Of a stretch of 64,000 nucleotides of DNA, positions 1 through 64,000 are shown piece after piece. A model generated the notes under the pieces. That model saw only the letters and a program-made list of their open reading frames with translations. It made no database searches and was not told the DNA's origin. The position numbers were made by a program, and so were the translations under genes. Origin of the DNA: Nostoc sp. PCC 7107 (GTDB taxonomy: Bacteria > Cyanobacteriota > Cyanobacteriia > Cyanobacteriales > Nostocaceae); NCBI RefSeq assembly GCF_000316625.1, contig NC_019676.1, positions 3,614,501 through 3,678,500 on the forward strand. Reading direction: 5' to 3'. Position 1 is the first letter of the stretch. Every line of letters begins with the position of its first letter.

Positions 1-1
1 T

Positions 2-793
2 CGCCGCAAAGCTATGCTAGAAGACATCGCTATCCTCACTGGTGGTCAACTCGTCACCGAAGATGCTGGTCTCAAGCTGGAAAACACCAAGCTTGATGGT
101 TTGGGTAAAGCCCGCCGCATCACCATCACCAAAGACAACACCACAATTGTTGCTGAAGGTAACGAAGTTGGTGTTAAAGCTCGCATCGAACAAATTCGTC
201 GTCAAATGGACGAAACCGAATCTTCCTACGACAAAGAAAAACTGCAAGAGCGTCTAGCTAAATTGGCTGGCGGTGTAGCTGTAATCAAAGTTGGTGCAGC
301 CACCGAAACCGAAATGAAAGACAAGAAACTGCGCCTCGAAGACGCTATCAACGCTACCAAAGCAGCGGTAGAAGAAGGTATCGTTCCTGGTGGTGGTACA
401 ACTCTGGCTCACCTCGCTCCTCAACTCGAAGAGTGGGCTAAAGCTAATCTCAAAGATGAAGAGTTGACTGGTGCTTTGATTGTCTCTCGTGCATTACCAG
501 CACCTCTGAAGAGAATTGCTGAAAACGCAGGTCAAAATGGCGCTGTCATTGCTGAACGCGTTAAAGAACAAGAATTTAACGTTGGTTTCAACGCTGCTAC
601 AAACGAATTCGTAGATATGTTGGCTGCTGGTATCGTTGACCCCGCTAAAGTAACTCGTTCTGCACTGCAAAACGCTGCTTCTATCGCGGGTATGGTGTTG
701 ACAACCGAATGTATCGTTGTTGACAAGCCAGAACCCAAGGATTCTGCTCCTGCTGCTGGCGCTGGCATGGGCGGCGGCGACTTCGATTACTAA
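2..793 (+). CDS. groEL: GroEL/Cpn60 chaperonin, 3' part (start lies before the window)
   Basis: The last 263 codons of a 60-kDa chaperonin, which with GroES folds proteins in an ATP-driven cytoplasmic double ring. The frame is open from base 2, so the start lies upstream. The visible part covers the end of the apical domain, the intermediate domain and the C-terminal equatorial domain; [11 protein letters not shown] and the Gly/Met-rich tail ending GGGDFDY are typical. Family proteins are about 540-560 residues, so roughly half is present. The tail resembles the copy usually found with groES, but groES is not in the window, so the assignment between cyanobacterial paralogues is inferred. A clear terminator follows. 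Confidence 0.96.
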
Positions 794-813
794 TACTCTG
801 TAGTCAAGTAAAT

Positions 814-854
814 AAAAAAACAGCTACTCCCTTGTGGAAGTAGCTGTTTTTTTT
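814..854 (+). terminator. Rho-independent terminator after groEL
   Basis: A-rich flank, arms of about 13 bases built around AACAGCTACT and AGTAGCTGTT with a short loop, then eight T. It ends the groEL transcript before the toxin-antitoxin pair. Confidence 0.88.
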
Positions 855-931
855 GTCAATTACTATATTTTTAGAGAAATTTTAACTGCTAACATAGAAT
901 TTAAATTGCCTTATTTTGAGGAACTTTAAAG

Positions 932-1219
932 ATGACTCTGATTAATTATCAATCTAACTTTCAAAAACTACCTGAAATTGTCAAAACTTTAATAGATAAT
1001 AATCCTGTTTATCAAGAAAATTTAGATAAAGAGCAAATGATTGAAGTAATTAATCGTACTTTTGATCCTAGTTCTGTTCCTGATATTAATAATATTTCTG
1101 AAGAAGAATTAACAAAACGAGTTAAAAGTATTTTATCTTTACATTTAGTGTCAGGAATGATCAATGACTTTACTCCAGAGCAAATGCAACTTTTTGATGA
1201 AGCTGTAAAACGAGGTTAA
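932..1219 (+). CDS. Probable antitoxin of a VapBC-like pair
   Basis: A 95-residue acidic, helical protein. Its stop codon directly abuts the start of a PIN-domain gene, a layout typical of type II toxin-antitoxin operons where the antitoxin comes first. The ATG is preceded by GAGGAAC at suitable spacing. I recognise no named antitoxin fold (no clear AbrB, RHH or Phd motif), so the antitoxin role is inferred from context. The AT-rich codon use (tta, att, gat) differs from groEL and fits a mobile gene pair. Confidence 0.7.
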   Translation: MTLINYQSNFQKLPEIVKTLIDNNPVYQENLDKEQMIEVINRTFDPSSVPDINNISEEELTKRVKSILSLHLVSGMINDFTPEQMQLFDEAVKRG

Positions 1220-1624
1220 ATGGGTTATTTATTAGATACTAATATTGTTTCAGCATCACTAAAACAAAACATTCAAATAGGATTGAAAATTACAGAAATA
1301 AGGCGACAAGGTGAATTTCTGGCTATTAGTGGTATCACATACTATGAAATTCAAAGAGGATTGTTAAGTAGCAATGCCATTAAAAAATTAGCTTTATTTC
1401 AACAATTTTGCCAAGATTATCCAATTTTATTTTTGGATGATATTCTAATTTTTCAAAAAGCCGCAGAAATTCATGCTGATTTAAAAGGCAAAGGTAAAAT
1501 CATTCAGGATGCAGATATCTTGATAGCTGCTACCGCCATAATTCATAATTTAATTTTAGTTTCTCACGATTCTGATTTAACCAGAGTTAACAACTTACAC
1601 TTAGAAAATTGGTTAATTTCTTAA
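1220..1624 (+). CDS. PIN-domain ribonuclease toxin (VapC-like)
   Basis: A 134-residue PIN-domain protein. N-terminal LLDTNI holds the first metal-binding Asp (D6); a Glu follows in YYEIQRG; and QDADILIAATA plus VSHDSDL supply the later acidic residues. VapC enzymes are Mg2+-dependent RNases that cut tRNA or rRNA when not held by their antitoxin. Length is normal (about 130). The ATG follows the upstream stop with no gap, so translation is probably coupled. All four acidic positions appear present, so the toxin looks intact; its RNA target is unknown. Confidence 0.88.
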   Translation: MGYLLDTNIVSASLKQNIQIGLKITEIRRQGEFLAISGITYYEIQRGLLSSNAIKKLALFQQFCQDYPILFLDDILIFQKAAEIHADLKGKGKIIQDADILIAATAIIHNLILVSHDSDLTRVNNLHLENWLIS

Positions 1625-1695
1625 GTTAATTATTACTGAAAATATTTTTTAATTTATCATTTTAACAAATTGAACTTGACGAATAAATTGGAGCT

Positions 1696-2304
1696 ATGTC
1701 AGCTTTAACAGATGCTTTAGATAGAATCTTGAGTTGGTTGGAGAAACACGGTAATTTAGATTTTACTCAATTTGAATCTTTACAACCAGGGCTAACATTT
1801 GCAGAAATAGAAGAAAAAGTATCTAGTTTATTACCTTTGCGTTTGCCTAAAGAAGTTTATGAACTATATCAATGGGGTAATGGTGTATGGGTAGATGAAG
1901 AAATATATGGGCGCTTTTTTGGAAATTATGTGTTTCTCTCATTAGAAACATCATTGGTAACATATTATGAAATGACAACAATAAATGAAGAAACTGATGA
2001 GTGTAATTTGATTATTAAACAGAATTGGAATTCTCTATGGTTCCCAATTTTAAAAGACCTTGATGGTCAATGTTATTATGTTGTTCTTATTCACGAAATT
2101 CAAAAAGATACAACACCAGTAATAAGAGTTGATTTTGAGGAAATGGGCGATGATCCTTACATAATATATCCAACGTTAACTAACATGATGCTTGCAGAGG
2201 CAGAATGTTATACTTCAGGGATTTACTCGAAATTTGCTTACGAAGAAGAAGAATATATCCGCCAGAAATATCAAGATATACCCATGAAAATTTGGCGCAA
2301 TTAA
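1696..2304 (+). CDS. SMI1/KNR4 (SUKH)-like protein
   Basis: A 202-residue acidic cytoplasmic protein. The N-terminal half (LPKEVYELYQWGNGVW and the following region) resembles the SMI1/KNR4 or SUKH fold, where a helix-strand unit precedes a conserved Trp/Gly turn. SUKH proteins are often immunity proteins against contact-dependent or polymorphic toxins, but no toxin lies beside this gene, so the role is open. It follows the toxin-antitoxin pair by 70 bases and has similar AT-rich codon use. GGAG precedes the ATG. Confidence 0.6.
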   Translation: MSALTDALDRILSWLEKHGNLDFTQFESLQPGLTFAEIEEKVSSLLPLRLPKEVYELYQWGNGVWVDEEIYGRFFGNYVFLSLETSLVTYYEMTTINEETDECNLIIKQNWNSLWFPILKDLDGQCYYVVLIHEIQKDTTPVIRVDFEEMGDDPYIIYPTLTNMMLAEAECYTSGIYSKFAYEEEEYIRQKYQDIPMKIWRN

Positions 2305-2361
2305 ACACGAGATTTTTCCGAGAACCTAAATACTATTGTTGATTGAAAAATAAAATAAATC

Positions 2362-2540
2362 TTGAGTTACGATAACGCTTGTAAATATTTATCAGAACAA
2401 TATCCAGCAGAGTTTGTGCGCTGGTTACTGGGTATAGATGTACAACAAATTGAAGTATTAAAAACTAAAAACTGAACTAACACTTGAACCAATTCGTGCT
2501 GATTCTGTGACATTTCTGCGTACAGACAATCGCATTTTAA
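2362..2540 (+). pseudogene. Remnant of an Rpn-family (PD-(D/E)XK nuclease/transposase-like) gene
   Basis: From a TTG at 2362 the sequence reads YDNACKYLSEQYPAEFVRWL and stops at 2475. The homologous reading resumes in another frame at about 2468 (TELTLEPIRADSVTFL). The break sits at a small repeat of aaaact, which suggests a slippage frameshift. The two pieces together match the N-terminus of the Rpn/DUF4351 proteins that are abundant in cyanobacteria. The similarity ends near 2540, so only the first 60 or so codons of a roughly 250-300 codon gene remain. Confidence 0.65.
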
Positions 2541-2917
2541 AAACTAGTATTATAGGTAATAAAGGTAATATAAAAGAATCAACTCGTTATTTTCAAGGCA
2601 GAGTCGTTGAACATAGAACATCAAGTTATGAAGTCGCAGATTTTTATAGTTATTGCTGTGATGAATATTGGTTGAATGATTATGTAAAAGATGAAAGATT
2701 TGAAGTTGAGTATCAATATAAATGTGTAATGACGAAAATAGAGAGAAGATATATTAATGGAATGTTGAAACAGGAGATTATTCATCCAGATAAACCGCGC
2801 GATCGCTCTCTCCTCATCTTGACTTTAATCTTCACATTCTTGATTCTTCCTACTATTAATATTCTTAGCTTTTTTGTAATTTTAGTTTTTTCACCGAAAA
2901 ATCATAGGCGACACTGA
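2507..2917 (+). CDS. Hypothetical membrane protein, chimeric with the Rpn remnant
   Basis: An open frame of 136 codons from a GTG. Its first 11 or so residues (TFLRTDNRIL) belong to the Rpn remnant. The rest is unrelated: a Tyr-rich soluble stretch (residues about 20-95) and a hydrophobic segment near residues 100-126 followed by a basic tail, so probably one C-terminal membrane anchor. I do not recognise the second part. It may be the surviving 3' end of a separate gene fused by deletion, and expression is doubtful. Confidence 0.35.
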   Translation: MTFLRTDNRILKTSIIGNKGNIKESTRYFQGRVVEHRTSSYEVADFYSYCCDEYWLNDYVKDERFEVEYQYKCVMTKIERRYINGMLKQEIIHPDKPRDRSLLILTLIFTFLILPTINILSFFVILVFSPKNHRRH

Positions 2918-3336
2918 CACAGATAAACATGACTGACGTGGTGAAACATAAAATCAAAATTTTAGACAAAGAGTTTAGGGGTATAGAGGTTTGGAGTGTG
3001 AGTAAATAAAACCCTCACACCTAATTTCAACAACTAATCTTGATGCGTAAGTGCTAATAAATTCAAATGCAATGTGTGCAGTTTCCGCCGAATCAAGTTA
3101 ATCGTTAGTCTTTGTCAATAAGTAGAATATGCCAAAATATAAGCAATATTTGGCTAATGATGCTAACAGATAGCAACTATTATGCTGTTACTTTTAATTG
3201 AATCTTTTAAGAGAATAAATTGTAGAAAAGTTAAACTGAAAGAAAGCTTTGGTATCAGCTTTAATCAGGTAATAATTACGTAAATATAGCGATCTAGCTA
3301 TCTTTTTATACAAAAAATAATTGAAATTACCTTTTT
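2918..3336 (+). other. Non-coding region upstream of the cyanobacteriochrome gene
   Basis: About 420 AT-rich bases with no convincing gene, tRNA or strong hairpin. It presumably holds the promoter of the downstream photoreceptor gene; I cannot assign -35/-10 boxes with confidence. Confidence 0.4.
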
Positions 3337-5121
3337 ATGTTAAATAAAATTTTACATAACATTACCAAATTATCTGCTGATTTATTCTGTCAACTTCTAG
3401 GACAGCCTAGTGTTAGTGATTTAAAAACTCAATTGTATGAGAAAAACGTTCAAATTCAGCAACTAGAACAGCAAGAAAAGGCGCTTTATAAAGTTATTAG
3501 CAAAATCCGAGCTTCTCTGGAGTTAGAAACAATTTTTCGTACAGCGACTAAAGAAACTTGCAAGTTGCTCCGCATTGAGCGGATCGCCGTCTATCGTTTT
3601 TATGAAAACTGGGGTGGAGAATTTGTCAGCGATTTTGAGTTTGCCGAGCTTGGATGGGATGATGTAGAGACATTAGGAAAAAATACAGTCTGGAATGACT
3701 CTTATTTACAAGAGCATCAAGGTGGACGTTATCGTAATAATGAAACTTTAGTGGTTTCAGATGTCTACTCAGCAGGCTTGTCTCAATGCCATTTAGAAAT
3801 TTTAGAACAGTTCCATATTCGAGCTTATGCAACGTCACCAATTTTTGTGGGAAAAAAACTGTGGGGAGTACTTGCGGCTTATCAACACTCACAGCCACAT
3901 GAATGGAAAAAATTAGAAATACAGTTTCTGTCTCAGATTGCAACGCAGTTAGGGTTTGCAGTTAAACAAGCAGAATTGTTAGCTCAAGCAGAACAAAAAG
4001 CAGCAGAACTGCATAAAGCGAATCAACAGCAGGAGATTCTGTTTAATTTAGTTGCTGAAATTCGTGAATCTCTTAATTTAGATACTTTGTTTAAGACAAC
4101 TGTACGAGAAGTTCGTAAAGCTCTCCGTGCAGATAGGGTTGGGATTTTTCGATTTGACACGAAATCTAACTATACCTCTGGTGAATTCGTCTCTGAGAAT
4201 GTATTACCTGATTATGATTCGGTGATTGCTATCAAAGTGAAGGATCATTGTTTTGGCAAAAGATATACAGTTGCTTATCACCAAGGACGTATACAGGTCT
4301 TATCAAATATATATCAAGCTGGGCTAAAAGATTGTCATCTTCTAGTATTAGAGCAATTTCAAATTAAGGCACAAATTGTTGTACCTCTAATGAAAGGAAA
4401 AATTTTATGGGGATTACTATGTGTTCATCAGTGCTGTTGTTCACGCGAATGGAATACGTCAGAAATTCAATTTATCCGACAATTAGCGGCTCAGTTTAAT
4501 GTAGCTTTAGAACATTCAGAATTATTAGACCAATCCCGTTCTCAAGCTAATCAATTAGCTCAAGCAAATCATGCTTTAGCACTGGCGAATTCTAAGTTAG
4601 AAAAACTTAGTAAGCTAGATGGTCTAACTAAAATAGCTAACCGTCGTTGTTTTGATGAATTATTAGAGCGGGAATGGCATCGACTACAACGAACTGGGAA
4701 TTATTTATCTTTAGTTTTATTTGATATTGACAATTTTAAAGATTATAACGACTATTATGGACACCTAGCAGGAGATGAGTGCTTAATAAAAGTTGCTCGT
4801 GCAGCACAAGCTGTATTAAAGCGTCCTACGGATCTACTAGCTCGTTATGGTGGAGAAGAATTTATCGTCCTTTTGCCAAATACGAATGAATCAGGTGCTA
4901 TTAAAGTAACTAATTTAATTCATAAATCCATTGAAGAATTAAAGATTTCTCATCCGAAAAAAAATAGTTCTCAAGATTTTGTGACTATCAGTTTAGGTGT
5001 AACGGCTCAAATACCAACAGCTAAAAGTTCTGCTCAAGAGTTAGTTGATGCAGCAGATAAAGCTTTATATAAAGCTAAAGAACAAGGACGTAATAGGTGG
5101 GTTTGTGCTGCAAAACTCTAA
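3337..5121 (+). CDS. Two-GAF cyanobacteriochrome diguanylate cyclase
   Basis: A 594-residue soluble photoreceptor with order GAF1 (about 50-215), GAF2 (about 230-400), coiled coil, GGDEF (about 428-594). GAF1 has a Cys-His bilin-attachment pair at 151-152 and the YLQ..QGGRYR stretch seen in red/green-type domains. GAF2 has Cys-His at 333-334 and DHCF at 303-306, matching the DXCF motif that supplies a second cysteine linkage in blue-absorbing types. The cyclase has an active GGEEF (505-509) and an RxxD inhibitory site (496-499) five residues before it. It should make cyclic di-GMP under light control. Bilin binding is inferred from the motifs; colour tuning cannot be read from sequence. Confidence 0.88.
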   Translation: MLNKILHNITKLSADLFCQLLGQPSVSDLKTQLYEKNVQIQQLEQQEKALYKVISKIRASLELETIFRTATKETCKLLRIERIAVYRFYENWGGEFVSDFEFAELGWDDVETLGKNTVWNDSYLQEHQGGRYRNNETLVVSDVYSAGLSQCHLEILEQFHIRAYATSPIFVGKKLWGVLAAYQHSQPHEWKKLEIQFLSQIATQLGFAVKQAELLAQAEQKAAELHKANQQQEILFNLVAEIRESLNLDTLFKTTVREVRKALRADRVGIFRFDTKSNYTSGEFVSENVLPDYDSVIAIKVKDHCFGKRYTVAYHQGRIQVLSNIYQAGLKDCHLLVLEQFQIKAQIVVPLMKGKILWGLLCVHQCCCSREWNTSEIQFIRQLAAQFNVALEHSELLDQSRSQANQLAQANHALALANSKLEKLSKLDGLTKIANRRCFDELLEREWHRLQRTGNYLSLVLFDIDNFKDYNDYYGHLAGDECLIKVARAAQAVLKRPTDLLARYGGEEFIVLLPNTNESGAIKVTNLIHKSIEELKISHPKKNSSQDFVTISLGVTAQIPTAKSSAQELVDAADKALYKAKEQGRNRWVCAAKL

Positions 5122-5245
5122 TTCCAAATAATCTGTCTTACCTGAGCAAAATCTGATAAAACATCAAAAAATAATCGGTGTAGATTCTCTACACCGATCG
5201 CACTACTTGTGCATGATTTAATTGTGATTGAACCAGACATTTCCC

Positions 5246-6343
5246 TCACGCTAAAGCTGAAGCTTGGGGTTTGGCAAAAATCATGCGTCCAGCTGAGGTT
5301 TGTAAGGCGCTGGTGACGACTACCCGCAGTTCACCCCCTACATAACTACTCCCTTCTTCCACAACAACCATTGTGCCGTCATCTAGGTAGCCAATACCTT
5401 GACTTGGTTCTTTCCCTTCTTTAAGGATTTTCAGGTCGAGGTTATCCCCTGGTAAATAAGTCGGACGGACGGCGTTAACTAAATCGTTAACGTTCAACAC
5501 GGGGACTTTCTGCACGCTGGCTACTTTCGACAAGTTGTAGTCGTTAGTTAGCAATATCGCGTTGATTTCTTGAGCAAAGCGGACTAATTTCGCATCGACT
5601 GTCGCAATATCATCGTAGTCAATGGAGTTAATTAAGATGCGGTCTGGGTAAGCTTCTTTAATGCGGTTGAGAATCTCTAAACCGCGTCTTCCTCGCACCC
5701 GCTTTTGGTCTTTACTGGCATCAGCTACTTGCTGTAATTCCTGTAAAACAAATTGTGGTACGATGATTGCCCCTTCTAAAAACCCTGTTTCTAGTAGTGC
5801 TTCAATCCGACCATCAATAATGCAGCTAGTATCTAAAACTTTGGTATTTGCAGGTTTTAATGTACCTTCTGCTACCATTGTTTCTACAGTATTAGGATTA
5901 ATTAATCGCAATAATCCTCGCCCGTGGGTATCTGCCAAATTCATGCCTGTAACGGCTAAAATAATACTACCCACAACTGCCACTAAGGGTTTAATAAAAC
6001 TAAAGTCGGGTGGTATGGGTAGCAAAAATAGCGGAGCCAGCATTAAGTTTGCCAGTAGTAAGCCAATGACTAATCCAATGGCACGCGTTAAGATGACTTC
6101 CAGTGGCATTTCGCGGACTTGTGCCTCTAGGCGGCGATAAGTAATCTGGAAACTCAGTCCAACTGCACCGCCAATAATAGCGGCAAAGACGGCAACAGTG
6201 AGGCGTAAAGCTTCTAGGTTGGTCACTCGATCTAGGGTGCCATCAGGTAGCAGATCGGTGCTGTAGAAACCTATGCCTGCTGCTGCCAGAATGAATGAGA
6301 GAATAATAATGGCATCAAGCATGGTTGTTTTGTTTTCCTGCAA
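5246..6343 (-). CDS. PIN/TRAM-domain membrane protein (YacL type)
   Basis: A 365-residue protein with four hydrophobic segments in residues about 8-145, then a PIN-like nuclease domain from VLDTSCIIDGR to LLTNDYNL, and a C-terminal TRAM domain (GIGYLDDGTMVVVEEG). It belongs to the YacL/PIN-TRAM family, widespread in Gram-positives and cyanobacteria and of poorly defined function, probably RNA binding or cleavage at the membrane. Acidic PIN residues are present. The start could be the first Met or the Met eight codons on (MLDAII). Confidence 0.85.
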   Translation of the reverse strand: MQENKTTMLDAIIILSFILAAAGIGFYSTDLLPDGTLDRVTNLEALRLTVAVFAAIIGGAVGLSFQITYRRLEAQVREMPLEVILTRAIGLVIGLLLANLMLAPLFLLPIPPDFSFIKPLVAVVGSIILAVTGMNLADTHGRGLLRLINPNTVETMVAEGTLKPANTKVLDTSCIIDGRIEALLETGFLEGAIIVPQFVLQELQQVADASKDQKRVRGRRGLEILNRIKEAYPDRILINSIDYDDIATVDAKLVRFAQEINAILLTNDYNLSKVASVQKVPVLNVNDLVNAVRPTYLPGDNLDLKILKEGKEPSQGIGYLDDGTMVVVEEGSSYVGGELRVVVTSALQTSAGRMIFAKPQASALA

Positions 6344-6571
6344 TTGTTTTACCCGATAAAGTCAAATGCTTTTGATTTCATCGCTAAGACACAATCATGA
6401 ATATTGACTTAGACTAAGGTTTGAAGCAGGGAATATCTGCAAATATTATAACTAAAGACCTTTATTTTAATATTTTGCATAGTTTTGTTGTAAAACGATA
6501 AAAAACCATAAACAAACTGATTATTTTGGCAATTTGTAATTGTTTGTTAAGTTAAGTAATTATGTCTCAAA

Positions 6572-7753
6572 ATGAAATCAGCATTTGATATTTCTGGTAT
6601 TGTCTGTTCTGCTTATATACATATACCTTTTTGCAGACGGCGGTGCTTTTATTGTGACTTCCCGGTGTCGGTTGTGGGCGATCGCTTGCGGGGTGAAACA
6701 TCGGGTACAATCTCCCAATATGTGGAAGCTTTATGCCAAGAAATTGCCATTACCCCTAATTTTGGACAATCTTTGCAGACGATCTTTTTTGGTGGTGGTA
6801 CTCCTTCGCTGCTGTCAACTCAGCAGTTAGCAAAGATATTAGAATCTTTAGAGCGACGTTTTGGGATTGCACCACAAGTAGAAATTTCAATGGAGGTAGA
6901 TCCAGGAACATTCGATTTGGCGCATATCTCAGGCTATCAGAATTTGGGTGTAAATCGTGTAAGTTTAGGTGTACAAGCCTTTCAAGAAGAATTGTTAAAA
7001 GTTGCTGGGCGATCGCACTCAGTTAAAGATATCTTTGCAGCTGTTGAATTAATTCACAAAGTCGAGATTCCCGAATTCAGTATAGATTTGATATCTGGGT
7101 TGCCACATCAATCTTTAGATCAATGGTCTGACTCTTTAGCAAAAGCCGTAGCTATTAACCCGACGCATATATCTATCTACGATTTAACCATTGAACCAGG
7201 GACGGCTTTTGGTCGCTACTACAAACCTGGTGATAATCCTCTACCCACAGATGAAACTACCGTCAAAATGTACCAGATGGGACAGCAAGTATTGACTGGT
7301 GCAGGTTATGACCATTATGAAATTTCTAATTATGCCCAACCTGGACATCAGTGCCAGCATAATCGAGTGTATTGGGAAAACCGCCCTTATTATGGTTTTG
7401 GGATGGGTGCAGCAAGTTACACAACCGGAAAACGCTTCACACGCCCGCGCAAAACTCAGGAATATTATCAATGGGTGCAAGCTGGCGGCATAATTGATTG
7501 TGAGGTGACTCCACCAGCCGAAGTATTGTTAGAAACTTTAATGTTGGGTTTGCGCTTGGCTGAGGGTGTAAGTGTTTCCCTGTTAAAGCAAAAATTTGGC
7601 GAAGGCAAAATAGCGGAAATTTTTCAATGTTTACAACAGTATTTTGCTAAAGGTTGGGTAAAAGTCGCAGAAGAAAGGTTGCAATTAACTGACCCAGAAG
7701 GATTTTTATTTTCTAATGTAGTTTTGGCTGATTTATTTAATAAATTAGGTTAG
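6572..7753 (+). CDS. hemW: HemW-like radical SAM protein
   Basis: A 393-residue radical SAM protein. YIHIPFC starts the CxxxCxxC cluster motif (C21, C25, C28) that binds [4Fe-4S] and S-adenosylmethionine; FFGGGTPS follows. The C-terminal region matches the HemN-like family. The pattern fits HemW, thought to be a heme chaperone or insertase rather than a true oxygen-independent coproporphyrinogen oxidase, to which it is often mis-assigned. Length is normal. Confidence 0.88.
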   Translation: MKSAFDISGIVCSAYIHIPFCRRRCFYCDFPVSVVGDRLRGETSGTISQYVEALCQEIAITPNFGQSLQTIFFGGGTPSLLSTQQLAKILESLERRFGIAPQVEISMEVDPGTFDLAHISGYQNLGVNRVSLGVQAFQEELLKVAGRSHSVKDIFAAVELIHKVEIPEFSIDLISGLPHQSLDQWSDSLAKAVAINPTHISIYDLTIEPGTAFGRYYKPGDNPLPTDETTVKMYQMGQQVLTGAGYDHYEISNYAQPGHQCQHNRVYWENRPYYGFGMGAASYTTGKRFTRPRKTQEYYQWVQAGGIIDCEVTPPAEVLLETLMLGLRLAEGVSVSLLKQKFGEGKIAEIFQCLQQYFAKGWVKVAEERLQLTDPEGFLFSNVVLADLFNKLG

Positions 7754-8038
7754 CAACAGATTTGACTGCTAACTTTTTGCCACGGCGATCGCGTGTATCC
7801 ACAAAAGCAACGGTATCATTTGGATTAAATTCAATCTATTCTGCACCTGTGACTTGAGTAAAAGTCAACTGTTGCAGAGAATTTCCCCGACCCCTCCCCT
7901 GTGTCCCTGCATTCCATCTCCCACATCCAACTTTCTCTATACAATCCGGCTACGACGATACCCAGAAGGTCTTAAAATATTGTTAATTTCTGCTAGACCC
8001 CTCGACCTTAAATTTACAAGTATCACCCCAAAATTACT

Positions 8039-9628
8039 ATGGCTATTGGCTACGTCGCGCTTGTACTTCACGCACACCTGCCCTTCGTTCGTCACCCAGA
8101 AAGTGACTATGTGCTGGAGGAAGAATGGCTTTATGAAGCCATTACCGAAACATATATTCCCTTACTAAAAGTTTTTGAAGGCTTAAAGCGAGACGGCATT
8201 GACTTTAAAATCACAATGAGTATGACACCACCTTTGGTGTCAATGCTGCGCGACCCCCTGTTGCAAGAACGCTATGATGCTCACTTAGCCAAATTAGAGG
8301 AACTTACAGAACTAGAAATTGAGCATAATGCTCAAAACGGTCATGTTCGTTATTTGGCTGAACACTACGCCGCTGAGTTTAACGAAGCGCGGGAGATGTG
8401 GGAGCGCTATAAAGGTGATTTAGTCACTGCTTTTAAGCAATTCCAAGACAGTAATAATTTGGAAATTATTACTTGTGGTGCTACCCACGGCTATTTGCCA
8501 TTAATGAAAATGTATCCCCAAGCTGTGTGGGCGCAAATTCAAGTAGCTTGCGAACACTACGAACAAACCTTCGGTCGTCCACCCAAAGGTATTTGGTTGC
8601 CAGAATGCGCCTACTATGAAGGTCTGGAGCGAATGCTGGCAGATGCTGGGTTACGCTACTTCCTCACAGATGGACATGGTATTCTCTACGCTCGTCCCCG
8701 TCCGCGCTTTGGCAGCTATGCGCCGATTTTCACTGAAACAGGTGTTGCAGCTTTTGGCAGAGACCATGAATCTTCACAGCAGGTATGGTCTTCTGAGGTG
8801 GGCTATCCTGGTGCAGCGGAATATCGAGAATTTTACAAAGATTTAGGCTGGGAGGCTGAATATGATTACATCAAACCCTATATCATGCCCAATGGTCAGC
8901 GAAAAAACACGGGGATTAAGTACCATAAAATTACAGGACGCGGTTTAGGGTTATCAGATAAGGCACTATATGATCCTTATTGGGCGAAGGAAAAAGCCGC
9001 AGAACACGCGGCTAACTTTATGTATAACCGCGAACGGCAAGCGGAACATCTTTATGGAATTATGCAGCGTCCGCCGATTATTGTTTCGCCCTACGATGCA
9101 GAGTTATTTGGACATTGGTGGTACGAAGGCCCTTGGTTCATTGATTACTTATTCCGTAAGTCATGGTATGACCAAGGTACATATCAAATGACCCACTTGG
9201 CAGATTATCTCCGAGTAGAACCTTCACAGCAAGTTTGTCGTCCTTCCCAATCAAGTTGGGGTTACAAAGGTTTCCACGAATATTGGTTAAATGAAACAAA
9301 TGCTTGGGTTTATCAGCATCTGCACAAAGCCGCAGAACGGATGATTGAAATCTCGAAACTGGAACCTGCGGATGAATTAGAATGGCGAGCGCTCAACCAA
9401 GCAGCACGGGAAGTTTTACTGGCGCAGTCTTCCGACTGGGCATTTATTATGCGGACAGGGACAATGGTTCCTTATGCTATACGCCGCACGCGATCGCACC
9501 TGATGCGGTTTAATAAACTCTATGATGATGTCAAAGTCGGTAAAATCGATAGCGGTTGGTTAGAAAAAGTCGAATTGATGGATAATATCTTCCCGGAAAT
9601 TAACTATCGCGTCTACCGTCCTTTGTAA
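8039..9628 (+). CDS. GH57 1,4-alpha-glucan branching enzyme
   Basis: A 529-residue glycoside hydrolase family 57 protein. The N-terminal HAHLPF motif is family-defining. WLPEC (Glu189) holds the likely nucleophile and PYDAELFGHWW (Asp353) the likely acid/base, at positions matching characterised GH57 branching enzymes. The C-terminal helical DUF1957 part is present. It should form alpha-1,6 branches in glycogen in the cytoplasm. It is unrelated to the GH13 GlgB type and may coexist with one elsewhere in the genome. Confidence 0.92.
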   Translation: MAIGYVALVLHAHLPFVRHPESDYVLEEEWLYEAITETYIPLLKVFEGLKRDGIDFKITMSMTPPLVSMLRDPLLQERYDAHLAKLEELTELEIEHNAQNGHVRYLAEHYAAEFNEAREMWERYKGDLVTAFKQFQDSNNLEIITCGATHGYLPLMKMYPQAVWAQIQVACEHYEQTFGRPPKGIWLPECAYYEGLERMLADAGLRYFLTDGHGILYARPRPRFGSYAPIFTETGVAAFGRDHESSQQVWSSEVGYPGAAEYREFYKDLGWEAEYDYIKPYIMPNGQRKNTGIKYHKITGRGLGLSDKALYDPYWAKEKAAEHAANFMYNRERQAEHLYGIMQRPPIIVSPYDAELFGHWWYEGPWFIDYLFRKSWYDQGTYQMTHLADYLRVEPSQQVCRPSQSSWGYKGFHEYWLNETNAWVYQHLHKAAERMIEISKLEPADELEWRALNQAAREVLLAQSSDWAFIMRTGTMVPYAIRRTRSHLMRFNKLYDDVKVGKIDSGWLEKVELMDNIFPEINYRVYRPL

Positions 9629-9637
9629 ACTGATTGA

Positions 9638-9664
9638 TAGAGACGTTGCATTGCAACGTCTCTA
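9638..9664. repeat. 27-base perfect palindrome (TAGAGACGTTGCA arms)
   Basis: Two 13-base arms, TAGAGACGTTGCA and its exact complement, around a single T. It lies 10 bases after the GH57 stop. It resembles the small dispersed palindromes common in Nostocales genomes. It can fold as a hairpin, but no T-run follows, so a terminator role is uncertain. Confidence 0.7.
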
Positions 9665-9771
9665 CTTAGGATATGTAAAAAAACAGAAAAATATTACCAG
9701 CAATAAAAACTACTCCCTGCTGTGTAGTAATTTTTCTATACACTTAAACGTGATATGTCTGTTGTTTCTTT

Positions 9772-10044
9772 ATGAGCTTAAGAGTTAAGGTTTCCCGCGA
9801 AGACTTCAATGAAGCGGAGTCTAACGGATGGGTTGATGGACAAGTTCAAGGTAAAAGTGGAGTTTGGGTGTATGTAGAGTTAGGTATTGAAGTTGATTAT
9901 GTACCTCAGACAAACGATAACCCAAAGACAGACTATAGGTGTTTTAGGATGTGTGATGTATTCTATGCCAGAACCCAAGAGATGCTGGAAAAAGAAGAAT
10001 GGCTATTGACTGACTCAAATGTTACAGTCATCATTTATCGCTAA
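9772..10044 (+). CDS. Hypothetical protein, 90 residues
   Basis: A 90-residue soluble protein, mixed alpha/beta by composition, with no signal peptide or membrane segment and no family I recognise. It starts at ATG after a T-rich stretch without a strong ribosome-binding site. Its stop codon overlaps the last bases of a small minus-strand ORF (10041-10202), so the two converge tail to tail. Confidence 0.55.
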   Translation: MSLRVKVSREDFNEAESNGWVDGQVQGKSGVWVYVELGIEVDYVPQTNDNPKTDYRCFRMCDVFYARTQEMLEKEEWLLTDSNVTVIIYR

Positions 10045-10202
10045 ACTGCAATATTTTCAGACTCAGCAATCTTCTTCCTGAGTTTCCCACGCCGCTTAAC
10101 GTGCTGAACTACTATGTTTTCTGCGTTTTCTTCCATGAACTTTTCCAAGTCTTCTACAGCAACTTGAACAGTGGCGCCATTTTTCAAAAGAGCAGTAGGC
10201 AT
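10041..10202 (-). CDS. Small hypothetical protein, 53 residues
   Basis: An ATG-to-TAG frame of 53 codons reading MPTALLKNGATVQVAVEDL at its start, then a Glu-rich helix and a Lys/Arg-rich tail (VKRRGKLRKK). The protein-like composition suggests a real gene. No strong ribosome-binding site is visible. Its 3' end overlaps the convergent 90-residue gene by four bases. Function is unknown. Confidence 0.45.
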   Translation of the reverse strand: MPTALLKNGATVQVAVEDLEKFMEENAENIVVQHVKRRGKLRKKIAESENIAV

Positions 10203-10301
10203 AAGTCAATATCTAAATGTTATGTTTGCCCAACATTTAAGATGATTATACACTAATATACTTCATGTTTGGAGTATGTACTTCATTTTTGAAAGATAAA
10301 T

Positions 10302-11126
10302 TCAAAAAATCATGTGGGGATGAATCAGCTTGTACCCCGCATCTTTAATTTTTTGATTGGACACTTTGGCATTATATGGACGGTTGCTGTTTTGATCACT
10401 ATCCCATTTAACGGTAGGCAAATTGTGTTTGGCAAATAAAGTATCTAGTAATACTCGGCTGCTTAAATGTGCGTCATCCACTAAATTATAAATACCTTGC
10501 AAGTGTTGTTGACGGACAAATTCAATCGCACCAACAATATCATCTAAATGAATCCAATTCGTGACATCTTCGCCATTACCGGGACGAGTTGTACCAGATG
10601 CGCGACCAAATATTTTAATCAGTTCTCGATTATTTCCATATATCCCGCCCAAGCGCAAGATGCAAACTCGTAATTTTTCACTGGTGGCTGAGAGTAAAAC
10701 TTTTTCTGTCTCTCTGAGAACTATTCCTGAAGTATGGGTTGGCTCTACTGGTGTGTCTTCATCGACTGTAGCACCATTGCGATCGCCGTAAACAGAATAA
10801 CTACTTGTATAGATAATTTGCTTGATATTCGGTAGTTGCGGCAAAATCGCCACTAAAGTTTTGGCAGTTTCTAAATAAGTTTCTTCATATAAATTTGCGC
10901 CTTTTGCACCCACACTCAGCAACAATACATCTTGATTTTGCAAAATTGATTGCAGTGTTTCAGCGTTGTTTCCTTTAGCAATTACGACTTTTTGCGCTAC
11001 AGTTTGCAATTCTTGGATACGTTCAGGGGTAGTTGTAGTAGCGGTAACAACAAAAGTCATCTTTTGCTGCCAATATTTAGCTACTGAATAACCAACATAA
11101 CCACAACCAATGATCGCAATATTCAT
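10302..11126 (-). CDS. NAD(P)-dependent epimerase/dehydratase family protein
   Basis: A 274-residue short-chain dehydrogenase of the extended (epimerase) type. The N-terminal IIGCGYVGYSVA is a GxGxxG nucleotide-binding loop. Further on come TSSYSVYGDR (Tyr of the catalytic YxxxK region; the Lys is less clear) and LRLGGIYG. Close bacterial relatives resemble YeeZ. The substrate is unknown, possibly a nucleotide sugar. It is monocistronic by spacing. Confidence 0.8.
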   Translation of the reverse strand: MNIAIIGCGYVGYSVAKYWQQKMTFVVTATTTTPERIQELQTVAQKVVIAKGNNAETLQSILQNQDVLLLSVGAKGANLYEETYLETAKTLVAILPQLPNIKQIIYTSSYSVYGDRNGATVDEDTPVEPTHTSGIVLRETEKVLLSATSEKLRVCILRLGGIYGNNRELIKIFGRASGTTRPGNGEDVTNWIHLDDIVGAIEFVRQQHLQGIYNLVDDAHLSSRVLLDTLFAKHNLPTVKWDSDQNSNRPYNAKVSNQKIKDAGYKLIHPHMIF

Positions 11127-11257
11127 TGATGATTCTTCTCTTACTTGACTCTTAGGGGCTGTATTTTTATTAATTGTGACATAAATAATATGATGTTTTT
11201 TAGAGTCACAAAATATCTATTATTTCAAATATTGAATTATTTATTATTCAATATTGT

Positions 11258-13045
11258 TTATGTGCTATATTCCGCCGAATTATCATGAGCATTTGGGCGC
11301 TTGATAGGCAATGCGATCGCAAATGTTGTTCCTTCGCCAACTTCCGATTCGCAAGTTAGCTGACCGAGATGTTTTTCTACAACAATTTGATAGCTAATTG
11401 ATAAACCTAAACCTGTACCCACTCCAATAGGTTTTGTCGTAAAAAAAGTTTCAAATATCTTTTGTTGATACTCTGGCGAAATCCCCGAACCATTATCCGA
11501 AATTTTTATTTGTATCCACTCTTCATCTAGACATTGTGTAGCAATGATAATTTCTTGATTTGCTTCTTCATTATCTGCCTCTTCTAAAGCATCAATGGCA
11601 TTCGATAAAATATTCATAAATACTTGATATAATGCGCCACCATAGCCTTCAATATTAGGTAATTCTCCATATTTTTTAACTACAGTGATTCTTTTTTTCA
11701 AACGATTATTCAGAATTAACAAAGTACTTTCAATACAAGCATGGATATCTACTGCATGAAATTCAGTTTCATCCAAACGCGAAAAGTTTTTCAAACTTAA
11801 AACAATTTCTTTGGCGCGTTTAGCACCAACTTGCATAGATTGTAATAATTTTGGCAAGTCTTGTTTGATAAAATCTAAGTCAATCTCTTCAGCTAAGGCA
11901 TCTAGTTCATCATCTTGGATTTTACCTTGGTAGGCTTCCAGCAGCATTAATAAATTTTGAAAATAAGCGTTAGTATGCTGAAGATTTCCATACATAAAGT
12001 TGACTGGGTTATTGATTTCGTGCGCTACTCCCGCTAACATCTGTCCGAGACTAGACATTTTTTCATTTTGAATTAACTGTCGAGATGCTTCGGCTTTCTG
12101 CTCTGCTAAAAGTGTATTAACACGTTGAATGAGTTGATTGAGAGAGTCGGCTAACATCCCTACTTCATCAGCCGTAGTGACTGGTGCTTGCAAATTAAAG
12201 TTAGATTCTTGAGTAACTTTCCGCGCGACATCGTGAACAGCTTTGAGTGGACGAGCGATCGCTCGACTGGTGTAGTGAGCCAGTACAATAGCGATCGCCA
12301 CCGATAAGAGCATACTGATAATAATAATTCTGTCTCGCACTTTCTCTGTAGCGATTACAGCTATTTCTTTGCGTTGAAAATTCCCCTCAGAAGTTTCCAG
12401 CAATTTATCTAAAGCATCTGTACTTTCATGGAGTTGAATATATATATTGCTCTGAGTTAAAGTTAACAGTTGTTTTTTTGCTAGGGCTATATTCTCAGGT
12501 TTTAAATTAGATGTGTCACCTTGATTTAATACTGCCATTATTTGCTGGCTATAAACTATAGAACTACTTTCATAAGTCTGCAAAAAATTGGATATCTTTT
12601 TATTAGGATACTGTGTGACATAAGTTTTCAATTCTGACCAAAGTTCTTGGAGTTCGGCAGAATGTTGTATTAAATTAGTCCGTTCTTTTTGCCAATGTGC
12701 TAAATCTGTAAAGACTAAAATTTTTCCTTGATGAGCTTGTAATTCTAGTAAAACAGCATGAAGATTGCGAATTAGCTGGCTTTCTTGCCATTTTTCTTGT
12801 TTCTCAATTAAAGCCTGTCGCTGATAGTAATCTCCGAGGATAAAGCCCCCTACTGTTCCCACAACAGCAATGCTGAGAGCTAAAGTATAACCCCAAGCAA
12901 TTTTCTTACTGATACTCAGATTATTAACTAGTTTGGCAATCCGATTTTGATGATTTAATGGCGATTGAGTTACAGACTCTTTTGTAGAGAAATTATTAGT
13001 CTGATTATCTTTCACAGAAAAATTTTTAGCCTTGGCAGATCGCAT
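11258..13045 (-). CDS. Membrane sensor histidine kinase (HAMP-HisKA-HATPase)
   Basis: A 595-residue sensor kinase. TM1 is at about 50-70, a periplasmic four-helix-like sensing region at about 75-230, TM2 at about 238-257, HAMP at about 260-312, then a HisKA domain with phospho-acceptor His342 (GVAHEINNP), and an ATPase domain with N (SNAIDAL), G1 (DNGSGI) and G2 (GTGLGLS) boxes. The AHEINNP form is of the NtrB-like class common in cyanobacteria. No response regulator is adjacent, so its partner and signal are unknown. Confidence 0.88.
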   Translation of the reverse strand: MRSAKAKNFSVKDNQTNNFSTKESVTQSPLNHQNRIAKLVNNLSISKKIAWGYTLALSIAVVGTVGGFILGDYYQRQALIEKQEKWQESQLIRNLHAVLLELQAHQGKILVFTDLAHWQKERTNLIQHSAELQELWSELKTYVTQYPNKKISNFLQTYESSSIVYSQQIMAVLNQGDTSNLKPENIALAKKQLLTLTQSNIYIQLHESTDALDKLLETSEGNFQRKEIAVIATEKVRDRIIIISMLLSVAIAIVLAHYTSRAIARPLKAVHDVARKVTQESNFNLQAPVTTADEVGMLADSLNQLIQRVNTLLAEQKAEASRQLIQNEKMSSLGQMLAGVAHEINNPVNFMYGNLQHTNAYFQNLLMLLEAYQGKIQDDELDALAEEIDLDFIKQDLPKLLQSMQVGAKRAKEIVLSLKNFSRLDETEFHAVDIHACIESTLLILNNRLKKRITVVKKYGELPNIEGYGGALYQVFMNILSNAIDALEEADNEEANQEIIIATQCLDEEWIQIKISDNGSGISPEYQQKIFETFFTTKPIGVGTGLGLSISYQIVVEKHLGQLTCESEVGEGTTFAIALPIKRPNAHDNSAEYST

Positions 13046-13390
13046 ATATATTTGTTATCCCCACACAAATGGCTTTAGCCTAACTTAAATATTTAGTGTC
13101 AGCCATACTCAGTTAAGTTAATGTCAGCCGGAAAAATGCAGGAGATGCAACAAAAATATTGATTGCTACATTCTCTGTGATAAATCTCAATTTGAAATTC
13201 GTTAAAATACGTAAATTTTATCTATAAATATAATGGGATGCGGAGAAATTCTTTTTGTCGAGACAGAATATAAAACAGGAAAAAACGCAGAAAGTTTGCT
13301 CTAACTTCGCCAAAATCAAGAGGATTTTGATCTAGCTTCATCATTTGTCAGACGTAGTTAAGACAGATGACGATCGCACTTATTGGTGAA
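13046..13390. other. Non-coding region upstream of the histidine kinase
   Basis: About 345 AT-rich bases between two minus-strand genes. I see no gene or strong hairpin. It presumably holds the kinase promoter and the 3' end of the J-domain gene. Confidence 0.35.
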
Positions 13391-14092
13391 TCATGAACTA
13401 TAAGTGTTACCATCTGGCATAATTGCACCTGCTAAGTTAGCACCAATAAGTTTAACTAGCAAGCGCTCGCCCGAACGAATACGTGCGCCGGTTAAGTCGG
13501 CTCCCCGCAAATCAGCACCACTGAGATCTGCGCCAATTAAGTTAGTGTTACGTAAATTTGCTTCTCTAAGGTCAGCTAAAAGTAGGTTAGCCCTAAATAA
13601 ATTTGCTTCTGACAAATTTGCACCTCGGAGAATGACTTTGTGCATAAAAGTATCGCTGAGGTCAGCACCGCTTAAATTGGCATAACTCATGTTTCTCCCA
13701 GATAAATCTTTGTTACTTAAATTTGCTCGACTGAAATCTTTACCACTCAAATCTGAACCTGGCTTTGGTGGTTGCGGTGTGGGTTGCGGTGATCTTTTTG
13801 GTTGGGGTGACTGAGTGTATGCAGGTGAATAAGTGTATGCAGATGAATGGGAGTGTGAAGTGGGATGATGCTTTCCATTGGTAGAATGACCATTGAAAGA
13901 GCGCAATTTATCCCGCGCTTCATTAATTGCTTTGAGTTTTTCTTGAGCTTTTTGTTGCAAGCGGATGTTATCTTTGGGAAGGCGATCGGGATGCCACACG
14001 AAGACTAAATCTTTATAAGCCTGGTTTACTTCGTCAAGTGTTGCACCAGGCTCTAATTCTAAGACTCGATAATATCGCTCCAACTCTTTCAT
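13391..14092 (-). CDS. J-domain protein with C-terminal pentapeptide repeats
   Basis: A 233-residue two-part protein. Residues 1-65 form a J-domain (YYRVLELEPGATLDEV, then HPD in VWHPDRLP), which stimulates DnaK-type Hsp70 ATPase activity. A low-complexity Ser/His/Pro linker follows (about 70-110). Residues about 112-230 are pentapeptide repeats of the A(D/N)LxX type, which form a right-handed quadrilateral beta-helix. It lacks the Gly/Phe and zinc regions of true DnaJ, so it is probably a specialised co-chaperone that delivers something bound by the helix to Hsp70; the client is unknown. Confidence 0.85.
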   Translation of the reverse strand: MKELERYYRVLELEPGATLDEVNQAYKDLVFVWHPDRLPKDNIRLQQKAQEKLKAINEARDKLRSFNGHSTNGKHHPTSHSHSSAYTYSPAYTQSPQPKRSPQPTPQPPKPGSDLSGKDFSRANLSNKDLSGRNMSYANLSGADLSDTFMHKVILRGANLSEANLFRANLLLADLREANLRNTNLIGADLSGADLRGADLTGARIRSGERLLVKLIGANLAGAIMPDGNTYSS

Positions 14093-14164
14093 AGGATGTT
14101 GTTAATAGTCAATAATCAGTGGTCAATAGTCAATGGTTATTGTCCCTTTTTATCTGTATCCCCG

Positions 14165-14659
14165 TCATCTTCCTATTTCTCCATTTCGCCATCGATTCAT
14201 AGCTCGGAAATATGCTGCAACAGGAATTTGATAAACCTCAACAATAATCCACAAAACGATGAATAAATGTGACAAAAAGGTTAAGATAGTCCAAATGTAA
14301 GGTATCCAACTGAGGGGAGAGTCAACAGATGGAGGAAAGTAAAAAGCGACGATGCCAATTAAAGTGGTGGGCAGAAAGACAAAAGCGATCGCAGCTATTC
14401 CATAACCCCAACCTAATTCCACACCTTCTAACTGAGCTTCTGTCCAACTAAAGCCATTCCAACGCCAAACTAAAGGCGGTTGCCGCGAAGGCATTTTTAT
14501 TTGCTGTTGCTCTAAATTGACAGTAAAAATCTCTTGACAGAAATCACAAGCCATCGTCTCCATTAATGGCATTTGTGAAATTTTACCGACTCGACAAACT
14601 GGGCAAGGGTAAGCTTCATGAGCATCAAAAGATTTGCTGAAGATTTTGGAACTGGGCAT
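14165..14659 (-). CDS. Zinc-ribbon membrane protein, hypothetical
   Basis: The start at 14659 (MPSSKIFSKSF) is preferred over an upstream Met at 14701; it gives 164 residues. A CPVC...CDFC zinc ribbon lies near the N-terminus. The conserved-looking WRWNGFSWTEAQLEGVELG follows, then two hydrophobic segments (roughly 95-118 and 128-152). The family seems common in cyanobacteria but has no function I know. Orientation suggests co-expression with the J-domain gene 70 bases downstream. Confidence 0.6.
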   Translation of the reverse strand: MPSSKIFSKSFDAHEAYPCPVCRVGKISQMPLMETMACDFCQEIFTVNLEQQQIKMPSRQPPLVWRWNGFSWTEAQLEGVELGWGYGIAAIAFVFLPTTLIGIVAFYFPPSVDSPLSWIPYIWTILTFLSHLFIVLWIIVEVYQIPVAAYFRAMNRWRNGEIGR

Positions 14660-14849
14660 AATAAAACTGAGTTTTTCGCAAAAGTATATGTGTTCGTGCA
14701 AAGTTGCATAACCAAGCTAGTCAGGGCTGGGGAGAACTGATTCTCTTTATTCTCATACCCTTGAGCTTATTTTTCAGTTACCAACCTGCCACAAATCTCT
14801 ATTCCCAGAGTTGTAATGAGTTTATCGTTTTTTTGATGTTGTGTGGTGC

Positions 14850-14878
14850 TTGACGCAAGCGATCGCTTTTGTTATCGT
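14850..14878 (+). promoter_or_regulatory. Candidate sigma-70-type promoter of the aro leader
   Basis: TTGACG at 14850-14855 and TATCGT at 14873-14878, separated by exactly 17 bases. A transcript from here would start near 14885, about 40 bases before the first leader peptide. A HIP1 octamer lies in the spacer. The -10 match is only fair. Confidence 0.4.
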
Positions 14879-14927
14879 GAAGCTCAAGGAAGCTACATAT
14901 TTAATTTTGTATCTCAGCACAGCATAT

Positions 14928-14984
14928 ATGTTCAGCCACAATTACTACTTTTATTTTTGGCGTAAGGCGGTTCACCGGGAGTGA
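14928..14984 (+). CDS. Aromatic leader peptide 1 of the DAHP synthase attenuator
   Basis: An 18-codon ORF that begins MFSHN and has six consecutive aromatic codons (YYFYFW, 14943-14960: TAC TAC TTT TAT TTT TGG), then a basic tail and TGA. It sits just upstream of an antiterminator/terminator pair and a gene of the common aromatic pathway, the classic arrangement of ribosome-mediated attenuation. The peptide itself is unlikely to have a function; translation speed through the run would be the sensor for charged tRNA-Tyr, -Phe and -Trp. No strong ribosome-binding site is visible. Confidence 0.85.
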   Translation: MFSHNYYFYFWRKAVHRE

Positions 14985-15044
14985 GTCACGTTTTCGACTG
15001 GAAACCGCCCGATGAACCGCAGAAGTCAACTCTGCGGTTTTTTT
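14967..15044 (+). promoter_or_regulatory. Attenuator 1: antiterminator/terminator switch
   Basis: Terminator: arms AACCGCAGA (15015-15023) and TCTGCGGTT (15031-15039) with a T-run to 15044. Antiterminator: GCGGTTCA-C-CGGG (14967-14979) pairs with CCCG-A-TGAACCGC (15008-15020), 12 pairs with one mismatch. The two are mutually exclusive because both use the AACCGC segment. The 5' strand lies in the last codons of leader ORF 1, so a ribosome at the stop would mask it and permit termination. GGCGGTT (14966-14972) can also pair with AACCGCC (15003-15009), which would favour termination when the leader is not translated. Confidence 0.82.
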
Positions 15045-15073
15045 GTTTTTTAGGAGCGCCCCAAGAGGGGAAG

Positions 15074-15094
15074 TCAAAAGTCAAAAGTCAAAAG
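15074..15094. repeat. Short tandem heptamer repeat (GTCAAAA)
   Basis: Three tandem copies of GTCAAAA between the two leaders. Such short tandemly repeated heptamers are typical of heterocystous cyanobacteria. They mark this spacer as a site of repeat expansion. Confidence 0.75.
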
Positions 15095-15134
15095 TATTAA
15101 ATCCCCTAAAACTTTCACCTGTTACCTATCACCT

Positions 15135-15221
15135 ATGTTTTTGAAAGTATTGAGCATGAAGACTAATTTCCACCACGGGTATTACAGCTTTTACTTTTGG
15201 CCCAGACCAAACTCCGGGTAA
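15135..15221 (+). CDS. Aromatic leader peptide 2 of the DAHP synthase attenuator
   Basis: A second short ORF ending at TAA 15219-15221. Two in-frame starts are possible: ATG 15135 (28 residues) or ATG 15156 (21 residues). It carries YYSFYFW (15180-15200), six aromatic codons in seven, almost the same order as leader 1. The residues before and after the run differ from leader 1, so the aromatic run itself is what is kept. It immediately precedes its own terminator and then the DAHP synthase start. Confidence 0.85.
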   Translation: MFLKVLSMKTNFHHGYYSFYFWPRPNSG

Positions 15222-15279
15222 ATAGCGTCATGCCAATTTGTCAGAACGCGCCCGGAACTCTCAGTTTCCGGGCTTTTTT
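15213..15279 (+). promoter_or_regulatory. Attenuator 2: antiterminator/terminator switch
   Basis: Terminator: GCCCGGAA (15250-15257) and TTCCGGGC (15266-15273) followed by six T. Antiterminator: TCCGGG (15213-15218, the last two codons of leader 2) pairs with CCCGGA (15251-15256), extended by GCGT (15225-15228) with ACGC (15246-15249). A ribosome stalled on the Trp codon (15198-15200) would just leave TCCGGG free and allow read-through into aroF; a ribosome at the stop would cover it and permit termination. Confidence 0.85.
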
Positions 15280-15313
15280 AATTTCAGACTTTATACTTTC
15301 GGAGAATCAAACA

Positions 15314-16186
15314 ATGATTAACGCCAAACTTGCCGCCCAATCTCATCCCAACCACCAAACAATTGTTAAACTCTCAGAGACAGTTGCCTTCGGTGGCGAA
15401 GAATTAGTAATTATTGGTGGCCCCTGCACAGTCGAAAGCTTAGAACAAATGGAAACAGTTGCTCAAAAGCTATCAATTTCATCAGTGCAAGGCTTACGGG
15501 GTGGTGTTTACAAACCTCGCACCTCGCCTTACGCTTTCCAGGGAATGGCAGAAGCAGGATTAGAAGTTTTAGCGAGAGTGCGATCGCTCTACAATATGCC
15601 TGTAGTTACAGAAGTTATGGCAATTTCTCAAATTGAAGTGGTCGCCGCCCATGCTGATATGCTGCAAGTTGGCAGTCGCAATATGCAAAACTTTGACTTA
15701 CTCAAAGCTTTGGGACAAGTTGATAAACCCATTTTGCTCAAACGTGGTTTAGCCGCCACCATTGAAGAATTCGTTATGGCCGCTGAATACATCCTCAGTC
15801 ACGGTAATCCTAACGTAGTGCTGTGTGAACGCGGTATTCGCAGCTTTGATAATTACACCCGCAACGTCTTAGATTTAGGTGCAGTAGTCGCCCTCAAGCA
15901 AATTACTCATTTACCTGTGATTGTAGATCCTTCCCACGCAGTCGGTAAAAGAGAACTAGTCGCACCCTTAGCCAAAGCGGCGGTAGCTTGTGGGGCAGAT
16001 GGATTAATTATTGAGTGTCACCCAGAACCCGAAAAATCCGTTTCGGATGCCCGTCAAGCATTATCTTTAGAAGACATGGTGAACTTAGTAGAAACTTTAA
16101 AGCCAGTAGCCGCCGCCGTAGGAAGGAAAACATCAGAAACAAAAGGGGTGGGTGTAAAACCTGCCCCTATTTATTGCGCGGTGTAA
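15314..16186 (+). CDS. aroF: 3-deoxy-7-phosphoheptulonate (DAHP) synthase
   Basis: A 290-residue enzyme condensing phosphoenolpyruvate and erythrose 4-phosphate to DAHP, the first step to chorismate and thus to Phe, Tyr and Trp. Motifs GGPCTVES, GLRGGVYKPRTSPYAF, LKRG and VDPSHAVGKREL match the short type I-beta form without a fused regulatory domain. The start at ATG 15314 is chosen because it follows the attenuator-2 terminator and has GGAGA at good spacing; a longer frame from 15197 would run through the terminator. With no visible allosteric domain, transcriptional attenuation may be an important control. Confidence 0.94.
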   Translation: MINAKLAAQSHPNHQTIVKLSETVAFGGEELVIIGGPCTVESLEQMETVAQKLSISSVQGLRGGVYKPRTSPYAFQGMAEAGLEVLARVRSLYNMPVVTEVMAISQIEVVAAHADMLQVGSRNMQNFDLLKALGQVDKPILLKRGLAATIEEFVMAAEYILSHGNPNVVLCERGIRSFDNYTRNVLDLGAVVALKQITHLPVIVDPSHAVGKRELVAPLAKAAVACGADGLIIECHPEPEKSVSDARQALSLEDMVNLVETLKPVAAAVGRKTSETKGVGVKPAPIYCAV

Positions 16187-16663
16187 GATTGACTACGAAC
16201 CACAGAGACACAGAGGACACAGAGAAATAAGAATTTACAAGAATTTCGCCAAGTTCTAACTCCTAGTCCCCTCTGCGCCTCTGCGTGAGACAATTAATCC
16301 CACAATTATCTAATGGTAAACTTCTGCTTACTATTAAGGATTTGTTTGCTGGGTTGCTGTAGGTGTTGAAATAATTACTGTACACTTAGCATTGTTTATT
16401 CAAATACAACGCCGCGATAGATTTCCGCCATTGGTAAATCAACTCCAACTGACTCTAAAGAAATAGAACTCTCTAAACCTTTAAAATCACAGCGCACGAT
16501 ATTCATCTAAACTGTAGCGGTACTTGATTGTAGAAACCATAGTTCGTAAGCGATCGCACTGGCTCTAGAATAATAAAACTATTTTGTCATAGGAAATTTC
16601 CCTCTCCGGCTGAAGGCAAGTTCGTATACATTAATTGATGGGCAGCAACAATTGGAGAGCAAA
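16187..16663. other. Gap with repeat-like sequence and a possible gene fragment
   Basis: About 480 bases. 16201-16300 is CACAGAGAC/CTCTGCGCC-rich sequence of the dispersed type seen between cyanobacterial genes. A minus-strand 36-codon frame at 16396-16506 is listed separately. No tRNA or strong terminator is seen. Confidence 0.4.
16396..16506 (-). pseudogene. Possible C-terminal fragment of a Uma2-like gene
   Basis: A 36-codon frame ending VDLPMAEIYRGVVFE. The last part resembles the C-terminus of Uma2/DUF820 endonuclease-like proteins common in cyanobacteria. No upstream part of such a gene is present in any frame, so it is probably a decayed remnant. The resemblance is short and weak. Confidence 0.25.
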
Positions 16664-18175
16664 ATGGCAGAAGAGTCACAACAAAAACGCGTCGTAGTCG
16701 TTGGTGCAGGTTGGGCTGGTTTAGGCGCAACTTACCATTTAGCCAAGCAAGGGTATGATGTGACACTTCTGGAAGCAGGCCCCTATCCTGGTGGACTCGT
16801 TGCAGGTTGGCAAACTCCCGGAGGTAAATCTGTAGAAGCCGGGATTCATGGCTTTTGGTATCCTTACAGAAATATTTTTGCCCTGATCAACGAATTAGAT
16901 ATTAACCCCTTCACCACCTGGACTCGTTCTGCTCAATATTCACCCGCAGGTTTAGAAGTAGAATCACCCATTTTTCAACAATTGCCTCAACTACCTGCAC
17001 CTTTAGGCACTTTTCTCTACACTCACTTTCAGCGGTTGCCATTAATTGACCGTTTGAGCGCCTTGCCTTTACTCTATGCTGTGGTTGATTTTGATAATTC
17101 TGATGCAGCTTGGCGGCGTTATGATTCTGTGACGGCGCGGGAATTGTTCAAAGATTTTGGTGTCTCTGCAAGGCTTTATCGTGACGCATTTGAGCCGATG
17201 TTGTTGGTAGGCTTATTTGCCCCTGGTGAACAATGTTCTGCCGCTGCCACATTAGGGATGCTTTATTATTTTATTTTGGCGCATCAACCTAATTTTGATG
17301 TGGTTTGGTGTCGGGGAACTGTAGGCGAAAAAATCTTCCGTCCTTGGGTGGAAAAAATTGAAAAAGCTGGCGGCAAAGTGTTACCAAAGCATCGTGTAAC
17401 TGACGTAATTGTTGATGATAATAATCGTGCTACTGGTGTAGTTTGTGGTGAGCAAGTATTTGATGCTGATGCCGTAGTTTTTGCTGTCGGTATCACTGGA
17501 ATGAAGAAAATTATTTCTTCCAGTCCTAGTCTACAAAGTCGCAAAGAATTTCAGAATTTAGGTAATTTAGGCGCAATTGATGTTTTGGCAACGCGACTAT
17601 GGTTTGACCGGAAAATAGATATTCCACGTCCTTCTAATGCTTGCTTTGGCTTTGATACAACTACCGGATGGACATTCTTTGATTTAAATGCGCTGCATGA
17701 TGAATATCAATATGAACCAGGAACAGTCATTGAAGCTGATTTTTATCACGCTAATCAGTTTTTAAATTTAAGTGATGCAGAAATTCTGCCAATTGTGCAG
17801 AATTATTTAGCAACTTGTATACCAGAATTTAAACAGGCGAAAGTAATTGATAGTAGTGTAATTCGTTTGCCAAATGCGGTAACGCACTTTGCACCGGGTA
17901 GCTATAGTTCGATGTTGCCAGCTAGAACAAGTTTTGCCAATGTATTCATGAGTGGTGATTGGATTATTAACCGTCACGGTTCATGGTCGCAAGAAAAAGC
18001 TTATGTCACAGGCTTAGAAGCAGCCAATTTTGTCATGTCTTATTTAGGTGAAGGTCAGCCTGCTGAGATTTTACCTATACAAGAAGATGAACTGCATATC
18101 AAAATCGGGCGATCGCTCAACGAAACAGTCCGCCAGATAAGCAAGTCTATCTTGCCTGATTTTTGGTTGCCATAA
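16664..18175 (+). CDS. FAD-dependent desaturase/oxidoreductase of the phytoene desaturase superfamily
   Basis: A 503-residue flavoprotein. N-terminal VVGAGWAGLGATYHLAKQG is a Rossmann FAD-binding motif, followed by LLEAGPYPGGL and a C-terminal FAD-contact region (FMSGDWI...GSWSQEKAYVTGLEAA). The overall pattern fits the amine-oxidase/carotenoid desaturase superfamily; it is not clearly CrtP, CrtQ or CrtH, so I leave the substrate open. ATG 16664 is chosen over the in-frame TTG at 16652 because GGAG lies just before it. Carbonic anhydrase follows closely. Confidence 0.8.
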   Translation: MAEESQQKRVVVVGAGWAGLGATYHLAKQGYDVTLLEAGPYPGGLVAGWQTPGGKSVEAGIHGFWYPYRNIFALINELDINPFTTWTRSAQYSPAGLEVESPIFQQLPQLPAPLGTFLYTHFQRLPLIDRLSALPLLYAVVDFDNSDAAWRRYDSVTARELFKDFGVSARLYRDAFEPMLLVGLFAPGEQCSAAATLGMLYYFILAHQPNFDVVWCRGTVGEKIFRPWVEKIEKAGGKVLPKHRVTDVIVDDNNRATGVVCGEQVFDADAVVFAVGITGMKKIISSSPSLQSRKEFQNLGNLGAIDVLATRLWFDRKIDIPRPSNACFGFDTTTGWTFFDLNALHDEYQYEPGTVIEADFYHANQFLNLSDAEILPIVQNYLATCIPEFKQAKVIDSSVIRLPNAVTHFAPGSYSSMLPARTSFANVFMSGDWIINRHGSWSQEKAYVTGLEAANFVMSYLGEGQPAEILPIQEDELHIKIGRSLNETVRQISKSILPDFWLP

Positions 18176-18207
18176 CCCAAAAATGTAACTCAAAATCTAC
18201 AATTGCT

Positions 18208-19017
18208 ATGAGTGATACTTTAAACAGACGGCGACTACTAAAATTATTAGGTATGACGGCTTTAGGAACTTCGGTTTCTAACTGTGTAACCTCCCCAGCC
18301 GCAGCCAAAACAATGAATTGGGGATATATCGGCAAACAAGGGCCAGAATATTGGGGTAAACTTTCACCAGATTTTGAACTTTGTTATACAGGTAAAAGAC
18401 AAACACCAATTGATTTACAAGTTAATACTGTCAAAAGTTTAGATAAAAATAATCAAGATTTATTAATAGTTAAATATCAGCCAACGCCTTTAAATTTAAT
18501 TAATAATGGCAAAACGATTCAAATTAACTATCAACCAGGAAGTTTTATAGAGAGCGATCGCCAAGTTTATCAGCTGCTACAATTCCATTTTCACCACCCC
18601 AGTGAACACCACATCAACGGGAAAGAATATGATATGGAACTGCACTTTGTTCACCGTAGTCAAGCAGGTAATTTAGCAGTAGTTGGTGTGTTCTTAAAAT
18701 CTGGAGAGTTTAACCCTAATCTGCAAACTATTTGGGATGCAATACCACAAACATCAGGAGAAGCACACCAAGTCAAAGATACAATTATCAATGCGTCTTC
18801 GCTCTTACCAACAGAACGCAGATTTTTAACTTATTCTGGTTCTCTTACCACTCCACCTTGCTCGGAAAATGTGACATGGTACATCATGGAAAATCCCATT
18901 GAAGTATCTCAGGAACAGATAGCTAAATTTACTCATCTATTTCCTGATAATGCGCGCCCAATACAAGCTTTAAACCAACGGGGAGTGTTTGAAAGCGCCA
19001 ATACTGATAAAACTTGA
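18208..19017 (+). CDS. Alpha-type carbonic anhydrase, exported
   Basis: A 269-residue alpha-carbonic anhydrase, interconverting CO2 and bicarbonate. QFHFHHPSEHH and ELHFVH give the zinc ligands His127, His129 and His146; the LTTPPCSE motif is present. The N-terminus has RRRLLKLLG followed by a hydrophobic stretch, which looks like a twin-arginine signal, so the enzyme is probably periplasmic. A Cys in the signal region (SNC) could make it a lipoprotein. ATG 18208 is chosen because it starts the signal peptide; a longer frame would overlap the upstream gene. Confidence 0.9.
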   Translation: MSDTLNRRRLLKLLGMTALGTSVSNCVTSPAAAKTMNWGYIGKQGPEYWGKLSPDFELCYTGKRQTPIDLQVNTVKSLDKNNQDLLIVKYQPTPLNLINNGKTIQINYQPGSFIESDRQVYQLLQFHFHHPSEHHINGKEYDMELHFVHRSQAGNLAVVGVFLKSGEFNPNLQTIWDAIPQTSGEAHQVKDTIINASSLLPTERRFLTYSGSLTTPPCSENVTWYIMENPIEVSQEQIAKFTHLFPDNARPIQALNQRGVFESANTDKT

Positions 19018-19039
19018 GCTAGTGCTGATTTGTTAGATC

Positions 19040-19111
19040 GGGAGTCGGTGAAATAGTAATTGCGATCGCAATTACTATAACGGGAGTTATCGAAATAGCT
19101 TTTGCGATCGC
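19040..19111. repeat. Tandem HIP1-centred repeat with a 26-base perfect palindrome
   Basis: Two related units of about 30 bases starting GGGAGT and ending in GCGATCGC, 42 bases apart. In the first, bases 19053-19078 form a perfect 26-base palindrome (arm ATAGTAATTGCGA) centred on the HIP1 octamer. It follows the carbonic anhydrase gene and may fold in its transcript. Confidence 0.7.
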
Positions 19112-19184
19112 TCAGAGACCATTTATACAATAAGGTTATACCGATTTTACAATCTGTTACATAGTTAGGTTTATTCTCACCGAC

Positions 19185-19679
19185 TTACTTTAACTTTATT
19201 AAAGGTTTTAGCCATTCGCCTTTGTTATTTAATACATCTGTAACATAGTTTTGGAACCCAGGTAATCCGCCGTACTTACTCCAATGTTTATTAAAATCAC
19301 TAATATTTTCTAAATAATGAGCTTTTCCATTTGGAGGAAAAGTAACTGAGCAAGCGAATATTTCTTTATTATGCGGAAGATTTTTCAAATCATTTGCTTT
19401 CCAAATTATTTGAACTAGACGACCAATGCTAAATTCATAACCAGAATCATCATCATAAACAGTGTCATTGAAAAATTGAACAACGTGCGTTACGTGAGCG
19501 TGTTGTCGGACAATTAGGAGATCACCTTCTTCTGGCTTTTCTGCATTAGCTTCACCTCCCTTTTTCCAATGCAAGATAAATATTTTTGAAGTTTCGTCTA
19601 TTTGATAATCCCAGTATATTTTTTCATCACCTTGATAATTTACGTTTTTACTCCACTTTAATCTTGATAAATCAGTCAT
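19185..19679 (-). CDS. Hypothetical protein, 164 residues
   Basis: A soluble 164-residue protein with many Trp, Lys and Asp residues, no signal peptide and no membrane segment. DLLIVRQHAHVTHVVQFF suggests a beta-barrel strand pair such as in PUA/EVE-like folds, but I cannot confirm that. It stands alone on the minus strand, convergent with the carbonic anhydrase gene. Function is unknown. Confidence 0.6.
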   Translation of the reverse strand: MTDLSRLKWSKNVNYQGDEKIYWDYQIDETSKIFILHWKKGGEANAEKPEEGDLLIVRQHAHVTHVVQFFNDTVYDDDSGYEFSIGRLVQIIWKANDLKNLPHNKEIFACSVTFPPNGKAHYLENISDFNKHWSKYGGLPGFQNYVTDVLNNKGEWLKPLIKLK

Positions 19680-19856
19680 TATTATCTCCGATTTATTTTC
19701 AGGAACCTAATTTTATATTTCCCAATAATCTGGGTAAAATAACATGATTATGTAAAATTTAAGCGTAATAGTAGCTTGGTTATGAGAATAGTGACTGTCA
19801 GTATAATAGAGTTACAATAGTCTTGATATCTAAATAAAATAAATTAAAAGTAAACT

Positions 19857-20108
19857 ATGCTGAGTGGGATTAAACAAAAGGCTATTGTTGGTAAAGATGG
19901 CAAAATTGAACTGTCTACTACAGAACTGCCAGAAGGAACTGTTGTAGAAGTCATAGTTTTAGTAGAACAGCTAACTGATGAAGACGAAACTACCTATCTT
20001 ATCAAGTCAGAAGCTAATAAAAAACATTTACTTAGAGCTTTAGAAAATGTAAAACAAGGAAATCTAATCTATGTTGATTTAGATGAATATGAAAAAAATA
20101 GCCTTTGA
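19857..20108 (+). CDS. Antitoxin of a YoeB-like toxin-antitoxin pair
   Basis: An 83-residue acidic protein. The N-terminal GIKQKAIVGKDGKIELST...LPEGTVVEVIV looks like the AbrB-like or beta-hairpin start common in cyanobacterial antitoxins; the C-terminal half is helical and would wrap the toxin. It overlaps the toxin gene by 20-26 bases, typical of translational coupling. It should repress its own promoter together with the toxin. Confidence 0.82.
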   Translation: MLSGIKQKAIVGKDGKIELSTTELPEGTVVEVIVLVEQLTDEDETTYLIKSEANKKHLLRALENVKQGNLIYVDLDEYEKNSL

Positions 20109-20349
20109 ACCAGAAGCTTTTGAACAATTAGGTCAGTGGTCAACAGAAGATAAAAAAATTTTCAAAAAAATATTAGACTTAATTAAAGATATCCAAAGAG
20201 AGCCATTCTCAGGAATTGGTAAGCCTGAACCCCTTAAATATGAATTACAAGGTTACTGGTCAAGGCGAATTACAGATGAACATAGGTTAATTTACAAAAT
20301 AGAAGAAGACTTACTAATAATTCTTTCATGTAAATATCATTATGAATAA
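20083..20349 (+). CDS. YoeB/Txe-family mRNA interferase toxin
   Basis: A RelE-superfamily toxin, 88 residues from ATG 20083 or 86 from ATG 20089; the second start (MKKIAFEP) is closer to family length. KPEPLKYELQGYWSRRITDEHRLIY and the ending CKYHYE match the YoeB/Txe pattern, including the catalytic Glu, Arg, His and C-terminal Tyr region. It cleaves mRNA at the ribosome when released by its antitoxin. The gene looks intact. Confidence 0.92.
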   Translation: MNMKKIAFEPEAFEQLGQWSTEDKKIFKKILDLIKDIQREPFSGIGKPEPLKYELQGYWSRRITDEHRLIYKIEEDLLIILSCKYHYE

Positions 20350-20438
20350 TGAAAATACAGTATAACCACTAGGACGTTTTGTTGCGTTACTCTACACACC
20401 ATCCGAGATTTTCAGTGTTCAAAATAACAACAAAAACA

Positions 20439-20521
20439 ACTGGGTCTAGCCTTCACTCAATGCAACATCCAACTACACATAAGCTGCTGGTTATTACATC
20501 AACGCAAAAACTAGACCCAGT
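20439..20521 (-). terminator. Stem-loop terminator at the end of the pec-cpc cluster
   Basis: Perfect 11-base arms ACTGGGTCTAG and CTAGACCCAGT around a 61-base loop. On the minus strand the 3' arm is followed by TGTTTTTGTTG. It lies just after cpcG4 and probably ends or stabilises its transcript. Confidence 0.65.
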
Positions 20522-20551
20522 ATAAAATTTTAGACCACTAGATTTTTAATC

Positions 20552-21319
20552 TTAGCGTCTGTTACCACCACGGTAAGGCACTGCAGCAAGATAATCGATA
20601 TCAAAAGACGAGAGTCTTTGGCCGTAGTTACCACTTGGATTGATAGCTGCTGCCAAATCTGCAAACTTGCGTGGATCGCCTTCTGCAAGCCGTTTTTCTT
20701 GGGATTTGCGGCTGTAGAATTTCTCCAAAGTAAAGCGCCAGTCGGTTTGAACTGTACCTGCTTTTTCTTGGAAATCTTCGCCGTAGCGAGGTGTAACCAA
20801 GTTGTGTGGACGGTCTACCAAGCGTTTGCGTTGGTAGGGTACGGTATTTTCACCAAAGCTTTGGTTATATTCTTCGCTGTCTAATAAAGCATCAACAAAG
20901 CCGCTAAAACCTTTGGTGCCAATCACAATTGACCAAGCGATTTCTTCTTCTTTGTTGTAAGCACAACGACCTAATAAGCGTTTGAGAGTAATGTCAACTA
21001 AACGGTAGTTATTGTTGACAGAAACAACCAAACGATAGAAAGCCTCTGACTTGGCTAAACCACGGATAAAGTCACGCACAGAGATTGCGCCAGTTTTAAG
21101 TTGAGATTCTAAAGTTACTTGGCGGTTGAACTTGAGAATTTCATGTTCGCTGAAAACTTGGCGATAAGCTGCCCAAATGATGCTTTGGATATCAGTATAA
21201 GAACTGACATCTTCTATACGATAGATATAGGGTGTATTTTCATTTTGGTCAGCAACACCAAAGCTTTTCACACGGTGGTTTTGGCTGCTGGGTTTGTATT
21301 GAAGTAATGGCAGAGCCAT
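20552..21319 (-). CDS. cpcG4: Phycobilisome rod-core linker CpcG4
   Basis: A 255-residue rod-core linker with the N-terminal Pfam00427-type linker domain ([15 protein letters not shown]...[11 protein letters not shown]...LKRLLGR) and a C-terminal tail that docks rods on the allophycocyanin core. It is the fourth of four cpcG paralogues in tandem, matching the Anabaena order. Residues after about 190 differ from the other copies ([17 protein letters not shown]), which may set attachment position. No membrane segment. Confidence 0.92.
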
Positions 21320-21430
21320 GCTGCTTTTTCCTCTTATTAAAAGATTACACAGAGATTTAGTTGGTGAAAAATGAGGAGGTTTGATTACTCAAAATCCTCA
21401 CTCATGCTTTATCTATTGTCCCGCATTAGG

Positions 21431-22144
21431 TTAGAAGCCAGTATTAATTCCTAACCAATTTAGTACCAACAAGAGAGTTATTCCTGCGGACATTACCAGT
21501 AATACGGCCAATAGTGCAGTCCCATCAAGTTTCTTGCTAGATATATAAGACCAAGAATGATCACGCTCGGTCTTAACAATACCTGCACGTTCTCGATAGT
21601 CAGCACCATAGCGGGGAGTAAAGCTGAATGGTCGGTCTACGTTCATACGCTTGCGCTGATAGGGGACAGTGTAGTCACCAAAAGCTTGAGTGTATTCTTC
21701 ACTGTCAATCAGAGCATCGACAAATCCATTCCAACCGCGAGTGGCGATGTGAATAGACCAGGCTATTTCTTCTTCCCGATTGTAAGGAGCGCGACCTAAC
21801 AAACGTTTCAGACACATTTCTACCAGCCGATAGTTATTATTGGGTGTGACAACTAGCTGATAAAATCGCTCTGATTTGGCCAAACCGCGGATAAAGTCTT
21901 TAACCGTGATTGACCGATTTTTAAGTTGGGTTTCTAGGGCTATTTGGCGGTTAAATTTGAGAATTTCCTGCTCGTTGAAGACTTGGCGATAAGCTGCCCA
22001 AATTAGTCTTTCAATTTCGCTAGGAGAGTTGGCTGTTTCTATACGGTAGATATAAGGTGTATCTTCGTTAATATCTGCCGTACCAAAACTACTAACTCTT
22101 TGATTTTGAGTTGTGGGTTTGTATTCGAGTAAAGGTAATGCCAT
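21431..22144 (-). CDS. cpcG3: CpcG3/CpcL-type linker with C-terminal membrane anchor
   Basis: A 237-residue linker. Residues 1-190 are the standard linker domain. The C-terminus instead ends in a hydrophobic segment ([20 protein letters not shown]), as in CpcL. In Anabaena the CpcL-type protein at this position holds membrane-bound phycocyanin rods that feed photosystem I rather than the allophycocyanin core. The same role is inferred here. It is the third of the four tandem copies. Confidence 0.92.
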
Positions 22145-22362
22145 ACTAAAGACCGCCTTGAGAATAAGGTTGGCATCTTATACCCAGTCCGTCTGTACCA
22201 TTTTGGATTTTAGATTTTAAATCTATGATTTTTTCCAATTGGTATGAGTTACTTTTAATTGATGATTGAGTAACTCGACGGAAAACATTTAGAAGGTTGT
22301 GAGTTGGCTATTGCAAACAATAATCCTTCTTATACCTTTATCAAACCACTGAAAAAAAGCCC

Positions 22363-23106
22363 TTACCGCACGGGGAAATTAGCACTGGAATTGATAGACA
22401 CCGGAATACCTTGGGGTACGGTTTCTCTGCTGGTGTCGGGAATTTTGATGTTGGCTAGGTTAACCGGTGTATAGGTGACGGTTCTAATATTGATGGAATT
22501 AGCCAAAGCCAAGAAGTTTTTGATGTCGCCTTCTATATAGCGAGCATCTTCTAATTTGTCGCGCCAGTAGTTACCGTAGCGAGGGGTGACTAGGTTAAAA
22601 GGTCTATCTTTATAGCGGCGGCGTTGGTAAGGAACTATATTTTCGCCAAAGTTGGTGAGATATTCTTCAGAGTCGATTAAAGCATCAACAAAACCATCCC
22701 AACCAGCAGTTGCTATTTTGATTGACCAAGCAATTTCTTCATCTTTATTATAAGGCGCACGACCTAAAAACCTTTTGAGGGCAATTTCTACTAAACGGTA
22801 GTTAGAGTTTGTCTCGATGACTAAAGTCCGAAAAGCTTCAGACTTGGCTAAACCCCGAATGAAGTCACGCACAGTAATGGCGCGGTTTTTTACCTGAGAT
22901 TCTAAGTTGTCTTGGCGGAAGAATTTCAGGATTTCGTGTTCGCTAAATACTTGCCGATAGGCTGCCCAAATTAATTCTTGAACATCACTATTCTCAGCGC
23001 AGTTTTCTATGCGATAGGGACGGGGGGTATTTTCGTTAGGAATTTCGTAACCAGGGACGCGCTGGTTTTGCGAACTGGGTTTGTATTCTAGTAGAGGTAT
23101 TGCCAT
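22363..23106 (-). CDS. cpcG2: Phycobilisome rod-core linker CpcG2
   Basis: A 247-residue rod-core linker with the N-terminal linker domain ([23 protein letters not shown]) and a soluble C-terminal core-binding tail ending in a Pro/Ser-rich stretch. The tail contains YTPVNLANIKIPDTSRE, shared with CpcG1 (DMKIPDTSRE), so these two are the closest pair. It attaches rods to the core. Confidence 0.92.
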   Translation of the reverse strand: MAIPLLEYKPSSQNQRVPGYEIPNENTPRPYRIENCAENSDVQELIWAAYRQVFSEHEILKFFRQDNLESQVKNRAITVRDFIRGLAKSEAFRTLVIETNSNYRLVEIALKRFLGRAPYNKDEEIAWSIKIATAGWDGFVDALIDSEEYLTNFGENIVPYQRRRYKDRPFNLVTPRYGNYWRDKLEDARYIEGDIKNFLALANSINIRTVTYTPVNLANIKIPDTSRETVPQGIPVSINSSANFPVR

Positions 23107-23129
23107 AGTTTTAGGGTTTTGTCATTGGT

Positions 23130-23163
23130 CATGAAAAAAGTCTGAAGTCTGAAGTCTGAAGTC
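23130..23163. repeat. Short tandem heptamer repeat (GTCTGAA) between cpcG1 and cpcG2
   Basis: Three full tandem copies of GTCTGAA and a partial one, followed by a small palindromic segment (CGCCTTTGGCG). Such heptamers are typical of heterocystous cyanobacteria. They lie in a 144-base gap inside the cluster. Confidence 0.75.
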
Positions 23164-23250
23164 TATTCGCCTTTGGCGTTCCCGCAGGGTAGTCTGAAAT
23201 TTAATATTTCTCTTTCTACCTTTTGACTTTTAACTTTTACCTTTTGCCTT

Positions 23251-24090
23251 CTAGGTTGTCTTAGTGCCAGCAAGATAACGGTAAGGTAGGGCAACGGCTG
23301 TGGGTTTAACTGTTGGTTGCGGAGTCCCACCTTCACGGCTGGTATCGGGAATCTTCATGTCTCTGATTTGGGAGACAACGGAAGCGGTTACGCGTTGATA
23401 ATTACGTTCGTTGGTAATTATGTTTCCAGCCATTGCCATGAAGTTGCTGGGAATAACGCGTCGAATTTCTTCTTTGGTGGCATAACCTGTGGTACGCGCA
23501 CTGTAGAATGAACGACCACCCAGGAAGGTCATGGTCTGGCGATCGCGCCAGTAACCGTTATAGCGTGGGTTAACTAAGTTAAAGGGTCTGTCTTTGAAGC
23601 GACGGCGTTGGTAAGGTACAATGTCTTCACCAAAGTTTTGTTGATATTCGTCGCTGTCTAGCAATGCGTCGATAAACCCATGTAAGCCCTTGGTGGCAAT
23701 GACAATTGACCAGGCAATTTCCTCATCTTTATTATAGGCTGCGCGTCCTAAGAAGCGTTTTAAGATGATGTCAACTAAACGGTAGTTGGAGTTGATATCT
23801 GCTACCTGTGTGCGGAAGACTTCAGATTTACCCAATCCGCGGATAAAATCTCGCACGTTAATCGCCCGATTCCGTAGTTGTGATTCTAAGAAGGATTGGC
23901 GATTGCTTTTGATAATTAAATGTTCGCTGAAGATTTGGCGATATGCTGCCCAGATGATGGCATCAATATCTTTATCGTCAGTGGCAGCAGATAAGCGATA
24001 ACTAATTGGAGTGTCTTCGTTAGGTACTTCGTAACCTTCTACCCGCTGGTTTTGGGAACTTGGTGAATATTCAAGTAATGGTATTGACAT
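23251..24090 (-). CDS. cpcG1: Phycobilisome rod-core linker CpcG1
   Basis: A 279-residue rod-core linker, the longest of the four. The N-terminal linker domain (YEVPNEDTPISYRLS...AAYRQIFSEHLII) is followed by a longer C-terminal part with ITNERNYQRVTASVVSQIRDMKIPDTSRE. In Anabaena CpcG1 is a main linker of core-attached rods. It lies directly after cpcF. Confidence 0.92.
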   Translation of the reverse strand: MSIPLLEYSPSSQNQRVEGYEVPNEDTPISYRLSAATDDKDIDAIIWAAYRQIFSEHLIIKSNRQSFLESQLRNRAINVRDFIRGLGKSEVFRTQVADINSNYRLVDIILKRFLGRAAYNKDEEIAWSIVIATKGLHGFIDALLDSDEYQQNFGEDIVPYQRRRFKDRPFNLVNPRYNGYWRDRQTMTFLGGRSFYSARTTGYATKEEIRRVIPSNFMAMAGNIITNERNYQRVTASVVSQIRDMKIPDTSREGGTPQPTVKPTAVALPYRYLAGTKTT

Positions 24091-24130
24091 ATTTACTTTT
24101 ACCTTGTTTTATGGTATTCAAACAAGCTTA

Positions 24131-24730
24131 TTAACGATAAGCTAGTTGCACACGAGCGCGGACTGCTTTTTCGGTATCGGTTGCTAGCATTTGGTTGAGT
24201 CTGGCAAAAATAGGCTGTTGCAAATCGCTATTTTGGGCCAAGGCTTGTAAACCAACAACAGCAGCATAGCGAATTGACCATTCAGAGTCTTGAGAAATAA
24301 ATATAAGTGTTTCTAAAGCTCTTTTAGGTGCTGTATGGCTGGCGGGAAAATCGAGCTTATGCCAGTGCAAGTTTCCTAGTCCTTTGGCAGCAGCACGGCG
24401 CACACTCGGAGCAAAGTCTGTAGCAGCAGCACTGATTAATAAATCTAAAGCACGAGGGTCAGCGATCGCAGCTAAAGTGCGAATCGAATAAGCCCGCGCG
24501 CCATAGTTATAGTCATCAATTTGAGATATTAGCTGTGGTACTGCGATTTCTCCCATTTCTGTGAGGGCAGTTGCAGCTACCCCTGCGGCGACTGGGTTGT
24601 TATAACCAAACACAGCAATTAGGGTAGGAATTGCAGCTATATCTTTTGTTGCTGCCAGGTTTTGCACTGCTGCCACCATTTTTGCTGGTGTGTCTGCTTC
24701 GGCGACGGCACGAATTAGTTCATCAGTCAT
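24131..24730 (-). CDS. cpcF: Phycocyanobilin lyase subunit CpcF
   Basis: A 199-residue HEAT-like repeat protein. With CpcE it attaches phycocyanobilin to Cys84 of the phycocyanin alpha subunit. Repeats such as AIPTLIAVFGYNNPVAAGVAATAL and AVRARVQLAY are visible. It lacks the NHCQGN isomerase motif present in PecF, which separates the two lyases. A palindrome-bearing gap of 116 bases separates it from cpcE. Confidence 0.9.
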   Translation of the reverse strand: MTDELIRAVAEADTPAKMVAAVQNLAATKDIAAIPTLIAVFGYNNPVAAGVAATALTEMGEIAVPQLISQIDDYNYGARAYSIRTLAAIADPRALDLLISAAATDFAPSVRRAAAKGLGNLHWHKLDFPASHTAPKRALETLIFISQDSEWSIRYAAVVGLQALAQNSDLQQPIFARLNQMLATDTEKAVRARVQLAYR

Positions 24731-24732
24731 TA

Positions 24733-24846
24733 GTTATTAAGTCATTTGTCATTTGTCACTTGTCATCAGCTTTTGACAGAGAGAGAAGTCTGAGCGGAGG
24801 GAGCCTCCGCTCAGAACTTCGGAGACAAATAACAAATGACAAGTGA
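24733..24846. repeat. Palindromic repeat between cpcE and cpcF
   Basis: A perfect 11-base stem CTGAGCGGAGG/CCTCCGCTCAG (24790-24814, loop GAG) is extended by GAAGT/ACTTC. The whole is flanked by repeated TCATTTGTCA and, inverted, AACAAATGACAAGTGAC. It has the form of a small non-autonomous palindromic repeat inserted in an operon gap. It can fold on either strand. Confidence 0.75.
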
Positions 24847-25701
24847 CTATAAAAGTGTATCCATCAAGTTCATTACCCGAATTGCGTCATCAGATATGAC
24901 AAGATGATCTAATTCATCTGTCATTTGATGCTCTAGTAATCCTTTGAGGGCAATAATTTTGAAGCTATTTTCGACCTGAGCATGAGCGATCGCTTCCGCT
25001 GCTGCCAAATACCCAATTGCACCCAAATCCCCTAAGACAACGCGACGTAACTTCAGATCACCTGCTGCCAACATCTGCACTAACCTTTCTCCGTAGATAG
25101 GGTTTTGTGTGAGTTGGTACATAGCTCTGGCGGCGGCGCATTGTACTCGTGGTACTGGATGCTCTAGGAAAGGCTGAATGAGTGGAATTGCCTCAGTAGC
25201 GCGAATGGCTCCCAAGGCTTCGATAACTGCTTCGTAGGGCTGGGTTAGGTGGGGGAGTCCCGCTACTTGCACGGCCTCGGCAACACCACCATCTAACATT
25301 TTGATCAGTGCTGATGCAGAAGTGCGATGGGCTACGCCCCGCCGGAGGCGATCGCGCAGCATTGCCAAAGATTGGGCTGCGGCTTCACGCACATAGAAGT
25401 CAGAACATTCTAGGCATTCAATTAAGTTTGGTACTGCTCTAGCATCGCCTAACTTACCTAATGCTCTAGCTGCATTTCGGCGCAGCGGATAACCTCCGAG
25501 TTCTGTCCTATCGGCTTCATCTTGTAATGCCACAATTAAAGCATCTACAGCATCTGCTCTGTTAACCCGGAACTTGCCCAGCCACCAAGCTGCATAATAG
25601 CGGAGACTTAAATCTGGTGATTGCAGGTTAGCGATCGCTAATTCTGGTGTTAGCTGTGGCGTGTTCTGGGCGGGAAATTCTTCCCCACTGGGTTCTATCA
25701 T
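24847..25701 (-). CDS. cpcE: Phycocyanobilin lyase subunit CpcE
   Basis: A 284-residue HEAT-repeat subunit of the CpcE/F lyase. The RYYAAWWLGK motif is typical of CpcE and PecE. An unusual Arg-rich insert (RDRLRRGVAHRT, about residues 115-126) is encoded by a GC-rich palindrome-like stretch at about 25322-25356; see findings. Otherwise length and repeats are normal. Confidence 0.9.
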   Translation of the reverse strand: MIEPSGEEFPAQNTPQLTPELAIANLQSPDLSLRYYAAWWLGKFRVNRADAVDALIVALQDEADRTELGGYPLRRNAARALGKLGDARAVPNLIECLECSDFYVREAAAQSLAMLRDRLRRGVAHRTSASALIKMLDGGVAEAVQVAGLPHLTQPYEAVIEALGAIRATEAIPLIQPFLEHPVPRVQCAAARAMYQLTQNPIYGERLVQMLAAGDLKLRRVVLGDLGAIGYLAAAEAIAHAQVENSFKIIALKGLLEHQMTDELDHLVISDDAIRVMNLMDTLL

Positions 25702-25711
25702 TACCAGGGGA

Positions 25712-25954
25712 TTATTCCTCTTCAGCAGTTAATGGCTCAATCTTGATGATTTTGCCACCCAGACGGGTAATTCTTTGGTATTCTTCATTCATCCGGCTGT
25801 ATGGCACTGTAATAAATACACTACCGCTATTGCGAATATTGTATTTATTTCTGTCAGTTTCGGAGTTTTGCCGCAAGCCTACAACTTCATAACGAAATAC
25901 CCGACTAGCAGATGAAGAAACGCTACTAGCACCGAGTGTGGTTTGACCGAACAT
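25712..25954 (-). CDS. cpcD: Phycocyanin rod capping linker CpcD
   Basis: An 80-residue small linker that caps the core-distal end of rods and limits rod length. A single CpcD-like domain covers most of it (FRYEVVGLRQ...FITVPYSRMNEEYQRITRLGGKI). It starts about 46 bases after cpcC and ends 10 bases before cpcE. Confidence 0.93.
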   Translation of the reverse strand: MFGQTTLGASSVSSSASRVFRYEVVGLRQNSETDRNKYNIRNSGSVFITVPYSRMNEEYQRITRLGGKIIKIEPLTAEEE

Positions 25955-26000
25955 TACTTCTATATCTCCTGTTTGGTTGTAAACTCCCTATTGCAGCAAT

Positions 26001-26861
26001 CTAAGCTGGTGTAACGCTGGCTATTTTGCCGCCTTGCTTATGAATTTGCTGAATTTTGTCAGAAAGCCGTTCGTAAGGTACGATAAAAGCCGTGCTGCTT
26101 CTTCTGATGCTGGGATAGCCGGGACTGCGAAGTCCTGTAACTTCAATACGGTAAACACGATCAGCTTGTCCGACAGCGTTACCTAAATTCCGCTTGGGAG
26201 CTAGATCTGCTGTGGCGCGGAAACTCCAGTTGTTATTACTGCCGGATGGGCCAACAATTGAAGAAGCTAGATTGCTTGCTAATTCCCGTGCTAGGCGTGA
26301 TTTTTTCCCTTCTACTTGGGCGCGATCGCTATTAGCATAGCCTCGGTATAACCTAAATATCCGGTTAAAACCTACTGTCTTTTGCCCTGGTTGAGTTTCA
26401 AAACCACGATAATAAGGTACAATGCTATCACCAAAATTGTTTTGATACTCTACAGAATCAATGTAAGAGTCAACTTCAGCGTCGTAGCCTTTGTTTTGGT
26501 ACAAGTCGAGGTGATAAACAACTTCTGACTCATCGTAAGGAGCGCGACCCAACAAATGTTTATAGTTGAGTTCGATCAAACGAGTTTGGAAGCTGTTATA
26601 GAAAAACTTGGTTTTGTAGAGTTCTGATTTGGCAACGCTACGCACAAACTCCCGCACTGTCAGGTTTCCGTCCCGCAGGAGTGATTCTGCGCTTACGAGG
26701 CGTTCTGATGCCATGACGTAATCATTACCCAAGACTTGCCGATATACGGCACGAATCACGGCTTCGACTTCTTCTTTGCTGGCGTTGGGGCGCAGTTCAA
26801 CTCTACGTGCTTCGCTGTATGGCTCTGTCCCTAGCCTAGATGCTGCTGTTGTAATTGCCAT
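26001..26861 (-). CDS. cpcC: Phycocyanin-associated rod linker CpcC
   Basis: A 286-residue rod linker. The N-terminal Pfam00427 domain (residues about 20-150, [15 protein letters not shown]...[15 protein letters not shown]) joins hexamers; the C-terminal CpcD-like domain (about 230-286, [15 protein letters not shown]...IHKQGGKI) contacts the next hexamer. It follows cpcA after a stem-loop. Confidence 0.94.
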
Positions 26862-26946
26862 TTTCTATCCCCCTATTGATGTTCGGCTGTTTAGAACCGA
26901 CTGCTTGCTGAAATAAAGCCTTTTATTTATTCCCACATAAAAACTA

Positions 26947-27008
26947 TGCCCGGGGCTAGATCCAACTGCTAGGTGATTCCATCCAGCACTTGCATCCCTC
27001 CCCGGGCA
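26947..27008 (-). promoter_or_regulatory. cpcA-cpcC intergenic stem-loop
   Basis: Arms TGCCCGGGG and CCCCGGGCA are perfect complements around a 44-base loop. In other cyanobacteria hairpins at this junction protect the cpcBA message and reduce read-through to the linkers, which are needed in smaller amounts; the same is inferred here. Confidence 0.8.
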
Positions 27009-27017
27009 AAAAACTAT

Positions 27018-27509
27018 CTAGCTGAGAGCGTTGATAGCGTAGTCGATGTAGGTGTTAGCTTCGTTAGCAGCTTGACCAGACAAACCATGATTTGCTTTGA
27101 TGTGCTTCAGAGCTTCTACATACCAGCTAGGAGACAAATCAAAGGAGCTGTTGATTTCAGCCAAACCAGCAATTAAGTATTCATCCAATGGGCCAGTACC
27201 ACCAGCAACTAAGCTATAGGTGATGATCCGTAGGTAGTGACCAACGTCACGAGCGCACTTGGATTTACCACGGCTGTCAGCAGCGAAGTTAGGGCCGGGT
27301 GTTTGGGTGGTGTAAGGGAATTTTTGGTAAACAGCTTGGGTTGCACCATCGATCAAGCGTTGAGCGTTGGAGGTCAAACCACGAGCAGCTTCTAAACTAG
27401 CGGCAGCACGTACATAACGACCGTTAACAGCTTGCAATTCGGTGTTGCCTAAGAAACGTCCTTGGGTGTCAGCAGCTGCAATAGCTTCGGTAATTGGTGT
27501 TTTAACCAT
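27018..27509 (-). CDS. cpcA: Phycocyanin alpha subunit
   Basis: A 163-residue phycobiliprotein of globin-like fold. [12 protein letters not shown] holds the chromophore Cys (about residue 84), to which CpcE/F adds phycocyanobilin. [14 protein letters not shown] is the family start. It pairs with CpcB as an alpha-beta monomer and hexamers of the rod. Confidence 0.97.
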
Positions 27510-27587
27510 CTTTTCAAATCTCCTTGGTATTTTTTAGTCTTTTTACCTAGTTGCCTAATACTTGCGTATTAGACTTTGGGACTGCTA

Positions 27588-28109
27588 TTAACCAACAGCA
27601 GCAGCAGCACGATCAAAGTAGCTTGCTACTTCGGAGATCAATGCACTGCAATCACCTTTGGTGATACCGTTAGGATCGTTAGCGATCGCAACAGCCGCGT
27701 CTTTCATCTTCTGAACGCCAACAGCTACAGAAGAACCAGGTGTACCTAGAGCGTTGTAGGTTTCACGCAAGCCGTTTAAGCAGCGATCATCCAGGACACT
27801 TGCATCACCAGCTAAAATAGCGTATGTTACATAGCGCAAAATGATTTCCATGTCGCGCAAGCAAGCAGCCATGCGACGGTTGGTGTAAGCGTTACCACCA
27901 GGAGCGATCAATTGGGGTTGCTCTTCAAACAACGCACGAGCAGCGTTGGTAACGATAGCAGAAGCGTTGCTTGTAATGCGGTTAACAACATCTAAGCGCT
28001 TGCTGCCTTCTTTAACAACGTTAGATAGAGCATCTAATTGTTCGTTGCTTAAGAATTCGCCTCTAGCATCAGCTTGAGAAGTTACCTTGGTGAATACATC
28101 TAATGTCAT
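27588..28109 (-). CDS. cpcB: Phycocyanin beta subunit
   Basis: A 173-residue phycobiliprotein. Chromophore sites are Cys in RMAACLRDM (about residue 82) and in KGDCSALI (about 153). The conserved Asn used for methylation is near residue 72 (GGNAYTN). It is the first gene of the cpc part of the cluster. Confidence 0.97.
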
Positions 28110-28699
28110 GGACTCTAATCTCCTAATTCCTTAGTTGAGAGATGTCTCGATTAAAACTGGTAATGTTTTATCAATTTTGGTTGGGATGGAACATAACAGA
28201 CCAAGTATCTCTTTGTATTTTTGCTGCCTCTCAAATTTGCCTGTTGATTCATAAAAAAATTATGAGAACCAGGTTTGGTTTTATGAGAAACGAGCAAGCT
28301 TTACGAATTGACTGCCTTGTTTATGTTCTGTCTGTTATTTACCCCTCCAGCTTATGTTTATACAACGCTATAGATCCTTTATTTGTTACAAATTATGAAT
28401 AAATAAGTTGCAGTCATAAGAACCCCTTCAAATCCTTTACATACAAGGACTGTACCTGAGAAAAGTCCAGATTTTTTGTTACACAACTTCATGATTTACC
28501 AATTTTTTCGTAAATTATATCCCGTTTAATATTTTCTTAATTTTTCTAGAACCCTTACCAAGCAAGATATTGCAGTTTTACACCAGTTTTCGCATCCGGA
28601 TGGTTATTGTGAAGAAACATAAAATAAATATTTCGCAACATTTTTGTGAGTGGTTGGTTTAGGCTCAGGGGATGATTTGTATGAGTCGTTTCTAGTTTG
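28110..28699 (-). promoter_or_regulatory. cpcB promoter and leader region
   Basis: 590 non-coding bases between pecF and cpcB. A TATAAT lies on the minus strand at 28514-28519, with only a weak -35 (TTAAGA, 15-base spacing). A transcript from there would have a leader of about 400 bases, as known for cpc operons. Short open frames on either strand look spurious. Confidence 0.4.
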
Positions 28700-29314
28700 T
28701 TATTTGTGCGCTTTTCCTGACTCCAAGGCCAAGACGATGCGAGATCGCACGACGTTATCGGTTTCCCCAGCGATCGCAGTTTGTAAAGCAACTTGGGTTT
28801 CGGAGGTGATAATTGCTTGTAAAGATACCGCCGCAGCATAACGCAATCCCCAATCTTCAGGGTTAAGCAAAGCCCAAATGAGCTTTTCTTGAACAATACC
28901 AATAACTTCTGCATCGGGAGAATTCAGAGCAATTTTGCCTAATCCTCTTGCAGCAATCCGGCGCACATTCCCTTGGCAATGATTGGCGACAGTTGTACCC
29001 ACAACTTCCGCTAATACATCCAATGAGTCTGGAGAACCAATTTGAGCTAAAGCCTGAATAATATGGGCTTGCAAACCTTGATCACAAGAAGCTTTGTAAG
29101 CAATAATTAACGGTTTTACTGTCGAATTTCCCAGCTTCACTAACACCTGTACAGCAGCAGCCCTCACCGTTGGATGATGATGACTCAAAACAGCAATTAA
29201 GGCGTTAATAACCTCTAGCTCTGGTATTTCACTAACTGTGATTGCTGTAATTGCGGCAATCACGGTTTCTGGTGTACTGGCATGATTGATTTGTGAAATT
29301 AATTTTTCATTCAT
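28700..29314 (-). CDS. pecF: Phycoviolobilin lyase-isomerase subunit PecF
   Basis: About 204 residues from ATG 29314 (MNEKLIS); an in-frame ATG four codons upstream exists. HEAT-like repeats. The NHCQGN motif (ANHCQGNVRR) is the hallmark of PecF, whose His-Cys pair is needed for isomerising phycocyanobilin to phycoviolobilin during attachment to Cys84 of PecA. With PecE it forms the lyase-isomerase. Confidence 0.93.
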   Translation of the reverse strand: MNEKLISQINHASTPETVIAAITAITVSEIPELEVINALIAVLSHHHPTVRAAAVQVLVKLGNSTVKPLIIAYKASCDQGLQAHIIQALAQIGSPDSLDVLAEVVGTTVANHCQGNVRRIAARGLGKIALNSPDAEVIGIVQEKLIWALLNPEDWGLRYAAAVSLQAIITSETQVALQTAIAGETDNVVRSRIVLALESGKAHK

Positions 29315-29447
29315 AAAAAACTGCATGGCAAAAAGGACTGGTGATAGAAGTAAAAGGTAAAAGGTAAAAGAGCTATAAAAATATTTTGCCTTTTTACTTT
29401 TTATTTTTGACTTTTAATTACCAATGTCGAAAATTAACTTTTGAATT

Positions 29448-30218
29448 TTAAAGTTGAATTAATAAATCATCTATCGTTTGAAAAATCAACAACGCAATAT
29501 CTTGTTCATAATTATTACTCTCCAAAAGTGCTTCTAAAATGCGCTTTAAGTTCAGCAGCTTCAAACTATTAGGAACCTGCGCTGTTAATATTGCTTGTAT
29601 AGCTTGTTGATGTCCAACTGCACCTAAGTCAAAAACCGCAGCCCAACGTAAATACATATTGTCGTGGGTGAGATTTTTAACAATACGTTCGATGTATTGG
29701 GGTTCCTGAGTTAAAAGATACATATATCGAGCCGCAGCACATTGCACTCGTTCCGAAGGATGTTTTAAAAATGCTTCAATTTGTGGCTGTGCTAACCAAA
29801 CTTGGAGCGTTGCTAATGCTTCAATTAAAGCCTCATAGGGTTGTTCTTGAGTGCTTTGCAAAAGATTGAGTAAAGGAATTACCGCTCTTTTGTCACCAAT
29901 AGCGGCTAAAGCAGCGATCGCCGCTTCTCGCAGACGCAAATCTTCGTCACACTCTAACGCTGTTACTAACGCAGGTACAGCTTGGGGATTTTTCAATTGT
30001 CCTAAAGCGCGTGCAGCTTGACGACGCAACGGATAACCCCCCAATGGGATGCGATACCGTTCATCAAATAAAGCATCACATAACGCCATACAGCCCGCTT
30101 GCACTTGATGTTTACCTAACCACCAAGCCGCATAATAGCGAATTTGATTATCATCACTAGATAATGCAGCGATCGCTGTTTCTGGCGAAAGAATTGGTTC
30201 GGCGGTGTTAGTGGTCAT
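29448..30218 (-). CDS. pecE: Phycoviolobilin lyase-isomerase subunit PecE
   Basis: A 256-residue HEAT-repeat protein, CpcE-like. IRYYAAWWLGK is the conserved YYAAWWL motif. It works with PecF to attach and isomerise the bilin on PecA. It follows pecC after a strong stem-loop. Confidence 0.93.
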   Translation of the reverse strand: MTTNTAEPILSPETAIAALSSDDNQIRYYAAWWLGKHQVQAGCMALCDALFDERYRIPLGGYPLRRQAARALGQLKNPQAVPALVTALECDEDLRLREAAIAALAAIGDKRAVIPLLNLLQSTQEQPYEALIEALATLQVWLAQPQIEAFLKHPSERVQCAAARYMYLLTQEPQYIERIVKNLTHDNMYLRWAAVFDLGAVGHQQAIQAILTAQVPNSLKLLNLKRILEALLESNNYEQDIALLIFQTIDDLLIQL

Positions 30219-30244
30219 GATGAAGTATGGGTATAAGGGATTAA

Positions 30245-30290
30245 GGGTGTAGGGGTGTAGAGATTTTTACACTCTTATACCCCTACACCC
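30245..30290 (-). promoter_or_regulatory. pecC-pecE intergenic stem-loop
   Basis: GGGTGTAGGGGT (30245-30256) pairs perfectly with ACCCCTACACCC (30279-30290), with partial inner pairing. Placed between linker and lyase genes, it may attenuate or protect mRNA so that lyase is made at lower level. Confidence 0.7.
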
Positions 30291-30330
30291 TCACACCCAA
30301 TTTCAAGGATTATCTGCTGAAATTACTCTA

Positions 30331-31167
30331 TTACACTTGCGAAATGCTGACTATTTTACCGCCACGCTTGTGAATTTCTTGGTATATAGCTGAGAGGCGT
30401 TCATAAGGTACGGTGTAAGTCTGACGACTGCGGCGGACTGCGGCTTGAGAACCGATTTTACCAGCGATCGCTTCAACAACGAACATCCGGCCATCTCCTT
30501 TGGCAGCCGAACTAATTAAAGTCGGTGCTTCTGAAACAAAACCTGTACCTGCGGAAGTTGGTGGCAAAATTCCATTAGCCAAATTCAATGAAATTTTCGT
30601 CCTCAGACGAGAATTTTTCCGCCCCATTTGGGCATTATCACTGTTACCACAACCGCGATAAAGTTCCAATATGCGGTTAAAACCTACCGTTTTCATTCCG
30701 GGAATTGACTGAAATCCATGATGATAAGGAACGATAAAATTCCCAAAAGCATTATTATATTCTGGGCTATAAATGTAAGACTGAATATCTGCGTCATAGC
30801 CACGAGCAGCATATAAATCTACATGAAAAGCAATCTCTGATTGATCGTAGGGTGCGCGTCCCAGTAAGTGCTTATAATTTAATTCAATAAACCGCACTTG
30901 AGAGTTTTGATAAAAAAAGCATTCTTTGTAAAATTCAGATTTTGCTAAAGTCTCGACAAATTGCCGGACACTAATTTTGCCATTACGCAATAAAGCTTCA
31001 GCACTAGTAAATTTTTGGCTGGCATATAGTCCCTGACGACCGAAAATTTGTTGATAAGCAGCCCGAAATACTTTTTGTAATTCGTCTTCAGTCCAATTTT
31101 GTCGTAACTCAACTTTAACGCCGATTTCGTCTCTGATGCCTAGCCGTTCTGCAACTGAACTACTCAT
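30331..31167 (-). CDS. pecC: Phycoerythrocyanin-associated rod linker PecC
   Basis: A 278-residue linker: N-terminal Pfam00427 domain ([15 protein letters not shown]...[15 protein letters not shown]) and a C-terminal CpcD-like domain ([16 protein letters not shown]...EIHKRGGKI). It joins the terminal phycoerythrocyanin hexamer to the phycocyanin rod. It follows pecA after a hairpin. Confidence 0.93.
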
Positions 31168-31209
31168 TTTAACAATTGCTCCTGTTTAAATTTTTGTTCG
31201 CAATAAATT

Positions 31210-31293
31210 TGGGTTTTTGGTAGTAGAAAAATGCCGTAACTAAAGTAGAAAACTAGTCTAGTTATTCAGCAATACTCTATTTCCAAAAACCCA
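31210..31293 (-). promoter_or_regulatory. pecA-pecC intergenic stem-loop
   Basis: Perfect 11-base arms TGGGTTTTTGG and CCAAAAACCCA around a 62-base loop. The position mirrors the cpcA-cpcC hairpin, so it probably also sets the subunit-to-linker ratio. Confidence 0.65.
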
Positions 31294-31303
31294 CAAGTTT
31301 GTA

Positions 31304-31792
31304 TTAGCTTAATGCGTTGATTGCATAGTTGAGGTAGATGTTAGCTTCACCGGCAACATCACCATTTAAACCATGATTGTCACGCACAAACTCAAGAGCA
31401 GCTACATACCAACTAGGAGATAAACCCAAAGCACTATTGAGTTCACTCAACCCAGCAACTACATATTCATCTAAAGGGCCAGTACCGCCAACTACACAAC
31501 AATAACTAATGGTGCGGAGATAGTGATCAATATCGCGTACACACTTAGATTTCCCTTCGGGTGTAGACGCATATTGAGGTCCACTCATTTGAGTTGTGTA
31601 GGGGAATTTTTGATAAACATGATTTGCTGCTGCTTCTGACCATTTTTTGCCATTATTGCTAAATGCTTTGGCAGCATCTAAACCTGCACGAGCGCGGTTG
31701 AAACGACCAAATACTGCTTGCATTTCGGTATTACTGAGATAAGAACCGCGCACATCAGCAGCAGATATCGCTTCAGTTAAAGGCGTTTTCAT
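31304..31792 (-). CDS. pecA: Phycoerythrocyanin alpha subunit
   Basis: A 162-residue phycobiliprotein. [12 protein letters not shown] has the Cys (about 84) that carries phycoviolobilin, added by PecE/F. It differs from CpcA mainly around the chromophore pocket. The protein forms the rod-tip hexamers that absorb green-yellow light and allow growth in dim light. Confidence 0.95.
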
Positions 31793-31865
31793 AATTCTCC
31801 TAATCTCCTCGATTTTCGACTAATTACTAACAACCAGTTGGCGAAAAATTTGCCCAAAAAATTTA

Positions 31866-32384
31866 TTAAACAACAGCACTAGCAGCGCGATCAAAATAGT
31901 TAGCCAATTCAGCTATCAGTTGACTACAATCACCTTTGCTAATACCATTGGAGTTATTAGCAATTTCGATCGCTGCATCTTTCATTTTGTGAATGCCTGA
32001 AGCTACAGCATCACCAGGAGTACCTAGAGCATTGTAGGTTTCGCGGAGACCATTCAAGCAGCGATCGTCCATAATGCTGGCATCACCCGCTAGTACAGAA
32101 TAGGTGACATAACGTAGAATAAATCCTAAGTCACGAATACAAGCAGCTTGATTACGGTTATGGAAACAAGCACCACCAGCATTAAAAATTTGCGGACGTT
32201 CAGCAACTAAAGCCCGATAGGCATTAGCTACAATTGAAGAAGCATTACCATTGAGTCGGTTAACTATATCTAACCGCTTATTACTATCAGCAACCATTGC
32301 TGATAATGCGTTGATTTCTTCACCAGTAAGATATGAACCTTTTTTATCGGCTTGTTCAACTACTTTGGAAAAAGCGTCGAGCAT
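31866..32384 (-). CDS. pecB: Phycoerythrocyanin beta subunit
   Basis: A 172-residue phycobiliprotein with chromophore Cys in QAACIRDLG (about 82) and KGDCSQLI (about 153). It is the first gene of the whole cluster. AGGAGGAAT before the ATG is a strong ribosome-binding site. Confidence 0.95.
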
Positions 32385-33164
32385 TTTCTATTCCTCCTAA
32401 AGGTCATTCATTGCAGATATTTGATTAAGGCTATAGCAATTAATCTATTGAAAAAACTTTATTGCATCACAGAATAGATATTTCAAATTATGATTTGAAA
32501 TAACAATAATTTTGCGGCAATCAACTATTCCCAAAAACAGCTAATTTTGCTGGTTTTTCTAATTGCTTTTAAAACCTTGTTCGTATTTTATATATTGGTT
32601 GAGTTACTTTATTCTTAAGTTTTGTAAAATAGTGTTACCCCATACATCTTTTTCGCTAAAGTATTGCTCTACAAAGCTTTTGCTGATGCTAAGTCAATAT
32701 TTGCTTTACAATTAAACATTTTTGGATATATTACTTCATACAGTTTCTCAGCTTTTTTGAGCTAAGTAAAAAATACAACTTATATATCAGGGTTTTCTGA
32801 CAGTATGACTTGTGGATGTGTTTTAGCACAGCAGGAATCAAGCTACTACTCAATACAAACTAAAAGCTGAAAATTCAAGCCTTTTAACTTTTAAGTTTTT
32901 ATTTTTCTCTTTCATTGAGTGTTAGTAGTTTTTGAAAATTTTTAGATAGAATCTGTAACATATATCACAATATTTAATTTTTATTAGCTAAATAAAATGA
33001 TTTTAATTTTAGGTAGCAGATATATTCTTAATTTACTTATAACTTTTTGTTTATGAGCATTTCATCCAGCATTGCTATTGCTTACTGCGATTTTTGGCAA
33101 AAATCAATAATGTAAGCTTTTGTAAAGCAACGTGAAGCAAAGTTAGAAAATTCTTTCGATTTTT
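32385..33164 (-). promoter_or_regulatory. pecB upstream region
   Basis: 780 AT-rich non-coding bases between the RluD-type gene and pecB. It should contain the pec promoter and a long leader; I cannot fix the boxes by eye. A weak hairpin (CTCAGCTTTTTTGAG, near 32747) is too far from either gene to assign. Confidence 0.35.
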
Positions 33165-34103
33165 TTAAAAAGAGATTGCTCCTCTGCGGCGCAAAACTTC
33201 TAGTAAGGTTGTAAAGCTTGGAGGTGGTGGTGCTGTTACCTCAATCCAATCTTCGGAAATAGGGTGCTGCAATTTTAGCCGCCAAGCGTGTAATGCTTGA
33301 CCGGGAAGATTTACGCCGACAGAACGACCAGAACCATAAACAGGATCACCAACAATGGGATGTCCGATTTTGGCACTATGGACTCGAATTTGATGAGTAC
33401 GTCCCGTTTCTAATTGAAAGTGAATTAATGTGTAGTTACCCAAACGCTCTAATACTTGCCAATGCGTAACTGCTGCGCGTCCACCTTCTTCTACAGGGAC
33501 AACGGCCATTTTTTTGCGATCTTGGGGATGGCGACCAATGGGGAAATCTATCTTACCACTTTGAGTTTTTGGCGCACCGTAAACTACGCCTAAATATTCT
33601 CGCTGTGCGGTTTTAGCTTGAAGTTGTGCTTGCAAATGTTGATAGGCGATGTCAGTTTTGACAATAGCGATCGCACCTGTTGTATCCTTATCCAATCGGT
33701 GGACAATTCCCGGACGTTGAACTCCGCCAATACCGGGAAGGTTAGGACAGTGTGCCAACAAAGCATTTACTAGTGTGCCATCATAATGTCCCGGTGCAGG
33801 ATGGACAACTAAACCAGCGGGTTTGTTGAGGATAAGTAACTGATCATCTTCATAAAGAATATCTAGAGGAATATCTTCCGCTTGTAGCTCTAGGGGTTGC
33901 GCTTCTGGTATTTGTAGAGTTATGCGATCGCCTGCTTTCACATTCACCTTCTTAGATGTGCAGACTTGATCGTTAACTTGCACATTACCCTGTTCGATAA
34001 ATTGCTGAATGCGAGAACGAGAAATATCTGGTAATTCTTCCGCAAGATAACGGTCTAAACGTTGACTATTTTCTGAAACTTGTAAATTAAATTCTGTCTG
34101 CAT
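33165..34103 (-). CDS. RluD-family 23S rRNA pseudouridine synthase
   Basis: A 312-residue enzyme. An N-terminal S4 RNA-binding domain (RLDRYLAEELPDISRSRIQQ) precedes the catalytic domain with HRLDKDTTG (catalytic Asp138), then GRTHQIRVH. It converts uridines to pseudouridine in rRNA. RluC/RluD specificity cannot be decided from sequence alone; RluD is more likely with this S4 plus domain layout. Confidence 0.93.
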   Translation of the reverse strand: MQTEFNLQVSENSQRLDRYLAEELPDISRSRIQQFIEQGNVQVNDQVCTSKKVNVKAGDRITLQIPEAQPLELQAEDIPLDILYEDDQLLILNKPAGLVVHPAPGHYDGTLVNALLAHCPNLPGIGGVQRPGIVHRLDKDTTGAIAIVKTDIAYQHLQAQLQAKTAQREYLGVVYGAPKTQSGKIDFPIGRHPQDRKKMAVVPVEEGGRAAVTHWQVLERLGNYTLIHFQLETGRTHQIRVHSAKIGHPIVGDPVYGSGRSVGVNLPGQALHAWRLKLQHPISEDWIEVTAPPPPSFTTLLEVLRRRGAISF

Positions 34104-34227
34104 CGAAAATAAGGTTGTGGTGAGTAGGAAATAAGGACAGCTAAGGATGATGACTGGGTAAGACTTAATATCTCACACTTCATACTTCATGCAGTTTCAC
34201 TTTAGATTGTTAACTAGTGAATTTTAA

Positions 34228-34245
34228 ACTCCCCAATAGGGGAGT
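34228..34245. repeat. Subterminal hairpin at the left end of the IS110-like element
   Basis: ACTCCCC-AATA-GGGGAGT, a perfect 7-base stem, 7 bases beyond the transposase stop. A near-identical hairpin lies on the other side of the gene (35896-35915). Confidence 0.6.
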
Positions 34246-34252
34246 AGTAGGT

Positions 34253-35650
34253 TTATGATACTGCTTGCACTGCTTTCTTTAATTCCTTGAACATCAGCCG
34301 TAGACCGTAGGCAGCAGTTTGTGAGATGACTAAATTACCAAAGCCTTTTTTGACCTCACGCTGTTTCACGCCAGGGGCAATGTCACCGACCGCCATTGAT
34401 GTAGTTAAACTCATCTGCATAGTTTGGAGTGTGAGGTTAAGCGTCGCTTCCATCTGTGGCTGCAACTCTTTTGAGACCATAGGAAGTAGGTTTAACTTCA
34501 GCGATCGCTGAAATTCTTTGAGTGCCTGTTGCTGAAGTCGAGCCACAGCTTTTGTTTTCCACAGTTCGGGATTGTCCTGAAATTGAGCTTTACGCTGATC
34601 GTAAAATTCCCCCAATTTCTGGCCAAACTCGTTTTTTGGCCTGGCTTGTTCGGGAGCGATAATGTCGAGTATCCAGAGGTAAAGCTGAGAACGACACAAT
34701 TTAGAACCGGCTCCAGTATTCATGGTTTCCTTATCACCGCTGGAGTTTTCATCTTTGGCCATTCCCAGCCGCCGTTTAAATCTACCAAGAGATTCAAATT
34801 TTGTGATCGGGTAAATTTGGCTGATCAGTAATGCCTGTGGTTTGATACCGATACCGAACATAGTCATAACTCGACGGTAGGGGATAAATTCACCAGAGTT
34901 CAGAATTTCTAAAATCTCATGTTGAATTTCTGCTTCCCAGTCATGCAGGTCACACACCATACCAGCTAATTTTCTGGTAAAAGTGGTAATTCCCACGCCA
35001 TATTTTTTAGCAATGGATTTTTCATACAGTTTGTCATAGTAACTACTTCCTCGCTTGAGGGTACGCTCTCGCCCCGCAAGCCAAGCCCAAAGGGGAAGCG
35101 CACCATCTGAGGCAGATGGCTGACTTTTATTAAGTGCAGCTTCAGGAAATTCCCTGGCTAACTGTTGCCTAGCACGGTTGATGACTGGTGATTGAATCTT
35201 ATTTAAAGATTGCAACTGTAACCACAAATGGCGCATTTGTGCCACCTTACCCGCTTCAAATTGCAGGAAAAAATCATCATCATCCCAATGAAGTAAGGCG
35301 TAGGCTGCAAGTGCTAGAGCGTCAGCTTGGTCATTTTTATCTGGGAGTTTATTTTGTTTACGGTAGTGTGTTGCTTCCGCGTGTCCTACCCACAAAACCT
35401 TAATTCCTTCAGCCTCACAAATGTGTGACCAAATCCAAGAATAATGAACTCCAGTAGGTTCCATAACGACAGCATCGGGCTTTAGAGCTAATAATTTATT
35501 GACCCCATCAGCGTTAGCTTTAAATGTTAAAGGGTCATCATCTTTCGGACGTTTATTATCTCGAAAGTGGCTTCTAAAGTTTTTAGGAATTGATGTTAAT
35601 TCCCAAGCAACTACGCTGTTTTTACACACATCCAAACCAACTATTTTCAT
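34253..35650 (-). CDS. IS110-family-like DEDD transposase
   Basis: A 465-residue protein. The N-terminal RuvC-like domain has the IS110 DEDD set: Asp7 (VGLDVCK), Glu64 (MEPTG), Asp104 and Asp107 (DKNDQAD). The C-terminal Tnp2-like region has FGIGIKPQALL and ENSSGDKE...GSKLCRS with serines (303, 304, 316) at the place of the catalytic Ser. It is longer than many IS110 transposases. The frame is intact and may be active. IS110 enzymes use a bridge RNA from the element's non-coding end; a structured region lies just upstream. Confidence 0.85.
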   Translation of the reverse strand: MKIVGLDVCKNSVVAWELTSIPKNFRSHFRDNKRPKDDDPLTFKANADGVNKLLALKPDAVVMEPTGVHYSWIWSHICEAEGIKVLWVGHAEATHYRKQNKLPDKNDQADALALAAYALLHWDDDDFFLQFEAGKVAQMRHLWLQLQSLNKIQSPVINRARQQLAREFPEAALNKSQPSASDGALPLWAWLAGRERTLKRGSSYYDKLYEKSIAKKYGVGITTFTRKLAGMVCDLHDWEAEIQHEILEILNSGEFIPYRRVMTMFGIGIKPQALLISQIYPITKFESLGRFKRRLGMAKDENSSGDKETMNTGAGSKLCRSQLYLWILDIIAPEQARPKNEFGQKLGEFYDQRKAQFQDNPELWKTKAVARLQQQALKEFQRSLKLNLLPMVSKELQPQMEATLNLTLQTMQMSLTTSMAVGDIAPGVKQREVKKGFGNLVISQTAAYGLRLMFKELKKAVQAVS

Positions 35651-35954
35651 TTGTCAAGGTTCTGTTGTATGGGTATTTATTTGCAGCAAAAACTGTGCTA
35701 AAATGAGTCACGAATCACCCAAATTAGTGTTAACAATTCACTTTTAAACTCAACACAGTCGGAAATAGTCAGCAGCAGTGGATTCGTGAAACTGAGAAAC
35801 CTTTAAGGTCATTTCCGGGTAAAAATCCATCCTACTGCTGTTATTTCCCTCTACTTAAAAAGTAGAGGCGGATGAGTTTGCGCGACTCGTCCGCGACTCC
35901 CCAAGATTGGGGAGTTTCGGCTGTTAGTCAGACAGCCATCATCAGGCGAAATAA
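35651..35954 (-). mobile_element. Structured non-coding end upstream of the IS110-like transposase
   Basis: About 300 bases without a gene. The part 35848-35937 holds four consecutive hairpins: CCTCTACTT/AAGTAGAGG, GCGGATGAGT/ACTCGTCCGC (one G-U pair), ACTCCCCAA/TTGGGGAGT and GGCTGT/ACAGCC. None has a T-run, so they are not simple terminators. Position (5' of the transposase) and structure fit a bridge-RNA-type guide of the IS110 subgroup; this is inference. Confidence 0.5.
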
Positions 35955-36365
35955 TTACATATAATGTTCGTCATCATCGTCATAAATATCGCTATCTTCG
36001 TAATCTTGTTCAGTCACAACTTCAGATTCGACTGTGACAGCAGTAAGTAAATTTCTAAACTGTGGCATAGAAGGAGCAGTTGGGTTTAAACCCTGTGCTT
36101 TTAAAAATTCAGCCGTAGCATCCCATTCTTGACGTAATTTCTTAAGCTTGACTTCTAACTCTATACACTCGGAGCGGATTTTATTTCTCTCGCTGTAAAG
36201 CTCGTCAGCAGTTTTACCAACAATTCTTTTGGCTTTTTCTCTCAAATTACTGACAATTTCTTCGAGAGATTCTTCTTCTGCCAGTTCAACAGAGAAACCA
36301 ATTCTCTCATTGCTGTAATTGCCAATTGAAATCAAAAAGTGAGCATGAATTGTTTTAATTTTCAT
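35955..36365 (-). CDS. Hypothetical coiled-coil protein, paralogue of the gene at 36697
   Basis: A 136-residue protein with an N-terminal beta-rich part (IGNYSNERIGFSVELAEEESLEE), a coiled coil (about 45-100) and an acidic tail (DSDIYDDDDEHY). The N-terminal 50 residues resemble those of the 92-residue protein at 36697-36975, so the two arose by duplication. Similar GNY...EVEEGE starts occur in phage and plasmid proteins, from memory. Its ATG overlaps the upstream stop (ATGA). Confidence 0.6.
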   Translation of the reverse strand: MKIKTIHAHFLISIGNYSNERIGFSVELAEEESLEEIVSNLREKAKRIVGKTADELYSERNKIRSECIELEVKLKKLRQEWDATAEFLKAQGLNPTAPSMPQFRNLLTAVTVESEVVTEQDYEDSDIYDDDDEHYM

Positions 36366-36673
36366 AATGTCCTCCGATTTTTTGTGCGGTAATTACAACG
36401 TTGCTCTAATAGTCCTGTGGCATCTTCCCAACTTTGGATGAGGGTGGCTGCATCATCACCGTAAAATATTTGTGTATCACCGTTTTGCCATGTCACAACT
36501 GCAACACGGGTAGGTAAGTTCTCAAACTGAATTTGGCGAATTTGGGCCAGATTAATCCAGCCAGCAGCAGGCAATTTACAGCTAAACACTGATGGGGTAT
36601 TGACTATGGTGTGCATTTTGGTAATCTGACAATGGTACAAATTCTGCGATCGCAGCGGCTTCATTCTCCTCAC
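36362..36673 (-). CDS. Hypothetical protein of the accessory region
   Basis: Up to 103 residues from a GTG at 36673, or 84 from ATG 36616 (MHTIVNTP). The core WINLAQIRQIQFE...AVVTWQNGDTQIFYG...DAATLIQSW looks like a small beta-sheet protein that could be a regulatory or PH-like domain. The stop overlaps the next start by four bases, so it is in an operon with the flanking paralogous pair. No function is recognised. Confidence 0.55.
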   Translation of the reverse strand: MRRMKPLRSQNLYHCQITKMHTIVNTPSVFSCKLPAAGWINLAQIRQIQFENLPTRVAVVTWQNGDTQIFYGDDAATLIQSWEDATGLLEQRCNYRTKNRRTL

Positions 36674-36696
36674 TGCGATCGCATCAAAAATGAGCG

Positions 36697-36975
36697 TTAG
36701 AAACTGTCAGGAATACCGTCATCCTCTGGCCGAGGTGATTTAGCCGCGGTTACTTGTTGTTGAAGTTCACGTAATTCCTGTTTGAGTCGCCTGATGCTTG
36801 CCTCATACTGGTCGCATATCTCTTCTCTGATTTTTCGTTCCACTGTTTCCATGACACGCGAGATTGATTCTTCTACGTCATCCCCTTCCTCTACTTCGGC
36901 AAATAGGGACAATTTCTTATTTTCGTAGTTCCCCAGGTTGAGAACCCGTTCATAATTAATGCTTTTGATTTCCAT
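36697..36975 (-). CDS. Hypothetical protein, paralogue of the gene at 35955
   Basis: A 92-residue protein: YERVLNLGNYENKKLSLFAE, an acidic EVEEGDDVEES stretch, then a coiled coil ending PRPEDDGIPDSF. It is similar in its first half to the 136-residue protein downstream. It ends 24 bases before the next gene. Function is unknown. Confidence 0.6.
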   Translation of the reverse strand: MEIKSINYERVLNLGNYENKKLSLFAEVEEGDDVEESISRVMETVERKIREEICDQYEASIRRLKQELRELQQQVTAAKSPRPEDDGIPDSF

Positions 36976-36983
36976 AGTTGGCG

Positions 36984-37175
36984 CTATCCTTGAACCTCTA
37001 CAGGTTTGTCAAAAAGAACTTTAAAATCGGTTTTGGGCATATATTTTCGTAAGAATTTCAAATGGTCTTCTGCATCAGCGCGGTTGAAAAATCTGGCGAC
37101 GCAGACATACGTTTCATCAGACTCACGACGGCAGAAAACCGCCCAATCTCTAGAATTGAGAACGTTGACAGTCAT
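36984..37175 (-). CDS. Small hypothetical protein, 63 residues
   Basis: Reads MTVNVLNSRDWAVFCRR and then ARFFNRADAEDHLKFLRK. This layout (a short strand with WAVF, then ADAEDHLKFL) looks like a small alpha/beta domain of the kind found in plasmid-borne proteins. It starts the minus-strand group of four genes (37175 to 35955). Confidence 0.55.
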   Translation of the reverse strand: MTVNVLNSRDWAVFCRRESDETYVCVARFFNRADAEDHLKFLRKYMPKTDFKVLFDKPVEVQG

Positions 37176-37660
37176 AATCTAAAATCCAAATTTTTGAAGA
37201 AAGCCAGCACAAACTAAACACAAGTGCTTGTGCTGGTGTGAACGGAACGATTTACAAAAGCTGATTATCAAGGAATCGCCAGTGAGGTGTTCACTGGCAA
37301 TGATGAAAATTGTTAAAAGTGCCTTGTAAGATTTTTCGTCTAAATTGCCTCCAACTACTAAAGGACATGACTGTATAGGTGCAACTGTGAAGTGTGAAGC
37401 ACCAAAGAATTTCTGTGTGAATTGTGAGTTTAGGTTGTTTCCGCTGCGGTGGCAATTCGCCTAGTGCTGCGGTGGTGGCTCCTGATTTTGCCCTCACGGG
37501 CATAAAAGCAATGTGAGGGGGGAGCGATTCTTTTCGTACGTGAAAAATGTATATCTTTATTTTTCACGTATGATATATTCTTGTCAAGAGCAGACGGCAA
37601 TAAATCACGTATAGAAAAATAAATCACGTATAATTGACATGAAAAGTAAAGTAATAACCA
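37176..37660. other. Divergent control region between the minus group and the RHH gene
   Basis: 485 bases with no convincing gene. The right half (37537-37634) holds four TCACGTA-type boxes next to the RHH gene. Open frames here on the minus strand look random. It should contain both divergent promoters. Confidence 0.5.
37537..37634 (+). promoter_or_regulatory. Four TCACGTA boxes upstream of the RHH gene
   Basis: TACGTGAAAAA (37537, inverted), TTTTTCACGTATGAT (37560), TAAATCACGTATAGA (37601) and TAAATCACGTATAAT (37620). The last two are 19 bases apart, and the last covers a TATAAT at 37629-37634. This is the expected form of an autoregulated operator for a ribbon-helix-helix protein. Confidence 0.6.
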
Positions 37661-37873
37661 ATGGGAAGAGCCAGAAAGGTAAACCAGTCAGAGGAACTGG
37701 TAAATGCAACAGTCCGTATTCCGACCGAGGAATGGAACAAGATAAAGCAGAAAGCCAATCAGATGGGCATGACCAGGACGGATCTATTCAGGGCTATAGC
37801 TCAGGAGAAGATTTATTTAGCAGAATCGAATCCCTTATCACAGGAGAAGATTTTGATTCTGGAAAAGTCCTAG
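37661..37873 (+). CDS. Ribbon-helix-helix (CopG/Arc-type) DNA-binding protein
   Basis: A 70-residue protein. VNATVRIPTEEWNKIKQK is the strand plus first helix of an RHH fold, and MGMTRTDLFRAIAQEKI the second helix. It should bind the repeated boxes upstream as a dimer. A second reading frame overlaps its whole length and extends to 38046, so it may be the first half of a frameshifted or overlapping pair. Confidence 0.75.
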   Translation: MGRARKVNQSEELVNATVRIPTEEWNKIKQKANQMGMTRTDLFRAIAQEKIYLAESNPLSQEKILILEKS

Positions 37874-38046
37874 AAGCCCTTAGCCTAATCAGGGAAGCGC
37901 ATCTATCCTATGTACGCGCACATAAGCAAAGACTTGAGAATAGGCTGAATGAGGCTAAAGAAAACGAAGTTGATTTTCTAAAATCCTGTGACCTGCTAGA
38001 GCAGAAAATCCAGGTTTTTATGGACAAAACAGAAACCAAAGATTAA
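37732..38046 (+). CDS. Coiled-coil protein overlapping the RHH gene in another frame
   Basis: From ATG 37732 (MEQDKAESQ), 104 residues. The part downstream of the RHH stop (GKVLEALSLIREAHLSYVRA...RLENRLNEAKENEVDFL) is clearly protein-like and helical. No start codon lies between 37732 and that part. The protein therefore either starts inside the RHH gene or is made by a -1 frameshift from it. A rho-independent terminator follows. Confidence 0.5.
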   Translation: MEQDKAESQSDGHDQDGSIQGYSSGEDLFSRIESLITGEDFDSGKVLEALSLIREAHLSYVRAHKQRLENRLNEAKENEVDFLKSCDLLEQKIQVFMDKTETKD

Positions 38047-38082
38047 ACCGTCTTTACCTGTATTGGTGAGGACGGTTTTTTA
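38045..38082 (+). terminator. Terminator after the RHH/coiled-coil pair
   Basis: AAACCGTC (38045-38052) and GACGGTTT (38071-38078) with an 18-base loop and a T-run. It overlaps the end of the coiled-coil gene by two bases. Confidence 0.8.
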
Positions 38083-38240
38083 ATGAGATCGTGTTTGTTG
38101 GTGCTGCTGTGTTGTGCGATTGCCACTTCAATCAATCTTAGGTTTGCTTATGTCTAAACACAACAAATACGGGTATCTTCTGATGCTTGCACCGAGTCTA
38201 CCCGTAGATGCTGGATTGATAACCTATTCAATCCAAGTTC

Positions 38241-38654
38241 ATGCCAAATTTAACCGATTTGAAGAAAAAATTACTAGAGGTACACGAGATGCAGCTGCAA
38301 ATTGCAAAGAAAAAAGCTGCTCTCATAGAAACACAATCAGCACTGGAAAAACAGATGCGAGAAGTATCTCAGAAACAATCCAGTCTGGACAGGTTGATGC
38401 AGCAGACACGGCAGATGGAGCTATCGCTGCAACAACAAATAAACAAGGAACAGCCAAAGAGAGAAACACAAATACATTCAGTAAGTTACAAACCTGCAAA
38501 CAAGAAACTCCAACAAGAGTTACTTACTTTACTACACGGCAACACGGAGATTGCCACTCGCCTGCTACAACAGCAACAGAATCTCAATCCAGGGTATTCA
38601 GCCGACTGGTATTTAGAGAAAGTAATACACGACTTGAAACGCGATCGCCAATAA
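38241..38654 (+). CDS. Hypothetical coiled-coil protein, 137 residues
   Basis: Residues 1-85 are a long Gln/Lys/Glu-rich coiled coil. The rest has QELLTLLHGNTEIATRLLQQ and NPGYSADWYLEKVIHDLKRDR, a short helical domain that resembles C-terminal parts of cyanobacterial plasmid proteins. The ATG (MPNLTDLKKK) is well placed. The competing frame from 38114 is low-complexity and is rejected. Function is unknown. Confidence 0.6.
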   Translation: MPNLTDLKKKLLEVHEMQLQIAKKKAALIETQSALEKQMREVSQKQSSLDRLMQQTRQMELSLQQQINKEQPKRETQIHSVSYKPANKKLQQELLTLLHGNTEIATRLLQQQQNLNPGYSADWYLEKVIHDLKRDRQ

Positions 38655-38806
38655 CCAATCAATTGCGATCGCACTCAGCACTCAGCACTAAAGTTGAGCG
38701 ATCGCAGTTTAATTGCCGCTGACTGAGTTAAAAAAAACATCAGCTATTTTTTAAAAACTAAAAACCACCCCGCGCGGAGTGGCTTGGATTTCTACCTAAA
38801 CGAATT

Positions 38807-39511
38807 ATGCCAGGAAATCAAACATTACAAAAGCTCCAATGGACGGAGCAAAATGACGCATTCTGCCTAGAAAATAAAATCGCCCCCGCTGCACAATTCC
38901 TATGGCGATACCTTGTAGCTGAAGGTTTGGGGACAGAAATAGAAATTGACCTCACCGACTTCAACAAACAAGTCACCAAACACCGAGGTAAAGGTTATTG
39001 TCGGCTGACCTTGAAAAATGCACTTGCCCAACTCGAACAGCACCGGGTAGTAAATATCATTCGGCAATACACATGGAAGATAGTCAAAATTGTTACTCGC
39101 CCCTTAGATTGGCTCAACCCGAAAAAAAACTTCCCACACCGAAATCAAAATTACAATTTACAGCCCTCAAATGATTTATCTGCTGTAGAGGGGGAGAGCA
39201 GCAGCAGCAATGATCATCTTAGGGACGAGATGATAGCCGAATGTGAAGAAATTCTCAGTGAATGCGAAAAAGCGGGTATCACATTTAACCCTGAACAATC
39301 ACCAGAAATTTTAGAATACAGCCTTGAGGATGTGAAGAGTGCGATCGTACTTTTCCACAGCCGCGGCGGCCATGAAAAAGATTGGCGCGGTAGGCCAAAA
39401 ATTTGTAACCCTCAAGGCTGGTTACTCAGTTGCTTGAGAAAGGGTTATTACCTGCTACCTGAGAGTTGGAGCTTTGGCGGGTTACTTGCAGCGCTGGGAG
39501 TCACATTATGA
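38807..39511 (+). CDS. Replication- or DNA-associated hypothetical protein
   Basis: A 234-residue protein. The N-terminal half (AAQFLWRYLVAEGLG...ITRHRGKGYCR-like region and LKNALAQLEQHRVVNII) looks like a winged-helix DNA-binding domain as in plasmid replication or regulatory proteins. The C-terminal half has CNPQGWLLSCLRKGYYL, seen in other cyanobacterial mobile-element proteins from memory. It overlaps the next gene by ATGA. A replication role is inferred only. Confidence 0.5.
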   Translation: MPGNQTLQKLQWTEQNDAFCLENKIAPAAQFLWRYLVAEGLGTEIEIDLTDFNKQVTKHRGKGYCRLTLKNALAQLEQHRVVNIIRQYTWKIVKIVTRPLDWLNPKKNFPHRNQNYNLQPSNDLSAVEGESSSSNDHLRDEMIAECEEILSECEKAGITFNPEQSPEILEYSLEDVKSAIVLFHSRGGHEKDWRGRPKICNPQGWLLSCLRKGYYLLPESWSFGGLLAALGVTL

Positions 39512-40035
39512 TTTCTCAGTTAAGCCTTTTCAACCTTGACAACTACACCAACTACAACCCACAAGAAGAACCACCAGACCCAGACGATTACCAAACACTC
39601 GAACAATACGAATACGCCTGGAAGCAATGGGAGAAGAAATTCCCGCACCTGGTAGCCGAAACGACTGCTATGACTGTTCTGGAACAGGATACAACAGCCA
39701 GGACAATTATCAGTGATGACTCGCAAAAAATTGTGGGCGATCGCCAATTAGATGTTCTGGAACGTGATACCAATCACCCCGTTCCAGAACAAACCGTTCC
39801 AGAACATCTTCAATGGGTAGAAAAGTATTCCCCATCTAAACGGAAAGACAATCATTACTATCGCTACTGTTACAAGGTGAGTGGCAAGATTCAGCATCGG
39901 CATATTCCCGGCGGTAACGTGCGCTCATCAATTACCCTGGCGCGGAAACAGCACATCGAGGAGGCCATAGCTGATGGTCAAACCCCGTCCGAAATCGAAA
40001 AAATCATTCATTCCTGGCGTGAATTAAAAAAATGA
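39508..40035 (+). CDS. Hypothetical protein coupled to the upstream gene
   Basis: 175 residues from ATG 39508, which overlaps the upstream TGA by four bases; an in-frame upstream start exists but is unlikely. An acidic N-terminus, a repeated VLEQD/VLERD/VPEQ/VPEH stretch (residues about 56-100) and a basic C-terminal domain (WVEKYSPSKRKDNHYYRY...HIPGGN) that may bind nucleic acid. The C-terminal domain appears in other cyanobacterial phage-like proteins from memory. Confidence 0.55.
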   Translation: MISQLSLFNLDNYTNYNPQEEPPDPDDYQTLEQYEYAWKQWEKKFPHLVAETTAMTVLEQDTTARTIISDDSQKIVGDRQLDVLERDTNHPVPEQTVPEHLQWVEKYSPSKRKDNHYYRYCYKVSGKIQHRHIPGGNVRSSITLARKQHIEEAIADGQTPSEIEKIIHSWRELKK

Positions 40036-40060
40036 AGTGTAAATTTCATTCATCCATGAA

Positions 40061-40103
40061 AAATGCGATCGCGCCACTACTCGGAAGCAGAGCGATCGCA
40101 TTT
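40061..40103. terminator. Bidirectional hairpin between convergent genes
   Basis: Perfect 12-base arms AAATGCGATCGC and GCGATCGCATTT, each containing a HIP1 octamer, around 19 bases. It separates the plus-strand pair from the minus-strand integrase group and could stop transcription from both sides, though T-runs are short. Confidence 0.6.
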
Positions 40104-40111
40104 GCTAGATG

Positions 40112-40282
40112 TTAATCACTAGAGTTATTTACTGGTGTCATTGTAAGGCATTCATCAACTTCATCCCAGGCATCATTGGACAAGCCTTCTAGTGTCGCCG
40201 CCAAATCACGGGGGTGTTTAAAATCCGCTAAAACGGCTCTAACGTAGAGTTCCTCAATTTTTTTGAATAGTTCGTATTTCAT
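40112..40282 (-). CDS. Small protein coupled to the integrase, 56 residues
   Basis: Reads MKYELFKKIEELYVRAVLAD and then an acidic tail. Its ATG overlaps the integrase stop (ATGA), so it is translated with the integrase. Small proteins next to tyrosine recombinases are often directionality factors or excisionases, but this one is acidic and shows no winged-helix motif, so that role is only a guess. Confidence 0.6.
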   Translation of the reverse strand: MKYELFKKIEELYVRAVLADFKHPRDLAATLEGLSNDAWDEVDECLTMTPVNNSSD

Positions 40283-40884
40283 AAAGTAGCGATCGCCTCT
40301 CTAACATCGTCGTCACTGACCTCGATGTACTGGGAAAGTACTTTTAAATCAGTGTGTCCAGTGATTTTTTTAATAGTTGCTAGATTGATGCCTTTCTTAG
40401 CTAAATGCGTAATAAAACTCCGGCGGGTGCTGTGGGTGCTAATGCCCTTGGCTGATAATCCCGCTTTTTCAACGGCAGTACGTAAAATCGCATCTGCCCA
40501 TCTCAAGCTAATTGGTTTGTCTCCGTCCCGGCATGGAAACAGGAATAATGAGTCATTGTCTGGTTTGTATGCAAGCAATAGCTCTTTTAAAACAGGATGT
40601 ACAGGTACTTGTCTATTCTTCCGTTTGGCATTAGGGTTAGCTTTTGACTTGCTGTTGGGACTGGCTTTTCGTGTCCTGGCCCGAAAGTTAATATAATCCC
40701 TGGGTGTGCCGTTGTCGTCGTAGACATCAACTATACGCAGCTGTACCAAAGCACCCCAACGTTCACCCGTATACCATGCCAAATCAAAAAGTAGTTTGTA
40801 CTTCCGGCTTCTGATTGATTTGCGAATTTTTGAATAATCAGTTTCGCTGAGAATAGCCGCTTGCCCTTCTCTGTCGTTTTTCAT
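40279..40884 (-). CDS. Minimal tyrosine recombinase (phage-type integrase)
   Basis: A 201-residue catalytic domain. The active-site set is complete: Arg42 (TGERWGALVQL), a Lys in the beta-hairpin region, His151-x-x-Arg154 (STHSTRRSF), His177 (TGHTD) and the nucleophile Tyr186 (LSQYIE). It lacks the N-terminal core-binding and arm-binding domains of lambda-type integrases. A large inverted repeat lies 23 bases before its start. It marks this as an integrated element; activity is possible. Confidence 0.92.
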   Translation of the reverse strand: MKNDREGQAAILSETDYSKIRKSIRSRKYKLLFDLAWYTGERWGALVQLRIVDVYDDNGTPRDYINFRARTRKASPNSKSKANPNAKRKNRQVPVHPVLKELLLAYKPDNDSLFLFPCRDGDKPISLRWADAILRTAVEKAGLSAKGISTHSTRRSFITHLAKKGINLATIKKITGHTDLKVLSQYIEVSDDDVREAIATL

Positions 40885-40907
40885 TCAGTTTATTTTTCCT
40901 CTTCACT

Positions 40908-40944
40908 GTTCCGGTTTAACCATGCTCAGAGGTTAAATCGGAAC
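40908..40944. repeat. 14-base inverted repeat beside the integrase (possible recombination site)
   Basis: GTTCCGGTTTAACC (40908-40921) and GGTTAAATCGGAAC (40931-40944) are complementary at 13 of 14 positions, with a 9-base spacer ATGCTCAGA. Recombinase core sites have 11-14-base arms around 6-9 bases, so it could be the crossover site. It could also be an operator for the integrase gene. Confidence 0.5.
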
Positions 40945-41104
40945 ATTTCTTTTTTCAACTATTAACTAAATATCGCTCAATCGTAATCATGGTAATACTT
41001 TTACGCCATCAGTAATACTTCTGCTTTTACATAAAACTGGAAGATTTACGGTTAATTGAAAGCCGAACAAAATAGATTTATCACATCAAAATAAATTTTG
41101 CTTC

Positions 41105-41455
41105 ATGGCGCAAATTACGGATCTAACTTGGCAGCAAATAGAAACGGCATCGACTCTCAGCGACCTAATACAAATCGACCCGACACACGGCGTAATGATT
41201 AAAGTTTCCGCACTACTAGCAAATCCCGTAACCGCTAAATCTGCCAGTGGTGTAGTTGAAACATTATTTGAATTACTAAAAATTGCCAATTCTGCACAAA
41301 CAACCGTCAACGTAGGTCAAACAATTGGGGAGAGATTATCTGCATTTCCTCAACTAGTTAGCGGTACAGCTATCAATGGTTATGTACAACAATCAGCCCA
41401 AATAGTTGTAAGAACCCCACTAGCAACCAGTGGTATTAGTGGGGTTTCTAACTAA
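41105..41455 (+). CDS. Unknown eight-gene operon, gene 1 (116 residues)
   Basis: A small protein rich in Thr, Ser, Ala and Val, with an N-terminal helix (ITDLTWQQIETASTLSDLIQ) and no signal peptide. The composition is like structural or virion proteins, but I recognise no family. Its stop directly abuts the next ATG. First gene of a tightly packed group reaching 46348. Confidence 0.6.
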   Translation: MAQITDLTWQQIETASTLSDLIQIDPTHGVMIKVSALLANPVTAKSASGVVETLFELLKIANSAQTTVNVGQTIGERLSAFPQLVSGTAINGYVQQSAQIVVRTPLATSGISGVSN

Positions 41456-42106
41456 ATGGCAGATAAAAAAAGTATATTTCGCAATGTGAACGTATTGCGA
41501 GAAATTAACGCAGAGAACACCACAGGAGTAGTTGATTTTTACCAGCCTGGATGGTTATCACCTGAAGATGTTCAAAATAATTTTAGATACAGTGGTTTTA
41601 TTACCTCTCTGCGTTTAACAATTGACATTACTAGTATTAGTTCACTCGTTTCTATTCCAGTTGATAGTTTGGCGACTGATACTGAAATAGCAACAGCAAC
41701 AGAAGAAACATTTACAGGTAATGCTAAAAAATGCTTGTGCTTTTATGCCAGGACAAGTAACACACCATTAATTAAAATTGCCGACATTTATTTATTTAAT
41801 CAACGCCCTTACTATTACGTTGATTTGTTGCCTTACCTAACCAGTAACGGAACATTTGATATTGCTCCAGATACGATACTCAGCTATCAAATGCGTGATG
41901 CTGGATATGGTTTGTTATCAGGTGATGATAGATTAATTCTTCTGGGTACAGTCGTTGAAGAAGCGCCAGAAACACAATTAGAAAGTACAACGATTATTAA
42001 TAACGGCACTAGTTCTAGTAGTGTAATTGACCTTTCATCAATTAACAGTGCTATTGCCACACTACAAACAAGCATTAATAGTATTAACGATTTATTAGGT
42101 GCGTAA
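41456..42106 (+). CDS. Unknown eight-gene operon, gene 2 (216 residues)
   Basis: Ser/Thr/Asn-rich, probably beta-rich in the first two thirds (FITSLRLTIDITSISSLVSI...YYYVDLLPYLTSNGTFDI), with a C-terminal short coiled coil (SSINSAIATLQTSINSIND). Such a beta domain plus trimer-like coil is typical of tail or fibre-type proteins. No recognised family; starts at the first base after gene 1. Confidence 0.6.
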   Translation: MADKKSIFRNVNVLREINAENTTGVVDFYQPGWLSPEDVQNNFRYSGFITSLRLTIDITSISSLVSIPVDSLATDTEIATATEETFTGNAKKCLCFYARTSNTPLIKIADIYLFNQRPYYYVDLLPYLTSNGTFDIAPDTILSYQMRDAGYGLLSGDDRLILLGTVVEEAPETQLESTTIINNGTSSSSVIDLSSINSAIATLQTSINSINDLLGA

Positions 42107-42107
42107 T

Positions 42108-42728
42108 ATGCCGATTACTGTTGACGATAATGATTTTCCTGCTAGTTACGATACTACGCTGAATTTAGTACAAATTACAAAAACTCTTGCTCATCTTGTC
42201 AAAAAAATAACTGGTAAAACTGCATGGACAGATTACCCAACCAAAAACCTAGAAGAGTTAAAAGCTTCCATTGATAGCATCAATAGTATTTCAAGACCGC
42301 GTATTCTTTGGAAAACAACTCAGGCACAAAATTTTACTATTGGGACTTCAACGACAACACTATATACAATTACTATTCCAGCGGGTACTTGCTCTATTGA
42401 TAGTATTCTAAAACTTTATGTAGATTTTCAAGGCTCGAATACTACTAATACAAGAACTTTTTATGTTAGCTGTAATAGTATCATGCTCACTACTATTAAC
42501 CCAGCCCAAAATACATGGTATCCCTTTCGTAAAGCTATATCTTTTAATGGCTCACTCAGCCAACCTAGAACTAATGCTCTTGGACTTGGTGGATTCTCTT
42601 CTAATAGCGGTAGTTCTATTAATAGCTTCGCTGATTTTTCGCAAGAGCAAACAATATTAATCAGAGGTTCTGCATCTGTGGCGAATGAATCAATTTTTAT
42701 TGAAAGTGGCTATTTGGAATTAATTTAG
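42108..42728 (+). CDS. Unknown eight-gene operon, gene 3 (206 residues)
   Basis: From ATG 42108 (MPITVDDNDF), one base after the stop of gene 2. An N-terminal short helical part and KITGKTAWTDYP, then a long Ser/Thr/Asn-rich beta region ending IFIESGYLELI. This looks like a jelly-roll or other beta-sandwich outer protein, by composition only. No catalytic motif. Confidence 0.6.
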   Translation: MPITVDDNDFPASYDTTLNLVQITKTLAHLVKKITGKTAWTDYPTKNLEELKASIDSINSISRPRILWKTTQAQNFTIGTSTTTLYTITIPAGTCSIDSILKLYVDFQGSNTTNTRTFYVSCNSIMLTTINPAQNTWYPFRKAISFNGSLSQPRTNALGLGGFSSNSGSSINSFADFSQEQTILIRGSASVANESIFIESGYLELI

Positions 42729-42729
42729 C

Positions 42730-44742
42730 ATGGCTGATGTAACCTACGCCGAACCTACGCGACTAAATGATTTTAAGCCGAATCCATTTTTAAATATTCC
42801 AAAAGCGCCACCAGAATTACAGCAAAATTCTGCTAATACAACTTCTAGTCTAACTATATCCACTAAGAGTAGTAATATTTATGCTCAACCGCATAACCTA
42901 CCACCTAGGCAGACAAACCTTCGTAATGATGGCAACTGGAACACCATTGATTTAACTCCCAAGAATAGAGGTGTTGATACTGTTTATGCTGAACGTGGTA
43001 GACGTTATGATTCCCAAGTTTGGACTATTAAAAATAATGGTACGGCTGGACTGACAGCCGGTCAAAGTTACTCGCGTGACCAAGCTTTTGCTGAACTTGC
43101 ATATAATGGCGGGTTTTTAATTGATGGCTTACTTGATGGCTTCCAAGGAAAAAATGTAGCCAATGAGCAGTTAAGGTTTAAACGCTCAGGAACGGAAGAT
43201 TTATCTTATGGTTTAGGGCAGAAAGTAGGCGACGAACTTAGGAACATTACAAAAGACGCAACAGACGGACTAAAGCGAACTAGAGACGAACTTTGGAAGA
43301 ATCGCCCAAAATTCGAGATACCAGAATTTAAAATTCCTGAATGGGATATTGAATTTCCTGAAATTCCCCCATTTCCGAAACCTGATCCAATACCACCACC
43401 ACAGCCACAGCCTAAGCCAACATCAAAACCCACATCTAAGCCAAAAACACTATCAGATAAAATCCGCGATATGGATTTATCTAAGTGCGGTGGTGGAACT
43501 GTAAGTGTTGCTTTTGTTGGTAAATCCAAATCCAATGATGATGGTTCATTGGGTTTTGAGCAATCATCAATTGATGAATTTTTTAGTGTATGGAAAATTA
43601 GATTCCCTGATGAAGATAGAACCAATGAGGAAATACTTACTAGCTTGGGTGGTGGTAATTTCCCTCAACTAATTGAAGATAACGGTATTTCTTACGCTCT
43701 TATTGTTGGGGGAGACGTAAAGCTTAATATTGATGGTTCTAGCGGTGAATTGAAATTTCCTTATTATCAGGTTTATACACAAACTGCTTTATTCGATGAA
43801 GGTGTTAAACCTGGTTCTATTCTTAATAGCTTAGATGCAAATCTAGGATTATCGATAAAGGGCGAGGCTTTCGATTTTAGAACAGCAGAAAGTGAAAAGA
43901 TAGGCTGTTACATTCCTGAACCATACCCAGATAAATCACCACCACCAGAAGCACCACCACCAGAACCACCACCAGAAAAGGAATGTTGCAGAATGAGTTG
44001 CTGTCCAAAAAGCCCCAGTATTGATTACAGAACCATTAAAAAATTAATGGTTCAAACCATTAAAGAGCAGACATTTGCTTTAGATATTCCCATTACATCT
44101 TGTAAGTTTAATGATGAGACAAATAAATGGGAGCCAAAGACTTCTTATACTATCATTGAAGTATTTGCGACTAATATTAATCAAGCTAGACAATCGGCTC
44201 AATTACATATAGAAAATGCCAAGCAAGCGGCTGAATTGTGTTTAGCTCGAAATCAACAAGAACAAGAATGTAATGCAATAGCTTCCTTACCTGAGAGATA
44301 TCAAATTCCGGTTGATGGTCATATTCCCCAATTAATTTGTTTATTCCGAGAAGTTAAAGAAGATGGGTCATTGGGCGATGATTATTACCCTATCACCATG
44401 CCACACCCAGCCAGCGACCAGCCACCTAACACCAATAATCCACCTTTACCAACCTATAAAAAAGGCAGTTGGGAAGGCATATTAACTCTCAAAGATAACA
44501 GTAAGGCTTTTGTAAATGCTGAAAGTAAAGAAGAAGCCGAGCGAATGTTAACCGAAATAAAATCAAAAATTCATCAAAACTTCTTAGAAGGTTCTTTTGA
44601 GAAAATTGGTCAACGCAAAGGACAACCACTTAAAGAAATTAACGTAAAGTTATTCAGATGTGACTATTACCCCACAGGCACTAAAAACGCTAAACCTCAA
44701 TGGGTTAAATATTTCCGTGGCACATCATCAAATAATGATTAA
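42730..44742 (+). CDS. Unknown eight-gene operon, gene 4: large proline-linked protein (670 residues)
   Basis: The largest protein of the operon. Residues about 1-200 are polar. A Pro-rich linker (about 210-240, FPEIPPFPKPDPIPPPQPQP) precedes a globular domain (about 245-395). A second Pro-rich hinge (about 400-415) is followed by a Cys cluster ECCRMSCC and a C-terminal domain (about 430-670) with GSWEGILTLKDNSKAFV. No signal peptide and no enzymatic motif is seen. Its size and linkers suggest a structural, adsorption or scaffold role. No family recognised. Confidence 0.6.
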   Translation: MADVTYAEPTRLNDFKPNPFLNIPKAPPELQQNSANTTSSLTISTKSSNIYAQPHNLPPRQTNLRNDGNWNTIDLTPKNRGVDTVYAERGRRYDSQVWTIKNNGTAGLTAGQSYSRDQAFAELAYNGGFLIDGLLDGFQGKNVANEQLRFKRSGTEDLSYGLGQKVGDELRNITKDATDGLKRTRDELWKNRPKFEIPEFKIPEWDIEFPEIPPFPKPDPIPPPQPQPKPTSKPTSKPKTLSDKIRDMDLSKCGGGTVSVAFVGKSKSNDDGSLGFEQSSIDEFFSVWKIRFPDEDRTNEEILTSLGGGNFPQLIEDNGISYALIVGGDVKLNIDGSSGELKFPYYQVYTQTALFDEGVKPGSILNSLDANLGLSIKGEAFDFRTAESEKIGCYIPEPYPDKSPPPEAPPPEPPPEKECCRMSCCPKSPSIDYRTIKKLMVQTIKEQTFALDIPITSCKFNDETNKWEPKTSYTIIEVFATNINQARQSAQLHIENAKQAAELCLARNQQEQECNAIASLPERYQIPVDGHIPQLICLFREVKEDGSLGDDYYPITMPHPASDQPPNTNNPPLPTYKKGSWEGILTLKDNSKAFVNAESKEEAERMLTEIKSKIHQNFLEGSFEKIGQRKGQPLKEINVKLFRCDYYPTGTKNAKPQWVKYFRGTSSNND

Positions 44743-44823
44743 TTTCCCGGAGCCTTAACCCTTCCGGTCTAAAAACATTCATAAAAGCAGCTAGATTTGG
44801 GGAAATCGACATTTAAAAAGATT

Positions 44824-45153
44824 ATGGCGAGAGTACCACATATCATCACAATTGAAGGTAAAAAGTATGCGGCAATGTTGCCTGATATATACAACGATAT
44901 CAAAACAGTTGTTGGCATAGAAAAAGCACCGTCTCCAGATAATACTGACTACGCTGGGAAGGTTAACGTTAATCAATTTGTTCAATCTGGTGATTTAGTC
45001 CGTATTAGATGCCGATTGGAAAATAAAAAGGTTAAGAGCGTTCTTTGTGTCGCTGCTAAGTTTGCTAGTGCGATGGGTGGATTGCTATCTAAAAAAGTCG
45101 GCGGTGTCGATGTTCGGACAACTGGTATACAACGCCGCATGAGATTAGGCTAA
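44824..45153 (+). CDS. Unknown eight-gene operon, gene 5 (109 residues), paralogue of gene 6
   Basis: From ATG 44824 (MARVPHIITIEG). It resembles the next gene in its layout: HxxTIxxxxY...DxYxDxKxxxGIEKxxxP...VLCVAAKFASAM ... and a basic C-terminus (TTGIQRRMRLG). Small size, basic tail and duplication fit a coat-type or nucleic-acid-binding protein. No family recognised. Confidence 0.6.
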   Translation: MARVPHIITIEGKKYAAMLPDIYNDIKTVVGIEKAPSPDNTDYAGKVNVNQFVQSGDLVRIRCRLENKKVKSVLCVAAKFASAMGGLLSKKVGGVDVRTTGIQRRMRLG

Positions 45154-45191
45154 TTCATTTATCAAACATCGAATAAGGATAAATTAAAAAT

Positions 45192-45563
45192 ATGGCACTC
45201 CCTGTTTTACATAAAGTCACTATTGGGGAAGGTGAATTTTACCACATCAAAACTTCTGATGCTTATGATGGGCTGAAAGACCAAACAGGAATTGAGAAGG
45301 TCGCCGATCCAACAGGTACAGAAGAAATTATGCCTGTCAAAGAATTGCTCAGGACTGGTGTACTTTGGCGTATTGGAATTAGATATAAAGATTCCAATGG
45401 TAAGCGTAAATCTTCTCATTTATTGATTGTTCGTACTAAACTCACAGGAGTTTTTGGAACTGTCGCTGCTGGCAAATTAGAAGATAAAACATATAAAATT
45501 TCTGGCATCACTAAGGGGACTATTGAGCAAGTCGCCGGACGCAGAAAAGCTACATTTGCTTAA
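45192..45563 (+). CDS. Unknown eight-gene operon, gene 6 (123 residues), paralogue of gene 5
   Basis: Reads MALPVLHKVTIGEGEFYHIK and then SDAYDGLKDQTGIEKVADP, aligned with IYNDIKTVVGIEKAPSP of gene 5. The middle has RTGVLWRIGIRYKDSNGKRKSS and the C-terminus is basic (EQVAGRRKATFA). AAGGA precedes the ATG. A duplicated small basic protein in such an operon may be the major coat or core protein; that is a guess. Confidence 0.6.
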   Translation: MALPVLHKVTIGEGEFYHIKTSDAYDGLKDQTGIEKVADPTGTEEIMPVKELLRTGVLWRIGIRYKDSNGKRKSSHLLIVRTKLTGVFGTVAAGKLEDKTYKISGITKGTIEQVAGRRKATFA

Positions 45564-45566
45564 TTT

Positions 45567-46052
45567 ATGAGTAACCCAGTTTTGCAACTGGGTAATTCTG
45601 CCAATTGGCAACAGCTTTACTCAATTTCAAATAATGCTGTAACTTTGGGTGCTGGTACTGCCTTTGCACCCATTCCGCCTATTACGGTACCCGTTTTAAT
45701 TGATAGTCACATTATTACTGTTTTGGTGACTTGTAATAGTGCTAAGGATACCTGGAATTTTGGCGGGTTGCTTTCGCAGAAAATCAACTTGGGTTTAACT
45801 GTTGGCGGATTACCTACTTCTGATGGTGTGCAAAAACATAAGCTTTATTTGAATCGCTTAACTTTGCTCACTTTTCCCCGTCTTACTAGTACCTATACTG
45901 TTGAGCTTGAGGTTCCTAAATGGTTTCGTCAGGTTTCATTAGTCCTTTGGCAGTACATTGGCTCTGTTGGTGACTCTACCGAAAATTTGATTTCTAATAT
46001 TCAATCTGATTTAGCACGAATTGAATCTAAAATTGATTCGCTTTCATCATGA
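45567..46052 (+). CDS. Unknown eight-gene operon, gene 7 (161 residues)
   Basis: Mostly beta by composition (ITVPVLIDSHIITVLVTCNS, VELEVPKWFRQVSLVLWQYIG), with a short coiled coil at the C-terminus (NIQSDLARIESKIDSLSS). It starts three bases after gene 6 and overlaps gene 8 by ATGA. No family recognised. Confidence 0.6.
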   Translation: MSNPVLQLGNSANWQQLYSISNNAVTLGAGTAFAPIPPITVPVLIDSHIITVLVTCNSAKDTWNFGGLLSQKINLGLTVGGLPTSDGVQKHKLYLNRLTLLTFPRLTSTYTVELEVPKWFRQVSLVLWQYIGSVGDSTENLISNIQSDLARIESKIDSLSS

Positions 46053-46348
46053 AAATTGACGTTAACAATCTCTTCACTGTTACTTCTCTTGCATTTATGC
46101 TCATTGGTGGAATTTATCATTTAGCTAGAATGGAAGCCAATATAGTCGCTAGAATCGGTTTGCTTGATAAAAAGCTTGATATCCATCTTACTGATTATCA
46201 GTCGAAGCATGAGCATTACGAATACAGAATTAATGATTTAGATAAGCGAATACAGCACCAGGGTAATCGGCTCAAGGATTGGATTGACCAAATTGTCACT
46301 CACTTGTCTGAGAAAAGCGGGTTTATGATTCGCGATCGCAAACTCTAG
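46049..46348 (+). CDS. Unknown eight-gene operon, gene 8: membrane protein with coiled coil (99 residues)
   Basis: A single N-terminal membrane segment (about residues 8-24, LFTVTSLAFMLIGGIYHL) and then a long charged coiled coil. Small single-segment membrane proteins with a coil are common near the lysis or release genes of phages (holin- or spanin-like), but also elsewhere. ATGA overlap with gene 7. Last gene of the group; no terminator is clear. Confidence 0.6.
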   Translation: MKIDVNNLFTVTSLAFMLIGGIYHLARMEANIVARIGLLDKKLDIHLTDYQSKHEHYEYRINDLDKRIQHQGNRLKDWIDQIVTHLSEKSGFMIRDRKL

Positions 46349-47448
46349 CATTTAACTCTCTGGGGATTCCGGGTAGATGATGTCATGTTGGGTAGAAGAA
46401 GGTAGCTGAGTCAGCATCAGCGTAAGTCCAATTTACACAAGTGGCATAGTTCATTTTAGCTTAATAGTTCAATAGTCAAAATTGCTAATCTTGTGCTGTT
46501 AAATTGGGAGATTTTACTTTGCATATTTCTTAGCCAAGATAGATTTCCCCATTTAACAGGTTTTAAATTCTCTCCAACCTGCGTAACATGATTAATTACC
46601 GTACTCCTTTCCCCTCTCCGGATACTCTGGTTAATTTCAGACAGTTGAAATCTTTAAATAATAATTACATTCATCTCTTCATAGTTTGTTTATCATAAAG
46701 TTAATACATTTTCATCCGAGAGTAGAAAATTAGATTAAACTACTATCTAGCATTGAGCTAAATTTAGACATGGTGCTTGTATTAACTACACTTTTTGAGT
46801 TTTTCCACAAGCTTTTGTTTATAGAACTCAGATATAGTGATGCGTCAATGTTTATCGACATATAAAAGCAAAACTTGTTTTTAGTGCTGATACCGCAATT
46901 ACATTCTGCAAGTGTTGTCTAGAGTAGATTTTCAACTTTTTACTGAGATGTTTTTTCTTACTGAGTCCCAGTTAATACTTTTGCGAGTAAAACTTTTTTT
47001 GAGTAAGAATATACTTACATTAAGGCATTTTTCATTAAAAAGCTATCATCTCAGCCAATTTACACGTAAATTAATGCTAATTTTGCTACTGATGGGTTAA
47101 AGCCAATACTTCTAAATGCAAAATATGCTGTACTCTTAAACTAGCCAAATTATTGCCAGCGAAGAAAGCAAAATTGATGTTTGGATACTGTTTACAGACA
47201 ACCAATTCAGTTATTTTGCTATTGAGCAATAGCTTAGTTTGGTATTTCTTAGTTAGATGTAGTTAGGGTGGCAATATCTTATCAGAGATTGACTACTTTA
47301 GAGTTAGGGGTAAAGAATCTCTGTACTAAATGAAATATGACCGCTATATTTAGCGGGATAGCATCTCTAAAATATTTTACTGTGAATGCCGGCTAGGGAA
47401 TTCACCAATTTGACTTGCTGATATGTACTTATATTTAAAAATATTCCT
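46349..47448. other. 1.1-kb gap between the unknown operon and patA
   Basis: AT-rich, with only short spurious frames (for example 46912-47100). It must contain the right boundary of the accessory element and the upstream region of the patA-like gene. I find no tRNA or convincing direct-repeat partner of the integrase-side inverted repeat by eye. Confidence 0.4.
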
Positions 47449-48549
47449 ATGACAACCCTCCCTATTAGTAGATATAGATTCTTTCAAAAAATCCAGCCGT
47501 TATCTCTTTTGAAAAAAATCACCAGTAAATCTGTGACTGGTTGTTTACAAGTGTTTAGCACATCTGGCGCATGGTCAATATATATAGACGAAGGTAAGTT
47601 AATTTATGCGTGCTACTCCGAAAAAATGTTTGAGCCGCTTTACCGGAATTTGCAACGTTTGAGTGAGCAAATTTCTACTCTACCTTGTGGTATTGACGCT
47701 CAACTTAGAGCCATATTTGAAACAGGCGCTGGTAGTCAAACCATTCCCAACCCAGATTATTTAGCAATTTGCTGGTTAGTTAATCAAAAGTATATTAGTC
47801 CAACAGAAGCAGCCTTACTCATAGAACAATTAGCCTTAGAAGTTCTAGACTCATTCTTGAACTTAGAAGAAGGGAGTTACGAATTCATCCCTGAAAGCTT
47901 TTTGGATGATATGCCTAAATTCTGCCATCTAAATCTCCGCTTATTAGTCGAACGATGTCAAAAACGGGGAAGAGATGGGGTTTATCAAGATAGTTCGCAA
48001 TACACAGAAAGTAGCTCGGCTGAGGTGAACTACCAAGGGTTACATTCGTCATTTTTGCACACCAAACCAAAGCCTCAACCCAAACCTGAACCACAATTAC
48101 CTAAAATTAACCGCTATCCATCACAGCCGGCTAACCTTGGCCATCATAATTATCAAAGTAATGCTTCTCCATCAACAGAGAAAAAAATCTACACCATATT
48201 TTGTATTGATAATAGTCCTGCTTTATTAAATGTCATTAAAAATTCATTAGATGAGCAAATATTTTCTGTACTGGGAGTTACAGATTCTTTAAAAGCTTTA
48301 ATGGAAATTCTCCGCACTAAACCAGACATTATTTTATTAAACGTAGATATGCCTGATTTAGATGGTTATGAGTTATGCAGTTTATTACGCAAGCACGCAT
48401 ATTTTAAAAACACACCCATCATTATGGTGACTGAAAAAGTCAGCCTCATCGATAGAGCCAGAGCCACACTAGTTCGAGCTTCCGGCTATTTAACCCAACC
48501 TTTTACCCAAGGAGATTTAATGAAAATTATATTTCAACATATTATGTAA
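47449..48549 (+). CDS. patA: PatA-type regulator with degenerate receiver
   Basis: A 366-residue protein with an N-terminal PATAN/DUF4388 domain (about 1-170, TGCLQVFSTSGAWSIYIDEGKLIYACYS), a Pro-rich linker and a C-terminal receiver (about 247-366). PatA in Anabaena is needed for heterocysts to form inside the filament. In the receiver the expected phospho-acceptor Asp is Asn298 (LLNVDMPDLDG), the acidic pair reads Asp254-Asn255, and the conserved Lys is Gln350 (TQPF). So it probably works without normal phosphorylation. Overall order and length fit PatA. Confidence 0.75.
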   Translation: MTTLPISRYRFFQKIQPLSLLKKITSKSVTGCLQVFSTSGAWSIYIDEGKLIYACYSEKMFEPLYRNLQRLSEQISTLPCGIDAQLRAIFETGAGSQTIPNPDYLAICWLVNQKYISPTEAALLIEQLALEVLDSFLNLEEGSYEFIPESFLDDMPKFCHLNLRLLVERCQKRGRDGVYQDSSQYTESSSAEVNYQGLHSSFLHTKPKPQPKPEPQLPKINRYPSQPANLGHHNYQSNASPSTEKKIYTIFCIDNSPALLNVIKNSLDEQIFSVLGVTDSLKALMEILRTKPDIILLNVDMPDLDGYELCSLLRKHAYFKNTPIIMVTEKVSLIDRARATLVRASGYLTQPFTQGDLMKIIFQHIM

Positions 48550-48563
48550 TGCCATCAATTATG

Positions 48564-49925
48564 TTATTTTCCCCAAATTAAATCTAAACGTGATTGGGCT
48601 TTTTTAAGTGCTGCTTGGGGAGATTCACCCATCAATGAAGCCTCAATTGCTCGACCAAGACTGTCTGATAGACGATTATATCCAGCTAAAGTAGGTCGAG
48701 CGCGTGCCACACTCATTTGCTCTAAAAAAACTTTCATCCAAGGTCTTTGGTTAATATATTGTTGATAAGCGGTGCTTTGAGCAGTTTTGAGATTAACTGG
48801 CAAAAAACCTGTACCAATGGCCCATTCTGTTTGAAATTCTTCACTTAAAACATATTCTAAAAATTGCAGTGCAGCTTTCTCTTTCTCTGGTGTGGTTTTC
48901 ATCAAATAAAGATTACCTGTACCTGTGACAGTTGCTTGGTTGACATCACTAGGTATGGGAAAGACTTGATAATCTGTCTTAGACTTGGTGATATAAGTCC
49001 AAGGGCCAGTGATTTGCATAGCTACACGTCCCTGAAGAAAAGCATCTTCTTCATAACCTCGTTCTGGAGGAGAAAGAATCGCTGAACCATCTTTTAATAA
49101 ATCTTGCCAAAACTGTAGAGCATGAATTGCTCCAGGATGATTTAAATTAGGCAAACCATTACTGATAACCTCACCGCCACCACTAAATAAAAAGGGAAAC
49201 CAACTAAAAACAGTCCATTCTCCCTTACCCATAGGCAGCAACATACCATATTGTTCTGGTTGCTTGTCACCATTGCGGTCTACAGTTAATTTTTTGCTAA
49301 CTTCCCGCAATTCTTGCCAAGTTTTGGGTGTGTTGGTAATACCCGCAGCTTGAAATAGGGAGGGGCGGAAAAAAATACCTATATTACTTGTGTAAAGTGG
49401 TATTGACCACAAATGACCATCTAATGTTAATTCTTCTAAAAGGTTAGGGCTAATTTCTGACTTCAAAGACAATTTATCTAGCCAGTCTTCTAAAGGCACA
49501 ATTGCTCCAAGTTCCACAAACTGACCTGTAACTTGGGGATAAAAGGAGAGAATATCTGGAGGTACTTGAGCAACAACTGCTGTGAGAATTTTTGGTAGTT
49601 GTTGATCTAGTTGACCAGCATAAATCGATTCTACCTGGACATCAACATGAGTCTGATTAAATTTATCTACTAACTTTTGAAATACATCCCGATTTATTGG
49701 TGGATTAATTCCCTGCCATAGTGTTATGTGCGTAACTTGGTTATTTTGTGGTTCTTTTGCCTGACAACTTGATAAAAAAATGAGGCTGACACTCAAGATC
49801 ACAACAAAAAGAGGAACTTGCCAGATAGAACGAAGAAACTGGTGAATAATTTTAACCACAGCAAATGGAAAGATAGTAAATTTCATACCTATGAGGCTGT
49901 TCGTAAACGATGATGAATTAGCCAA
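48564..49925 (-). CDS. ABC transporter sugar-binding lipoprotein (family 1)
   Basis: About 453 residues from the first start or 440 from ATG 49886 (MKFTIFPF). A hydrophobic segment is followed by a lipobox-like LSSC, so it is a lipid-anchored periplasmic solute-binding protein. ITLWQGINPPINRDVFQKLVDKF and the C-terminal TAQSTAYQQYI pattern match family 1 (maltose/sn-glycerol-3-P-type) binding proteins. No permease or ATPase gene is adjacent. Substrate unknown. Confidence 0.85.
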   Translation of the reverse strand: MANSSSFTNSLIGMKFTIFPFAVVKIIHQFLRSIWQVPLFVVILSVSLIFLSSCQAKEPQNNQVTHITLWQGINPPINRDVFQKLVDKFNQTHVDVQVESIYAGQLDQQLPKILTAVVAQVPPDILSFYPQVTGQFVELGAIVPLEDWLDKLSLKSEISPNLLEELTLDGHLWSIPLYTSNIGIFFRPSLFQAAGITNTPKTWQELREVSKKLTVDRNGDKQPEQYGMLLPMGKGEWTVFSWFPFLFSGGGEVISNGLPNLNHPGAIHALQFWQDLLKDGSAILSPPERGYEEDAFLQGRVAMQITGPWTYITKSKTDYQVFPIPSDVNQATVTGTGNLYLMKTTPEKEKAALQFLEYVLSEEFQTEWAIGTGFLPVNLKTAQSTAYQQYINQRPWMKVFLEQMSVARARPTLAGYNRLSDSLGRAIEASLMGESPQAALKKAQSRLDLIWGK

Positions 49926-49968
49926 AATTTGTTAATCAATGACCACAAATAATTAGTTATTCAACAAA

Positions 49969-50040
49969 AGCGGGCGATGGGACTCGAACCCACGACGTTC
50001 ACCTTGGGAAGGTGACATTCTACCACTGAATTACACCCGC
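49969..50040 (-). tRNA. tRNA-Gly (CCC)
   Basis: The minus strand reads GCGGGTG for the acceptor start, a full cloverleaf with D-arm AGTGGTAG, anticodon stem TCACC/GGTGA with loop TTCCCAA (anticodon CCC), and T-arm GTGGGTTCGAGTCCCAT. The acceptor closes with CGCCCGC and one G-U pair. CCA is not encoded. Confidence 0.96.
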
Positions 50041-50091
50041 AAATATTCGCTGTTAGCTAAGTCAAAACTAACAGCTATTATACCACATTGA

Positions 50092-53000
50092 TTAGTTTTG
50101 GATTTCCGAGACAGATGTATTATTTGGCGATCGCACCCCTCTAACGTCTATTTCCTCAACAGGGGGCTGTGGTTTTTTGCCGAAACCGTAACGCAGTGTG
50201 TTTAAAAACCAAGTCTGGAAGTTGTCAATGTAACTAAATATCACTGGTACTACTACCAAAGTTAGCAACGTAGAAGTTGTAAAACCGCCCATAATAGCAA
50301 TTCCCATTGGTTGGCGTACTTCCGAACCTGCACCAATACCCAATGCTAACGGCAGTGTCCCAGCAATTGTGGCTAAGGAAGTCATCATAATAGGACGCAA
50401 GCGCGAAACTCCAGCTTCTATCAAGGCTTGGCGTTGCTTCTTGCCTTCCTGCATATTGATGATTGTGTAATCAACTAAAAGAATCGAGTTTTTAGTGACA
50501 ATTCCTAAAAGTAAAACGATACCAATCAAGGCGTAAATTCCCAAAGGTTTCTGGGCAGCCATCAAAGCTATTAATGCACCACCTAAACAAAAGGGCAAGG
50601 CTGCCATAATTGATAAAGGATGTAGAAAGTTGTTATATAGCAGCACCAGAATTGCATAGATGCACATCACCGCGAGGGCTAATGCACCGCCGAAGCGACC
50701 AAAAATTTCCTGCATAATTTTGGCACTACCAGAAGGTTGCTGCACAACTCCTGGTGGGAGGTTTTGCATCGCAGGTAATTGACTAACTGCTTTGACAGCT
50801 TCTCCTAAAGAAATACCTTGTAAGTTGGCTTCTACCGCCACTTGACGGGCGCGGTCGTAGCGGTTGATGGTGGCGGGGCCACTACCAAATTTGATATCTG
50901 CCACAGCAACGAGAGGAATTAAACTACCGTTTTGGCTGGGAACTTGCAGATTTTTGATAGTGTTGATGTCTGCGCGGGCTGCGGGGTCGATTTGCACCCG
51001 AATTGGGATTTGTCGATCGCTCAAGTTAAACTTAGCCAAGTTAGCATCATTATCACCAATAGTAGCTAAAGAAGCAGTTCTGGCGATCGCTTGCACGGTG
51101 ACACCCAAATCAGCAGCGCGTTGGGGATTAGGTATGACTAAAATCTCTGGTTTAACTAAACTGGCAGTAGAAGATACTTCCACTAATCCAGGTAAGTTAC
51201 GCATTTGTTTTTCTAAGTCATCCGCAGCTTGATTTAACGCTTGGGGATTTTCACTCCGCAACACAATTGATAAACCTTTGCGGCTATCTCCCGGCCCTTG
51301 ACTTTGAAAGCTAATTCTCGCCCCTGGGATTTCTTGAAATAATGGGCGGATTTGTTCTTCAAACTGTTTTTGCGAAATATGGCGTTCTTCCTTGGGTTTT
51401 AGCTGAATTGACAAGGTAGCTGAATTGATTTCTTCAGTGGCTAAAACCTTCTCTACAATTGGATTTTGTTTAATAATGTTTGTTGTTTGGGTAACTACTT
51501 TGCTGACATCTGCCAAAGTGGAACCAGGGGGAACTTCAATGGAAACGTTGGAAATCCCCACATCACTATCATCGACAAAACCCTTGGGAATCAAGGGTAG
51601 CAGCATCAGACTAGCGATGAAAAACGCAATAGCGATCGCTATTGTAGTTAATCTATGGCGTAATGCCGTTTGTAATAAAGATTTATAAGGCTGAAACTGT
51701 TGTTTTGTTGGTTGATTTGTGGTTTGACGATAAAAGATTTGACTTAATCTGTTTTTGGCGTGGGTTGCACTAGGTTGAGTGTGTGCTTTCTCTTTCAATA
51801 GATACGCCCCCATCATCGGCGTAATCATCCGCGCTACCATTGTGGAAAAAATTGTGGAAACGGCAACCGTCAGACCAAAAGGTTGGAAAAACTGCCCAGG
51901 AACACCACCCATAAACGCCACAGGTAAAAACACAGCAATAATCGTGGCTGCACTGGCCATAACAGCTAATCCCACTTCGTCAGAAGAGTCAAAAGCTGCT
52001 TCCCAAGGCGATTTCCCCATCGCTATATGCCGTTCCATATTTTCAATTTCGACCACAGCATCATCTACTAAGTTGCCTACAGCCAAAGCCAAAGCCAACA
52101 AAGTCATATTATTGAGGGTATATCCCAACGCTTGCTGCACTGCAAATGTGGGAATCATCGATAAAGGTAGAGCAACGGCAGTAATTAAAGTCGCTCGCCA
52201 GTCTCGCAAAAAGATTAAAATCACAATTACTGCCAACACCGAGGCTTGAATCAACTCATCAATGGTGCTTTGATAAGACTGGCGAATAATATCGGCTCTG
52301 GTAAAAATTAAATCTACCTTGACATCTGGGGGCAAAGTTTTTTGCAGTTCCGCGACTGCGGCTTTTACTCCTTGTTCCACACTCACAACCACGCTGCCAG
52401 TACTCCGCAATACTTGAAAAGCTACCACAGGTTGATTATCTAAACGGGCAGTTTGCCGTACATCTGCATATTTATCTTCCACATTACCCAGACTAGATAA
52501 AGGTACGGAACCCCCACCAGGCAGAAGAATTTCATAAGTTTGCAGCACATTCACACTAGCTGCACTACCAAGGGTGCGAATCGTCTGTTCGCTACCGCCA
52601 ACTTCGGCGCGTCCACCGGGTAAATTGATATTGAAAGCGCGAATTTGGTCATTGACCTGGGTGGCGGTGATACCTAAAGATTGTAAGCGGCCGGGGTCAA
52701 GGTTAATCCGAATTTCCCGGTCAACACCACCGATGCGTTTAACTTGTGCCACACCTTTAACTGATAACAAGGCGCGGCTAATGGTTTGGTCTACAATATT
52801 GCTTAATTCTTCAACAGAACGCTGATCTGATTTGACTGCATAAAAGATGATCGGCCCACCAGCAAATTCCAAACGTTGGACAATTGGGTCGTTCACATCT
52901 TGGGGAAGATTTTGGCGAATTTGGGCGATCGCATTTCGCACATCATTGGTGGCGCGATCGCTATTTGTTCCTAAAATAAAATTAATAACTGTAGTAGATT

Positions 53001-53268
53001 TCCCATCATTAACAGTAGAAATCATATTATCGATGTTGCCCAACCCAGCGACAGCATCTTCAATTTTTTTCGTCACTTGCGATTCCAGTTCTGCTGGCCC
53101 TGCACCAGGTTGGGTAACAGTCACCGAAACTGCCGGCACATCAATGTTAGGGTTGGTATCAATTCCCAAAGAGGTAAAAGATAACCAACCAACTACTGTC
53201 AAAATTAAAAATAAAACTATTGTGGGAACTGGTTTTTTGATTGACCAAGCCGAGATATTAAAAGACAT
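50092..53268 (-). CDS. RND efflux pump, HAE1/AcrB family
   Basis: A 1058-residue inner-membrane proton-drug antiporter. TM1 is at about 12-32, then large periplasmic loops and two clusters of membrane segments. ALAVGNLVDDAVVEIENMERH carries the proton-relay Asp pair in TM4. Length is typical. It works with the membrane-fusion protein encoded upstream and an outer-membrane TolC-like channel not in this window. It exports hydrophobic compounds; the substrate is unknown. Confidence 0.93.
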   Translation of the reverse strand: MSFNISAWSIKKPVPTIVLFLILTVVGWLSFTSLGIDTNPNIDVPAVSVTVTQPGAGPAELESQVTKKIEDAVAGLGNIDNMISTVNDGKSTTVINFILGTNSDRATNDVRNAIAQIRQNLPQDVNDPIVQRLEFAGGPIIFYAVKSDQRSVEELSNIVDQTISRALLSVKGVAQVKRIGGVDREIRINLDPGRLQSLGITATQVNDQIRAFNINLPGGRAEVGGSEQTIRTLGSAASVNVLQTYEILLPGGGSVPLSSLGNVEDKYADVRQTARLDNQPVVAFQVLRSTGSVVVSVEQGVKAAVAELQKTLPPDVKVDLIFTRADIIRQSYQSTIDELIQASVLAVIVILIFLRDWRATLITAVALPLSMIPTFAVQQALGYTLNNMTLLALALAVGNLVDDAVVEIENMERHIAMGKSPWEAAFDSSDEVGLAVMASAATIIAVFLPVAFMGGVPGQFFQPFGLTVAVSTIFSTMVARMITPMMGAYLLKEKAHTQPSATHAKNRLSQIFYRQTTNQPTKQQFQPYKSLLQTALRHRLTTIAIAIAFFIASLMLLPLIPKGFVDDSDVGISNVSIEVPPGSTLADVSKVVTQTTNIIKQNPIVEKVLATEEINSATLSIQLKPKEERHISQKQFEEQIRPLFQEIPGARISFQSQGPGDSRKGLSIVLRSENPQALNQAADDLEKQMRNLPGLVEVSSTASLVKPEILVIPNPQRAADLGVTVQAIARTASLATIGDNDANLAKFNLSDRQIPIRVQIDPAARADINTIKNLQVPSQNGSLIPLVAVADIKFGSGPATINRYDRARQVAVEANLQGISLGEAVKAVSQLPAMQNLPPGVVQQPSGSAKIMQEIFGRFGGALALAVMCIYAILVLLYNNFLHPLSIMAALPFCLGGALIALMAAQKPLGIYALIGIVLLLGIVTKNSILLVDYTIINMQEGKKQRQALIEAGVSRLRPIMMTSLATIAGTLPLALGIGAGSEVRQPMGIAIMGGFTTSTLLTLVVVPVIFSYIDNFQTWFLNTLRYGFGKKPQPPVEEIDVRGVRSPNNTSVSEIQN

Positions 53269-53427
53269 CTGAAGTATGAAGTCTGAAATTTTATACTTTT
53301 GACAAATGACTATGAACCTATCACCTGTAATACCATTTCACCAAATAAATGATCCCAATAATTTCTCCCCTGCTCCTCTGCCCCTCTGCGGCCTATTTGT
53401 ATCAAACTTAAAGTGAAACGGTATAAC

Positions 53428-54915
53428 CTATCCCCTATCCCCTGTTATAACCCTCACCCGATCGCCATCTTTGAGATAACCTGCACCATCAACGATGACG
53501 CGATCGCCTAATTGCAAGCCATTTTTAATTTCTACTAGTTCATTGTTAATTGGTTCTCCGACCTCAATTTTCTGACTACGGACTAGATCATCACTGGAGA
53601 GGGTGAATATCATTGCACTGCCGTCTGCTTGGGGTTGCACTGCTTTTCGTGGTACTACCATTGCGATCTCGGTATTTGTCGTAATCGCCGCGCGGGCAAA
53701 CATCCCTGGTCTGAGTAAATTGGTTAATGGTAAGTCAATTTTGACAGTTGCTTCTCGTCGTTTATCGTTCACTAGCGGTTGTATTTCTCTCACTCTGCCT
53801 TGCAACTGCACGCGGTTATCAATATCTGAGAAAATTTGCACAGCAGCACCAATTTCTACTTGTGGTAGTTGGATTTCTGGAACATCTGCCTGAAGTTCTA
53901 ATCTGCCATCCCGAATAATCGAAAACAGTTTTTGTGTTCCCCCAATCACCGTACCAACTTGGGTTTGTGGTGGTATACCTGTCACATCACCAATTCTGGC
54001 TAATTTCTCTGCCACAATTCCCGAAATCGGGGCGCGAACTACAGTTTGTTGTAATTGTGTTTGTAATTGTATGGCTTTAGCTACACTGCTACGCACATCA
54101 GCCTTGGCTTTGTAAATATTAGCTTCGGCACTGCCTGTATTAGCTTGAGCGCTGAGAACATTAGCTTGAGCGCCACGAATGTTTTCTTCGGCAACACGTA
54201 CAACTTCGATGGCTGTTTTAACTGTGTAAGCACGAGTATCGAGTTCTTGCAGACTAATTGCCCCAGCAATTGCCAATTTGCGATAACGCAGATAATTCTT
54301 TTGGGCTTCTTCTAACTTAGCCTTGGCTTGTGCTAAATCGGCTTTTTTTTGCCGCACTATTGCCTGATAAGATTCTACAGTGGCTTCTTGGGAGACCATA
54401 CTTGCCTGTCTGGAACCGACATCAGCTTGTTTAGATTCTATTTCGGCTCTGGCTCCACCCATTTGAGCTTGCAGCATAGAATCATCTAAGATTGCCAGAA
54501 CTTGACCCTTTTTGACATAAGTGCCTTCTTTAATATCTTCAGGAATGATTTTGACTTGCAAACCATTGGCTTGGGGTAGCACTGGAATTAAATCGCGGGC
54601 GGCGATTGTGCCTGTAGTATTGAATGTGCGAGACACACGCGTAGCTTCTACTGGGGCGACAGTCACCGTCATTACCGGGTTAGCTTGAGGCGGGACTTTA
54701 TCTGCCACAGCTTTTTGTTGACGTAGTGGAAATTGAGTTAACACCCCCACACCGCCTAGGGCGATCGCTATGCCTAAGCCAATACCTACAAACATCGACG
54801 TTAGCCACGGGCGGTTTTGCTGCTTTGCCTTCTGTTCATCCACCACATTTTCTTCTCGCCTTAGTTCTGGCATACCTTCGTCACTCACGAGACGCACCTC
54901 CACATCTGGAAACAC
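53428..54915 (-). CDS. RND efflux membrane-fusion protein (AcrA/HlyD type)
   Basis: A 495-residue periplasmic adaptor. A membrane segment at about 38-60 is followed by a lipoyl half (GTYVKKGQVLAIL), a long alpha-hairpin (about 140-280), the second lipoyl half (VVRAPISGIVAEKLA) and beta-barrel domains (GMFARAAITT). It bridges the RND pump (the next gene, same strand, 159 bases downstream) to an outer channel. The first 35 residues are cytoplasmic and unusually long. Confidence 0.92.
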   Translation of the reverse strand: MFPDVEVRLVSDEGMPELRREENVVDEQKAKQQNRPWLTSMFVGIGLGIAIALGGVGVLTQFPLRQQKAVADKVPPQANPVMTVTVAPVEATRVSRTFNTTGTIAARDLIPVLPQANGLQVKIIPEDIKEGTYVKKGQVLAILDDSMLQAQMGGARAEIESKQADVGSRQASMVSQEATVESYQAIVRQKKADLAQAKAKLEEAQKNYLRYRKLAIAGAISLQELDTRAYTVKTAIEVVRVAEENIRGAQANVLSAQANTGSAEANIYKAKADVRSSVAKAIQLQTQLQQTVVRAPISGIVAEKLARIGDVTGIPPQTQVGTVIGGTQKLFSIIRDGRLELQADVPEIQLPQVEIGAAVQIFSDIDNRVQLQGRVREIQPLVNDKRREATVKIDLPLTNLLRPGMFARAAITTNTEIAMVVPRKAVQPQADGSAMIFTLSSDDLVRSQKIEVGEPINNELVEIKNGLQLGDRVIVDGAGYLKDGDRVRVITGDRG

Positions 54916-55584
54916 ACAACTGCTGATTATTCTTAAGAAAGTTTGAGACTAATTACCATATATTAAATCTGACCGAAAAATTTGAGATTTTGGATGGGGA
55001 ATTTTCGGTACAAGCCCCACCCCTTCAATGCGGAATTAATCCAAAATACTCGCTGCGCTGTGTACGCTTCGCTAACACCAATCTAAAATCCGACGCTATC
55101 AAGCTTCACACTTTAGGGTGGAGTCAATCCAAAATCCAAAATCGTAAATCCAAAATTGATTGACTTACATCTCCAATTTTGACTGTAAATAATCCCCAAT
55201 ATGATAACCATGACACAAGTCATGTTTTTTATGAGAAATAAAAATAAAAATCAGTAATTATACGTAAATTATTCATCGATATGACTTGAGATTTTTCTCA
55301 CTCAATAACTCTTGTTAGTGTCACACATCCCTTGTATGCAGATCACTTCATTGTGGGTATAAATATGGAAAACTAATGAACGTAGGATAAGCCAAATTAC
55401 ATTTGTTGGCAGTGAACTAAGAAACCATAGCCTATCATGTAATCAAGATTTCAAGGCGAGTAGCATTCACACCCTTATTTAAGTTAAAAAGGATAAATAT
55501 ACCTGCAAGTACTTACTCAAGCCTTGATGTTGGCAATCTTAATAACAAACAAGAGATATTTTTATCCGAACAGAGCAACCAAAT
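54916..55584. other. Non-coding region upstream of the HD-domain gene
   Basis: About 670 bases between divergent genes. It contains several copies of ATCCAAAAT-type dispersed repeats (around 55030-55165) and AT-rich sequence. It should hold promoters for both the efflux pair and the HD gene. No small gene is convincing. Confidence 0.4.
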
Positions 55585-56460
55585 ATGTTCAACGCTACTG
55601 AAATTTTAATTGATGCTTTTGTCAAGCAAATTCGAGAAGGCTACAGTCGCACATACGGCTGCCTCAAAAATGATTATCAAGACATCATAGCCTGGGCTGG
55701 GAGTATGGCGTTGGAAAATATTGCCAATAGCGATGCCCTGTACCATAATGTCGAACACTCTATTTTAGTTACCTTAGTAGGGCAAGAAATTCTACGTGGC
55801 AAACACATCCGCGAAGGTGGTGTTTCTAGTGAAGATTGGTTGCACTTTATTATCTCCTTGGTTTGCCATGATATTGGTTATGTCAAAGGAGTTTGCCGCC
55901 AAGACCAAGAAGCATCAGGCTTATATGCTACAGGTAAAAATGGCAGAATGATTTCCCTGCATCCTGGTGCTTCTGATGCCAGTCTCACACCTTATCATGT
56001 TGATCGAGCCAAGCTGTTTATTGATGAGCGTTTTGGTGGTCACAAGCTGATAGATGGTGAGGTGATTAAAAGCAATATTGAATGGACTCGCTTTCCCGTA
56101 CCCACAGCCGAAGATCATCAAGATACTGTTAACTTTGCTGGCTTAGTACGGGCTGCTGATTTAATTGGACAACTGAGTGACCCCCGTTACCTGAAAAAAA
56201 TTACCTCGTTGTACTACGAATTTGAAGAAACTGGGATGAATAAAGTCTTAGGCTATGAAACCCCAGCCGATTTACGCAAAAATTACGCCAAATTTTACTG
56301 GAATGGTGTTCATCCTTATATTAAGGATAGTTTGCGTTACTTATCGCTCACCCAACAAGGTAAACAAGTAATGGCGAATCTCTACTCGAATGTGTTTGTT
56401 GTTGAACATGAAAAAAGTCAAGAAGAACATCTGTACATGATTGAACAATTACATGCTTAG
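55585..56460 (+). CDS. HD-domain metal-dependent phosphohydrolase
   Basis: A 291-residue soluble protein. YHNVEHS and VCHDIGYVKG give the His and His-Asp metal ligands of an HD domain; a further Asp lies in VRAADLIGQL. HD proteins hydrolyse nucleotides or cyclic dinucleotides. The family is conserved in cyanobacteria, but the substrate is unknown. GGTAAAAATGGCA-type features do not add information. No partner is adjacent. Confidence 0.82.
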   Translation: MFNATEILIDAFVKQIREGYSRTYGCLKNDYQDIIAWAGSMALENIANSDALYHNVEHSILVTLVGQEILRGKHIREGGVSSEDWLHFIISLVCHDIGYVKGVCRQDQEASGLYATGKNGRMISLHPGASDASLTPYHVDRAKLFIDERFGGHKLIDGEVIKSNIEWTRFPVPTAEDHQDTVNFAGLVRAADLIGQLSDPRYLKKITSLYYEFEETGMNKVLGYETPADLRKNYAKFYWNGVHPYIKDSLRYLSLTQQGKQVMANLYSNVFVVEHEKSQEEHLYMIEQLHA

Positions 56461-56539
56461 ATTGTAGTCATTGGTCATTAGTCATTAGTACACTTAAACA
56501 ACAAATGACCAATGACAAAGAACAAAGGACAAGTAAATT

Positions 56540-57658
56540 ATGAATTGGTGGCAAAGACTGAAGAAAAATCCTTTGGCGCGATTTGGAGCAATTTTACTGT
56601 TAATTTTCTATGTAGCGGTGATTGCAGCTGATTTCGTTGCTCCTTACGACCCATATATTTCACAGCCAAATGGTTCACTGCTACCACCAACAAAAATTTA
56701 TTGGGTTTCCCAGTCTTCCAAAAAATTTATCGGCCCGCATATTTACCCCACAACTCAAGGTAATACTGATATAAATACAGGCGATCGCCAATTAATTGTA
56801 GATTTTACTAAGCCCTCTCCTTTACGTTTATTTATATCTGGGCCGGAATACCATCTATTACAGATGAGTTTACCACTACCACCCAAATGGGATGAAGTCA
56901 CAGTTTTTTCGGGAATTCCCTTAAATTGGCATTTATTTGGCGCAGATAATGGCGTAAGATTGAACATTTTTGGCACTGATGACCAAGGACGTGACCAATT
57001 CAGTCGGTTGCTACATGGTGGCCGCATTAGTTTGTTTATTGGGATTATCGGCGTAGTTTTTACTTTCCCTCTAGGTCTGCTATTGGGTGGGATTTCGGGC
57101 TATTTTGGGGGTTGGCTAGATAGTGTCATCATGCGTTTTGCAGAAGTCCTGATGACTTTCCCCAGTATTTATCTGTTGGTGACATTAGGTGCAGTTTTAC
57201 CACCTGGCTTAAGTAGTACCCAGCGCTTTTTATTAATTGTCATTATTACTTCTGTTATTAGTTGGGCTGGTTTAGCTAGGGTAATTCGAGGACAGGTACT
57301 TTCTATTAAAGAACGGGAATTTGTTCAAGCTGCACGGGCAATGGGTGGAAATCCACTTTACATCATTGTCCGTCACGTTCTGCCTCAAACTGCTACTTAT
57401 GTAATTATTTCTGCAACCTTATCAGTTCCTAGTTTTATTAGTGCTGAAGCTGTATTAAGTTTGATTGGTTTAGGAATTCAACAGCCAGATCCTTCTTGGG
57501 GTAATATGCTCACCCTAGCCAGTAATGCTTCAATTTTGGTACTCCAACCTTGGTTAATTTGGCCGCCAGCGGTGCTAATTATTTTGACAGTATTAGCATT
57601 TAACTTACTAGGTGATGGCTTAAGAGATGCTCTCGATCCCCGCAGTTTGCAAAGATAA
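56540..57658 (+). CDS. ABC transporter permease, OppC/DppC family
   Basis: A 372-residue inner-membrane permease. N-terminal TM at about 15-32, a periplasmic insert of about 120 residues and five further membrane segments; the EAA loop reads EREFVQAARAMGGNPLYII. It belongs to dipeptide/oligopeptide or nickel uptake systems. The partner permease, ATPases and binding protein are not here, as is common for scattered cyanobacterial transporters. The long loop is unusual for DppC. Confidence 0.87.
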   Translation: MNWWQRLKKNPLARFGAILLLIFYVAVIAADFVAPYDPYISQPNGSLLPPTKIYWVSQSSKKFIGPHIYPTTQGNTDINTGDRQLIVDFTKPSPLRLFISGPEYHLLQMSLPLPPKWDEVTVFSGIPLNWHLFGADNGVRLNIFGTDDQGRDQFSRLLHGGRISLFIGIIGVVFTFPLGLLLGGISGYFGGWLDSVIMRFAEVLMTFPSIYLLVTLGAVLPPGLSSTQRFLLIVIITSVISWAGLARVIRGQVLSIKEREFVQAARAMGGNPLYIIVRHVLPQTATYVIISATLSVPSFISAEAVLSLIGLGIQQPDPSWGNMLTLASNASILVLQPWLIWPPAVLIILTVLAFNLLGDGLRDALDPRSLQR

Positions 57659-57832
57659 GGGGAAGTATTAAGTCTGAAGTGAGAAGTCTGAAGTGTGAAA
57701 TTGCATACTTCAGGCTTTTGACTATTGACAAATGACAAATGACAGAAACTTTGTCGTGTCATAATGATTCAAGCAATCCTCTTTAAAGAGATTGAAACCT
57801 AGAACAAAAAAGAACTACCGTGCGATAAACTC

Positions 57833-59944
57833 ATGCAGCCTGAACCGCAAGTCAACATCCTTTTGGTAGATGACAAACTAGAAAATTTGTTGGCCTTAGA
57901 AGCAATTTTAGAAAGACTGGGAGAAAAGTTAGTAAAAGCCACTTCTGGAGCAGAAGCTTTGCGGTGTCTTCTGCATCAAGATTTTGCGGTAATTTTGCTG
58001 GATGTGCAAATGCCGGGAATGGATGGCTTTGAAACTGCTAACCTGATTCGTAGTCGAGAGCGATCGCGACAAACTCCAATTATTTTTCTGACAGCCTTTA
58101 GCACCAGTGACCAAATGCTATTTAAAGGTTATGCTCTGGGTGCAGTTGATTATTTGCTTAAACCCATAGATACGAATATATTAATATCAAAAGTTACAGT
58201 CTTTGTTGAGCTATTTAAAAAAACTCAAGCTATTAAAGAACAAGCAAATCAACTAGCAGCTGTTAATGCAGAACTACGTCAAAGTGAAGAGCGATTTCGT
58301 TCCCTTAGCACTTGTTCTCCTGTGGGTATTTTTGAAATGGATACAGATGGCAAATGTAGGTATACAAATCCTCACTATCAGGCCATTTGTGGTTTGACTG
58401 CGGTAGAAAGTTTAGAAAAACAATGGCTCGAATTTGTTCATCCAAATGATCAAGAACGGGCGATCGCTAGTTGGTCTAAATATCTCGATATAGGTAGCCA
58501 AAACTACTCGGAAGATTTTCAATTTCTCCCAGCTAATGGTCATCTTCGTTGGGTACAGGTGCGTTCATCACGCATGGTTTCGGCTCAAGGAAAATTGCTG
58601 GGATATGTCGGTACTCTCGAAGACATTACAGAACGCAAGCAAGCTGAAGAAGTCCGCGCCCAAGTAATTCGAGAACAAACAGCTAGACAAGAAGCAGAAG
58701 CCGCAAATCGGATGAAGGATGAGTTTCTCGCAGTGCTGTCTCATGAACTCCGTACACCGTTGACTTCGATGCTTGGCTGGTCAAAAATTCTGCGTTCTAA
58801 GAAACTGGATGATAAAGCCACCGCTAAAGCTTTAGAAGCAATTGAACGCAATGCCACATCTCAGGTGCAACTCATTGAAGATATTTTAGATGTATCGCGG
58901 ATTATTCGCGGTCAACTAAAACTGAATTTATGTGCGGTGAACTTAATTTCTGTAATGGAAGCAGCCCTAGAAGCAGTGCGCCCCTTAGCAGAAGCTAAAA
59001 ACATTCAAATCAATACGATTCTCGATTCTTCCATTGGTTCAGTTTGCGGTGATCCAGTCCGTTTACAACAAGTAGTCTGGAATCTCCTAACTAATGCCAT
59101 TAAGTTTACACCCAAAGATGGTAATGTTGCCGTCCATGTAGAACTGATGCAACTCACAGGTAAGGAGTCTAGTAGGCAAGTTCCCGCTGGGGAAATTGTA
59201 CTCTCCTCTGGCTTGTCTCCCATACGATTTTTTACATCTTCCTATGCTCAAATTCAGATAATTGATACAGGTATTGGCATCGAACCAGACTTTTTACCCA
59301 AAGTATTTGAACGATTCCGTCAGGCAGACAGTACTACTACGCGATCGCACAACGGATTAGGCTTAGGACTAGCGATTGTGCGACATCTGGTAGAACTACA
59401 CAGTGGCATAATTCTCGCAGATAGCCCAGGTAAAGGACAAGGCGCAACTTTTACCTTAAGACTACCACTGATGCCAAGCAGCAGTATTGATGGTAAAGCC
59501 GAAAATTCTCCTTCTTGTACAGTGGATACTACACCCCTAGCCGGATTAAAGGTCTTGGTTGTAGATGATGAAACCGATAGCCGGAATTTTTTAGCATTTA
59601 TGTTTGAAGAGTATGGCGCAAATGCTACAGCAGTGGCATCAGTTGATACAGCCTTGGCAATCCTCGAACAAACAAAGCCTCATATCCTCGTTAGCGACAT
59701 CAGTATATCAGGTCAAGATAGTTACAATTTAATCCAAACAATCCGCGCCTTAGCACCCGAAAATGGTGGTAACATTCCCGCGATCGCTTTAACTGCTTTT
59801 TCCCGCGAAGAAGACCGCTTAAAAATTCTCGCCGCGGGCTTTCAGCATTACTTAACTAAACCGATTGACCCTGAAAATTTGATTAATGTAGTTACTAGTG
59901 TTATCAAGAAGAATTCAGCAGTCAGAATTCAGCAGTCAGAATAA
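57833..59944 (+). CDS. Hybrid histidine kinase (REC-PAS-HisKA-HATPase-REC)
   Basis: A 703-residue cytoplasmic protein. Receiver 1 (about 8-125, Asp57 in LLDVQMPGMDG), a PAS/PAC domain (about 150-270), HisKA (SHELRTPL), an ATPase domain (NAIKFT, IDTGIGI, GLGLGLA) and receiver 2 (about 575-695) with Asp in VSDISISGQDS, where the usual Met-Pro is replaced. No membrane segment, so it senses a cytoplasmic signal or a partner. Confidence 0.9.
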   Translation: MQPEPQVNILLVDDKLENLLALEAILERLGEKLVKATSGAEALRCLLHQDFAVILLDVQMPGMDGFETANLIRSRERSRQTPIIFLTAFSTSDQMLFKGYALGAVDYLLKPIDTNILISKVTVFVELFKKTQAIKEQANQLAAVNAELRQSEERFRSLSTCSPVGIFEMDTDGKCRYTNPHYQAICGLTAVESLEKQWLEFVHPNDQERAIASWSKYLDIGSQNYSEDFQFLPANGHLRWVQVRSSRMVSAQGKLLGYVGTLEDITERKQAEEVRAQVIREQTARQEAEAANRMKDEFLAVLSHELRTPLTSMLGWSKILRSKKLDDKATAKALEAIERNATSQVQLIEDILDVSRIIRGQLKLNLCAVNLISVMEAALEAVRPLAEAKNIQINTILDSSIGSVCGDPVRLQQVVWNLLTNAIKFTPKDGNVAVHVELMQLTGKESSRQVPAGEIVLSSGLSPIRFFTSSYAQIQIIDTGIGIEPDFLPKVFERFRQADSTTTRSHNGLGLGLAIVRHLVELHSGIILADSPGKGQGATFTLRLPLMPSSSIDGKAENSPSCTVDTTPLAGLKVLVVDDETDSRNFLAFMFEEYGANATAVASVDTALAILEQTKPHILVSDISISGQDSYNLIQTIRALAPENGGNIPAIALTAFSREEDRLKILAAGFQHYLTKPIDPENLINVVTSVIKKNSAVRIQQSE

Positions 59945-59998
59945 TGAGAAAAGTGGGTTGGGTTAAGCGACAGCAAAACCCTTACACCCTGTTTATAA

Positions 59999-60607
59999 TT
60001 AACTCGCAGCTAACTTACCCCACCCGACATAAGGTAATTTTGTAGCTGTAGCGCGAATTTGTTCAGCGTTAGCAACTAACTGACCGCAAGCATCCCAACT
60101 ACCAGAAACAAACATATTTCTCGAACCTTCACCCATGAAAACTGGTGCGGTAAAGTCACCCAGTTGCACTTGTAAGGTTTCTAAATTTACTGTTAGCGTT
60201 GCTTGGGGATTAGCTGTTACTAATTCTTGGAGTTTTTTTACAGTCGCCGCCTCAGCCGTGACGCAAGGTACACCAATAGCCACACAATTACCCAAGAAGA
60301 TTTCCGCAAAGCTTTCACCAATTAAAGCTTTAATACCCCATTTTGCGATCGCTTGAGGTGCGTGTTCTCGTGATGAACCGCAGCCAAAGTTACGGTTCAC
60401 AATTAACACATTGGCATTTTGATATTGGGGTTGATCAAAAGGATGTTCACCTTTTAAAGCTGTGCGGTCATCGATAAACGCGTTTTCGCCCAAACCATCG
60501 AAGGTAATCGCCTTTAAAAAACGGGCTGGAATAATCCGGTCTGTATCAATATCATTACCAACTAAAGGTATGGCTTGCCCCGATACTTGTTTAACTTCAC
60601 TTCCCAT
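59999..60607 (-). CDS. leuD: 3-isopropylmalate dehydratase small subunit
   Basis: A 202-residue small subunit of isopropylmalate isomerase (leucine synthesis). [14 protein letters not shown] and [12 protein letters not shown] are family motifs. Start ATG 60607 (MGSEVKQ) is chosen; 51 extra upstream codons would be non-homologous. leuC ends about 190 bases upstream on the same strand, so the genes probably form an operon. Confidence 0.93.
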
Positions 60608-60792
60608 AATTTTCTTTGCGCCTTTGCGCCTTTGCGCGAGATAAAAAAGATGTGGTTTGCAAACGCAGAGTGTCGCTGAGGTCAACGCGGTGAGACCAGC
60701 CCCCGTCTTGGCGGTTTCCGTCACGATGGGGAACTGGCGAACCCGAAGGGAGGTACACATTTTACCTCCTGCCTTCTGCCTCCTGCCTTCTC

Positions 60793-62196
60793 CTACAGCA
60801 AGTCGCGTACATCAGCAACTTCGCCTGTAATGGCCGCCGTCGCCACCATCGCCGGACTCATCAGTAATGTGCGACCAGAGGATGAACCTTGTCTTCCTTT
60901 AAAGTTGCGGTTAGAAGAAGAAGCACTGATTTGTCTACCTTGGAGTTTGTCGGGGTTCATGGCTAAACACATTGAACACCCTGGTTCGCGCCATTCAAAA
61001 CCCGCTGCGGCAAAGATTTTGTCTAATCCTTCGGCTTCGGCTGCTGCTTTCACTCGTTCGGAACCGGGGACAACAAAGGCTTTGACTCCTTCTGCTACAC
61101 GGCGACCTTGGGCAATTTTTGCTGCTTCTCTGAGGTCGCTAATTCTCCCGTTAGTGCAGCTACCAATAAAGCAGACATCAATTTTTGTGCCTTTAATGGG
61201 TTGACCGGGTAACAAATCCATATAGCGATAAGCTTCTTCAGCAACAAAGCGGTCTTCTTCAGGAAGTTCTTCGGGTTTGGGGATGAACTGATTAATTCCA
61301 ATACCTTGACCGGGGGTAATTCCCCAGGTGACAGTAGGGGGAATCTCGGCTGCGTTGAAAACAACTACATCATCATATTCTGCATCAGACTCACTTTTAA
61401 TAGATTCCCACCAACTTACTGCTTGATCCCAATCAGCACCTTTGGGGGCAAAGTCTCTATCTTGGAGATAATCGTAGGTAATTTGATCAGGATTGACGTA
61501 ACCACATCTTGCACCACCTTCGATCGCCATATTACAGACTGTCATGCGTTCTTCCATGTTCATCTGTTCAAAGGTCGTCCCAGCAAATTCGTAGGCGTAA
61601 CCAACACCACCTTTTACACCGAGGGTGCGGATAACGTGCAGAATCACATCTTTGGCATAAACGCCGGGGTTAAGAGTGCCGTTAACTTCAATTTTGCGGA
61701 CTTTGAGTTTAGCGAGGGCGAGGGTTTGCGAGGCGAGAACATCACGAACTTGGCTTGTTCCAATCCCAAAAGCGATCGCTCCAAATGCACCATGACTGGA
61801 TGTATGACTATCACCACAGGCGATCGTCATTCCTGGCTGGGTTAATCCTAATTCTGGGGCGATGACGTGGACTATACCTTGATTACCGGAACCAATATTA
61901 TAAAAAGTTAAGTCATTTTCTTGACAATTCTGTTCCAGGGCTTGAATCATTGCTTCTGCCACGCTATCGGCAAAAGGACGTGCCTGGTTATCTGTGGGAA
62001 CAATGTGATCTACTGTAGCTACGGTGCGTTGGGGAAACAGTACCTTCAGACCTCGTTCGCGCAACATCGCAAAGGCTTGGGGACTGGTAACTTCATGAAT
62101 TAGATGCAGGCCGATAAATAGTTGCGTCAGCCCTGAAGGAAGTGTACCAACGGTGTGTAAGTCCCAAACTTTATCAAACAGGGTGCCTTTGCTCAT
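60793..62196 (-). CDS. leuC: 3-isopropylmalate dehydratase large subunit
   Basis: A 467-residue aconitase-family enzyme converting 2- to 3-isopropylmalate. [4Fe-4S] ligands are in FIGSCTNGR and [24 protein letters not shown] is conserved. Full length. It is paired with leuD downstream. Confidence 0.95.
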
Positions 62197-62377
62197 AGGT
62201 CAATCGTTATTTAACGAGTCAGGATTTTTATCGTATCAAAAAAGCACCAGACTTTTGTGACTTTTATTGTATTCATGATAGGGCGTAAGTCGGGAGAAAT
62301 ACACCAAACTCAGTTATGAAACGTAAATAGGCGAGAAAACTTTACCCATGACCAATAACAAATGACAGCCCTCAGCC

Positions 62378-62809
62378 TCAACTAAACATCTGGCATGATT
62401 TTCGATTTACCACAAAGATATTACGATTAAGCTCTCCAAATCGTTCATAGATAAATTTATCAACGCTTTGCATAGTTAAGTAAATTCCCAAACCTCCTGC
62501 TAATCTTCGTTCTAAAGGCTGACAAAAATTATCTGGGGCTGATTGTTGAGTGGGATCGAAGCGATCGCCACTATCTTCCAAAAAAATTTTTAAACATTCC
62601 TCTTCCAAATGCGCTTGCACATTCAAACAACCAGGAAATGTGGCTTTTCCATAACCATAGATAATAGTATTAGTAGCAATTTCATCTACTGCTAGGCGTA
62701 AGTTGTAAGACGTTTTTTTATCCAACCCCGCGACTGCTGCTGCTGTCATGACATATTCGGCGATCGCGGTTAATGATTCGAGTGTTCCAGGTACAATCAA
62801 AGGTTCCAT
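62378..62809 (-). CDS. Anti-sigma-type serine kinase (RsbW-like ATPase)
   Basis: A 143-residue HATPase_c protein. NLRLAVDEIATNTIIYGYG is the N-box and GDRFDPTQ and RRLAGGLGIYLT give the G1/G2 parts. RsbW-like kinases phosphorylate a STAS partner; one is encoded just upstream on the same strand. The target sigma factor or phosphatase is unknown. Confidence 0.85.
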   Translation of the reverse strand: MEPLIVPGTLESLTAIAEYVMTAAAVAGLDKKTSYNLRLAVDEIATNTIIYGYGKATFPGCLNVQAHLEEECLKIFLEDSGDRFDPTQQSAPDNFCQPLERRLAGGLGIYLTMQSVDKFIYERFGELNRNIFVVNRKSCQMFS

Positions 62810-62854
62810 AGTTATGCCGATATGTTAGTGAACAACACGATTTGATACCTGTTC

Positions 62855-63193
62855 TTAGCTTGAAAATACTTGCTCTTCAACATATTCATCTAGAAGAATC
62901 ACACCTTGATTGCATCCTGTCTTATTCAAAGTGTCAATTACTTGTTCTTGTAGTCCCACCATACAGATATCAACGTTTGCTCCCATTTTTTGTTTAGCAA
63001 AAATCAGCACTCGCAAACCAGCGCTGGACATATAATCCAATTTCTGCATCATCAGAACTAACTTGTCGGGATTGACTGCCACAGTTTTCTCTATTTCCTT
63101 CTGGAAAAGTGGTGCAGAATTGGCATCTAACTCTCCTAAGAGAGTGATTATGGCGGTACGTTGGTTAATTTTCAGTGTAGTGTGGAATGACAT
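62855..63193 (-). CDS. STAS-domain anti-sigma factor antagonist
   Basis: A 112-residue STAS protein. MQKLDYMSSAGLRVLIFAK holds the conserved Ser region (SS) phosphorylated by RsbW-type kinases. It is encoded 45 bases before the kinase gene, so they are likely partners in a switch. Length is normal. Confidence 0.88.
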   Translation of the reverse strand: MSFHTTLKINQRTAIITLLGELDANSAPLFQKEIEKTVAVNPDKLVLMMQKLDYMSSAGLRVLIFAKQKMGANVDICMVGLQEQVIDTLNKTGCNQGVILLDEYVEEQVFSS

Positions 63194-63242
63194 AATTTCT
63201 CCTATTTTATTGAGAATAAAAGCGTTAATTCTTGATTACTCA

Positions 63243-64000
63243 TTACTTGCCTATTAAAATAACCACAGAGCGATCGCTTACAAGTAATCCTTGCTGATTC
63301 GTCAAAATCGGCTCGGTGCCAATTTCCCAACAATCCTCTGGGTAAATAGCACTAGTATTAGCAAAGATATGCCACTTCATTTCTGTCGGCAATTCTGGGA
63401 CTTCAAACCAGCATGTCTGCCAACTCATATTCATAGCTACATAAATGTAGTTATCTAATAGCTTTCCTTGTTGAATATATTTACTAAACAGCATCAATGC
63501 AAGAATCCGACTCTGATCTGACCAATCAGCATTCCAAGCTTGAGTTCCATGCCAGCTAATGTCGGTACAGTCAGTAATTAAACAGTTTTGATTTTGGAAG
63601 TGGTAGCGATTTCGCAGCACAGGATAAAGTTTGCGAAAAGCAATACAATTTTGAAAAAATCGCCACAAATCTCGATTGGTTTCTAATAATTGCCAATCCA
63701 ACCAATTTAGTTCATTATCATGACAATAAGTATTATTGTTGCCATTTTGGGTGCGTCCCATTTCATCACCCATCAAAATCATGGGTATACCCTGGCTAAC
63801 CATCAACATTGCTACAGCATTTTTAATTTGCCGTTTTCGCAAAGCATTAATAGCTGAATCATCGGTATAGCCTTCCCAACCACAGTTCCAACTGTAGTTA
63901 TCATTGCTACCATCATTGTTATTTTCATTGTTAGCTTCGTTATGCTTGTCATTGTAGGAAACCAAATCCATCAAGGTAAACCCATCATGGCAAGTAATAA
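63243..64000 (-). CDS. glgX: Glycogen debranching enzyme (GlgX/isoamylase type), 3' part
   Basis: The last 250 or so codons of a GH13 debranching enzyme; the frame stays open to the window edge, so the start is outside. CHDGFTLMDLVSYNDKHN and GIPMILMGDEMGRTQ are typical of isoamylase/GlgX. It hydrolyses alpha-1,6 branches in glycogen. Full-length enzymes have about 690-710 residues, so about a third is seen. Confidence 0.93.
   Translation of the reverse strand, partial: ITCHDGFTLMDLVSYNDKHNEANNENNNDGSNDNYSWNCGWEGYTDDSAINALRKRQIKNAVAMLMVSQGIPMILMGDEMGRTQNGNNNTYCHDNELNWLDWQLLETNRDLWRFFQNCIAFRKLYPVLRNRYHFQNQNCLITDCTDISWHGTQAWNADWSDQSRILALMLFSKYIQQGKLLDNYIYVAMNMSWQTCWFEVPELPTEMKWHIFANTSAIYPEDCWEIGTEPILTNQQGLLVSDRSVVILIGK

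Follow-up and report, generated by a model that had tools for sequence, protein, structure and literature searches.

Ribosome-mediated transcription attenuation has been described for the trp and phe leaders (PMC11802643) and for the his leader (PMC9413887). Such leaders consist of a short open reading frame (ORF) with codons for the amino acid that is produced, an antiterminator and a terminator that exclude each other, and a ribosome whose position is the switch. Closer in gene content, the aroF leader of Corynebacterium glutamicum (aroR) contains Phe-Tyr-Phe (PMC4046766), and its readthrough is reported to go up on Phe limitation, with Tyr having no effect, a result ascribed to Neshat et al. 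2014 (PMC11802643). In Acholeplasma, a candidate upstream ORF of aroF (motif uORFC-13-1) contains one or more Phe codons and has a terminator next to it (PMC8632094). Closer in layout, the Salmonella mgtCBR leader is described as having two short ORFs that act as tandem attenuators, with ATP and proline tRNA as additive signals (PMC3641672). As for cyanobacteria and tenericutes, a 2016 paper noted no reliable data on attenuation (PMC4833913), and our own full-text literature searches, with subscription papers mostly outside their scope, turned up no cyanobacterial aro attenuator.

In the 64-kb stretch of Nostoc sp. PCC 7107 DNA analysed here (the window), two short aromatic-rich ORFs, leaders 1 and 2, stand in series before aroF, and together they very probably constitute a two-stage ribosome-mediated transcription attenuator. 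This reading is based on the anatomy of the leaders, their conservation, two competing and covarying pairings at each stage and the link to aroF. From these we infer the regulation itself, including the start site, translation, stalling, termination, the direction and size of the response and a multiplicative effect of the two stages.

The locus resembles the trp, phe and his leaders in the three features listed above, and several elements of the trp and phe kind recur in it: an aromatic-rich ORF, a terminator before the gene, an antiterminator that shares an arm with that terminator and, in a cut-transcript model, a 5′ antiterminator strand (A) whose availability depends on ribosome position. 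As far as the accounts of those leaders go, it differs from them in that the 5′ strand of the antiterminator is contained in the final codons, where a ribosome at the stop codon covers it, that two complete attenuators stand in series, that nearly every leader carries all three aromatics, that the gene encodes the common first enzyme, and that the host is a cyanobacterium. It is like aroR of C. glutamicum, by description, in having a leader peptide with aromatic residues upstream of a 3-deoxy-7-phosphoheptulonate (DAHP) synthase gene, whereas for aroR one leader is described, with three aromatic residues and no Trp. With uORFC-13-1 it shares an upstream ORF and a terminator before aroF (PMC8632094), although that motif is single, has Phe only as described, and is confined to Acholeplasma and environmental sequences. 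Like mgtCBR it has two short ORFs in one leader and attenuators in tandem, but both leaders carry aromatic codons, in contrast to the different signals described for mgtCBR. The kind of mechanism is thus known; what appears to be new, as far as our searches show, is the phylum, the presence of two aromatic attenuators in series, the use of all three aromatics and the depth of conservation.

Anatomy of the aroF leader region

Leader 1 (14928–14984, plus strand, as are all features of this region) begins with ATG at 14928, ends with TGA at 14982–14984 and encodes in 18 codons the peptide MFSHNYYFYFWRKAVHRE, in which six consecutive aromatic codons (YYFYFW) occupy 14943–14960. Its final codons contain A1, the 5′ strand of antiterminator 1 (14967–14979, GCGGTTCACCGGG), which pairs at 12 of 13 positions in the window with the 3′ strand, C1 (15008–15020, CCCGATGAACCGC). 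C1 in turn overlaps the 5′ arm of an intrinsic terminator (terminator 1, 15015–15051, score 26.5), giving base triples A1/C1/D1. In this terminator AACCGCAGA (15015–15023) pairs with TCTGCGGTT (15031–15039) and T-runs occupy 15038–15051; formation of antiterminator 1 removes 15015–15020 from the 5′ arm. A further strand, B1 (15003–15009), is a weak candidate for an alternative partner of 14966–14972, that is, for an anti-antiterminator.

An earlier note on this DNA had described here an 18-codon ORF with a YYFYFW run, followed by a terminator and a competing antiterminator of 12 pairs that share bases, and we find both as described. It had placed only the 5′ half of the antiterminator in the last codons of the ORF, whereas the entire 5′ strand lies there. 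It called this the first leader and judged it singly, whereas leaders 1 and 2 very probably make up one two-stage device.

Leader 2 (15156–15221) encodes MKTNFHHGYYSFYFWPRPNSG. The 5′ strand of antiterminator 2, A2 (15212–15219), comprises its last codons and part of its stop, and has one mismatch in the window genome; the 3′ strand, C2 (15250–15257), lies within the 5′ arm of terminator 2 (15250–15279, score 26.2), in which 15250–15258 pairs with 15265–15273 ahead of a T-run at 15274–15279. The innermost pair of terminator 2 is non-standard in the window. Next comes aroF (15314–16186), whose 290-residue product is assigned as DAHP synthase by NCBIfam models NF006421 (400.8 bits) and TIGR01361 (362.2 bits), both above cut-off. 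Elsewhere in this genome, which is a single contig of 6.33 Mb, a further DAHP synthase is encoded that is 53% identical.

Upstream of leader 1 we find a candidate promoter (14850–14877) with a −35 element TTGACG (14850–14855) and a −10 element TTATCG (14872–14877) separated by a spacer of 16. Of the 166 aroF upstream regions compared below, 162 have TTGAC in the 130 nt that precede leader 1, mostly 55–95 nt ahead of the start, as against 14% in mononucleotide-shuffled sequence.

Two minor features of the region may be recorded. The gap between the leader 1 stop and the leader 2 start is 171 nt in the window, compared with a median of 85, and the window carries AAGTCAAAAGTC repeats at 15052–15155 that look like an insertion. 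A GTCATGC-like motif, seen in the alignment consensus, follows the leader 2 stop (15222–15249), and the helices that we tested do not explain it.

Conservation and modular loss of the leaders

We compared 166 aroF upstream regions: that of the window, those of 76 loci and those of 89 class genomes (29 loci and 60 stretches). The 76 loci derive from 80 kept out of 348 confirmed relatives, less four (L032, L042, L059, L064) whose upstream DNA was too short, and the class genomes from a sample of 291 genomes drawn from Cyanobacteriia. The regions are partly non-independent, comprising 160 and 163 distinct sequences for the two leaders, and the two collections may share some species. The class genomes span 15 family labels, as assigned by the tool (f1, f4, f6, f10, f13, f14, f17, f21, f23, f26, f29, f34, f35, f36, f37).

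Leader 1 was present in all 166 regions and leader 2 in all but one (165), and a terminator-like hairpin came after each; the leaders of six loci (L045, L099, L113, L117, L148, L169) were settled by eye or by hand, with L113 and L117 counted with a displaced start. Because the terminator finder always reports its best hairpin, so that a hit alone is no evidence, scores were set against 426 sampled 110-base background segments, 0.9% of which scored 24 or more and 2.3% at least 19. Scores of at least 24 were obtained for 152 of 166 hairpins after leader 1 and 140 of 165 after leader 2, the lowest being 20.3 and 19.2, respectively.

The single region that lacks leader 2 (L171) belongs to family f21, and the five f21 genomes with a listed AroF (L262–L266) have leader 1 alone. 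In a quick AroF tree of 63 sequences, with weak support for 29 of its 59 inner branches, f21 is nested among groups with both leaders, suggesting that f21 lost leader 2. Conversely, genome G230 (f26, L275) has leader 2 alone, by eye behind a TTGAC promoter-like sequence. Losses are thus modular, in that either stage can be lost, and the two-stage layout together with such independent losses would offer a natural experiment on the contribution of a second attenuator.

Competing pairings and their covariation

Covariation was assessed in alignments of 95 leader 1 and 96 leader 2 sequences. The A1:C1 helix was paired in 87.6% of cells (n = 95), compared with 81.5% in shuffles and 28–48% in slid controls, a comparison that favours the helices over the slid controls, here and below, as they were defined from the window sequence. 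Double-change cells numbered 81 in A1:C1 as against 31 in shuffles, and its two outermost pairs were unpaired in about half of the sequences. In an alignment-free comparison, the own C1 partner outdid the average of swapped partners in 84 of the 87 sequences from the class and in 142 of 160 overall. Terminator 1 was paired in 99.6% of cells (slid controls 32–60%), with changes on both sides in six of its nine pairs, one of the nine having letters in a single sequence only.

The second stage behaves similarly on several measures. A2:C2 was paired in 93.5% of cells (slid controls 11–65%), with 45 double-change cells compared with 15 in shuffles, and swapped partners were on average worse than the own one in 73 of the 86 sequences from the class and in 124 of all 163; terminator 2 (C2:D2) was paired in 92.7% of cells (slid controls 16–61%), with 58 double changes compared with 25. 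For A2:C2 and C2:D2, measures based on the number of pairs or of pair types are no higher than in shuffles. As judged from these alignments, A1:C1, C1:D1, A2:C2 and C2:D2 covary, and in both leaders the A:C helix overlaps the C:D helix. Column 78 of the leader 1 alignment, in C1, has G for A in 15 of 95 sequences and keeps pairing in both structures each time, G-U being counted. For B1, which had seemed promising by eye, swapped partners did worse than the own one in 56 of the 87 sequences from the class (p 0.001) and in 116 of all 160; it paired in 66% of cells, yet a slide of −3 gives 65%.

These pairings bear on one alternative, which is that the terminated leader RNAs are released as regulatory small RNAs, or the leaders as peptides, that act on other genes besides or instead of attenuation in cis. 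Leader 1 RNA would be about 160–170 nt long with a strong terminator, and trp leaders in rhizobia act as trans-acting attenuator RNAs, both of which count in favour of this alternative. Pairing in cis, however, already accounts for the conserved leader ends, and we regard a role in trans as unlikely.

Aromatic codons of the leaders

Phe, Tyr and Trp codons are all present in 163 of 166 copies of leader 1 and in 161 of 165 of leader 2. Within the run the three residues interchange and synonymous codons vary, whereas the codons of the A strand are, because of the pairing, nearly fixed as DNA (in leader 1, GTT and CAC each in 72 of 89 class sequences). The distance that separates the final aromatic codon from the stop is most often six codons in both leaders (110 of 166 and 138 of 165). 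The prediction of the earlier note that relatives should retain the aromatic run and the paired arms with compensatory changes was borne out: leader 1 is universal in our regions, its three aromatics are nearly so, and antiterminator and terminator helices covary. The conserved run and the covarying pairings likewise lend support to the note's proposal of ribosome-mediated attenuation for aromatic amino acids, which would operate in the cell as set out below.

The same codons speak to a second alternative, in which the nascent peptide itself senses free aromatics or another ligand and stalls the ribosome, as arrest peptides of the TnaC kind do. Such a peptide might be suspected from the recurrent cores YFYFW and FYFW and from the common C-terminal residues VH (leader 1) and SG (leader 2). 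Yet the order and identity of the aromatic residues vary widely, with 36 distinct longest runs in leader 1 and 20 in leader 2, and fixed critical residues were not found. Moreover, the common C-terminal residues fall where the RNA pairing strand lies, and this strand covaries with its partner; some f23 copies of leader 2 end in SGLW, yet by eye an earlier stretch of them still matches the C strand. Residues that are kept while their order changes are what one expects of codon reading rather than of an arrest peptide, which we therefore hold to be very improbable.

Ribosome position and the choice between structures

For the two-stage attenuator, we propose that RNA polymerase would start near 14885 and transcribe leader 1; past terminator 1 it would have to traverse the second leader and its terminator before reaching aroF. 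With charged Phe, Tyr and Trp tRNAs in good supply, the ribosome would reach the stop codon and cover A, leaving C free to form the terminator. A shortage of any one of them would stall the ribosome in the aromatic run, A would pair with C before the 3′ terminator arm exists, and the polymerase would proceed. As both stages must be passed, leakage would multiply down and induction would be steep. With moderate confidence, we go further and regard the device as a serial gate composed of two complete attenuators, which would be the ancestral state for this AroF-type DAHP synthase in Cyanobacteriia; aroF would be reached only if both leaders stall ribosomes, and the gate would multiply repression and may weigh shortages differently. 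The proposed attenuator would be a deeply conserved case of cyanobacterial attenuation, implying coupled transcription and translation, and a handle on how cyanobacteria may control entry into the shikimate pathway, which could be useful for production of aromatic compounds in such hosts.

We modelled ribosome position on transcripts cut ahead of the 3′ terminator arm, with the ribosome covering 9 or 12 nt past the A-site codon. When it stalled on the first aromatic codon or the middle one, 11.5–13.5 A1:C1 and 9.2–9.5 A2:C2 pairs remained on average, and a ribosome at the stop codon left none. With a stall at the last aromatic codon, which already covers much of A1, 5.0–7.9 A1:C1 pairs remained, few of them in the terminator arm, together with 6.5–8.1 A2:C2 pairs. 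In the window, where that codon is Trp in both leaders, such a stall left 3.0 or 0.1 A pairs in the terminator 1 arm (for the two footprints) and 6.9 in the terminator 2 arm; since more remain in the latter, leader 2 may be the main reader of Trp.

Folding at full length points in the same direction, with mean terminator probability rising from 0.66–0.72 to about 0.95 for leader 1, and from 0.57–0.66 to 0.92 for leader 2, as the ribosome nears the stop. This probability exceeds one half for most sequences in every ribosome state, and for the window equilibrium folding at full length does not separate the ribosome states at all (P 0.83–0.94 throughout). Given that the equilibrium favours the terminator in the window, antitermination would need co-transcriptional timing, with A:C formed before the 3′ arm is made.

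When no ribosome was placed on the cut transcripts, 13.2 A1:C1 and 6.2 A2:C2 pairs formed, so the modelled antiterminator forms without translation, as might be expected were the region under translation-independent control by a riboswitch, a T-box or an RNA-binding protein, with incidental ORFs. Against such control stand the in-frame aromatic codons kept in both leaders, and a cmscan search of the window against Rfam at gathering thresholds, in which the sole match was a tRNA (49969–50040) and none fell at the leaders; we give this alternative very little credence. Within the attenuation model, ribosome-free A1:C1 pairing could be prevented by the B strand, a role for which the support is weak.

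Association of leader 1 with aroF

For leader 1 a covariance model (R1) was built, and most of the genomes later searched had served in its training. It matched 111 of the 291 class genomes, once each. In 106 of the 107 genomes with a listed AroF of at least 63% identity, the R1 match was on the same contig and within 1.2 kb of the AroF start. Among the 17 of these 107 not directly examined beforehand, R1 matched in 16, the miss being G230. Five matches fell outside the AroF list: in G109 aroF is present, in G261 an AroF fragment is on another contig, in G128 the contig ends past both leaders, in G116 (L256, C48) leader 1 stands ahead of a broken aroF, and G122 (L257, C221) has a leader 1 relic with no recognisable terminator or aroF. 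None of the 111 class-genome matches was shown to lie at a gene other than aroF. In a draw of 146 genomes across the phylum, R1 matched 19, all of the same class or closer.

That the short ORFs instead encode functional small proteins, with terminators downstream by coincidence, is most improbable: they are kept across many families and their starts as called are ATG in 161 of 166 copies of leader 1 and 149 of 165 of leader 2, but their N-terminal parts and lengths vary while the aromatic class and the RNA pairing are retained, and where aroF is broken or gone (G116, G122) leader 1 is seen solely as a remnant.

Chance expectation and other loci

The window contains four ATG ORFs of up to 45 residues with five aromatics in seven codons, and only after leader 1 and leader 2 (15156) does a terminator score at least 24. 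Across the whole genome, the pattern of four Phe or Tyr codons plus TGG has 30 matches, and of the short ORFs at these places only leader 1 and that at L210 begin with ATG and are followed, after the stop, by a hairpin under −10 kcal/mol; the latter, being antisense inside a 408-residue ORF, was rejected as a further aromatic leader. A broader aromatic pattern has 200 matches, about twice the reversed control (103), and among the 100 places listed, with 30 loci scanned, there were only weak candidates. These scans of the genome demand dense aromatics, and weaker leaders would escape them.

Several other candidates were considered and not counted. At genes for chorismate-binding enzymes (L172–L174), L172 and L173 hold TTG or GTG ORFs on the opposite strand with hairpins of −12.6 and −14.7. 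The second DAHP synthase gene (L002) has a short MAKRRKWW (−11.4) and, on the other strand, an ORF (−12.5), both weak, and prephenate dehydratase (L282) has MTIPKTVLAFWW with a weak hairpin of −2.5.

When the regions ahead of 20 other DAHP synthase genes were scanned, only G020 had both an aromatic ORF and a hairpin under −10. That gene (L254/L259, C15) encodes a different DAHP synthase, 53% identical, and has a single aromatic leader, MKNSQFWYSFTFRSATGVRHRSG (L259, 243–314), followed by a strong hairpin and a T-run; it is possibly an independent attenuator. Elsewhere in the window, four similar ORFs lie in a row on the minus strand (20552–24090), and these presumably resemble phycobilisome rod-core linkers.
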